Shown here piece after piece: positions 1 through 37,953 of a stretch of 37,953 nucleotides of DNA. Positions within the stretch are counted from its first letter, which is position 1, and each line of letters starts with the position of its first letter. The notes beneath the pieces are model-generated. The model worked only from the letters and a program-made list of their open reading frames with translations. It was not told the DNA's origin and did not search any database. The position numbers were made by a program, and so were the translations under genes. Location: contig JAJDUG010000046.1 of the NCBI GenBank assembly GCA_022826755.1, positions 1 to 37,953 on the forward strand, in the 5' to 3' direction. The DNA is from Acidobacteriota bacterium. Lineage in GTDB: Bacteria; Acidobacteriota; Terriglobia; Versatilivoradales; Versatilivoraceae.

Positions 1-230
1 ATTTCTCACCAGGACGCACCTGTATTGTTAGAGACTGCGTATTTTCAAACCGTTATGGGTCCTCTTCAGGGTGGCAAGAAAAACAGACGGTGCTGGGCAT
101 GCCCTGGCTTGTCTTTTTTCCTCCAGCGCGCACAGGCTCCCTCGACCGTAGAAAGCGCTACGCTCTCCGGTCGCGAGCACGCGCTGGAGAAAAAAATCCT
201 GCGCCATGATCATGCCCCCTGGTGAGAAAT
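1..230. repeat. Nested inverted-repeat (MITE-like) element
   Basis: The outer ends are a perfect 13-bp inverted repeat, ATTTCTCACCAGG at 1-13 and its complement at 218-230. Inside, TTTTTTCCTCCAGCGCG (114-130) pairs with 180-196 at 16 of 17 positions, and further pairing (GACCG with CGGTC, AGCG with CGCT) continues inward, so 114-196 can fold into one long hairpin. No credible coding sequence lies inside. Terminal inverted repeats around a non-coding palindromic core fit a MITE or a non-autonomous transposon remnant. The window begins exactly at one end, which would fit an assembly break in a multicopy repeat. No target-site duplication can be seen because the left flank is missing. Confidence 0.6.
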
Positions 231-263
231 GCGGGTTAAATCTCCGGACGCTGCGGCCCCGCC

Positions 264-1250
264 ATGGATACAGCCCGCTCAAGGGAAATGTCTGAACCGA
301 ATACGGCGGATCGAACCCACCTGCCGTCGCCCCGGCGGTTCCTGAGAACCGGCGCCCGGTTGAGCCGGGCCGCGGTGATCGCCTTTGCCGAGGGACCGGC
401 CTACCACTCCGACGGCAGCGTCTACTTCAGCGACATCATCAACAATCGTGTGATGAAGCTGGCGGCGGACGGCCAGCTCTCCGTCTTCAGGTCGGACAGC
501 GGCAGGACCAATGGAAACCTGTTCGACAGCCGAGGGAGGCTGGTCAGTTGCGAGGGCTGCGAAATGGGGTCGGGCGGCCGTCGTCGGATCGTGCGCACCG
601 ATCTGGAAACCGGCCGGGTCGAGGTGTTGACGGAGCGATTTGAAGGCCGGCGTTACAATAGCCCCAACGACTTGGCCATCGACCGAAAGGGACGTATCTA
701 TTTCACCGATCCCTGTTATGGCGACCGTTCCGCCATGGAGATGGATGTCGAAGCCGTCTATCGCCTGGACTGCGACGGAAGAGTCTCCAGAATATTGGAG
801 CAGCCTTCAATCCAGCAACCCAACGGGATCGCGGTCAGTCCGGACGACCGTTTTCTCTATGTGGCGGACTACAACATCAGTCCGGGGGGAGCCCGAAAAA
901 TCTGGGGGTTTGAACTCGACCCCGGGGGTGTGCCCTCCGGACAATCCCTGGTCTACGACTTCGGCGTGGGGCGACCAGGTGACGGCCTACGTGTCGATAG
1001 GCACGGAAACCTGTGGACGGCTGCCGGAATTACCTTGCCGAAACGGGAGGGAGAATCCGATGTCAACCCGGCAGGGATTTATGTGATTTCTCCTCAGGGC
1101 AGATTATTGGACAGGATACTCATCCCGGAAGACGTGGTGACCAACATGACCTTTGGCGGGAGCGACAAGAAGACCCTTTATGTCACCGCCGGCAAGAGCC
1201 TCTTCAAGATCGGCATCAACGTGCCCGGTTACAGTCTTTTCCCCCGTTGA
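264..1250 (+). CDS. SMP-30/gluconolactonase/LRE family protein
   Basis: A 328-residue six-bladed beta-propeller lactonase-type protein. Members hydrolyse sugar lactones, using a divalent metal held by Glu, Asn and Asp. The expected ligand contexts are present: FAEGPAY (E43), SPNDLAID (N135), QPNGIAVSPD (N187) and GDGLRVD (D240). Length is typical for the family. No convincing ribosome site precedes the ATG at 264; an in-frame ATG at 288 would remove eight residues and keep the fold, so the start is uncertain. No signal peptide is evident, suggesting a cytoplasmic enzyme. It opens a run of sugar-oxidation genes, where a lactonase would open the lactone made by a sugar dehydrogenase. The exact substrate is unknown. 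Confidence 0.88.
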   Translation: MDTARSREMSEPNTADRTHLPSPRRFLRTGARLSRAAVIAFAEGPAYHSDGSVYFSDIINNRVMKLAADGQLSVFRSDSGRTNGNLFDSRGRLVSCEGCEMGSGGRRRIVRTDLETGRVEVLTERFEGRRYNSPNDLAIDRKGRIYFTDPCYGDRSAMEMDVEAVYRLDCDGRVSRILEQPSIQQPNGIAVSPDDRFLYVADYNISPGGARKIWGFELDPGGVPSGQSLVYDFGVGRPGDGLRVDRHGNLWTAAGITLPKREGESDVNPAGIYVISPQGRLLDRILIPEDVVTNMTFGGSDKKTLYVTAGKSLFKIGINVPGYSLFPR

Positions 1251-1352
1251 GTCCGGGAGCCGGGCAGCAGGCGGCCGGCCAGGCAGGGAGGATGGCACGG
1301 CCCTGAATGAATTTCGTAGAACATAACCACCACTCCAACCCGGGAGCCAACC

Positions 1353-2321
1353 ATGAAAATAGGACTGTTTACCGACGGACTTCCCGATTTGTCCTTCACC
1401 GACGCCCTGGATTGGGTGGTGGAGCAGGGAATCGAGGCCGTTGAAATCGCCACCGGTGGGTTTTCCAAGGCGACCCACTGCGACGCGGACCGTTTGCTTT
1501 CCGACGCCGGGGCGCGATCCGAATTCAAGGCTGCCGTCGACAGCCGCAACCTGGTCGTGAGCGCCTTGAACTGCAACGGGAATCCGGTGGACCCCAACCC
1601 GGAGAGAGGCAAGAAACACGGCCAGGACCTCTTCAATTGCATTGATCTGGCCGAAAAATTGGGCGTGGATACGGTAGTCGCCATGAGCGGCTGCCCGGGA
1701 GACCCCAGCGGGACTCCCTATCCCAACTGGGTGGCCCACAGCTTCCAGCAGGAATTTCTGGACCTTCTCGAGTGGCAGTGGGACGAAGTGCTGACGCCCT
1801 TCTGGGAGAAGGCCGGTCGGTACGCGGCCGACCACGGAGTCCGGGTCGCCATCGAGATGCATCCCGGGCAGTCGGTCTTCAACACTACCGGGCTGCTGCG
1901 GCTGCGCGAGATTGCCGGTCCCTCGGTGGGAGCCAACCTGGATCCCAGCCACCTGTTCTACCAGGGAATGGAACCGAGTTGGGTGGTTCAGAACCTGGGA
2001 CCCGACTTCATCTTTCACGTGCATGCCAAGGACACCCGGATCGACCGACACAAGATGGCCTTAAGCGGCGGAATAGACCTGACTCCCATGCACCTGGTGC
2101 TGGAAAGGTCCTGGGGATACCGGACCCTGGGGTTCGGTCACGGAGAGCTGTGGTGGCGGGAATTCCTCAGCGCCTTGCGGTCGGTCGGCTACGATGGGGT
2201 GCTGAGCATCGAGCACGAAGATTCCCTGATGAGCGCACCGGAAGGCATAATCAAGAGCGTCGAGTTCCTCAAGCCTCTCCTCATCAGGACCATGCCCGAG
2301 GAAAATCCGCCCTGGTTATAG
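1353..2321 (+). CDS. Sugar phosphate isomerase/epimerase (xylose isomerase-like TIM barrel)
   Basis: A 322-residue AP-endonuclease-2/xylose-isomerase-like TIM barrel. The N-terminus MKIGLFTDGLPDLSF, the central AIEMHPGQ strand, NLDPSHLF, FHVHAKDT and the C-terminal SIEHEDSL are the usual strand ends that carry the Glu, Asp and His metal ligands. Family members isomerise or epimerise sugars, inosose or hydroxypyruvate. It ends 10 bp before the next dehydrogenase gene, consistent with one transcript. A weak GGGAG lies just ahead of the ATG. Its place between a lactonase and Gfo/Idh/MocA oxidoreductases points to sugar or cyclitol interconversion, but the substrate cannot be assigned. Confidence 0.9.
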   Translation: MKIGLFTDGLPDLSFTDALDWVVEQGIEAVEIATGGFSKATHCDADRLLSDAGARSEFKAAVDSRNLVVSALNCNGNPVDPNPERGKKHGQDLFNCIDLAEKLGVDTVVAMSGCPGDPSGTPYPNWVAHSFQQEFLDLLEWQWDEVLTPFWEKAGRYAADHGVRVAIEMHPGQSVFNTTGLLRLREIAGPSVGANLDPSHLFYQGMEPSWVVQNLGPDFIFHVHAKDTRIDRHKMALSGGIDLTPMHLVLERSWGYRTLGFGHGELWWREFLSALRSVGYDGVLSIEHEDSLMSAPEGIIKSVEFLKPLLIRTMPEENPPWL

Positions 2322-2331
2322 ACGGGACGCC

Positions 2332-3489
2332 ATGAACTCATTGGGTGTAGGCGTCATCGGCATGGGGTGGATGGGACACACCCACAGCCGGGCCTACCGC
2401 CAGCTTCGAGACCGCTTCCCGGAACTGGACACGGAGGTGCGCCTGGTCTGCTGCGCCGACGCCGTGGCCGAGCGGGCGCGGGAAGGGGCTGCCCGGCACG
2501 GGTTCGAGGGGCACACCACCGACTGGCCCTCGCTGATCGAGGACCATCGGATCGCGGCGGTGAGCGTGACGACTCCCAATGACAGCCACCTGGCCATTGT
2601 GAGCGCGGCCGCCCGAGCGGGCAAGCACATTCTCTGCGAGAAACCCGTGGGCAGGACGCCGCGGGAGACGGTAGCCATTCGGAGAGTGGTCGAGGAATGC
2701 GGCGTCCTGACCCTGGTGGGCTTCAACTACCGTTGGGCCCCCATGGTTCAATACGCCAGGCAGCTCATCCGGGCGGGCTACCTCGGCGATATCACGCACT
2801 TCCGCAGCCGCTATTTCGAAGGCTATGCCCGCAATCCGGAAGAACCCGTTTCCTGGCGCTTCGATCGATCCGTCTCCGGCACCGGTGTGTTGAACGACAT
2901 GCTCTCGCACACCACCGACCTGGGCCACTTTCTGGTGGGTCCCATCAAGCGGGTGGCGGCCAATCGAAAGACCTGGATCGACAGCCGCCCCGAGGCCGGC
3001 GAGCAGGTTTCCCGCGTGGGGCGCCGGCCGGTCACCAACGAGGACTACGTGGGCGGCCTGGTTCAGTTCGAGAACGATGCCCGGGGGAGCTTCGAAGCCT
3101 GCCGCATCATCACCGGACCGCAACAGGAGTTGAAAGTCGAGGTGAACGGCACTACCGGCTCCATCATCTGGGACTTCGAGCGCATGAACGAGCTCCAGGT
3201 ATATGTCAATCCGGGACGGGAACCTCTACGGCAGGGTTATACCCGCCTGTTCAGCAACCCGGAGTATCCCTTTCACGGGCACTTCAATCCGGGGCAAGGC
3301 ACCAGCCTGGGATACGAGGACCTGAAAACCATCGAGGCTTCCCGTTTCGTCCAGTCGATCCTGGAGGGAAAGCAGGCGACACCGGGCGTTCGGGAAGCCG
3401 CCGAGGTGGCGGCCGTGCATGCGGCGGTGGAGCGTTCCTGGGAGTCTGATCAGTGGCAGGAAGTTGGACGAGTGGAGAGTGGAGAGTGA
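2332..3489 (+). CDS. Gfo/Idh/MocA family oxidoreductase (paralogue 1)
   Basis: A 385-residue NAD(P)-dependent sugar dehydrogenase. An N-terminal Rossmann fold (GVIGMGWMG) is followed by CEKPVG with the catalytic-type Lys104, then the alpha/beta C-terminal domain with LSHTTDLGH (His193). It resembles the gene at 3949 almost throughout (shared [20 protein letters not shown]), so the two are paralogues. The last codons are odd: after the shared WQEV the protein ends GRVESGE, which is the translation of a purine-rich GAGTGGAGA tandem repeat, and the stop TGA (3487-3489) lies in that repeat. The original 3' end was probably replaced. It likely oxidises a hydroxyl of a sugar, inositol or sugar acid. 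Confidence 0.92.
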   Translation: MNSLGVGVIGMGWMGHTHSRAYRQLRDRFPELDTEVRLVCCADAVAERAREGAARHGFEGHTTDWPSLIEDHRIAAVSVTTPNDSHLAIVSAAARAGKHILCEKPVGRTPRETVAIRRVVEECGVLTLVGFNYRWAPMVQYARQLIRAGYLGDITHFRSRYFEGYARNPEEPVSWRFDRSVSGTGVLNDMLSHTTDLGHFLVGPIKRVAANRKTWIDSRPEAGEQVSRVGRRPVTNEDYVGGLVQFENDARGSFEACRIITGPQQELKVEVNGTTGSIIWDFERMNELQVYVNPGREPLRQGYTRLFSNPEYPFHGHFNPGQGTSLGYEDLKTIEASRFVQSILEGKQATPGVREAAEVAAVHAAVERSWESDQWQEVGRVESGE

Positions 3490-3534
3490 AGAGTGGAGAG
3501 TGAAGAGTGGAGAGTGAAGAGTGAAGAGTGGAGG
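3470..3534 (+). repeat. Purine-rich tandem repeat (GAGTGGAGA/GAGTGAAGA)
   Basis: About 65 bp of imperfect 7- to 14-bp units alternating GAGTGGA and GAGTGAA, almost pure G and A with T at fixed steps. The first 20 bp are translated as the last residues of the upstream dehydrogenase and contain its stop codon. The units are contiguous with no unique spacers, so this is a simple tandem array and not CRISPR. Confidence 0.85.
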
Positions 3535-3948
3535 GTTTGGGAGCAGGCAAGCGCCTGATGACCTGTTTAAAACCAATCGCCGGGCTTACCCAACAACGAC
3601 GTCCAAGTACGGCACGAAGGACCGATAAGAGTTATCTGCAAAGGAAAACGGCGAACCAGGAATGGACACGAATGAACACCAATAAACTGATTGAAGAGTT
3701 GTTGATTGGGAGATGTGACAATCGATATTGAGGGGTTATCTACCAAGGACACGAAGTCATACAAAGGTAACAAGGTTGCAGGAGCATTGTGGCGCCGCTT
3801 GTCGTTGAAGCAGGTCCACCAGTCTTCGTGTCTATTTGTGTTCATTCGTGGTTCGTCTTTATTGACGATTGGGCGTTTTTCCGCCCATGATCCGCACCGC
3901 AGGGCGGGGGTCTGGATAACCACTATTCACTGAAGGCGAGGACTAGCG
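3535..3948. repeat. Repeat-rich intergenic spacer with ACGAATGAACAC-type elements
   Basis: No gene is supported here. At 3652-3685 is a copy of a dispersed element (CGAACCAGGAATGGACACG then AATGAACACCAATA). At 3824-3866 is another copy in the opposite orientation (TTCGTGTCTATTTGTG then TTCATTCGTGGTTCGTC). Thus 3652-3866 is bounded by inverted copies. A third related piece, CCAAGGACACGAAGTC, lies near 3743. Other copies occur near 14264, 20110, 23792 and 24039, all between genes. The spacer is lower in GC than the flanking genes and separates two paralogous dehydrogenases. Confidence 0.7.
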
Positions 3949-5127
3949 ATGGCGCATGAAATCGGTATTGGAGTCATCGGCATGGGCTGGGTCGGCAACG
4001 TGCACAGCCGCGTCTACGGCCAGGTAGCGGATCGATTCCGAGACACGGGGATCCGCCCCCGCCTGGTCATCTGCGCCGACGAAGTGGAAGCTCGGGCCAG
4101 GGAGGGGCAGGAGCGCTTCGGCTTCGAGCGGCGGACCACCGACTGGAAGGAGGTCATCGCAAACGACTCCGTTCAGGCCATCAGCGTCGCCTCGCCCAAC
4201 CACCTGCACCTGGAGGTCGTACGGGCTGCTGCCGTCGCCGGCAAGGACATCTTCTGCGAGAAGCCGGTGGGCATGGGGCCGCTGCAGACGGCCGAGATCG
4301 AAGGGATCGCCCGCCGGGCCAAGGTCATCAGTTGGGTCGGTTACAACTACCGCTGGGCCCCGCTGGTCCAGTACGCCCGCAAGCTCGTTCAGGAGGGCAA
4401 GCTGGGGGAGGTGACCCACTATCGCGGTCGCTTTCTGGTGGGTTACGGCAGGGACCCCAATGGAGTGCTCTCCTGGCGGTTCCAGAAGGAATGGTCGGGC
4501 ACCGGCACCCTGGGCGACCTGATCTCCCACGTGGCCGACATGGCCCACTCCATGGTTGGGCCGGTGAAGCGCCTGACCAGCGCCAGCCACACCTTCATCA
4601 CCGAGCGTCCCCTGGTCCCCAAGGGGTCCGGCACCCACTTTTCCACCGGGTCGGCCGACGATCCCAAGGGGCCGGTCACCAACGAAGACTACGTGAGCGC
4701 GCTGGTCGAGTTCGGCAACGGCGCCCGGGGGACCTTCGAAGCCTGCCGGGTCATCAAGGGCCCCGGTTGTGAAATGGCTTTCGAGCTGAACGGGACCCGG
4801 GGAGCGTTGAAGTGGGACTTCGAGCGCATGAACGAGCTTCAGCTCCATCTGCCCGACAGCGCCACCGAGCGTGACGGGACCACCGTGATTCAAGGCAGTC
4901 CCGACCATCCCTCCTACGTGCAGTTCTACACGGGTCCGGCCATCAGCATGAGCTACGACGACCTCAAGTTGATCGAGGCGGTGGAATTTCTCAACTCGGT
5001 GGCCGGCCGAAAACAGGGAGAGCCGGGATTCAAGGAGGCCTTGGCCGTGGCCGAGGTCCAGGAGGCCATGCAACGCTCCTGGAAGTCCCAATGCTGGGAA
5101 GAAGTCCGCAGTCTTAGACGGGACTGA
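3949..5127 (+). CDS. Gfo/Idh/MocA family oxidoreductase (paralogue 2)
   Basis: A 392-residue NAD(P)-dependent dehydrogenase close to the gene at 2332. The Rossmann motif GVIGMGWVG is at the N-terminus, CEKPVG has Lys105, and ISHVADMAH has His194 in the substrate pocket. GAGG about 11 bp before the ATG is a weak ribosome site. It has a short insertion near residues 220-240 ([15 protein letters not shown]) absent from paralogue 1, and a different C-terminus (EEVRSLRRD), supporting the view that paralogue 1 has lost its original end. It is likely a second sugar, inositol or sugar-acid dehydrogenase, or an oxidoreductase for the epimer. The substrate is unknown. Confidence 0.92.
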
Positions 5128-5206
5128 TCGGACAGGATGTCTCAGAAATTACATGAACAGTGGTTTTCTAATCTATTCATTAAGAAAGTCTTAGTGAGGT
5201 ATGTAG

Positions 5207-6241
5207 ATGGGCGATAAACGAGCCCGCTGGGGCCTGTTGAGCACGGCCCGAATCAATGAGCGTCTGATCCCGTGCCTGAAGCGGTCGGAGCGAAACGAGC
5301 TGATCGCGGTGGCCAGCCGCAGCCAGGATACGGCCAATCGCTATGCCGCGGCACACGGCATTTCCAAGGCCTATGGCAGCTATGACGAGATGTTGGCGGA
5401 TCCCGCCATCGACGTGGTTTACATTTCTCTGCCCAACGGGCTGCACACCGAGTGGTCCGTCCGGTGCGCCGAGGCCGGGAAGCATGTGCTCTGCGAAAAG
5501 CCGCTGGCCCTGTCCGTTGAAGAGGTCGATCAACTTCGGGAGGCCGCCGGCCGTTGCGGCGTCACCATCCAGGAAGCCACCATGATGCGTTTTCACTCCC
5601 AGACCTCCTACGTGCGCAACCTGATCGCCGAGGGAGCTGTCGGAGAGGTCCGAATGGGTCGCGGCCTCTTTACCTTCACCCTGGAACGTCCCGGGGACAT
5701 CCGTTTGGACCCCGCCATGGGTGGGGGATCGATCTGGGACCTGGGCAGCTATTGCGTCAGCTTCGCCCGCACCGTGTTGCAGGCCGAGCCGGTGGAACTC
5801 TTTGCCGTGCAAACCGCCGGACCCACCGGAATCGACATGAGCTTTTCAGGCCACCTGAAGTTTTCCACGGGGACTTTCTTTCACTTTTTTTCCAGCTTCG
5901 CTTCCTTCACCCAGGTCGACGCCGATCTGCTCGGAACCGCCGGGTATCTGCACCTGGACCTTCCCTGGGTCAACCGGGTGAATCAGTCGGCCAACGTGCG
6001 CCTGGTCCGCGAGGCGGGAGGCCGGGAAGCTTCCACCTTCGGCGACGGCCTCGGCAATCGCAAGACCGAGAGAAGGGTCTACGCCGAAGTCGACGCCTAT
6101 CGGGACGAAGTGGAATCGATGGCCGCCACCGTTCTGGATGGCGCCGCCCCGGTGATTTCCCTGGAGGACAGCCGGGCCAACGTGGCTGCCATCACCGCGC
6201 TCTGCCGATCGGCCCGGGAAGGCCGACCAGTGGTGTTATAG
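5207..6241 (+). CDS. Gfo/Idh/MocA family oxidoreductase (dihydrodiol dehydrogenase-like)
   Basis: A 344-residue member of the same superfamily, but of a different branch from the two upstream copies. It starts RWGLLSTARINERLIP, the form seen in trans-dihydrodiol/D-xylose dehydrogenase-like proteins. CEKPLALS carries Lys98, EATMMRFHSQ follows, and GGGSIWDLGSYCVSF is typical of that branch. TTAGTGAGGT lies 7 to 10 bp upstream of the ATG. Its stop TAG (6239-6241) is in frame with and 12 nt before the next gene, so the two are surely cotranscribed. Cytoplasmic; probably NADP-dependent oxidation of a pyranose or a deoxy-sugar, by family analogy only. Confidence 0.9.
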   Translation: MGDKRARWGLLSTARINERLIPCLKRSERNELIAVASRSQDTANRYAAAHGISKAYGSYDEMLADPAIDVVYISLPNGLHTEWSVRCAEAGKHVLCEKPLALSVEEVDQLREAAGRCGVTIQEATMMRFHSQTSYVRNLIAEGAVGEVRMGRGLFTFTLERPGDIRLDPAMGGGSIWDLGSYCVSFARTVLQAEPVELFAVQTAGPTGIDMSFSGHLKFSTGTFFHFFSSFASFTQVDADLLGTAGYLHLDLPWVNRVNQSANVRLVREAGGREASTFGDGLGNRKTERRVYAEVDAYRDEVESMAATVLDGAAPVISLEDSRANVAAITALCRSAREGRPVVL

Positions 6242-6253
6242 GAGGAGGTTGCA

Positions 6254-7138
6254 CTGCAGATCCGACGCGTTGCCATCTTGAGTCCCGGAGACATGGGCCA
6301 TGCCGTGGGACGGGAGTTCCGGGCCAGCGGCCTGGAAGTGCTGACCTGCCTGTCGGGGCGGAGCCCTCGCACCTGCCGGATGGCGGAACTTGCCGGGTTC
6401 AAGACTGTGCCCAGCCTGGAAACGCTCGCCGAGCAGGCCGACCTCATCCTTTCCATTCTGGTTCCCGAGTCGGCGGTGGCTCTGGCGCAGGAAGTGGCCG
6501 GCGCCCTGGAACGCACCGGCTGCCGCCCGGTCTTTGCCGACTGCAACGCGATCTCGCCGGCGACCTCCAGGCGGATCGAAAGCATCATCTGCGAGGCCGG
6601 CGGCCGCTATCTCGACGCCTCCATCATCGGTCCCCCTCCCGGACAGGGGCAGCCTCCCCGTTTCTACGTCAGCGGCTCCCCTGCGGAAGCCATGGCTCAG
6701 CTCGACGGTCGAGGCATTGCCGTCAAGTGGATCGGCAGCGAGGTGGGACGGGCCTCGGCCATCAAGATGTGCTACGCCGGGCTCACCAAGGGAACCCTGG
6801 CGCTTCACGCGGCCGTGCTCACCAGCGCCGAGGCTCTGGGTCTCTCGGCGGAGCTGAGAGAGGAGCTTGTCTACAGCCAGGGCCAGAAGCTCAAGGCCCT
6901 GGAGCACGTCAGGCGGGTTCCGGCCAAGGCCTTCCGCTGGATCGCCGAAATGGAGGAGATTGCTTGCACCTTCGGGAGCGTCGGGGTCACGTCGGACATC
7001 CACTCCGGCGCGGCCGAGGTCTTCAGAATGGTCGCCGAGAGCGACCTGGGAGGGGAGCGAACCGATACGTTGGATCGGGACCGGACCCTCCCGCAGACCG
7101 TATCGCTTTTGGCCGAAAGCTTGAAGCGGAGGCATTGA
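6254..7138 (+). CDS. 6-phosphogluconate dehydrogenase-like NAD(P)-binding protein with DUF1932 domain
   Basis: A 294-residue two-domain dehydrogenase: a Rossmann domain beginning RRVAILSPGDMGHAVG and a helical C-terminal DUF1932 domain (AGLTKGTLALHAAVL, FGSVGVTSDIHSGA) with the Lys found in the beta-hydroxyacid dehydrogenase fold (IKMCYAGLTKG). The start is notable. An ideal GGAGGAGG at 6241-6248 sits 5 nt before CTG at 6254. No ATG, GTG or TTG in that frame lies between the preceding in-frame stop and a TTG at 6278, and starting at 6278 would delete the first beta strand of the nucleotide fold. CTG initiation is therefore the best reading. The likely role is oxidation of a hydroxy acid in the local sugar pathway. 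Confidence 0.85.
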   Translation: MQIRRVAILSPGDMGHAVGREFRASGLEVLTCLSGRSPRTCRMAELAGFKTVPSLETLAEQADLILSILVPESAVALAQEVAGALERTGCRPVFADCNAISPATSRRIESIICEAGGRYLDASIIGPPPGQGQPPRFYVSGSPAEAMAQLDGRGIAVKWIGSEVGRASAIKMCYAGLTKGTLALHAAVLTSAEALGLSAELREELVYSQGQKLKALEHVRRVPAKAFRWIAEMEEIACTFGSVGVTSDIHSGAAEVFRMVAESDLGGERTDTLDRDRTLPQTVSLLAESLKRRH

Positions 7139-7198
7139 ACCTGGCCGGGACCGCGGGTTCGTCGAAGGTGTTGTGGCTCCGTTTCCCTGGAAAATTCC

Positions 7199-8722
7199 GT
7201 GAACACCTCAGTCTTTTCAGCGCTGGACTACGTGGCTCTGACCACCTACCTGGTCCTGGTGGTCGCCATCGGGGTCTGGGTGGGCCGCGGTCAGAAAGAC
7301 ACCAAGGAGTACTTTCTGGCCGGCCGCTCCATGGGCTGGTTTCCGGTCGGCATCTCCACCCTGGCCAGCCTCTACAGCGCCATCACCTACATGGGGGCGC
7401 CGGCGGAGTACTATACCCATGGCCTGGAGATGGCCAGCCAGACCCTCTCGATCGTGCTGGTGGTCCCGGTGGTGATGTACGTCTTCATGCCCTTCTTCCA
7501 CCGGCTGCAGGTCTACACGGCCTACGAGTACCTGGAGGAGCGCTTCGACCTGCGGGTCCGCAGCCTGGCCAGCGCGGTGTTTGTTATCTGGAGAATTCTG
7601 TGGATGGGCACGGCCACCTACGTGCCGGCCCTGGTGCTTCACACCGTCACCGGCATGCCCCTGCTGGAGACCATCCTGGGGGTCGGCATCGCGGCCACGC
7701 TCTACACCGTGGCCGGCGGAATGCGGGCGGTCATCTGGACCGACGTCTGCCAGTTTTTCATCCTGATCGGGGGCTCGGTGCTGGCCGTCTGGATCATCGG
7801 CATGGACGCGGGGGGAATGGGTGAGATCTGGAGGCTCGGCGAGCAGGGGGGCAGGACCCGGCTGTTCGACTGGTCGCTGGACCCCACCATCCGGGTAACC
7901 ACCTGGGGAGCGCTGATGGGGTCGCTGGTGGGTCACATCGGCATGTATGGAGCCGACCAGGTCAGCGTGCAGCGCTATCTGACCGCCAGGTCGCTTTCCA
8001 TCATGCAGAAGTCCTTCATCCTGAACATGGGTGCCGGCCTGCTCATGAAGGGGTTCATCATCATCATCGGGTTGGGACTGTTCGCCTACTACGCCACCAA
8101 CCCGCAGAATCTGCCCGATGCGATTCAGGGAGATCGGGTCTTCCCCTATTTCATCGCCACCCAGATGCCCATAGGACTCCGGGGGATGATGATTGCCGCC
8201 ATCCTGGCGGCCGCCATGTCGTCCATCGATTCCGGATTGAACTCCTGCACCACCGCCCTGATCACCGATTTCTTCAAGAGATTCAACTGGAAGCCGGCCT
8301 GGATCATGCGATGGTCTCCCGGAGAGGCGCCCCTCGAGGTGGCCGCCAGGGAATTGAAGCTCTCTCGCCTGCTGACCCTGGGCCTGGGCGTGGCGGTTAC
8401 GGTGCTGGCCTGCTTCGTGGGTGGGCTGGGGTCCATCATCGAGATCACCAACAAGCTGGTCAACAGCTTTGCCGGTCCCATGGCGGCCGTCTTCGTGCTG
8501 GGGATGCTGACCCGCAGATGCGAGTCTCGCGGAGCCTTCTGGGGTCTGCTGGTGGGAAGCCTGGTCACCAGCTATTTCATCTTCTACTCCACCGTCTCAT
8601 TCCTCTGGTACGGCACCGTGGGCCTGACCACCACCCTGGTGGTCGGCTACGCCATCAGCATGTGGCATGGGAGCCCCCCGACCAACCGCACCGACCTGGT
8701 GTACCGCCTGCCCGGGTTCTGA
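7199..8722 (+). CDS. Sodium:solute symporter, SSS family (copy 1 of 3)
   Basis: A 507-residue polytopic membrane protein of the solute:Na+ symporter family (LeuT fold, usually 13 helices). The signatures GRGQKDTKEYFLAGRSMGW, ISTLASLYSAITYMGAP, GGMRAVIWTDVCQFFI and AAAMSSIDSGLNSCTTALI are characteristic, the last being the helix that supplies Na+-site hydroxyls. The start is GTG with a weak upstream ribosome site. It shares long stretches with the next two genes, showing tandem duplication. Given the dehydrogenases upstream it probably imports a sugar, polyol or sugar acid with sodium, although SSS members also carry amino acids, pantothenate or monocarboxylates. Confidence 0.93.
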   Translation: MNTSVFSALDYVALTTYLVLVVAIGVWVGRGQKDTKEYFLAGRSMGWFPVGISTLASLYSAITYMGAPAEYYTHGLEMASQTLSIVLVVPVVMYVFMPFFHRLQVYTAYEYLEERFDLRVRSLASAVFVIWRILWMGTATYVPALVLHTVTGMPLLETILGVGIAATLYTVAGGMRAVIWTDVCQFFILIGGSVLAVWIIGMDAGGMGEIWRLGEQGGRTRLFDWSLDPTIRVTTWGALMGSLVGHIGMYGADQVSVQRYLTARSLSIMQKSFILNMGAGLLMKGFIIIIGLGLFAYYATNPQNLPDAIQGDRVFPYFIATQMPIGLRGMMIAAILAAAMSSIDSGLNSCTTALITDFFKRFNWKPAWIMRWSPGEAPLEVAARELKLSRLLTLGLGVAVTVLACFVGGLGSIIEITNKLVNSFAGPMAAVFVLGMLTRRCESRGAFWGLLVGSLVTSYFIFYSTVSFLWYGTVGLTTTLVVGYAISMWHGSPPTNRTDLVYRLPGF

Positions 8723-8732
8723 ACAGACATCC

Positions 8733-10247
8733 ATGCCTCTATCCCCGTTTTCCTTTCTGGACTACCTTCTGCTGTTCGCCTATCTCCTGGTCATGGTCTG
8801 CATCGGGGTCTGGGTGGGCAGGGGACAGAAAGACACCCGGGAGTACTTCCTGGCCGGCCGTTCCATGGGGTGGTTCCCCCTTGGTATTTCCACCATCGCC
8901 AGCCTCTACAGCGCCATCAGCTACATGGGGACGCCGTCCGAGTACCTCACGCACGGCTCCAAGTTCGCCGTGCAGATGCTGGGCGCCTTCCCCTCGGCGG
9001 TGGTCGTCATCTTCGTGTTCATGCCGTTTTATCATCGGCTGAAGGTCTACACGGCTTACGAGTACCTGGAGAAGCGCTTCAACGTCACCGTGCGCTCGCT
9101 GGCCAGTGCCGTCTTCGTCCTGTGGCGGGTGCTGTGGATGGGCACCGCCATTTACGTCCCCTCCCTGGTGCTGCACACGGTCACCGGCTTTGCCCTGGTA
9201 GAAACCATCGTGGCGGTGGGCGCGGTGGCGACTCTCTACACTGTCGTGGGCGGGATGCGAGCCGTGATCTGGACCGACGTGATCCAGTTTTTCGTGCTGT
9301 TTTGCGGGTCGATCCTGGCCCTGTGGGTGGTGGGTTCCGCGGTTGGAGGAGCTTCCGGAATCTGGACGGTTGCTGAAGCCGGAGGGAGGACCCGAGTTTT
9401 GGACTGGTCACTGGACCCGACCGTTCGGATCACCACCTGGGGAGCCTTCCTGAGCGGCCTGGTGGCTCACATGGGAACTTACGGCACCGACCAGGTCAGC
9501 GTGCAGCGCTACCTTTCGGCCCGCTCCCTGAAAACGATGCAGCAGTCCTTTCTCATGAACATGGGCGGCGGCTTCCCCCTGGGGCTGATGATGATCTCGA
9601 TCGGACTGGGCCTCTACGCCTTCTACCATCTCAATCCGGGGCAGTTGCCGGCCGACATCCAGGGAGACCGGGTTTTTCCCTATTTCATCGCCAGCCAGAT
9701 GCCGGCCGGGTTGAGAGGGATCATGATCGCGGCCATCCTGGCGGCGGCCATGTCGTCCATCGATTCGGGGCTGAATTCGGTGACCACGGCCATCATGAAC
9801 GATTTCGTCAAGCGGTTCGGATGGTCCCTGACCTGGATTGCCTCCTGGTATTCCGGACCTGGCTCCCTGGAATTGGCGTTCGCGCGGCTGCTCACCCTGG
9901 GCCTGGGTGTCCTGGTGACCGTGCTGGCCTGTTATGTGGGACAGTTGGGATCCATCGTGGAAATCGCCGCCACCATCGTGGACAGCTTCACCGGGCCCAT
10001 GCTGGGAGTGTTTCTGCTGGGAATGCTGACCCGCACGACCGAGTCCAGGGGCGCATTTCTGGGGCTGCTGCTGGGAACTCTCACCACGGGTTACTTCATC
10101 CTCTACTCCAATATTTCCTTTCTATGGTATGCGCCCATTGGCGTTTGCACCACGCTCCTGGTGGGCCAACTCGCCAGCCGGCTGGTGGGCGCCCCCGGCG
10201 ATCCGCCCAGCGAACTGGTGTTTCGGATTTTTCGCTCCCGGAAGTAG
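8733..10247 (+). CDS. Sodium:solute symporter, SSS family (copy 2 of 3)
   Basis: A 504-residue SSS transporter. An upstream in-frame ATG at 8667 lies inside the previous gene and adds a non-membrane stretch; the ATG at 8733 gives the family N-terminus (SPFSFLDYLLLFAYLLVMV) and is preferred, leaving a 10-bp gap after copy 1. It shares REYFLAGRSMGWFP, LYSAISYMGTPSEY, AVIWTDVIQFFV and MSSIDSGLNSVTTAIMNDF with its neighbours. It is more like copy 3 in the first third (SYMG, EKRFNVTVRSLASAVFV) and has a shorter loop after the FVKRFGW segment. Copies 2 and 3 may bring in related substrates. The substrate is not known. Confidence 0.93.
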   Translation: MPLSPFSFLDYLLLFAYLLVMVCIGVWVGRGQKDTREYFLAGRSMGWFPLGISTIASLYSAISYMGTPSEYLTHGSKFAVQMLGAFPSAVVVIFVFMPFYHRLKVYTAYEYLEKRFNVTVRSLASAVFVLWRVLWMGTAIYVPSLVLHTVTGFALVETIVAVGAVATLYTVVGGMRAVIWTDVIQFFVLFCGSILALWVVGSAVGGASGIWTVAEAGGRTRVLDWSLDPTVRITTWGAFLSGLVAHMGTYGTDQVSVQRYLSARSLKTMQQSFLMNMGGGFPLGLMMISIGLGLYAFYHLNPGQLPADIQGDRVFPYFIASQMPAGLRGIMIAAILAAAMSSIDSGLNSVTTAIMNDFVKRFGWSLTWIASWYSGPGSLELAFARLLTLGLGVLVTVLACYVGQLGSIVEIAATIVDSFTGPMLGVFLLGMLTRTTESRGAFLGLLLGTLTTGYFILYSNISFLWYAPIGVCTTLLVGQLASRLVGAPGDPPSELVFRIFRSRK

Positions 10248-10637
10248 CCGGTCTCGGGGCAAGCCGGCGCGCGGCCCCTTGATGCGCAAGAGTGTTGAGA
10301 GGAGGTCCACCCGGGAACGCGGGCGTCCCGCCCGCATGCGATCCCGTTGCGTGCCACTCAGTTTCCCTGCGATGCGGCACCCGGCCGGCCAGCCGGCGGG
10401 AACCTCACGGGCCCGGCCGAAGCCGTGCCATGACGCTGTTGCCGGTCCATCCAGGTCGTGGAGACGGGCGAGGCTGTGCCGGAATTGGTGCGGGCGGGAC
10501 GCCCGCGCTCCCGGGTGGGCTTCCTCTCCTGACCTGCGTCTTCCATTAGGAGCCGCAATGAAATTCGTGTAGAATCCGAGCCCGAGCCGGCTCTGCACGC
10601 ATTCCGAGCGTCAAGCTTCCTCCGTCCAAGGACCTCC
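10248..10637. repeat. MITE-like element with 30-bp inverted ends in the symporter spacer
   Basis: The 390-bp gap between symporter copies 2 and 3 holds no supported gene. CCACCCGGGAACGCGGGCG then TCCCGCCCGCA (10307-10336) is repeated inverted at 10489-10518 with about 29 of 30 bases matching, bounding roughly 212 bp. The inside holds further GC palindromes such as GGCCGGCCAGCCGGC. Small reading frames across it (for example ERGRPAR and RDARAPG types) are products of the repeat and not genes. The structure fits a non-autonomous mobile element. A ribosome-site-like AAGGA precedes the next gene at 10638. Confidence 0.7.
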
Positions 10638-12182
10638 ATGGACCAGCCGCTTTTTTCCCCCCTCGACTATTTCCTCATGTTGGCCTACATCCTGCTGGTG
10701 GTGGGGGTGGGGGTCTGGGTCGGCCGCGGGCAGCGTTCCACCAAGGAATACTTCCTGGCGGGCCGCTCCATGGGCTGGTTCCCCATCGGGATCTCCACCA
10801 TCGCCAGCCTCTACAGCGCCATCAGCTACATGGGTGGCCCTTCCGAGTATCGCAGCTACGATTTGCGCCTCACGGTGGGCATATTTTCCATGATCCCCAC
10901 GGCGCTGGTGGTCATGCTGGTCTTCATGCCCTTCTTTCACCGGCTGCAGGTCTACACCGCCTACGAGTACCTGGAAAAGCGGTTCAACGTGACCGTTCGC
11001 GCCCTGGCCAGCGCCGTCTTCGTTTTCTGGCGGATCCTGTGGATGGGGACGGCCGTCTACGTGCCCTCCCTGGTGCTGCACACCATCACCGGTTTTCCCC
11101 TGATTCCCATGATCCTGCTGGTCGGCGTGGTGGCCACCCTCTACACGGTGGTGGGGGGGATGCGGGCCGTGATCTGGACCGACGTGGCCCAGTTCTTCGT
11201 GCTTTCGGCCGGTTCGGTGCTGGCCCTCTGGGTGGTGGGCGCTCACGTCGGGGGGCTGGAGGGCATCTGGTCGGTGGCGGAGCAGGGCGGCAGGACCCGG
11301 ATCTTCGATTGGACCCCGGACCTCACCACCCGGGTCACCTCCTGGGGAGCTCTGATCGGCAGCCTGGTCGCCAACCTGGGAATGTACGGGGCCGACCAGG
11401 TCAGCGTGCAGCGCTATCTAGCGGCCAAGTCGCTCAAGGGCATGCAGAAGTCGTTCATTCTCAACACGGTGGGCGGCTGGGCCATGGGGTTCCTCATGAT
11501 CGGGATCGGCCTGGGACTCTACGCCTTCTATGCCCTGCACCCCGGGAACCTGCCGGCCACCATCGGCGGAGACAAGGTCTTCCCCTACTTTATCGCCACC
11601 GAGATGCCTCTGGGCTTGCGGGGCATGATGATCGCCGCCATCCTGGCGGCCGCCATGTCCTCCATCGACTCCGGCCTCAACTCCTCGGTCACGGCCTTGA
11701 TCACCGATTTCTTCAAGCGCTTCGGCTGGCTGACCCGGGGCGGCGCGGCTACCGAGGGTGAAGCAGCCCGCCGGGAGCTGAAGATCTCCCGAGCCTTGAC
11801 CCTGGCCCTGGGGGTGGTGGTCACCGTGCTGGCCTGTTTCGTGGGGGCCCTGGGCACCATCATCGAGATTGCCAACAAGCTGGTGAACAGTTTTGCCGGG
11901 CCCATGCTGGGAATTTTCATTCTGGGAATGATGACCCGCAGGACGGAATGGCGCGGCGCCTTCTGGGGCCTGCTGGCGGGCACGGTGGTCACGGGCTACT
12001 GCATCCTGGACAACAGCGTTTCCTTTCTCTGGTTCGGCCCCATCGGGGCGTTGGTCACGGTGCTGGCGGGGCAGTCCGTCAGCGCGTTGCTGGGTGGCCA
12101 GGTGTCCGACCGCTCCGACCTGGTCTTCCAGTTCCGGCGCGGCTGGTGGCAAAGGGCCACCACCGAGTCGGCGGAAGACTAG
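10638..12182 (+). CDS. Sodium:solute symporter, SSS family (copy 3 of 3)
   Basis: A 514-residue SSS transporter with the same blocks as copies 1 and 2: GRGQRSTKEYFLAGRSMGW, ISYMGGPSEYRSYD, GGMRAVIWTDVAQFFVL, MSSIDSGLNSSVTALITDF and EIANKLVNSFAGPML. The middle region (SITDFFKRFGW loop and NKLVNSFAGP) is closer to copy 1, whereas the N-terminal third is closer to copy 2, a mosaic that suggests gene conversion among the three. AAGGA lies about 8 bp before the ATG. The membrane location and Na+ coupling follow from the family. It is separated from copy 2 by an inverted-repeat element that may have been inserted after the duplication. Confidence 0.93.
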   Translation: MDQPLFSPLDYFLMLAYILLVVGVGVWVGRGQRSTKEYFLAGRSMGWFPIGISTIASLYSAISYMGGPSEYRSYDLRLTVGIFSMIPTALVVMLVFMPFFHRLQVYTAYEYLEKRFNVTVRALASAVFVFWRILWMGTAVYVPSLVLHTITGFPLIPMILLVGVVATLYTVVGGMRAVIWTDVAQFFVLSAGSVLALWVVGAHVGGLEGIWSVAEQGGRTRIFDWTPDLTTRVTSWGALIGSLVANLGMYGADQVSVQRYLAAKSLKGMQKSFILNTVGGWAMGFLMIGIGLGLYAFYALHPGNLPATIGGDKVFPYFIATEMPLGLRGMMIAAILAAAMSSIDSGLNSSVTALITDFFKRFGWLTRGGAATEGEAARRELKISRALTLALGVVVTVLACFVGALGTIIEIANKLVNSFAGPMLGIFILGMMTRRTEWRGAFWGLLAGTVVTGYCILDNSVSFLWFGPIGALVTVLAGQSVSALLGGQVSDRSDLVFQFRRGWWQRATTESAED

Positions 12183-12233
12183 GAAAAGGCGCCAAAGCCG
12201 GCAGCAGTTTCTCCTCCGTCCGCAACACGGCTC

Positions 12234-14189
12234 ATGAACAAAGCCCCCCAACCCAATCCATCCATGGACCCGGGCATCCCTCCCTGGAGCCGCGGGGACC
12301 TTCCTCCATCGCCCCGTTTCGGATGGCGCCAGATCACATCTCTCATCGGTCCGGGGATCGTCATGGTGGGGGTGTCGATCGGAGCCGGAGAATGGCTCTT
12401 CGGTCCGGCCGTGACGGCCCAGTACGGCGGGACGCTCCTCTGGCTGGGCGGTTTGAGCATCCTCATGCAGTTGTTCTACAACCTGGAGGTGATGCGCTAC
12501 ACCCTCTACTGCGGAGAGCCGGTGCACGTGGGGTTCTGCCGATCGTGGCCCGGCCGCCGTTTCTGGATTCCCTTCTATGCGGTCCTGGAGTTTTCCAGCA
12601 TCTGGCCCTTCATGGCCTCCAACGCGGCCGTGCCCCTGGCCGCCGCCATGCTGGGCCATCTGCCCGGGGCCGGGATGACCAGTTGGATGGGTTTCGACAT
12701 GTCGGAGGCGGGCCTGGTCAAGGTGCTGGGCTACCTCATCTTCATCCTGGCCTTTGTGCCCTTGATCTTCGGGGGAACGGTCTACCGCCTGATCGAGCGT
12801 CTCATGACCGCCAAGATGGTCATCGTGCTGACCTTTCTCACCTTTACCTCGCTGTTCATGGTCTCCGGGCGCAACGTTCGCGAGGTCTTCAGCGGGTTCT
12901 TCCGGGTCGGGACGGCGCCGTTGCGGGCCGCCACGGTGATTGCCGACGGACATTTCACCCTGAGCACCCGGGAAGCCGGAGCCGCCTATACCATTCGTGG
13001 AACCCTGGAAAACGGCAGGCCGGTAGCCCTCTCATTCGCGGTGGACCGGGAAGGGAACCTGCAGACTTTCGGAATGGGAGATCCGGTCCCCCCCGGACTC
13101 GACAATCGGCGCAGGCGCATGCTGGAACAGGCCGGAAGGCTGGCTCGAAAAGGAGGGTTTTACATCGAGGTTGTCGAAGGGACAGCCGTCTTGTCGGCCG
13201 AAGGCAGGATCGCGGACGACCGATCCTGGGTCCCCACCGCGTACTTTGTGAAGCGGAACGGCCTGGTGGAACGCTTCGAGAGCCTGGAGGAGCTTCCTCC
13301 TGCCTTTGCCCGGCGCCTGGGAGAACTGGTGGACCGCCAGGGTCTGGAGCTGGTGAGCCTGATCGGGTACGCCCGGGAACATGGACGGCTGCCCTACCTG
13401 GAGTGGGCCATGCTGGCCGGGCTGGCGGCCATCGCCGGCGCCGGCGGCCTGTCCAACAGCCTCTTCTCCAACTACACCCGGGACAAGGGCTGGGGCATGG
13501 GGGCCCGGGTCGGGGCCATCCCCAGCGCCGTGGGAGGACTGACCATCAGCCTCTCCCACGTGGGCGAGGTTTTTGCCGTCAGCCGGGAATCCCTCCAGCG
13601 GTGGAGGGGCTGGCTCCGCCAGATTCGCCGGGACCAGGCCATCTGGGTGATCGGCAGCTTCCTGGGCATGGCCCTCCCCTGCATGCTGTCGCTGGAGTTC
13701 ATCCGCAACGCTCCCATCTCGGGAAACCGGGTGGGCGCCATGGTGGCGGACGGCCTGGCCTCCCGCTATCCTGATTTCGGCTATATCCTGTGGCCGCTGA
13801 CCCTGCTGATCAGCTTCCTGGTTCTGGCTCCCAACCAGATCCACTCGGGGGACAACATCGCCAGGCGTTGGACCGACATCATCTGGACGGTGAGCCGCCG
13901 GGCCAGGACCCTGGGAGGAAACCAGGTCAAGTTCATCTACTACGGAATCCTGCTGGCCTACGGCATCTGGGGGCTGTTCGCCCTCTCCCTGTTCAACCCC
14001 CTGCAGATCGCCAAGGTGGGAACGGTGCTGATGAACGTGGCCCTGGGAGCCAGCTCCCTGCATGTCCTCTACATCAACCACTCGCTGCTGCCGCCCGACT
14101 TGCGACCGGGCTGGATCAGCCGGATCGGCCTCGTCTGCTGCGGCCTGTTCTTCCTCGGAATCACCGTCATCGTTATCTTCAAGGTGTAG
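12234..14189 (+). CDS. Nramp-fold transporter-like protein with large soluble insert
   Basis: A 651-residue membrane protein. The first segment, LIGPGIVMVGVSIGAGEWLFG (about residues 37-57), and the next, GGTLLWLGGLSILMQLFY, align with Nramp helices 1 and 2, but the Nramp metal motif DPGN is replaced by GAGE and the helix-6 MPH motif is absent (AIAGAGGLSNSLFSNYTRDKG). Helices 1-5 end near residue 210. Residues 211-390 form a hydrophilic domain of about 180 residues, then five or six more helices follow. In the standard Nramp topology this loop would face outside. It sits directly after the sugar symporters. It is best called an Nramp-superfamily protein of unknown substrate; an Mn2+/Fe2+ role is unlikely from the motifs. 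Confidence 0.8.
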   Translation: MNKAPQPNPSMDPGIPPWSRGDLPPSPRFGWRQITSLIGPGIVMVGVSIGAGEWLFGPAVTAQYGGTLLWLGGLSILMQLFYNLEVMRYTLYCGEPVHVGFCRSWPGRRFWIPFYAVLEFSSIWPFMASNAAVPLAAAMLGHLPGAGMTSWMGFDMSEAGLVKVLGYLIFILAFVPLIFGGTVYRLIERLMTAKMVIVLTFLTFTSLFMVSGRNVREVFSGFFRVGTAPLRAATVIADGHFTLSTREAGAAYTIRGTLENGRPVALSFAVDREGNLQTFGMGDPVPPGLDNRRRRMLEQAGRLARKGGFYIEVVEGTAVLSAEGRIADDRSWVPTAYFVKRNGLVERFESLEELPPAFARRLGELVDRQGLELVSLIGYAREHGRLPYLEWAMLAGLAAIAGAGGLSNSLFSNYTRDKGWGMGARVGAIPSAVGGLTISLSHVGEVFAVSRESLQRWRGWLRQIRRDQAIWVIGSFLGMALPCMLSLEFIRNAPISGNRVGAMVADGLASRYPDFGYILWPLTLLISFLVLAPNQIHSGDNIARRWTDIIWTVSRRARTLGGNQVKFIYYGILLAYGIWGLFALSLFNPLQIAKVGTVLMNVALGASSLHVLYINHSLLPPDLRPGWISRIGLVCCGLFFLGITVIVIFKV

Positions 14190-14263
14190 ATCCCTGGCCT
14201 CGAAACAGGGGACCTGGATGGTGTATCGAGAGCACGGAAAGGATCCGGTTCCCCTCGGCGTCT

Positions 14264-14290
14264 CGCTTCGTGTGTCTTCGTGGATAACTC
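14264..14290 (-). repeat. Copy of dispersed CACGAAGACACACGAAG element
   Basis: CTTCGTGTGTCTTCGTGG in this convergent spacer is the complement of the CCACGAAGACACACGAAG seen at 23810-23827, so it is a second, inverted copy of that repeat variant. It lies between the transporter and the minus-strand SRAP gene. Confidence 0.6.
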
Positions 14291-14328
14291 TTTTTACTCC
14301 GTCACATGCAGCGCGAGACCGGGTTGTT

Positions 14329-14991
14329 TCAGGTAAGTATCCCCGGGTCGTCGTTGCTGACGCGGTTCACCCGGGTGCTGACGGCGCGCGGCTCGAAGGG
14401 GCCGGCACAGGGTTGCCGCACCAGGTCGAGCAGTTGCGGCAAGGGCGAGGCCGGGTCGAGCCACTGGTCGAAGCGGCCGGGAGGGATGATGGCCGGCTGC
14501 CGCTCGTGGATACCGGCCAGGTCCGGTGTGGCGGCGGTGGTGATGATGGTGAAGGACTCGACCGGTTCTTCGGCCTTGTCCCAGCGCTCCCAGAGCGCGG
14601 CGAAGGAGAGGGGCGATCTCTCCGCCAAGGCCACGAACCAAGGCTGCTTGGCGGGACCGGCCCGTTGCCATTCGAACCAGCCGTTGGCCGGCACCAGGCA
14701 GCGCCGGAAGCGGAAGGCGGCGCTGAAGGAGGGTTTGAAGTGAACGGTCTCGGACCGGGCGTTGATGAGACGCGCGCCGATCCTGACGTCCTTGGCCCAG
14801 GAGGGCACCAGCCCCCAGCGCAGCTTCGCGATGGCGCGGCGGCCCGTCCCGTCGAGGCGACAGACGGCGAAGTCCTGGGTGGGGGCTCCATTGTATCGGG
14901 GGCGCGAGTTGAGCAGCGGGGCCTCTCCGGATAGCGAATAGAGGTGGTGAAGCTCCTGCCAGCTCAGTTGCTGGGTGAATCGTCCGCACAT
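14329..14991 (-). CDS. yedK: SOS response-associated peptidase (SRAP, YedK/HMCES)
   Basis: A 220-residue SRAP protein. It forms a covalent thiazolidine bond with abasic sites in single-stranded DNA through the N-terminal Cys exposed after loss of Met1. All key residues are seen: C2 (MCGRF), N34 in RYNGAPTQ, N77/R79 in INARSET, E107 in PANGWFEW and H162 in IHERQPAII. Length matches E. coli YedK. It is a single gene on the minus strand, divergent from the Mo-hydroxylase operon, with a 163-bp gap that must hold both promoters. I see no clear LexA-type palindrome in that gap. Cytoplasmic, DNA-protecting. Confidence 0.95.
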   Translation of the reverse strand: MCGRFTQQLSWQELHHLYSLSGEAPLLNSRPRYNGAPTQDFAVCRLDGTGRRAIAKLRWGLVPSWAKDVRIGARLINARSETVHFKPSFSAAFRFRRCLVPANGWFEWQRAGPAKQPWFVALAERSPLSFAALWERWDKAEEPVESFTIITTAATPDLAGIHERQPAIIPPGRFDQWLDPASPLPQLLDLVRQPCAGPFEPRAVSTRVNRVSNDDPGILT

Positions 14992-15054
14992 GGTGATCTT
15001 CCGTCGGCAATGTTACATTTTTGGCGGGAGGGGTCAACTTGGCCATAAAGTCGA

Positions 15055-15083
15055 TTGCATGCGGGCCGTTCGATCCGTAAAAT
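15055..15083 (+). promoter_or_regulatory. Sigma-70-like promoter for the Mo-hydroxylase operon
   Basis: TTGCAT (15055-15060) and TAAAAT (15078-15083) are separated by 17 bp, close to the consensus housekeeping promoter, and lie about 70 bp ahead of the TTG start at 15155. The position in a divergent intergenic gap supports it. Sequence match only. Confidence 0.55.
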
Positions 15084-15154
15084 AGCGCTGTCCAACCTAT
15101 TGGTTTTTCCTCGAAGAGTTCCAGTTGAGAGTGTTGAGAAAGTGAGGGACCCTA

Positions 15155-16030
15155 TTGCAAGCTTTTGACTATGTTGCGCCCAAGAGTTTATCGGAAGCGG
15201 TGAGCTTGTTGGAGCAGAAGGGTGAGCGGGCCCGCGTATTGAGCGGAGGGACCGACCTGATCGTCCAGGTGCGGGAGAACAGGCGCGATGTGGATCTCAT
15301 CGTGGACGGCAAGAAGATTGCCGAGCTCATGGAGCTGTCTTTCGATTCCCAATCGGGACTGACCCTGGGTGCTTGTGTTCCCTGTGTCCGCTTTTACGAA
15401 GACGCCCGGGTTTCGCAGCTCTATCCCGGCCTGAACGACGCCGCCCTGCTGATTGGAGGCACTCAGATCCAGAACCGGGCTTCCTTTGGCGGAAACCTGT
15501 GCAACTCCTCGCCGGCGGCCGACTCCATTCCCGCCCTGATTGCCCATTCGGCCGTCTGCCTGATTGCCGGATCGGGCGGCACCCACACGGTGGCGGTGGA
15601 AGATTTCTGCACCGGTCCGGGAAGGAACGTGCTGGGGCCCAAGGAATTGCTGGTTTCCTTTCACGTCCCTCCTCCCCCCAAGAACTTCGGCGCCCACTAC
15701 CTGCGCTTCATTCCGCGAAACGAAATGGACATCGCCGTGGTCGGCTGCGGCGCTTCGCTGGAGATGGAATCCGATCTTCGCACCGTCAAGAAGGCGCGAG
15801 TCTCCCTGGGAGCGGTGGCTCCCACCCCGCTGCTGGTGGCGGAGGCGGCAGCCGAGCTGGAGGGCAGGGAACTGGATGACGGCGCCATCGAGAAGGCCGC
15901 GGCTGCCGCGCGGGCGGCGGCCCGACCCATTACGGACATGAGGGGCACCGAGGAGTATCGGGTGCACCTGGCGGGAGTGTTGACGCGGCGCGCACTGGAG
16001 ACCTCGTTAGAACGGGCCAAGGAGGAGTGA
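15155..16030 (+). CDS. Molybdenum hydroxylase FAD-binding subunit (CoxM/CutM-like)
   Basis: A 291-residue FAD-binding medium subunit of the xanthine dehydrogenase/CO dehydrogenase family; it passes electrons from the 2Fe-2S subunit to an acceptor. ARVLSGGTDLIVQVREN and GGTQIQNRASFGGNLCNSSPAAD are the two FAD-binding loops typical of the family; the C-terminal domain ends with ITDMRGTEEYR. The start is TTG at 15155 with GTGAGGGA 6 nt upstream. No 4Fe-4S insertion (as in 4-hydroxybenzoyl-CoA reductase beta subunits) is evident. The stop is 2 nt before the next gene's ATG. First gene of a three-subunit operon in the M-S-L order. Confidence 0.93.
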   Translation: MQAFDYVAPKSLSEAVSLLEQKGERARVLSGGTDLIVQVRENRRDVDLIVDGKKIAELMELSFDSQSGLTLGACVPCVRFYEDARVSQLYPGLNDAALLIGGTQIQNRASFGGNLCNSSPAADSIPALIAHSAVCLIAGSGGTHTVAVEDFCTGPGRNVLGPKELLVSFHVPPPPKNFGAHYLRFIPRNEMDIAVVGCGASLEMESDLRTVKKARVSLGAVAPTPLLVAEAAAELEGRELDDGAIEKAAAAARAAARPITDMRGTEEYRVHLAGVLTRRALETSLERAKEE

Positions 16031-16032
16031 GA

Positions 16033-16515
16033 ATGGCGGCGAAAGTTCATGTGACAGCAACCCTAAATGGAGAACCGGTCGAATTCCTGTGCGAGCCCAG
16101 GCAGAGCTTGTTGGAGGTCTTGCGGGACGAGTTGAAGTTGACCGGCAGCAAGGAGGGATGCAACAACGGCAACTGCGGAGCCTGCAGCGTCATCCTGGAC
16201 GGGTTGCTGGTGGATGCTTGCATCGTGCTGGGCGCGGAGATCGACGGGTGCACGGTGGAAACCATCGAGGGTCTGATGGGGTCGGACGGCCTGCATCCGC
16301 TACAGCAGACGTTTCTGGAAAATGCCGCGCTTCAGTGCGGCATTTGCACGCCGGGTTTCATTATGGCCGGCAAGGCGCTGCTGGAAAAGAACCCTCAGGC
16401 GAGCGAGGGCGACATCCGGCACTGGTGTGCCGGAAACCTCTGCCGCTGCACCGGCTATGACAAGATTGTACGTGCCATCATGGATGCCGAACCCCAACTG
16501 GAGGTGAAGAAATGA
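16033..16515 (+). CDS. Molybdenum hydroxylase (2Fe-2S) subunit (CoxS-like)
   Basis: A 160-residue small subunit with two 2Fe-2S clusters. The plant-type cluster ligands are C43, C48, C51 (EGCNNGNCGACSV) and C63; the helical-domain cluster ligands are C102, C105, C137 and C139 (CGICTPG and CRCTGY). GGAGGAG at 16021-16027 sits 5 nt before the ATG at 16033, which is why this start is preferred to GTG 16027. It overlaps the large subunit by 4 nt (ATGA), indicating translational coupling. It relays electrons from the Mo centre to the FAD subunit in the cytoplasm. Confidence 0.95.
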   Translation: MAAKVHVTATLNGEPVEFLCEPRQSLLEVLRDELKLTGSKEGCNNGNCGACSVILDGLLVDACIVLGAEIDGCTVETIEGLMGSDGLHPLQQTFLENAALQCGICTPGFIMAGKALLEKNPQASEGDIRHWCAGNLCRCTGYDKIVRAIMDAEPQLEVKK

Positions 16516-18806
16516 ACCCCACCCAAACCATGGCCCCCGCCCAGACGGAGGTCGAACAGAAGTACAAGGTCATCGGGACCCGGCCCATACGCCATGACGG
16601 AGTGGACAAGGTCACGGGACGGGCTGTCTATGGCGCCGACGTGCAGTTGCCGGGCATGCTCCATGGAAAGGTGCTGCGCAGTCCTCACGCCCATGCCAAC
16701 ATCAAATCCATCAACACCGCAAAGGCGGAAGCCCTCTACGGTGTGAAGGCCGTGATGACGGCCGCCGATTTTCCGGACTCGGGGAGTCGCACCGCCAACC
16801 TGGGGGAATTGGGCGAGGTCCCCTTGAAGCCCATGTGCGACAACGTGATGGCCTCCGACAAGGCGGTCTACCACGGCCACGCCGTGGCGGCGGTGGCGGC
16901 CACCAGCCCGCACATTGCCGAGGAAGCTCTCGGGCTGATTGAAGTCGAGTACGAGGTGCTGCCGCCGGTCATGGACGTGCTCAAGGCCATGGACGAAGAT
17001 TCTCCGCTGGTGCACGAGGACCTCTACACCGACGAGCTGGGAGAGAAGAGCGCCAAGCCCAGCAACGTGGCCTCGCATACGCGGCATGTCAAGGGCGATC
17101 TCAGCCAGGGGTTTGCGGCCGCCGACCACGTATTGGAGCGGGAATATCGCTGCGCCACCGTCCACCAGGGCTATATCGAACCCCACGCGGCCACGGCCAT
17201 GTGGAATCCCGACGGCTATCTGACGATGTGGGTGACCACGCAGGGCGCTTTTACGGTGCGCACCAGCGTGCACCAGATCCTGGATATCCCGGTCTCCAAG
17301 CTCAAGGTCATCCCCACCGAGATCGGGGGCGGCTTCGGCGGGAAGATCCCGGTATATGGGGAGCCGGTGGCCGCGGTGCTCTCCCGGAAAGCCAGGCGCC
17401 CCGTCAAGGTGGTCATGGATCGGACCGAGGTCTTTCAGGCAACCGGACCCACCTCCGGTTCCTATGTCAAGCTGAAGATGGGCGTCACCAACCAGGGGCG
17501 CATCACGGCGGCCGAGACCATGCTGGCCTACGAGGCCGGCGGCTACCCCGGCTCCATCGTGGCCCTGGGGGGGATCTGCATGTTTGCCCCCTACAATATC
17601 GACAACACCACCATCGACATGTACGACGTGGTGGTGAACAAGCCCAAGACGGCGGCCTACCGGGCGCCGGGAGCCCCCAATTCGGAATTCGCCGTCGAGT
17701 GCATGCTCGACGAGTTCTGCGAGAGACTCGGTTTGGATCCCATGGAGATCCGGCTGCTGAATGGAGCCAAGGAAGGCGACATACAGTCCCACGGGATTCC
17801 CCATCCCCGGATCGGATGTATCGAGACCACCGAGGCGGCCCGGGACTGCGAGCACTATCAGACCCCGCTGGAAGGGCCCAATCGGGGCCGCGGGGTGGCT
17901 TCGGGCTATTGGGTCAACGCGGGCCTGACCTCGAGCGTCACCGCCCGGCTCAACGGCGACGGCACCGTCACCCTGCAGGAGGGTTCCACCGATATCGGAG
18001 GCACCCGGACTTCCATCGCCATGCAGTTGGCCGAGGTGCTGGGGATTCCGGTGGAGGACGTGGTTCCTTCGGTGGTCGATACCGATTCGGTGGGATATAC
18101 CGAAGTCACGGGAGGAAGCCGGGTCACCTTCGCCACGGGATGGGCGGCCTACAACGCCGGTCAGGCCATCAAGAGCCAGCTCATCGAGCAGGCGGCCGAC
18201 CTCTGGAAGGTCGACAAGGACCAGGTGTCCTTGGCCGACGGAGTGATAACCACCACCAATGGCGATTCCAGGTCCATGACCATCAAGGAGCTGGCGGCCG
18301 ACCTCAGCCAGAAGGGCATCGACGTCGGAAGCCGTGAGACGGTCACTCCCCAGAATCACGGGGGAGCCTACGCCACCCACGTGGTGGACGTGGAGGTCGA
18401 TCCCGATACCGGAAAGGTCACCATCCTGCGGTACACGGCCGTGCAGGACGCCGGGAGGGCCATCCACCCCAGCTACGTGGAAGGCCAGATGCAGGGCGGG
18501 GTGGTTCAGGGCATCGGCTGGGCCCTCAACGAGGAGTACTTCTACAATGAAGACGGGCTTCTGATGAACTCCAGCTTCCTGGATTACCGCATGCCCACCA
18601 GCCTGGATCTGCCCATGATCGAGACCATCATCGTGGAAGTGCCCAACCCGGGACATCCCTACGGCGTGCGGGGGGTGGGCGAGGTGCCCATCGTTCCGCC
18701 CCAGGCAGCCATCTCCAACGCCATCGCGCGGGCTGTCGGGGTGCGCCTGGGCGATCTTCCCATGTCTCCCCAGACGGTGGTGAAGGCGCTGTCGGCCAAG
18801 AGCTGA
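16512..18806 (+). CDS. Molybdenum hydroxylase molybdopterin-binding large subunit (xanthine dehydrogenase family)
   Basis: A 764-residue catalytic subunit. The N-terminal domain begins RPIRHDGVDKVTGRAVYGADV; GGGFGGKIPVYGEPVAA is a Mo-cofactor contact; the C-terminal GVRGVGEVPIV supplies the base Glu724 expected for hydroxylation. The loop facing the Mo atom is AYRAPGAPNSEF (Y383), unlike AYxCSFR of true form I CO dehydrogenase, so CO oxidation is not supported. The family hydroxylates purines, aldehydes, nicotinate or aromatic CoA esters; the substrate here is open. No Tat signal is seen, so cytoplasmic. A strong terminator follows 28 bp after the stop. Confidence 0.93.
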   Translation: MNPTQTMAPAQTEVEQKYKVIGTRPIRHDGVDKVTGRAVYGADVQLPGMLHGKVLRSPHAHANIKSINTAKAEALYGVKAVMTAADFPDSGSRTANLGELGEVPLKPMCDNVMASDKAVYHGHAVAAVAATSPHIAEEALGLIEVEYEVLPPVMDVLKAMDEDSPLVHEDLYTDELGEKSAKPSNVASHTRHVKGDLSQGFAAADHVLEREYRCATVHQGYIEPHAATAMWNPDGYLTMWVTTQGAFTVRTSVHQILDIPVSKLKVIPTEIGGGFGGKIPVYGEPVAAVLSRKARRPVKVVMDRTEVFQATGPTSGSYVKLKMGVTNQGRITAAETMLAYEAGGYPGSIVALGGICMFAPYNIDNTTIDMYDVVVNKPKTAAYRAPGAPNSEFAVECMLDEFCERLGLDPMEIRLLNGAKEGDIQSHGIPHPRIGCIETTEAARDCEHYQTPLEGPNRGRGVASGYWVNAGLTSSVTARLNGDGTVTLQEGSTDIGGTRTSIAMQLAEVLGIPVEDVVPSVVDTDSVGYTEVTGGSRVTFATGWAAYNAGQAIKSQLIEQAADLWKVDKDQVSLADGVITTTNGDSRSMTIKELAADLSQKGIDVGSRETVTPQNHGGAYATHVVDVEVDPDTGKVTILRYTAVQDAGRAIHPSYVEGQMQGGVVQGIGWALNEEYFYNEDGLLMNSSFLDYRMPTSLDLPMIETIIVEVPNPGHPYGVRGVGEVPIVPPQAAISNAIARAVGVRLGDLPMSPQTVVKALSAKS

Positions 18807-18834
18807 GGGGATGTGATCTTCAGACGAAGCAATC

Positions 18835-18873
18835 GGGCTCGAGGCCGGGCAAGCGGCTTCGAGCCCTTTTTTT
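18835..18873 (+). terminator. Rho-independent terminator of the Mo-hydroxylase operon
   Basis: GGGCTCGAGGCC (18835-18846) pairs with GGCTTCGAGCCC (18855-18866) over 12 bp with one G-U wobble, around an 8-nt loop, and is followed directly by seven T residues (18867-18873). This is a textbook intrinsic terminator placed 28 bp after the large-subunit stop. The downstream MoaD-like gene must use its own promoter or read-through. Confidence 0.92.
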
Positions 18874-18910
18874 GACTGGAACTGGCTGGCAACGACTGAA
18901 AGGCGACATC

Positions 18911-19174
18911 ATGGCTATTGTCCACATCCCGGCTTTGCTGCACTCCCTGACCGGCGACGTGAGGAAACTGGAAGTCGAGGGGCGGACGGTGGGAGACTTG
19001 ATCGACCAGTTGGAGCTGCTCTACCCGGGGATTCGGGACCGCCTGGTGGAGAACGGTCATCTCCGGTCGGGCCTGGCAATCTTCGTGGACGGAATGGTCC
19101 GGCGGGAAGCGCTGGAGTACGAAGTCCCTCCCGGGAGCGAGGTGCTGTTCGTTCCGGCCGTTGCCGGCGGGTGA
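18911..19174 (+). CDS. MoaD/ThiS-family sulfur carrier protein
   Basis: An 87-residue ubiquitin-like beta-grasp protein ending in a double glycine (VPAVAGG), the tail that is adenylated and thiocarboxylated in MoaD and ThiS. TVGDLIDQLELLYPGIRDRLV and GSEVLFVPAVAGG are typical. An upstream in-frame ATG at 18872 overlaps the terminator T-tract, so ATG 18911 is chosen. It lies between a molybdenum hydroxylase and a phosphatase gene, and starts 3 nt ahead of the next gene after its stop. The location suggests a role in molybdopterin dithiolene sulfur supply or in cofactor sulfuration for the neighbouring enzyme; ThiS or another sulfur carrier is the alternative. Confidence 0.85.
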   Translation: MAIVHIPALLHSLTGDVRKLEVEGRTVGDLIDQLELLYPGIRDRLVENGHLRSGLAIFVDGMVRREALEYEVPPGSEVLFVPAVAGG

Positions 19175-19177
19175 GCC

Positions 19178-20026
19178 ATGAGCCGAGCTGGCCAAGGAGC
19201 GTCGGAAATCAAGGCACCGCCATCGTGTGAGGAACTGGCCGAGCTGTTGGAAAAGGCGCGGCTGCTGGCAGCCCAGACCAGGAGCCTGATCGACCAGGCC
19301 CTGGCTCGAGGGATCAGCCACAGCTTGAAGGCGGACAGGACCTTTGTGACCGAGGTGGACCTGGCCGTGGAAGAGCATGTCCGCTCGGCCTTGAGCGGTT
19401 GGTTCCCCTCCCATGGCATCCTGGGCGAGGAGTTCGACGCCTGCAACCCGGAAGCGGACTACCAGTGGATTATCGACCCCATTGACGGGACCCGCAGCCT
19501 GCGCCATCGGGTCCCGCTGTTCGGAACCGTCCTGGCCCTGCACTTTCGCGGCCGTCCGGTCCTGGGCCTGATCGACCTGCCGGGTCTCGACCGCTGTTAC
19601 AGCGGCGCCCTGGGCTTGGGAGCCTGGTGCAACGGCCGCAGACTGCAGGTCGCCGATCTCGCCCCAGACGATGCTCTCGATCAGGAGATCCTGTCGATTG
19701 GCGAGCGGGCCCAGTTCCACGAGGCAGGCAAGGCGGACGTGCTGGAACAACTCTATCGGTCCCATCCCAGCGTTCGGACCTACTGCGACTGCTTCGGCCA
19801 CTGCCTGGCCCTGGAAGGTTCGGTGGGAGCCATGATCGATCCCGATCTGCGTCTCTGGGACGTGGCGGCCACGCCGGTGCTGGCCCGCGAGGCCGGTTGC
19901 AGCTTTCACTGGCTGCGTCGGGATGAGAAGTGCCGCAAGGGCGGCTGCTACGACGTGGTGTTCGGCAAGCCCAGGGTGGTGGATTGGGTGATGCGTCTGT
20001 GGAACGGACTTGATAGTGGTCAGTGA
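19178..20026 (+). CDS. Inositol monophosphatase family protein
   Basis: A 282-residue Mg2+-dependent phosphatase of the IMPase/FIG superfamily. Motifs: VTEVD, LGEEFD (E84/E85), IIDPIDGTRS (D100, D103, G104, T105) and LWDVAATPVLAREAG. Family members dephosphorylate inositol phosphate, histidinol phosphate, PAP or fructose bisphosphate. It begins 3 nt after the MoaD-like gene, implying co-translation. The final codons (LDSGQ and stop, about 20011-20026) are supplied by a TGGTCAGTGATCAG repeat array, so its native C-terminus may have been changed; the catalytic domain is complete. Histidinol phosphatase-like (HisN) activity is one option. Substrate uncertain. Confidence 0.9.
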   Translation: MSRAGQGASEIKAPPSCEELAELLEKARLLAAQTRSLIDQALARGISHSLKADRTFVTEVDLAVEEHVRSALSGWFPSHGILGEEFDACNPEADYQWIIDPIDGTRSLRHRVPLFGTVLALHFRGRPVLGLIDLPGLDRCYSGALGLGAWCNGRRLQVADLAPDDALDQEILSIGERAQFHEAGKADVLEQLYRSHPSVRTYCDCFGHCLALEGSVGAMIDPDLRLWDVAATPVLAREAGCSFHWLRRDEKCRKGGCYDVVFGKPRVVDWVMRLWNGLDSGQ

Positions 20027-20051
20027 TCAGTGGTCAGGGATCAGTGGTCAG
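20011..20051 (+). repeat. TCAGTGGTCAG-type direct repeat array
   Basis: Three to four near copies of GTGGTCAGTGATCA in tandem. The left end is translated as the last residues of the phosphatase and contains its TGA stop (20024-20026). A matching array lies in reverse orientation at 20200-20240, so the pair forms a large inverted repeat around 148 bp. Confidence 0.8.
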
Positions 20052-20319
20052 CAGCACCCCCGTTCGGCCGTGCCGGTCATACGAGGGAAAACGACTGGTC
20101 GTTAAACAAAGGCGAACCACGAATGAACACGAATAGGTAACCAGACAAAAGGATCTCGTTTCTCGACAAGCGGCGCCATGATGCTTGACGTATGGGTCAA
20201 ATCACTGACCACTGACCACTGGCCACTAATCACTATTCACCTGGCCGCGCCCCGCCTCATAAGACGGGGCGCTTCATAGAGGGGAAAACCGGGGTATTTC
20301 AGACTCCAAGGAGACCGTG
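20052..20319. repeat. Intergenic repeat region before the radical SAM gene
   Basis: No gene is supported. At 20107-20137 is a good copy of the dispersed element GCGAACCACGAATGAACACG followed by AATAG. At 20200-20240 is the inverted partner of the TCAGTGGTCAG array (ATCACTGACCACTGACCACT and degenerate continuation). The dispersed element therefore sits inside the arms of the inverted array, a nested arrangement. AAGGAG at 20308-20313 is the ribosome site for the next gene. No clear promoter is seen. Confidence 0.65.
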
Positions 20320-22821
20320 ATGTTGGAACTCAAGGACGACCAGCGTCTCTATCTGCCGGACCTGTCCCACCTGGAGATGGAAGGCCTGCGGTTCTTCATC
20401 GATGGCGCTGAGCCCAACTGGCTGGCTACCGGCCGGAGGGGAGCCAGGCTGTTGGAGTGGTTGCGCGAGCCCCTGACGGTTGGAGCCTTGAGCCGGCGCT
20501 ACGCGGAATGGCTCCAACTGGATGCCGCCAGGTCGTGGCTGCACGTGCATTCCTATGTCCGCGACTGTCTCCGAAGGGGCATGGTGTCTTTCACACCCGT
20601 CGAGCGCGCTCCCTATGCCGGTCGCTCGGCCCATCTGAGCCTGGACAAGCTCTCCGAGGTCTGGATCCACACCAACAATTCCTGCAATCTCTCCTGCACC
20701 CATTGCCTGGTCAGTTCGTCTCCGGCGGCCGATCCGGGACTCCCTACCGCTCAACTGCTCCACATCATCGACCAGGCGTGCGAGTGCGGGGTGGAGCGGT
20801 TCTACTTCACCGGAGGAGAGCCCTTCGCGCGTCCCGATGTCTTCGAGCTGATCGAGGTCGTCACCGAAAAGAAGCGGGCCGAGCTGATTATTCTGACCAA
20901 CGGGCTGCTGTTCCAGGGGAAGCGGCTGGACCGGCTCGCTCAATTCGGCCGGGACCGGCTGCGGCTGCAGATCTCGCTGGACGGCGCCGTGGCGGAAACC
21001 AACGATCGCTACCGGGGGCGCGGCACCTTCGACAGGATTGCCGAAGGGACCCGGGCGGTGGCCGGGCTGGGATTCCCGGTTTCCCTGACCACCGTGGTCA
21101 CCCGCGACAACCTGGAGGAGCTGCCCCTGATCACGCGCATCGTCAAGGACTGGGGAGCCCAGTCGCAGCACCTGATGTGGATGCACCGGCGGGGACGGGT
21201 CCTGGAGACCGGGCAGGACGCATTCCCCTCCTGCGAGGATCTGATAGGAGCTGTCCGGACCACCGCTCAGGAAGCCGCAAGGCTGGGCGTCGGGCTGGAC
21301 AACCTGGAATCTCTGAAGTTTCGAGTCAACGGGCGGCCGGGGATCAAGCACGACCTGGGGAACCAGTTCTGGGATTCCCTGTGCGTCTATTCCGACGGAA
21401 CCGTCTATCCTTCGGCCGCTTGCGCCAACCACGAGCCCCTGGCCGCCGGCGTGGTGGACAACGGGAATTTGCGTCAGATCTGGCAGGACTCTCCGGTGGC
21501 CCGACGGTTTCGGCAGGCCTCGGTTGCCAACAAGTCCTGGCTCCGGGACGATCCCTTCCGATTCATCCTGGGGGGCGGAGATATCGAGCACAGTTATTTC
21601 TTCAGCGCCGACGGGGCCGGGGCAGGGGACCTGCATGCCCCCGACCCCTACTATGAGGTTTACCGCGCCCTGGCCCAGGACATCATGGTCGAGTTGGCTC
21701 AGGAGCCGCGGCGCAGCCTGAACGGGCGCTCCTCCCTTGACGGCCCTGTGATCTACCATTCGATGGGCGAAGGCGCCGTGGCCTGCGGCGCCGGCAGGGA
21801 CCAAATCGATGTGGGCGACCGGACCGCGGTCGCCACCCTGCACTCCAACTGCGTGCTGGCCTTCGATATCGAGGGGTCGCGCCGGGTGGTGCGGGAGTTC
21901 TACGCCAAGGCCGCGGAGAAGCCGCAGGCGGAACTCTGCTGTCCCATGGAGCCTGATCCGGACGAGGTGAGCCATATCCCCAGGGAAGTGATGGACCGGT
22001 TTTACGGTTGTGGTTCTCCGGTTGCCCTGTCCGGATTGGGTTCCGGAGAAACGATGCTGGACCTGGGATCGGGGGGCGGAATCGATTGTTTCATCGGCGC
22101 CCGGAAAGTGGGTGCCTCGGGAAGGGTCATCGGCGTGGACATGACCGGCGAGATGCTGGCCGTGGCCAATCGGAACCGGACCGCGGTAGCCGAGACGCTG
22201 GGCTACGACGTCGTCGAGTTCCGGCAAGGCTTTCTGGAACAGATTCCGGTGGAGAGCAAGACCATTGACCTGATCACCTCCAACTGCGTCGTCAACCTCT
22301 CACCCGACAAGAAGGCGGTCTTTCGGGAAATGTGGCGGGTGCTGAAGGATCATGGCCGCACCGTGGTGAGCGACATCGTCAGCCGGGAATCGGTGCCCGA
22401 CCACCTGCGGGTCAATCCCAGGTTGTGGGGAGAGTGCCTGGCGGGAGCGCTGACGGAAGAGGAATTCATGACCTGCCTGGAACAGGCGGGGTTCCACGGA
22501 ATTCAGATTCTGAAGCGGGACTTCTGGAAGACAGTCGAGGGATGCACCTTCTACTCCGTCACCCTGCGGGGCTTCAAGTTCGAAAAGACCGCCGATCCTC
22601 GCTTCGCGGGGCAGCGGGCCGTCTATCTCGGACCTCAAAAGGCGGTCATGGACGAGGAAGGGCGCCTCTTTCCGCGCAACGAACCGGTTGAGGTTTCCAC
22701 CGATACGGCCGCCAGGCTCAGCCGTCCCCCCTACCGGGGGTCATTCCTCATTCAGGGGCAGGGCCGGGAACTGCTCTTGCTCGAGGATGACAGTTGTTCC
22801 CCCGGCAGTTCCTGCTGTTAG
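20320..22821 (+). CDS. PqqD-like / radical SAM / ArsM-like methyltransferase fusion
   Basis: An 833-residue fusion; the ATG at 20320 is chosen because AAGGAG lies 6 nt upstream. Residues 15-95 resemble a PqqD-type winged helix (peptide-recognition fold). Residues 112-330 are a radical SAM domain with CNLSCTHC (C122, C126, C129) and GGEP (165-168). Residues 350-450 look like a SPASM region with only C355 and C368 left; FILGGGDIEHSY lacks the usual cysteines. From about 505 an ArsM-like methyltransferase follows: LCCP (C540, C541), RFYGCGSP (C564), LDLGSGGGIDC (SAM site), SNCVVNLS (C656), GECLAGAL (C706), then a FYSVTLRGFK tail, a YLGPQKAVMDEEG domain and the end SCSPGSSCC. Arsenic or other soft-metalloid chemistry is inferred; the product is unknown. 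Confidence 0.85.
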   Translation: MLELKDDQRLYLPDLSHLEMEGLRFFIDGAEPNWLATGRRGARLLEWLREPLTVGALSRRYAEWLQLDAARSWLHVHSYVRDCLRRGMVSFTPVERAPYAGRSAHLSLDKLSEVWIHTNNSCNLSCTHCLVSSSPAADPGLPTAQLLHIIDQACECGVERFYFTGGEPFARPDVFELIEVVTEKKRAELIILTNGLLFQGKRLDRLAQFGRDRLRLQISLDGAVAETNDRYRGRGTFDRIAEGTRAVAGLGFPVSLTTVVTRDNLEELPLITRIVKDWGAQSQHLMWMHRRGRVLETGQDAFPSCEDLIGAVRTTAQEAARLGVGLDNLESLKFRVNGRPGIKHDLGNQFWDSLCVYSDGTVYPSAACANHEPLAAGVVDNGNLRQIWQDSPVARRFRQASVANKSWLRDDPFRFILGGGDIEHSYFFSADGAGAGDLHAPDPYYEVYRALAQDIMVELAQEPRRSLNGRSSLDGPVIYHSMGEGAVACGAGRDQIDVGDRTAVATLHSNCVLAFDIEGSRRVVREFYAKAAEKPQAELCCPMEPDPDEVSHIPREVMDRFYGCGSPVALSGLGSGETMLDLGSGGGIDCFIGARKVGASGRVIGVDMTGEMLAVANRNRTAVAETLGYDVVEFRQGFLEQIPVESKTIDLITSNCVVNLSPDKKAVFREMWRVLKDHGRTVVSDIVSRESVPDHLRVNPRLWGECLAGALTEEEFMTCLEQAGFHGIQILKRDFWKTVEGCTFYSVTLRGFKFEKTADPRFAGQRAVYLGPQKAVMDEEGRLFPRNEPVEVSTDTAARLSRPPYRGSFLIQGQGRELLLLEDDSCSPGSSCC

Positions 22822-23630
22822 ACGGGAGAGTCCAGTTCCCACACCTCGGTGCTCACCGATCCGTCATCCTTCACGGCAACCACGCGGTATTGCGGGGGAA
22901 AAAGCTTCAGGTGCGGGGGGCCCTCATCATAGCTCAACCGATAGGTGATGGACCCCGTGCCGAAGACGGGAACGTGTCCGATGCGCGTTTCCCAGGGGTA
23001 GTGGGTGTGTCCGTGGAACACCGCCGCGACCGAGGAGTCGCGGATCAGGTTCTGCAGGCGAGGCAGATCTTCCGGCGTCATGCTGTCGAACTTTTCCACT
23101 CCCACGTGGACCGGCGGGTGGTGGGTGAGGATGATGGTGGGAACCGATTGCTGCAGTTGGTCTTCCAGCCAGGCAAAGGCGCTCGGCTCCAGGGTGTAGA
23201 CGTCGGTCTTCCATGCTCCCCAGTCCAGACTGAGAAAACGGACACCCCCGACCTCCCAACTGTAGTTGAACAGGCCGTGACGGGGTCCGCTGGGGAAGAT
23301 CCTCGCCCTGCAGGCGTCGCGGTCGTCGGCGTTGCCCGGAATGTAGTACCAGGGCAGGTCCAGGCCATGTGCGCGGGAAACCAGCGGACCCGGCGCCGGA
23401 GCCTCGCCCTCCAGTCCGTAGATGGCGCGGGCGCCCTCGTAGGACTCGGGGCGGGAGGAGGTGCAGATCATGTCGCCCGTGTGGGCGATGAAGGCGGCTC
23501 CGTGGCGGTCGTGGCGGGCAATGTGGGCCAGGGCAGCGCTCAGGGCGCGTCCCGATGCATAGAGATGCAACAGGGTGTCGATGGTTTCGCCGACGTGGGA
23601 GTCGGTGATGTGAATGAATTTGAGTGACAA
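22818..23630 (-). CDS. Metallophosphoesterase (CpdA/Icc-like)
   Basis: A 270-residue calcineurin-like phosphoesterase. Motifs in order: ITDSH (D10, H12), HTGDM (D53), PGNADD in place of the usual GNHD, LTHHPP and FHGHTH. The two-metal centre is thus intact except for the GNHD His-to-Ala change. The open frame extends far upstream into repeats; the TTG at 23630 is preferred since AGGAGAAG lies 2 nt upstream and the first strand begins at once (LSLKFIHIT). Such enzymes act on cyclic nucleotides, nucleotides or phosphodiesters. It converges with the fusion gene, the two stops sharing 4 nt (22818-22821). A functional link to that gene is only suggested by position. Confidence 0.87.
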   Translation of the reverse strand: MSLKFIHITDSHVGETIDTLLHLYASGRALSAALAHIARHDRHGAAFIAHTGDMICTSSRPESYEGARAIYGLEGEAPAPGPLVSRAHGLDLPWYYIPGNADDRDACRARIFPSGPRHGLFNYSWEVGGVRFLSLDWGAWKTDVYTLEPSAFAWLEDQLQQSVPTIILTHHPPVHVGVEKFDSMTPEDLPRLQNLIRDSSVAAVFHGHTHYPWETRIGHVPVFGTGSITYRLSYDEGPPHLKLFPPQYRVVAVKDDGSVSTEVWELDSPV

Positions 23631-24433
23631 CGCTTCTCCTCGGACCGATAAGCGAATTGTGGGTGCTGCCGAACAACCGACCGGAAGCTGTTTGCCGGGG
23701 TTCAGCCGCCTGCCGGCGTGGCCCGCATTGTTGCAGAAATCGGCGGCTCCGACCAGAGACTTGTCTGAAACAACAGAAAAAAAGAATGATCCACTAAGAC
23801 ACACGAAGGACCACGAAGACACACGAAGAAAGACAATGTTCTTGACCCACTCAAAGGGAACGCTCCGTGGGTTCGGGTGAGGGGAAACGCAATCAGTCAG
23901 CTTCACGTGCAGCAGCCTCTCGTCCTGTAAATCCTGTGCATCCTGTCTATCCATGTTCAACAGGTCGATAACCGGATCAACGGGACAGGGTCCTTGTTGC
24001 CGATAGGCCACGAAGAAAGACTGAAGGAGATCCATTCATATTCGTGTCTATTCGTGTTCATTCGTGGTTCGTCTTTATCAACGCCCCCTGTTTCACTCTC
24101 GAATGATCCGCCCGTCGTGGGGGCGGGGGCTCGGCTTGCCCGGTTCGAGATTTTCTTCGGTCACCCGATTGCCTTCGAGTATGATGGCCGATTCCGGATC
24201 GAGGCCAAAGGGAGGTTCGGTTTGGCAGCGCCGGATCCGGGTCCCAACCCTCCAACCGCCGAGTCGGCTGGAGCGGCGCCGTTTTTTCTAGCCCCGGGTG
24301 GTCGAAAATGCGAACCTGGAACTGAAGCACGGTTCGGGGCAATCGGGTGCTTCCTCGAGGCCGTTTTTTCCGGCCCGATGGTAGCGAGTTGCTGTTCGCC
24401 GGACCGGTTCCGGCCGCTCTGAGGATTCTGTCC
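23631..24433. repeat. Long repeat-bearing intergenic region
   Basis: About 800 bp without a supported gene. 23792-23835 holds a CCACGAAGACACACGAAGA repeat. 23921-23957 holds TCCTGTAAATCCTGTGCATC and related TCCTGT units. 24039-24079 is an inverted copy of the dispersed element (TTCGTGTCTATTCGTGTTCA then TTCGTGGTTCGTC), nearly identical to the piece at 3824-3866. The segment 24080-24433 is GC-rich and shows no gene or clear promoter. TGAGGA at 24419 serves the following pntAA. Confidence 0.65.
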
Positions 24434-25570
24434 ATGAAAATCGTCGTGCCGAGGGAACGCGAGCAGGGGGAGCGGCGGGTCGCCTTGATTCCCGACCACG
24501 TGGAGCAGTTGGTCCAAAAGGGAATGCAGGTTTCGGTGGAAGCTGCAGCGGGATCGGGCGCCGGCTGCCCGGACGAGGCTTATCGATCGGCCGGGGCCGA
24601 GGTCTCGTCCCAGCGAGAGGCAATGCTTGCGGCTGCCGACCTGGTTGTCGGCGTTCGCTGCCTTCCCGCGGAGGATGTGGCCCACCTCGCAGGGGGGTGC
24701 TTTTCCATCAGTTTCCTGGATCCCTTCCAGTCTTCCGACTTGATTGAACTTCTGAGGAGTCGAGGGATCAGCGCTGTCAGCATGGAGCTGATTCCAAGAT
24801 CCACCCGTGCCCAGAAAATGGATGCCTTGAGCTCCCAGGCCAGTCTGGCCGGGTATGTGGCGGTGATCCTGGCAGCCGAGGCCCTGGACAAGATTTTTCC
24901 CATGATGACAACCCCGGCCGGCACCATTTTTCCGGCGCGGGTTTTCGTGCTGGGCGCGGGAGTGGCCGGCCTACAGGCTATTGCCACGGCCAAGCGGCTG
25001 GGGGCGCGGGTCGAGGCTTACGACACCCGGCCCGTGGTGGAAGAGCAGGTCAAGTCGCTGGGAGCCCGCTTTGTGAAGATCGAACTGGGGGAGACGGGAG
25101 AGACCCGGCAAGGCTATGCGCGGGCTCTCTCCAAGGAGCAGTTGGACCGGCAGCAGGAGGCGCTGGCGGCTGTCTGCGCTCAAGCGGATGTCGTCATCAC
25201 CACCGCCCAGGTTTTTGGCCGCCAGGCCCCGCGGTTGATCACCGCGCAGACCCTGAGCCGCATGAGACCGGGCAGCGTGGTGGTGGACCTGGCCGTGGAA
25301 CGCGGGGGCAACGTGGAGGGTTCGGAGGTGGATCGATTCGTTGAGACGGGTGGAGTGAGGATTATCGGCCTGGCCAACCTGCCCGGTCGTGTCGCCGCCC
25401 ACGCCAGCCAGGTGTATTCCAGCAACGTGTTCCACCTCGTCGAGGAATGCCTGCAAGAAGGCGAGCCCGGCCTGAACCTGGATCTGAATCACGAGGTGCT
25501 TGGCGCCTGCCTGGTGACCCACCGAGGTCGCATTCTGTACGAGGGAATCAACCCGTCCGTCAATCGCTGA
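24434..25570 (+). CDS. pntAA: NAD(P) transhydrogenase alpha subunit, NAD-binding domain I
   Basis: A 378-residue soluble domain I of proton-translocating transhydrogenase, which binds NAD(H) and transfers hydride to NADP+ at the cost of proton motive force. MKIVVPREREQGERRVALIP is the typical start, VFVLGAGVAGLQAIATAKRLG is the NAD Rossmann motif, and AYDTRPVVEEQVKSLGARFV follows. An in-frame ATG at 24347 would add 29 unrelated residues; ATG 24434 with TGAGGA 9 nt upstream is chosen. Here the alpha subunit is split: the membrane part is a separate gene 9 bp downstream, the three-gene arrangement known from Rhodospirillum. It supplies NADPH. Confidence 0.94.
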   Translation: MKIVVPREREQGERRVALIPDHVEQLVQKGMQVSVEAAAGSGAGCPDEAYRSAGAEVSSQREAMLAAADLVVGVRCLPAEDVAHLAGGCFSISFLDPFQSSDLIELLRSRGISAVSMELIPRSTRAQKMDALSSQASLAGYVAVILAAEALDKIFPMMTTPAGTIFPARVFVLGAGVAGLQAIATAKRLGARVEAYDTRPVVEEQVKSLGARFVKIELGETGETRQGYARALSKEQLDRQQEALAAVCAQADVVITTAQVFGRQAPRLITAQTLSRMRPGSVVVDLAVERGGNVEGSEVDRFVETGGVRIIGLANLPGRVAAHASQVYSSNVFHLVEECLQEGEPGLNLDLNHEVLGACLVTHRGRILYEGINPSVNR

Positions 25571-25579
25571 GGAGAGTCC

Positions 25580-25879
25580 ATGTCCGGTGACCTGATCTTC
25601 TTGATGTTCATCCTGATGCTTACCGTCTTCCTGGGTCTCGAGTTGATTTCCAAGGTGCCGGCGACGCTGCACACCCCGCTGATGTCGGGGTCCAACGCCA
25701 TTTCCGGAATTACGCTGGTCGGGGCCCTGCTGGCCGCCGGGGCCGCCGACAGCACCCCCCTCAGCATCGGTCTGGGCACGGCCGCGGTCACGCTGGCCAC
25801 CATCAACGTGGTCGGGGGTTACCTGGTGACTCAGCGGATGCTGGCCATGTTCAAGAAGAAGCGCGGTGACCGGAAGTGA
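25580..25879 (+). CDS. pntAB: NAD(P) transhydrogenase alpha subunit, membrane part
   Basis: A 99-residue protein with three transmembrane helices (FLMFILMLTVFLGLELI, AISGITLVGALLAAG, GTAAVTLATINVVGGYLV) and the family block KVPATLHTPLMSGSNAISGI. It forms part of the proton channel domain II with PntB. GAGGAGAG lies 7 nt before the ATG. It overlaps pntB by 4 nt (GTGA), so the two are translationally coupled. Confidence 0.94.
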   Translation: MSGDLIFLMFILMLTVFLGLELISKVPATLHTPLMSGSNAISGITLVGALLAAGAADSTPLSIGLGTAAVTLATINVVGGYLVTQRMLAMFKKKRGDRK

Positions 25880-27261
25880 GCATTCAAATCCAATTGGCTT
25901 ACCTGCTGGCGGCCTTCCTGTTCGCCCTGGGCCTGAAGTTGATGAGTTCCCCCGAGACGGCCCGCTGGGGGAACCTGGCCTCTGCCTGCGCCATGCTTTT
26001 GACGGTGGTCGTCACCTTGCTGCATACGGAGGTGGTGGAATACTGGTGGATCCTGGTGGGAGTCCTCATCGGTTCAGCCATCGGATCCTTCGCGGCAACC
26101 CGCCTGCAGCTCACCGAGATGCCGGAACTGGTGGCGCTGTTCAACGGCTTTGGAGGAGGAGCCAGCCTGCTGGTGGGCTGGGAGGCCTACCATCGCCAGC
26201 CGCTGCAGGACCCATTGGGTGCCGTGACCATCCTGCTGGCGGTCGTGATCGGCGGGGTCACCTTGAGCGGCAGCCTGGTGGCTTGGGGCAAGCTGAGGGA
26301 GATCGGTTGGGGATCCGTTCGCCTCAGCAGGCCGCTGCTCTTTCCCGGTCAGCAGCCGATCAATTTCCTGTTGCTGGCGCTCCTCTGCCTGGGCAGCGTG
26401 CTCTATGCTCTCGATTCTCCGGAGAGCCAAACGCTGTTCCTGGTCCTGATGGCCCTGGCCTTTCTGCTTGGCATCATGGTGGTGGTCCCCATCGGCGGGG
26501 CCGACATGCCGGTGGTCATCTCGCTTCTCAACAGCTATTCCGGGCTGGCGGCCTGCGCGGCGGGCTTTGTGATCTTCAACAACATCCTGATCGTGGCCGG
26601 TGCGCTGGTGGGAGCCAGCGGTCTCATACTGACCAACATCATGTGCAAGGCCATGAACCGTTCTCTCACCAACGTGCTGTTCAGCGGGTTCGGAGCCGTT
26701 GCCGGGAAAGCCGGCAAGGACGTCGGCGGCGATCCCCGGCCCATTTCGGCCGAGGACGCCTACTTCGTCCTGGAAGCGGCCCGGTCGGTCATTTTCGTGC
26801 CGGGCTACGGCTTGGCGGTCGCCCAGGCCCAGCACGGGGTGATGGAACTGGGGGAGTACCTGGAGGACAATGGCTGCGAGGTCCGCTATGCCGTACATCC
26901 GGTCGCCGGCCGAATGCCGGGACACATGAACGTCCTGCTGGCCGAGGCCAACGTGTCTTACGATCTCCTGGTCGAGATGGAGGACGTCAATCCCACCATG
27001 GAGACGGTGGATGTGTGTGTGGTGATTGGAGCCAACGACGTGGTCAACCCCGCCGCCAGGGACGACCCTGATAGTCCCATTTACGGAATGCCGATCATCG
27101 AGGTGGATCGGGCCAGGGTGGTGATTGTATTGAAGCGATCAATGGCCACCGGGTTTGCGGGGATCGAAAACCCGCTGTTCTACAAGGACAACACCCGCAT
27201 GCTCTTCGGGGACGCCAAGAGCAGCCTGCACTCCGTGCTGGGAGAATTCAAGGGAAATTAA
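25876..27261 (+). CDS. pntB: NAD(P) transhydrogenase beta subunit
   Basis: A 461-residue protein: about eight or nine membrane helices (domain II) followed by the NADP(H)-binding domain III. Domain III shows VPGYGLAVAQAQHGVMEL, HPVAGRMPGHMNVLLAEA, CVVIGANDVVNPAA and GFAGIENPLFYKDNTRM, all diagnostic. Length matches E. coli PntB. The GTG start overlaps pntAB. It completes the pntAA-pntAB-pntB operon. Its stop overlaps that of the convergent apaH by 4 nt (TTAA at 27258-27261). Confidence 0.96.
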   Translation: MSIQIQLAYLLAAFLFALGLKLMSSPETARWGNLASACAMLLTVVVTLLHTEVVEYWWILVGVLIGSAIGSFAATRLQLTEMPELVALFNGFGGGASLLVGWEAYHRQPLQDPLGAVTILLAVVIGGVTLSGSLVAWGKLREIGWGSVRLSRPLLFPGQQPINFLLLALLCLGSVLYALDSPESQTLFLVLMALAFLLGIMVVVPIGGADMPVVISLLNSYSGLAACAAGFVIFNNILIVAGALVGASGLILTNIMCKAMNRSLTNVLFSGFGAVAGKAGKDVGGDPRPISAEDAYFVLEAARSVIFVPGYGLAVAQAQHGVMELGEYLEDNGCEVRYAVHPVAGRMPGHMNVLLAEANVSYDLLVEMEDVNPTMETVDVCVVIGANDVVNPAARDDPDSPIYGMPIIEVDRARVVIVLKRSMATGFAGIENPLFYKDNTRMLFGDAKSSLHSVLGEFKGN

Positions 27262-28061
27262 TCTGCAAACCCCTGTTGAAAAATCCGGCCGTCCTCCAAT
27301 CGCATGGCTGTCAACTTTCCTCCCCGGACACAGTTGGTGTCGAGGCCCGCGATCCCGGGCGCCTGGAACAGCCCCAGGGCGGCCCAATGCCCGAAGACAA
27401 TGGTGGCGGAGTTGTTGCGCCGGCGGGGAAATGAAAACCAGGGGATGAGGGTGTCCGGCATCTCCGCCAGGGGACCCACGAAGTCGAGGTCCATGGTCCC
27501 GTCCGGGTTGAGCGTCCTCAGTTGGGTCATGGCCCGGAGCGCCATCGCCAGTCGCAATGATCCGGGCTCCTTCTCCTCGCAGTCGGAGTGGTCTCTCGCC
27601 GACAGGCCCTGCAACAGCTCCACGGCTCCCGGGCCCGTCAGACACCCTCGAATTTCCTCTCCCAGTTGGATCGCCCGGTCCACCGTCCAACCCGGCAACA
27701 GCCCGGCGTGAACCAGGACATGCCCTCCTTCGCGGTGAACCAGGGGCCGGCCTCTGAGCCAGGCGAGCAAGTCCTCGCGGTCCCCGGCAGCCAGAATCGA
27801 GCTCAGTTGCGGGTTATTCAGGGACGATCGAATGCCGAGTCCGCGGGCCAGCAGCTTCAGGTCATGGTTTCCCAGCACGCAGACGGCTCGATCTCCAAGT
27901 CCTCTGACCCAGCGAAGGACCTCCAGGGACCCGGGTCCGCGGTTGACCAGGTCGCCTGTCAGCCAGAGTCGATCCCGGCCGGGATCGAACCGGATGGCTT
28001 TCATGAGGTGCTGCAGGGTCCGGAAGCATCCGTGAATGTCGCCGATCGCGAAAGTAGCCAT
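27258..28061 (-). CDS. apaH: Symmetrical bis(5'-nucleosyl)-tetraphosphatase
   Basis: A 267-residue PPP-superfamily phosphoesterase that hydrolyses Ap4A to two ADP, and can act on Np4-capped RNA. Motifs: AIGDIHGC (D8, H10), TGDLVNRGPGSLEVLRW (D37), VLGNHD (N65, H66), LVHAGLLPGW, VFGHWAALGL and GLDTNCVRGGKLTAMRLED; the last two are specific for ApaH. It is the distal gene of a minus-strand group after msrB and the membrane protein, with a 63-bp gap. It converges on pntB. Confidence 0.95.
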   Translation of the reverse strand: MATFAIGDIHGCFRTLQHLMKAIRFDPGRDRLWLTGDLVNRGPGSLEVLRWVRGLGDRAVCVLGNHDLKLLARGLGIRSSLNNPQLSSILAAGDREDLLAWLRGRPLVHREGGHVLVHAGLLPGWTVDRAIQLGEEIRGCLTGPGAVELLQGLSARDHSDCEEKEPGSLRLAMALRAMTQLRTLNPDGTMDLDFVGPLAEMPDTLIPWFSFPRRRNNSATIVFGHWAALGLFQAPGIAGLDTNCVRGGKLTAMRLEDGRIFQQGFAD

Positions 28062-28124
28062 GGAATGGAATCAGTGTCGTCGATCCGGCAGGGCGGTCAG
28101 CCTCCCGGTTGCCGGCCGCTGAGC

Positions 28125-28655
28125 TCAGGCCCGCTTCAGCCCGGTTCGCAGCAGCCAGTAAAGGCCGACCCCGAACTTGACCAGATCGGTCACGGTGTAG
28201 GCAAGGTGGTAACGCCAGAAAGTACCCATCTGCGGCGGTGGCGGAGACCGGGGAATGAAGTCGACCTGGCGGCCGATTTCGATGAGGGACGGCGTCACCC
28301 AGAGTGCCAGGATGACCGGCAGCACCCACATGGCGCCCAGCAGCCCCAGGTCGACACGGTCCGCCGCCAAGCACCAGCTCAAGACCAGGATCGCCCCTCC
28401 CAGGAGCAACTGGGACCAGCCCCAGGTGGTGAAATAGAAACGATTGAGCTCGGAGGCCAGGAACCGCAGGACGACGCGCGCCTCGCCCGCCGGCAGAGGC
28501 TCCAGCCGTTGGTGAAATTCCAGATGGGGACTGCTCAGAACCGCATCCACGCGACGGAAGTTTTCGGTGGCGACCAACCAAAGGATTGCCGTGCCCATCA
28601 GCCAGGCGCCCATCAGGGACAATCGCAGGGAATTGGCGAAATGGGGGCGGAGCAT
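28125..28655 (-). CDS. Four-helix integral membrane protein of unknown function
   Basis: A 176-residue protein that I cannot place in a named family. Hydrophobic segments are visible at about residues 12-30 (LMGAWLMGTAILWLVAT), 80-98 (WGWSQLLLGGAILVLSWCL), 104-122 (LGLLGAMWVLPVILALWV) and near the C-terminus (DLVKFGVGLYWLL). Between the first two helices is a charged stretch with EFHQRLEPLPAGEARVVLRF. The pattern loosely recalls DUF4149/TMEM205-like proteins, but this is a weak resemblance. It lies between msrB and apaH on the same strand, with a 58-bp gap upstream, so it is probably cotranscribed with msrB. Confidence 0.7.
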   Translation of the reverse strand: MLRPHFANSLRLSLMGAWLMGTAILWLVATENFRRVDAVLSSPHLEFHQRLEPLPAGEARVVLRFLASELNRFYFTTWGWSQLLLGGAILVLSWCLAADRVDLGLLGAMWVLPVILALWVTPSLIEIGRQVDFIPRSPPPPQMGTFWRYHLAYTVTDLVKFGVGLYWLLRTGLKRA

Positions 28656-28713
28656 GGATTGGAATGGCTTCGAGCGGGAAGGATGCTTCCAGCGGGGCTC
28701 TGAAAACCTCTCC

Positions 28714-29289
28714 CTACTTCGTCTTGAGGCTGAGTGCAGCCGAATTCATGCAGTAGCGCAGGCCGGTCGGTTGGGGTCCGTCGTTGAAAACGTGCCCCAG
28801 GTGGGCGTCACAGCGACTGCACAGGACCTCTGTTCTGACCATGCCGTAGGCTCTGTCGGTTTCGGTGCGAATGTTCTCGGGAGCGATGGGCTCCCAGAAG
28901 CTCGGCCAACCGGACCCCGAGTCATACTTGGTGTCGGAGGTGAACAGATCGGTTCCGCAGCACACGCACTGGTAGATGCCCGGCTCCTTGGAAAAATTGT
29001 GCTTCCCGCTGAAGGCCAGCTCGGTCCCTTTTCTGCGGGTCACGTTGTATTGCAGGGGCGTGAGTCGATCACGCCATTCCTTCTCGGTCTTGACTACCTT
29101 GTTCACCATGACCAACTCTCCCTTCTCTACCGAAAAAATGCTGATGGTTTCGGGGAGACCGCCGCTGTCCGGCAAAGTGGCCTGCGACAGGGGTGCGGCC
29201 TTTTTCGCACCGGCCTCGCCCCTGCAGCCGACCAGTCCGGCCCCAAGGGACAACGCCATCATGAAGACGAAGATGTTGAAGCCTCGCAT
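28714..29289 (-). CDS. msrB: Peptide-methionine (R)-S-oxide reductase MsrB, lipoprotein form
   Basis: A 191-residue MsrB with an N-terminal lipoprotein signal: hydrophobic segment IFVFMMALSLGAG and lipobox LVGC (Cys22). The mature enzyme has the zinc pairs C108/C111 (CVCCGTDLF) and C157/C160 (CSRCDAHLGHVF), SGSGWPSFW, and the catalytic Cys180 in LRYCMNSAAL. It reduces methionine-R-sulfoxide in proteins. The lipobox indicates action outside the cytoplasm, anchored to a membrane, in repair of oxidised envelope proteins. It is divergent from the exported M2 peptidase gene, with a 181-bp gap for both promoters. Confidence 0.95.
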   Translation of the reverse strand: MRGFNIFVFMMALSLGAGLVGCRGEAGAKKAAPLSQATLPDSGGLPETISIFSVEKGELVMVNKVVKTEKEWRDRLTPLQYNVTRRKGTELAFSGKHNFSKEPGIYQCVCCGTDLFTSDTKYDSGSGWPSFWEPIAPENIRTETDRAYGMVRTEVLCSRCDAHLGHVFNDGPQPTGLRYCMNSAALSLKTK

Positions 29290-29398
29290 GCTTGCCTTCC
29301 GGCCGGGCCTGGTGGCGCCGCCGTGGCCCTTTCAGCCCACGTTTACCAGTGTATTTAGCTTGCTACGGAAGCACAAGGGGCAATCAGGTGCAAAAACA

Positions 29399-29425
29399 TT
29401 GAGGGAGGCACCGCCAGAATATAAA
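29399..29425 (+). promoter_or_regulatory. Possible promoter of the M2 peptidase gene
   Basis: TATAAA (29420-29425) lies 45 bp before the TTG start, with TTGAGG (29399-29404) upstream at a short 15-bp spacing. The -10 match is fair, the -35 spacing poor, so this is tentative. Confidence 0.3.
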
Positions 29426-29470
29426 CTGAGTGGTCCGGCCGGCCGGAATGGCCGGAGAAGGAGTTCTCCC

Positions 29471-31288
29471 TTGAAGAGATGGATGGTTCTCATCGGGGTC
29501 GTCACGGCCCTTGGGTCCGGTTCATTTCCGGGGCTGGCCGGATCGCCGCAGGTGGCCGAGTCCACCGCGTCCGAGGCCGAAGAGTTCATGCGCCAGGCGG
29601 AGGAACACCTGCTGGCGCTGTGGACCGAGGCCGCCCGCGCCAGTTGGGTCCGCTCGACCTACATCACCGGCGACACCCAGGCTCTGGCCGCAATGGCCAG
29701 CAAGCGGGCCATCGAGGCCACCGCCAGGCTGGCCAAGGAATCGGCGGGTTTCGAAACGGCCGGTTTGCCGGCGGAACTGGCGAGGAAACTGGATCTGCTT
29801 CGACTGTCGCTGACCCTGGCCGCCCCTCCCGATCCCAAGGCCAGCGAGGAGCTCACCCGGCTGGTGACGTCAATGGAGTCCACCTATGGAAAAGGGAAGG
29901 TCTGCGGCGAGGCCGGCGACGAATGTCACAGCCTGCAGGACCTCTCCCGCATCATGGCCACCAGCCGGGACCCGGAAGCCCTGAAAGCGGCCTGGATTGG
30001 CTGGAGAGGCATTGCTCCTCCCATGCGGGGGGACTTCAGCCGATACGTGGAACTGGCCAATCAGGGAGCCCGCAGCCTGGGATTTTCGGATACGGGCGCC
30101 ATGTGGCGCTCCAAGTACGACATGCCTCCGGAGGCCTTCCTTGAAGAGCTGGACCGCCTGTGGGAGCAGGTGCGACCCTTTTATCTCTCGCTGCATGCCT
30201 ACGTGAGACAGCGGCTGCGAGCCCATTACGGGCCGGAGGTGGTTCCCGCCGACGGTCCCATACCGGCTCACCTGTTGGGGAACATGTGGGCGCAAACCTG
30301 GTCCAACGTCTTCCCCCTGGTGGCGCCGCGGGAAACCGATCCGGGCTTCGATCTCACCGAGATTCTACAGTCTCGAAAGACGACCCCGAGGCAGATGGTC
30401 TCCTACGGGGAGGGGTTCTTCAGTTCGCTCGGTTTCGCCCCCCTGCCGCAGAGCTTCTGGGATCGGTCCCTGTTCGAGAAGCCCCGCGACCGGGAGGTCG
30501 TCTGCCACGCCAGCGCCTGGAACGTCGATGGGCGCGAGGACTTGCGCATCAAGATGTGCATCGACATCACCGCCGAGGACTTCAACGTGATCCACCACGA
30601 GCTGGGTCACAACTATTATCAGAGAGCCTACAGCCAGCAGCCGGTCCTCTTCAGGGAGAGCGCCAACGACGGGTTCCACGAGGCGGTGGGCGACACCATT
30701 GCTCTCTCGATCACGCCGGCCTACCTGGTAAGGCTCGGGATGTTGGACCAGGCGCCCCCGCCTTCCAAGGACCTGGGGTTGCTGTTGCGCCAGGCGCTGG
30801 ACAAGATCGCTTTCCTTCCTTTCGGCCTGCTGGTGGATGAGTGGCGCTGGAAGGTGTTCTCAGGTGAAATCTCTCCCGATCGCTACAATCAGGCCTGGTG
30901 GGAGCTGAGAGGCAAGTACCAGGGCATCGCGCCTCCCGTGGCCCGCGGCGAAGAGGATTTCGATCCGGGCGCCAAGTACCACGTGCCGGCCAACGTGCCT
31001 TATACCCGTTACTTCCTGGCCCAAATTCTGCAGTTTCAATTCCATCGGGCCCTGGCCCGGGAAGCCGCCTGCGAGGACTTGCTCCATCGCTGCTCCATCT
31101 ACGGGAGCGAGCCTGCCGGAAAGCGCCTGCGTGCCATGCTCGCCATGGGGATCAGCCGGCCCTGGCCGGAGGCGCTGGAGGTGTTGACCGGAGAACGGGA
31201 GATGGATGCCACCGCGATTCTGGATTACTTTGCTCCGCTCCGGGAGTGGCTGGATGAACAGAACAGGGGCCAGCCCGTGGGCTGGTGA
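29471..31288 (+). CDS. Exported M2-family (angiotensin-converting enzyme-like) metallopeptidase
   Basis: A 605-residue zinc dipeptidyl carboxypeptidase. HHELGH (H376, E377, H380) with the third ligand E404 in GFHEAVGD matches the ACE gluzincin site; FRESANDGFHEA, the central YGEGFFSSLG and AKYHVPANVPYTRYFLA are further ACE-type blocks. The start is taken as TTG 29471 since GGAGAAGGAG sits 7 nt upstream and gives MKRWMVLIGVVTALG, a signal peptide with a positive n-region and a probable cleavage after LAG near residue 24. ATG 29483 is the alternative but removes the positive residues. Probably periplasmic, in peptide nutrition. Confidence 0.92.
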   Translation: MKRWMVLIGVVTALGSGSFPGLAGSPQVAESTASEAEEFMRQAEEHLLALWTEAARASWVRSTYITGDTQALAAMASKRAIEATARLAKESAGFETAGLPAELARKLDLLRLSLTLAAPPDPKASEELTRLVTSMESTYGKGKVCGEAGDECHSLQDLSRIMATSRDPEALKAAWIGWRGIAPPMRGDFSRYVELANQGARSLGFSDTGAMWRSKYDMPPEAFLEELDRLWEQVRPFYLSLHAYVRQRLRAHYGPEVVPADGPIPAHLLGNMWAQTWSNVFPLVAPRETDPGFDLTEILQSRKTTPRQMVSYGEGFFSSLGFAPLPQSFWDRSLFEKPRDREVVCHASAWNVDGREDLRIKMCIDITAEDFNVIHHELGHNYYQRAYSQQPVLFRESANDGFHEAVGDTIALSITPAYLVRLGMLDQAPPPSKDLGLLLRQALDKIAFLPFGLLVDEWRWKVFSGEISPDRYNQAWWELRGKYQGIAPPVARGEEDFDPGAKYHVPANVPYTRYFLAQILQFQFHRALAREAACEDLLHRCSIYGSEPAGKRLRAMLAMGISRPWPEALEVLTGEREMDATAILDYFAPLREWLDEQNRGQPVGW

Positions 31289-31351
31289 GGCCCGTTCGAG
31301 CGCAATTCGGTCCCGGTCAGGGGCGGATCGAAGGACGACCGACAACGTCTA

Positions 31352-31360
31352 TGGTATAAC
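31352..31360 (+). promoter_or_regulatory. Extended -10 promoter ahead of the rhodanese gene
   Basis: TGGTATAAC is an extended -10 (TGn plus TATAAC) about 30 bp ahead of the rhodanese start. No good -35 is present, as is acceptable for extended -10 promoters. The ribosome site AAGGAGGGA follows at 31375-31383. Confidence 0.4.
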
Positions 31361-31390
31361 TCTGAAAAACCTTACAAGGAGGGACGCGTT

Positions 31391-32254
31391 ATGTCTGCCA
31401 TTGAAGAACGAGGATACGCCAGCACGGACGCCCTGGTGTCGACCGAGTGGGTGTCACAGCATCTGAACGATCCCAATCTCAGGTTTGCCGAGTCCAACGA
31501 GGACCCGCTGCTGTATGCCTCCGGCCACATCCCGGGAGCCGTGGAAGTCGATTGGACCCGCGACCTGAACCACCCGCTGCGACGGGACTATCTCGACAGA
31601 TCGGGATTTGAAGCCCTGATGCGTCGGATCGGCGCCACCCGGGAGACGACGGTGGTGCTGTATGGCGACAAGAGCAACTGGTGGGCCTGCTACGCCTTCT
31701 GGGTGTTTCAGTTGTTCGGGCATACCAATGCCAAGATCATGGATGGGGGGCGCCTGAAGTGGCAAAGCGAGGGGCGAGCGCTGGTGACCGAGGCTGCCAA
31801 CTATCCCTCCTCGGATTACAGCGCCCCGGAAAGGGACGACAGCGGGGTTCGCGTCTTTCGGGACCAGGTGCTGGAGCACGTCCAGGCCGGAAGGCCCCTG
31901 GTGGATGTGAGAAGCCCGGCGGAATATACCGGTGAGCGTCTGCATATGGAGGCCTACCCCAACGAGGGCGCCCTGCGCGGCGGCCACATTCCGGGAGCCG
32001 CCAACATTCCCTGGGCGCGGGCGGCCAACGAGGACGGGACCTTCAAGTCCGCCGACGAGCTGCGCGCCATCTACACCGGGGAAAACAATCTGCAGTCCGG
32101 GGACGATATCGTGGCCTACTGCCGGATCGGTGAGCGCAGCAGCCACACCTGGTTCGTGCTGACCTATCTGCTCGGCTTCGAGCAGGTCAGAAACTATGAC
32201 GGGAGCTGGACGGAATGGGGCAACCTGGTCAACGTTCCCATTGAAAGGCCATAG
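31391..32254 (+). CDS. Two-domain sulfurtransferase (thiosulfate sulfurtransferase/rhodanese)
   Basis: A 287-residue protein with tandem rhodanese domains. The N-terminal domain has [13 protein letters not shown] and an inactive loop ([11 protein letters not shown]); the C-terminal domain has [12 protein letters not shown] and the active loop CRIGERS with Cys244, which carries the persulfide. The CRxGExS form is that of thiosulfate sulfurtransferase-like enzymes. AAGGAGGGA stands 7 nt before the ATG. It is followed at 53 bp by a SufE-like gene, so the pair may pass persulfide sulfur toward Fe-S or cofactor assembly. Cytoplasmic. Confidence 0.94.
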
Positions 32255-32307
32255 GACGCGATTCCCGGCAGGGCAGGCGCCGTCGAGGAAGGCACGGTTG
32301 CGCTTCG

Positions 32308-32814
32308 GTGATCATGGACCCCTATCCTGAAAGACTGGCGATGTTGCTGGAATACCTGGACCTGGCGGGCGACCGCGACGAGCGCATCCAGATGCTCATC
32401 GACGTCGCCTCCCGGTTCAAGGCAGTTCCGGATTTCATTGCCACCCGGCCCTTTCCCGAAACGCACCTGACGCCGGCCTGCGAGTCCGAGGCCTACGTCT
32501 GGTGCGAAGAGCTCCCCAGCCAGGCGCTGAAGTTCCATTTCGCCGTCGAGAACCCTCAGGGGATCTCGGCCAAGTGCCTGGCCGTCATCCTGGACGAGAC
32601 CTTGTCCGGGGAGCCGGCCTCCAGCCTGGCCCAGGTGCCCGGCGAACTGGTCTACCGGATCTTCGGCAAGGACCTTTCCATGGGGAAGAGCATGGGGCTG
32701 ATGGGCATGGTCTCCATGGTGCAGGCCTGCGCCAGGCGCTACCTGGCGTCCGGGCAGGCCGACCGGCTTCTCGGAGAGGGCAGGGCAGCCGGTTCCACGT
32801 CGCGGGAGCCCTGA
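32308..32814 (+). CDS. sufE: SufE-family sulfur-acceptor protein
   Basis: A 168-residue SufE/CsdE-like protein that accepts persulfide from a cysteine desulfurase and passes it on. The catalytic Cys58 sits in TPACESEAYVWCEE (usual V-x-G-C-x-S-x-V-W), and the C-terminal RIFGKDLSMGKSMGLMGMV block is typical. The start is GTG 32308 or ATG 32314, two codons apart; AGGAAGG is upstream. No SufS is nearby. Its place after a rhodanese suggests that persulfide may come from that enzyme, which is inference. The stop is 9 bp from the convergent surE stop. Confidence 0.9.
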   Translation: MIMDPYPERLAMLLEYLDLAGDRDERIQMLIDVASRFKAVPDFIATRPFPETHLTPACESEAYVWCEELPSQALKFHFAVENPQGISAKCLAVILDETLSGEPASSLAQVPGELVYRIFGKDLSMGKSMGLMGMVSMVQACARRYLASGQADRLLGEGRAAGSTSREP

Positions 32815-32823
32815 GGCAACGGC

Positions 32824-33510
32824 TCACGCCAGCCGAACCTGGGTCACGGCGATATCCCCCCGAAAACAGGCTTCGACGTCCGTTCCCGGGTCATACCGCC
32901 TCTGGTGGTAGTTTCCGTCGTACAAGAAACCGTTGCCTTCCATTCGAAACGCGACCGGAAGGGGGGACAGATCCAAGGGACAGTAGACGGTCTGTGGGTC
33001 GGGGCGGCCGGGTTCCAGGTGAGGCAGATTGATATTCCAGAAGGTCCCGGCGGACCAGGGGGCCTGCAACAGCTTTCTTAGAAGGGGCCGCACCCATCGG
33101 GCCGAACGGGTCCAGTCGATGGGAACGTCATTCTTGCAGTACTGGGAAACGGCAATGCCCGGCACACCCTCCAGCACGCCTTCCCGAACGGCCGCCACCG
33201 TGCCGGAATAGTAGACATCCGCCCCCAGATTCCCTCCCTGGTTGATCCCCGCCAGCACGCAGTCGGCGTCGGGCGCCAGTTGGCGCAGGCCGATGCGCAC
33301 ACAGTCGGCGGGCGTTCCCGAGAGGCTGTAGCGCGAGAGTCCGCGAGCCTCCACCCGGATGGGCTCATGGGTGGTCACTTGATGGCTGCAGCCCGACAGG
33401 CGGTCGCGGGGCGCCCCCACCACGCATTTCCCCAGACCCTCAACCGCCTTCTGCAGCGCCTGGAGTCCAGGGGCATCGAACCCGTCATCGTTGGTGAGTA
33501 GCAATTTCAT
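32824..33510 (-). CDS. surE: 5'/3'-nucleotidase SurE
   Basis: A 228-residue stationary-phase survival protein SurE, a metal-dependent nucleoside monophosphatase. LLLTNDDGFDAPGL (D8, D9), APRDRLSGCSHQVT (S39), AGINQGGNLGADVYYSGTVAA (N90) are the metal site and the conserved loops. Length is a little short (E. coli 253), with the usual variable C-terminus. It is single on the minus strand, convergent with sufE, upstream of the tRNA. Confidence 0.95.
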   Translation of the reverse strand: MKLLLTNDDGFDAPGLQALQKAVEGLGKCVVGAPRDRLSGCSHQVTTHEPIRVEARGLSRYSLSGTPADCVRIGLRQLAPDADCVLAGINQGGNLGADVYYSGTVAAVREGVLEGVPGIAVSQYCKNDVPIDWTRSARWVRPLLRKLLQAPWSAGTFWNINLPHLEPGRPDPQTVYCPLDLSPLPVAFRMEGNGFLYDGNYHQRRYDPGTDVEACFRGDIAVTQVRLA

Positions 33511-33674
33511 GAACGTGGGGTCAGGACGACGGCAGGCATCCTTGCTCAGTCGGCTACAGGGTACACAAACGAGTCACCAACGGCAAACGGACTGAAGCAC
33601 AAAACAGGTGGGGCAGTCGCCTGTCGGCGCAAACCGGACGGCTAATCGGAGGAGGCCTCCCCCGACCAAATGAC

Positions 33675-33704
33675 TTGACTCATTTTGCGCCGAGATGCTA
33701 AACA
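33675..33704 (+). promoter_or_regulatory. Promoter of the tRNA-Ala gene
   Basis: TTGACT (33675-33680) and TAAACA (33699-33704) are separated by 18 bp, with the extended TG at 33696-33697. The tRNA 5' end is 15 nt downstream, a normal distance for a stable RNA promoter. Confidence 0.6.
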
Positions 33705-33718
33705 GACCCGTTCAGCCT

Positions 33719-33794
33719 GGGCGAGTAGCTCAGATGGGAGAGCGCGGCGTTCGCAACGCCGAGGTCGAGGGTTCGATCCCCTTCTCGTCCACCA
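33719..33794 (+). tRNA. tRNA-Ala (anticodon CGC)
   Basis: A complete 76-nt cloverleaf with the CCA end encoded. The acceptor GGGCGAG pairs with CTCGTCC, including the G3-U70 wobble that marks alanine tRNAs. The D arm has GCTC...GAGC, the anticodon stem CGGCG/CGCCG holds the loop TTCGCAA (anticodon CGC, codon GCG), and the T arm has GAGGG-TTCGATC-CCCTT (one G-U or mismatch). The reading GCG codon fits the high-GC genome. Confidence 0.97.
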
Positions 33795-34117
33795 GCACTA
33801 CATCCAATGAAGTCCACCGGATTTCATTAGTCCATTATTATCAACTTGTTACAAAGTTAATCCGTTCCTCCGTGTCGTACCGTCACTCCTGACTGCAGGG
33901 GGTAGCCGGCGGCCGGTCAGCTACGGGAAGACATCGCCCCCGAATTCCTCGCCGATACTATCATTTGTTGGGCTCAACCCGGTAATTCATCGCGAAAATT
34001 TGGGACGGATCCGGACCATATCTCGAAGTAGATCTCATCCGTCGCGAGGCAGACGAGGGTAGGGTAAAGTCCTCTAATGACAATCGCAAAGCCGGCCCGT
34101 CATCCTATCGGCCAACT
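33795..34117. other. AT-rich spacer after the tRNA, possible attachment remnant
   Basis: No gene is supported. The first 70 bp are markedly lower in GC than the surroundings. AATGAAGTCC (33806-33815) and GGATTTCATT (33819-33828) form a 9-of-10 inverted repeat around ACC; AACTTGTTACAAAGTT lies just after. Such sequence directly behind a tRNA 3' end is often seen at integrase attachment sites, but no integrase gene is present here, so this is only suggestive. The rest of the spacer shows nothing recognisable. Confidence 0.35.
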
Positions 34118-34429
34118 CTACGGCTCGATGCTCCCGGGCGAGGACTCCGACTGGTATCGATCGACGTCGATCCGGTCTTCACCCTTGCGTGCTTGGACGA
34201 GATTCCAAGTGGTCTGTCGGCGCAGCCAGAACTCGGCATTGGACCAGCCCGCCTTCTCGAGACGAATGGCCATCTCCGGGGAGATGGCCGCGTGGCCGTT
34301 CAGAATCCGCGAGAGGGTGTGACGAGCGACACCCAGGACTTTGGCCGCTTCGGTCACGCTCAAACCGAGCGGGTCCGGGCAGTTCTCGCGGGTGCTGCGT
34401 CCGGGATGCGGGGGATTGCTCATCACCAT
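34118..34429 (-). CDS. higA: HigA-family antitoxin (XRE helix-turn-helix)
   Basis: A 103-residue protein of the HigA/VapI antidote family: [41 protein letters not shown] is replaced here by its parts: the NPPHPG start, the helix-turn-helix [12 protein letters not shown] with [10 protein letters not shown], and [12 protein letters not shown], then [15 protein letters not shown]. The start ATG at 34429 has AGGAGG 7 nt upstream. It would bind the toxin HigB and repress its own operon. The preceding gene on this strand is only a remnant of higB, 14 nt upstream, so this is an orphan antitoxin. Such modules commonly mark mobile or island DNA. Confidence 0.88.
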
Positions 34430-34443
34430 GTTGCCGCCTCCTG

Positions 34444-34683
34444 TTAATGGTAGTCGATCAGATTGACGTCGGCAGGATGAACTCTCCAAAGCGATCCGTC
34501 CCCTTGCGAACAGAATGGACGGCGGATCGCCAGCAGCGACCGAGGCTCTGCCATGACGACCGCGCTGCCGGCCCGCTGCCCCTGACACTTTCGGCGCCCA
34601 AAACCCTGCCATTTTCGATGCCCATTGACACTGCCGTTAGAAGTCTGGCGGAAGAAGCTCCGGGGCGAGTAGTGACGGGTCAT
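34444..34683 (-). pseudogene. Decayed HigB-like toxin gene
   Basis: A 79-codon frame whose last residues VNLIDYH match the C-terminal VEIVDYH of HigB/RelE toxins, and whose stop is 14 nt before the higA start, exactly where higB should be. The rest is not recognisably HigB (no RLEALxGDRxGQYSIRIN or QWRICF block in any frame), and it is short of the usual 90 or so residues. The most likely reading is a toxin gene that has been lost or scrambled by mutation while the antitoxin stayed intact. A chance match is possible. Confidence 0.4.
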
Positions 34684-34838
34684 GGCTCATTCCGGGACCC
34701 TTCGCGCCTGGCAGGCATTCCCGGGTGGAGTGCGTTCCGGCCGTCGGGGACGCCGGAAGGTTCGGAGTCACCATCCTCGACTTCCGATAGAGGAGTGATC
34801 AAGGCAGATCCCGCTCGGCAGCGCGATAGTGCCGGCAG
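34684..34838. other. Spacer with no recognised feature
   Basis: Between the higB remnant and the stop of the Calx-beta protein. GC-rich, with no gene, repeat or clear terminator that I can support. Confidence 0.5.
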
Positions 34839-36629
34839 CTACTCCCGGGCCGGCAGGTAGGCCCCGTCGCCGCTTCGCTCTCCCGGGGCGCCGCCGTCGT
34901 TGATCACGCCGTAGGCGAAGAACGGGTTGTTGCCCGAGGTCTTCCGCACCTGCACGTACCCCTGGCCGATACCGCCCAGAATCCCGTTGACCTGAGTCCA
35001 GCGCCCGGGACCGAGCGTCATTGTGCTGATTGTCGGCTGGGCCTCCCCGCCGCCGTCGTAGATCGTGAGTTCGAAAGTGCTGGAGCTGTCGTCGATTTCC
35101 CCGGTATTGACCAGGGCCAGGTTGCTGCGGTTCTCCCCGTCCTGCTGCAGCCCGTAGATCCAGGCGGTCTCGTTGAAGGCCGAACCGTAGGGGACTCCGT
35201 CGTAGAAGAGGCTGTATTGCCCCCCTCTTCCGTCCGGAGAGCCCGTGCGGGCCCCGATCACGATCCCTCCCATGTCCCCCTCGGCCGGGGTGGCGAACAG
35301 GGCTCCCATGAAGGGCCTGTCGGCCGGACCGATCCCCTCCACCCCCCGGCGGCGCAGTTGCTCCACGATATCGGGCAGGATGACCTGCTCCCCCGCCTCC
35401 AGGGTCAGGCTGAAGCGGGCCGTGTCGTCGCTGCTGTCGACCGCGTCGGCCACGAAGCGGAAGTCGAGTGTCTTCCCCGACGCCGAGAAGTTGGTGACGG
35501 TCAGCTCGCTTCGGAAGTTCCCCGATTCGATGAGGACCGGCAGGGTCTGTCCGGCCCTGCCCACCAGGGAGGATTCGGGAACGGGGAAGACGAAGGCGCC
35601 GTCGGAGTTGAAGTTGTCGTTGATCACCCCGTAGCAATAGAAAGGCGCCGTCCCTCCCACCGGCTCCACCTTCACGTAGCCGTTGTCGAAGCCGGCCAGG
35701 TCCAGGATGCCGTTGTACTGATGGAACCCTCCCGGAGGCAGCGTCCGGTCCGGCAGGACCAGGCTCCTCTCCGGCGCCGCCGGGTCTTCGGAAAAGACCG
35801 TCACCCTCAGGGTGATCCCCCCCGAGACCCCCGCATTCTGAATCGCCAGGTTGGAGCGGTCCTGGCTGTTCCGGCGCAGGCCGGTGATGAACGCGGGGCC
35901 TGTCAGCAGGCCGGCGGGGTCCAGTCCGTAGTAGGACAGGCCGGCGCGGCCGGCTCCCTCCCCGACCGGGGTCGTGACCCTCAGGGTGACGGCGGCGTCG
36001 GAAGCCAGGGAGAGGTTGGAGAAGTCCACCCGCAGCGTCCCGCCTGCCGGACTGCTCCCTATGGGAACGCCCAGAGCCCTCAGATGGGCGATGGCGTCGG
36101 CAACCACCCGCTGCTCTCCGGCTCCCAGGGAATCGGCAGCCTTGCCCGAGCCCCCTCCCCAGGCCGCATTGTAGGTGTAGCCGATGGCGGCCGCCGCCGG
36201 TCCCCGGTTGGTGAGGATCATCTCGGAGGTGAAGAACGAGCCGCTGGTTCGTCCCGGAGACTGCAGGACGACGGGCACGAACAGCCGGCTTTGCGCCGTG
36301 GTCGTGTCCCGGATCGTCACCTCCACCGAGCTTGGGCTGCCCTCGGTGACCGTTGCCGGCAGCGTGCCCAGCGCCACCGTGAAGGTCTCGTCGTCCCGGT
36401 CGGCATCGTCGGTGGTGGAGATGGTGCCGGTGCCGGTGGTCGAACCGGCGTCGATCGTGATCGACGGCAGCGGGCCGTAGTCCCCGTCCTCGGCCGTCCC
36501 GTGCGACAGCGACAGCGGGACCGTCACGTCCGCCGGCAGCACCGCCGTCAGCGTGGCCGTCACCGTCACCGCCGAGCCCTCGTCGACCGGGTTGGGAGAG
36601 GCGGAGAGCGACACCGCGGGCGGCGTCAC
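34839..36629 (-). CDS. Calx-beta domain exported protein (C-terminal part of an interrupted LRR protein)
   Basis: A 596-residue frame from GTG 36629. Residues 4-110 are a Calx-beta domain (SLSASPNPVDEGSAVTVTA, DADRDDETFTVAL, VEVTIRDTT). Two related segments of about 230 residues follow, each with SxLTxTN or SEMILTN, ALG or LRRRGVE, SNLALxN, a YNGIL or VNGILG block, GYVKV or GYVQV and FYCYGVIND or FFAYGVIND ending; this indicates an internal duplication. It is in the same frame as the LRR gene at 36669, separated only by TGA at 36669-36671 within a glycine-rich hinge, so it is probably the C-terminal half of one protein. The GTG has no proper ribosome site. Probably extracellular. Confidence 0.75.
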   Translation of the reverse strand: MTPPAVSLSASPNPVDEGSAVTVTATLTAVLPADVTVPLSLSHGTAEDGDYGPLPSITIDAGSTTGTGTISTTDDADRDDETFTVALGTLPATVTEGSPSSVEVTIRDTTTAQSRLFVPVVLQSPGRTSGSFFTSEMILTNRGPAAAAIGYTYNAAWGGGSGKAADSLGAGEQRVVADAIAHLRALGVPIGSSPAGGTLRVDFSNLSLASDAAVTLRVTTPVGEGAGRAGLSYYGLDPAGLLTGPAFITGLRRNSQDRSNLAIQNAGVSGGITLRVTVFSEDPAAPERSLVLPDRTLPPGGFHQYNGILDLAGFDNGYVKVEPVGGTAPFYCYGVINDNFNSDGAFVFPVPESSLVGRAGQTLPVLIESGNFRSELTVTNFSASGKTLDFRFVADAVDSSDDTARFSLTLEAGEQVILPDIVEQLRRRGVEGIGPADRPFMGALFATPAEGDMGGIVIGARTGSPDGRGGQYSLFYDGVPYGSAFNETAWIYGLQQDGENRSNLALVNTGEIDDSSSTFELTIYDGGGEAQPTISTMTLGPGRWTQVNGILGGIGQGYVQVRKTSGNNPFFAYGVINDGGAPGERSGDGAYLPARE

Positions 36630-36774
36630 GCCTCCGCCACCACCGGTGCCACCACCACCGGTGCCGCCTCAACCTCCGCCACCTCCGCCAAAGCCGCCGC
36701 CACCGGTGCCGCCTCCACCTCCACCACCACCGCCCGTGCGGCCGTCGTCGCCACCATCACCGCCGCCACCGTCC
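36630..36774 (-). repeat. Low-complexity glycine-rich hinge with in-frame TGA
   Basis: GGT/GGC/GGA codon runs make a poly-Gly linker between the Fn3-like and Calx-beta domains. In frame it reads GGC GGA GGT TGA GGC GGC ACC. TGA is one base from GGA (Gly). Such tracts are prone to replication and sequencing errors. Both flanking frames are open and both domains intact. Confidence 0.85.
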
Positions 36775-37953
36775 GATTCCGAGGGCACGGTGATGCTGGT
36801 TTGCAGCCAGGGGGTGAGGGGGGTGTCGGTCGTCCGGACCCGGACATCGTACGACCGTCCGGGGGACAGCGGCGACAGGAAGAGCCAGTGGCGGTCCGGG
36901 GGATAGCTTCTGGCGTCGCTTTCGTCGATCCGTACGGACGAGGACCACTCGGTGGCGGAAGAGAGGCGATACTGCACCTCATAGCCGCTGGGAGCAGGGT
37001 CGGACGGCGGCGTGACCAAAATGGAGAAAAACCGCCGGGTCTGGTGCGACAGCCGCAACTGGTCCACTTTGGTCGGGATGGTGCAGTCACTGCCGCCCTC
37101 CGTGCTGGGCAGACACATCGTGTAGCTGGTGTTGGGAACAATCAGGGACAGGGTGTTCCATCTGTCCATTTCGAAGGGATAGCCGTACAGGGCGGACGCG
37201 CTCCCCCGCGGATTGTCATACAGGGAGAGTTCTTCCAGCAGGGTCAGGAGGGTCAGGGTGGCGATGCTCCCCTCCAGCCGGTTGTTATGCAGATAGAGGG
37301 TGGTCAGGCTGAATGGCAGGGCGGGGATTATGCCGGTCAGTTGGTTGTTCTGGAGCCAGAGTTCGTTCAGGAAAGCTAGGGTGACGAGTTCGGGAATATC
37401 TCCGCTGAGTTGGTTATTGGAGAGCCGGAGGCTGGTCAAGCCGGAGACGAAGGCTATGGCAAAGGGAATCTCCCCGGAGAATCGGTTGTTGTCCAGGTGG
37501 AGCGATGTCAGGGAGAAGCTGGGCAGGGAGAGGGAGGTGGGAAGCGGGCCGCTGAGTTGGTTGTGGGAGAGGGTGAGGGCGAGCAGGCTGCTCAGGGAGA
37601 AGTCGGGAACCTCCCCGCTGAGTTGGTTGTGGGAGAGGTCAAGGTTGGACAATCTTTCGTGGCTGGCCACTTCCCCGGGAATCTCCCCTTGGAGTCGATT
37701 GTTGCTGAGATTGAGGAGGTTCAACATGGGGGGCAGGGTGGTGGGAACCTCCCCGCTGAGTCGGTTGTTGTTGAGGTAGAGGAAGCTAAGAGCGGATAGG
37801 GAGTTGAGCCCGCTGGGAATCTCCCCGGTCAAGCGGTTGTGGGACAAGTCAAGCGTGCTCAAGCGGTACAGGGATGTCAATTCGTTGGGAATGGTTCCGG
37901 TCAGCTCGTTGTGGGAGAGGTTGAGCGAGATCAAGTCGGGCATGAGACTGCTT
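36669..37953 (-). CDS. Leucine-rich repeat / Fn3-like protein, N-terminal part (open at window edge)
   Basis: The frame is open to the right edge, so the true start lies outside. At least ten plant-type LRR units (LxLSxNxLSGEIPxxLxxL) come first, followed by a region with a fibronectin type III look (SGYEVQYRLSSATEWSSSV, SPGRSYDVRVRTTD) at roughly residues 285-385 of the visible part, then a Gly-rich hinge with DDGRTGGGG. It ends at TGA (36669-36671). The same frame continues at once with Gly/Thr hinge and Calx-beta, so the whole was likely one large surface protein of more than 1000 residues. The +strand shadow frames are artefacts of the repeats. Confidence 0.75.
   Translation of the reverse strand, partial: SSLMPDLISLNLSHNELTGTIPNELTSLYRLSTLDLSHNRLTGEIPSGLNSLSALSFLYLNNNRLSGEVPTTLPPMLNLLNLSNNRLQGEIPGEVASHERLSNLDLSHNQLSGEVPDFSLSSLLALTLSHNQLSGPLPTSLSLPSFSLTSLHLDNNRFSGEIPFAIAFVSGLTSLRLSNNQLSGDIPELVTLAFLNELWLQNNQLTGIIPALPFSLTTLYLHNNRLEGSIATLTLLTLLEELSLYDNPRGSASALYGYPFEMDRWNTLSLIVPNTSYTMCLPSTEGGSDCTIPTKVDQLRLSHQTRRFFSILVTPPSDPAPSGYEVQYRLSSATEWSSSVRIDESDARSYPPDRHWLFLSPLSPGRSYDVRVRTTDTPLTPWLQTSITVPSESDGGGGDGGDDGRTGGGGGGGGGTGGGGFGGGGGG

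Follow-up and report, generated by a model that had tools for sequence, protein, structure and literature searches.

An Nramp-related protein of Acidobacteriota with a glycine-rich TM1 motif and a tandem-repeat domain between TM5 and TM6, a candidate importer of organic solutes

It is disputed whether the substrates of Nramp-related proteins are metals or organic compounds. The Nramp-related protein YcsG/MntG, which has no DPGN, increases the Mn content of cells according to a paper that supports Mn import (PMC10448178), whereas its homologue PxpT, an Nramp-family protein of C. glutamicum, is required for growth on 5-oxoproline (PMC13274462). The window analysed here, a stretch of 37,953 nucleotides from an Acidobacteriota bacterium, raises this question for a gene at 12234..14189 (+ strand) that encodes a putative Nramp-related transporter of 651 aa, with an ATG start and 11 predicted TM helices. 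Its clade can serve as a clean test case because all the canonical metal and proton residues are missing from it and it is found within catabolic gene sets.

The gene is taken as real because full-length orthologues with 94-98% identity occur in five other genomes of the genus, and orthology at 74% identity extends to another genus. The protein is conserved across phyla, the wider family (30-57%) extending to Planctomycetota and to a few bins of Verrucomicrobiota and Actinomycetota. Long antisense ORFs at 11418-12953 and 13032-14081 (- strand), and those in other frames too, were rejected as shadows of high-GC coding sequence. The source genome contains at least 12 Nramp-like proteins (contigs C9, C14, C20, C44, C46, C52, C57, C62, C65 and C66); DPGN is absent from all of those read, and L106, the closest PF01566 member in this genome, has GPGT.

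The Nramp fold proposed in an earlier sequence-only reading is upheld by structure prediction, which assigns the protein to the Nramp/LeuT fold with high confidence. The AlphaFold2 model, made with 49 relatives, has a pLDDT of 86.8 and a pTM of 0.87. Nramps come first among solved structures at Z ~31, the nearest ones being all Nramps or Nramp-related proteins (BfraNramp, DraNramp, YcsG, EleNRMT and human NRAMP1; Z 30 to 31.5), and the superposition on Nramps gives an rmsd of ~3 A over 360-390 residues within a span of residues 38-650; SLC7-type transporters, from other APC families, rank next at Z ~25. The likeness of the first helices to Nramp was also recovered by sequence, as the family profile finds BfraNramp with E=7e-4 at residues 37-97 (TM1-TM2). 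The profile was needed for this match, single-protein searches of Pfam and of PDB sequences having found nothing, and PF01566 of Pfam gave no match to the protein. In NCBIfam, the model NF037982 'Nramp_1' matched with 122.2 bits, in two stretches flanking the insert described below, against a curated cut-off of 50 bits.

Cellier recognises three divisions of PF01566: Slc11, NRMT and an orphan outgroup whose function is unknown (PMC9606685, PMC10606218). A 2026 preprint (PMC12873925) describes Nramp-related proteins as paraphyletic and without DPGN/MPH, and names only NRMT and MntG among them as characterised. The features of the G-motif proteins of that preprint, namely an Nramp fold, no DPGN/MPH and a glycine-rich TM1 motif, are those found in the 12234-14189 protein, which belongs with the Nramp-related proteins and not with the canonical Nramps. 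In our tree its family forms one clade with support 100/100 and the DPGN, NRMT-like and GPGT groups sit together, apart from this clade, in a topology whose deep branches are long and whose root is not fixed. A new result is this strongly supported clade placed outside Slc11 and NRMT, among uncharacterised Nramp-related proteins.

The unwound segment of TM1, G50-A51-G52-E53 (12381..12392, +), stands at the place of DPGN in the alignment and coincides with a helix break of the model at 49-51. That of TM6, A401-N408 or AGAGGLSN (13434..13457, +), stands at the place of A..MPHN, with a helix break at 401-404. Alignment with MntH proteins of the DPGN type from the same class agrees with the earlier statement that GAGE replaces DPGN (IGAGEW against MDPGNW) and that MPH is gone from TM6 (AGAGGLSN against GATVMPHN), the position of IAGAGGLSN being uncertain by ~1 residue. 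Moreover, the TM3 glutamate (AEVIG segment; E134 of DraNramp) aligns to an alanine. The canonical Asp, Asn, Met, His and Glu are all missing in the alignment, and the transition-metal site is, as had been suspected, apparently lost. Other residues are strongly kept among members: G.GE occurs in TM1 of nearly all, with E53 and G52 in 47/47 and G50 in 46/47, while N408, S412 and R416 are each present in 49/49 and position 119 in TM3 is D or E in 40/47. The set E53, G52, N408, S412 and R416 is specific to the clade.

These residues could also form the remodelled, NRMT-like site of a divalent cation transporter, where hydrated Mg2+ or another cation would be held at E53 and polar TM6 residues, perhaps with the aid of the acidic residue at 119. 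We consider this possible but rather unlikely. The invariant E53 could bind a cation, and NRMTs without the methionine and the asparagine still move Mg2+ and Mn2+ (PMC8806188), but the NRMT aspartate is absent here, the equivalents of D56, M230, H232 and E134 are all gone, and the clade is not that of NRMT. The equivalog NF037982 is named divalent metal transporter; this name is an annotation against which the absent ligands speak, we do not regard it as supported, and the label probably spreads a wrong function in the databases. Mn evidence does exist for MntG/YcsG (PMC10448178). Since the genus is without a DPGN MntH among its PF01566 matches, another importer must serve, yet the metal job could be done by the GPGT-type PF01566 member of the genome and by several GSGE-type paralogues. 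Furthermore, there is no metal regulator near the loci and their neighbours are catabolic.

A TIM-barrel protein and sugar-type dehydrogenases precede three SSS symporters in the + strand block that this gene closes, in agreement with the block of sugar dehydrogenases and SSS symporters noted previously. The block comprises a SMP-30/gluconolactonase-like protein (264..1250; PF08450), a xylose-isomerase-like TIM barrel (1353..2321; PF01261), two Gfo/Idh/MocA dehydrogenases whose best NCBIfam match, below the model cut-off, is levoglucosan dehydrogenase (2332..3489 and 3949..5127), a third Gfo/Idh/MocA dehydrogenase (5207..6241; PF01408), a NAD-binding dehydrogenase (6278..7138; NAD_binding_2 / DUF1932) and the SSS symporters (7199..8722 and 8667..10247, both PF00474; 10638..12182, PF00474 4e-52), all on the + strand. 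The last symporter ends 51 bp upstream of the Nramp-like gene, and the two are likely part of the same transcription unit; their order is conserved in the genus and also at L012, a locus of another genus in which the window gene block is kept as well. Three consecutive SSS symporters (7199-12182) directly before the Nramp-like gene bring the transporters of the block to four. Downstream, at 15155-18806, we observed a three-subunit molybdenum hydroxylase set (FAD, 2Fe-2S, MoCo) followed by an inositol monophosphatase-like gene, and the presence of this hydroxylase set beside the transporter is conserved in the genus.

A survey of relatives gave a comparable picture. Gfo/Idh/MocA genes lie directly upstream of the C46 paralogue and of a 57% relative (L013). 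The neighbours up to three genes away from 26 insert-bearing loci include 2-hydroxyacid dehydrogenases (6), SSS symporters (6), Gfo/Idh/MocA proteins (5), E1 dehydrogenases (3) and enolase-superfamily proteins (3), counts that stand without a matched background in Planctomycetota; genes for a cyclase, a TIM-barrel protein and an aldehyde dehydrogenase also occur nearby. A closed genome of the genus has a Gfo/Idh/MocA gene 731 bp from the C46 paralogue and an SSS gene 292 bp from the orthologue of our gene, while random places fall within 1 kb of a Gfo gene in 2.5% and of an SSS gene in 2.9% of draws, a comparison that involves few independent loci. Each genome tested yielded only one Fur gene, on another contig, and none near Nramp-like loci. 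The neighbours in relatives are varied catabolic enzymes and symporters, with the sole Fur gene elsewhere, a new observation that fits the organic substrate first suggested for this locus.

We are inclined, with modest confidence, to propose that the 12234-14189 protein takes up an organic acid or a derivative of a sugar. Organic solutes are the better-supported class because of the catabolic context and the loss of all metal ligands, and no single pathway is fixed by the context because the neighbourhoods vary. The protein would be a secondary transporter of the Nramp-related type (LeuT fold) in which the Slc11 transition-metal site was either lost or never present, and it would work by the rocking-bundle cycle of Nramps. 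The substrate would be bound at the unwound middles of TM1 and TM6, with E53 and N408 as likely polar contacts replacing Asp, Asn and Met, and would most likely be a small organic compound, for example a sugar acid, a lactone product or a hydroxy acid, that feeds the adjacent dehydrogenases and TIM-barrel enzyme. This proposal is weakened by the three adjacent SSS symporters, which could already import sugars, and by the metal transport reported for DPGN-less YcsG/MntG (Mn) and for EleNRMT, which moves Mg without the motif (PMC8806188).

One of the unusual characteristics of the protein is the domain inserted between TM5 and TM6. The sequence-only reading had described about 180 residues between helices 5 and 6; the model and the alignment confirm the place and reduce the size to ~155 residues, the insert spanning residues ~227-390 and its folded portion ~234-383. 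The domain proper (12930..13391, +; residues ~233-386) is delimited by AlphaFold2, the family alignment and the isolated-domain fold, which has a pLDDT of 87.7 when these residues are modelled alone. It is predicted to fold as a domain of its own with an internal duplication. Each half of the tandem repeat has four strands and one helix in the predicted structure (bbbb-alpha; 12945..13142, +, residues ~238-303, and 13152..13334, +, residues ~307-367), and hhalign matches half 1 to half 2 with probability 95 and E 2.8e-8. The location outside, as supposed before, is consistent with the extracytoplasmic TM5-TM6 loop of Nramps. The K/R counts of inside loops 6-7 and 8-9 (7 and 6) agree with Nramp topology, although loop 7-8 has 3 as well and the short segment ahead of the insert has 4.

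Searches for relatives of this domain gave little. There was no Pfam match common to the 30 members searched, the insert profile found in the PDB weak matches to unrelated chains and none convincing, and the fold searches reached at best E 2.6e-3 with TM 0.2 (Foldseek) and Z 6.2 (VIA). Polo-box and MHC-like platforms were rejected as relatives, their Z of 5-6 being below the tool's stated noise level. A search of 297 Acidobacteriota genomes with the insert model, limited by its first look, met the domain in no other setting, and a literature search for an Nramp with an inserted outer domain found nothing. The insert changes at about twice the rate of the membrane core (identity ~0.3 vs ~0.6), and its few invariant positions are mostly structural (Gly, Phe, Pro, Tyr, Leu), with an R and an H near its start. 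At L059 (7932-10208) the insert carries extra Ala/Ser/Thr low-complexity stretches and reaches ~250 residues.

In 89 family rows the same point between TM5 and TM6 holds either nothing, the beta-strand domain, or 70-165 residues of D-x-D-G-D-G loops, for example EDRNGNGRLDPGEDWDGDGHLD. Such loops bind calcium in extracellular proteins, which agrees with a TM5-TM6 loop lying outside. Acidic loops number 6.7 per insert of this calcium type vs 0.4 in shuffles; EF-hand and FG-GAP proteins were rejected as relatives, the matches being below cut-offs. DxDGDG calcium-loop repeats at this site were seen in L004 (508-2394) and in L039-L087, while the insert of L032 is of the beta type. In a tree built without the insert, the two types correspond to two sister groups, with insert-free members beside each, and in the source genome all three states are found among four paralogues. 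It is new that one loop has gained two unrelated inserts while other members are without either, which shows that the Nramp fold accepts whole domains at this point. In the Planctomycetota loci L076-L085 the calcium-type gene belongs to a fixed gene block, together with a protein of ~1400 aa, a MotA/ExbB-like protein and two membrane proteins that resemble ExbD/MotB or something similar; these names were given by eye from the sequences.

It had been suggested that the insert senses or binds a substrate. In one form of this idea the domain captures a sugar or an acid and hands it to the carrier, which the outside location and the independent fold would suit; the bbbb-alpha repeats also weakly resemble ligand-binding platforms of two helices over a sheet (Z ~5 to 6). 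Nevertheless no pocket-like residues are conserved, the sequence changes twofold faster than the core and an unrelated insert replaces it in the sister clade, and we consider such a capture role improbable. In a further reading the protein is a sensor or receptor that has given up transport, its outer domain detecting a ligand. Other families do contain transporters that have become sensors, EIN2 has a Nramp-like domain for which, to our knowledge, metal transport has not been shown, and the outer domain here is large and folded. This is still less likely, indeed very unlikely, as the core helices, with their glycines in the two unwound segments, are strongly conserved, the protein has neither an output domain nor a fused regulator, and the insert changes quickly and is not needed by all members of the clade. 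With no detectable relative, mainly structural conservation, and members of the same clade that are without it, the insert does not sustain a sensing or binding role. Because of its fast evolution, its structural conservation and its absence or replacement within the clade, the tandem bbbb-alpha insert is most likely a stabilising or partner-binding cap, which would lie over the outer side of the TM5-TM6 loop.

Extended to the whole clade, the organic-solute proposal becomes more tentative: Acidobacteriota and Planctomycetota may share a clade of organic-solute importers in which a hot spot between TM5 and TM6 twice gained unrelated caps that tune uptake to conditions outside. As tentatively, one of these caps would be a new tandem-repeat fold and the other a calcium-binding repeat.

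Compared with known systems, the 12234-14189 protein shares with canonical Slc11/Nramp proteins (MntH, DraNramp, BfraNramp) the LeuT/Nramp fold and the GPG start of TM1, and differs from them in having GAGE for DPGN, no MPH, no TM3 glutamate, an insert of ~155 residues and no PF01566 match. NRMT (EleNRMT, a Mg2+ transporter) is likewise Nramp-related, without DPGN/MPH and of similar fold (Z 30), but it keeps the TM1 aspartate where our protein has a glycine; NRMTs are recognised by DxxG in TM1 and TxxA/T in TM6, whereas GAGE and AGAGG are found here, and their clade is separate (100/100). Because the NRMT-like proteins of relatives keep DAGG, the protein is not an NRMT. The GSGE-type orphan Nramp-related proteins of the same genome (L108-L111) have in common with it the G.GE of TM1 and the NF037982 match; unlike it, they are without the insert, match PF01566 and are distant in the tree. 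YcsG/MntG of B. subtilis and PxpT of C. glutamicum are also Nramp-related and without DPGN, according to PMC12873925, match in structure (9a52, Z 31.2) and are likewise found in catabolic operons. They belong to a different group without the insert, which is linked with 5-oxoprolinase genes, whereas the group of the 12234-14189 protein is linked with sugar-type dehydrogenases.
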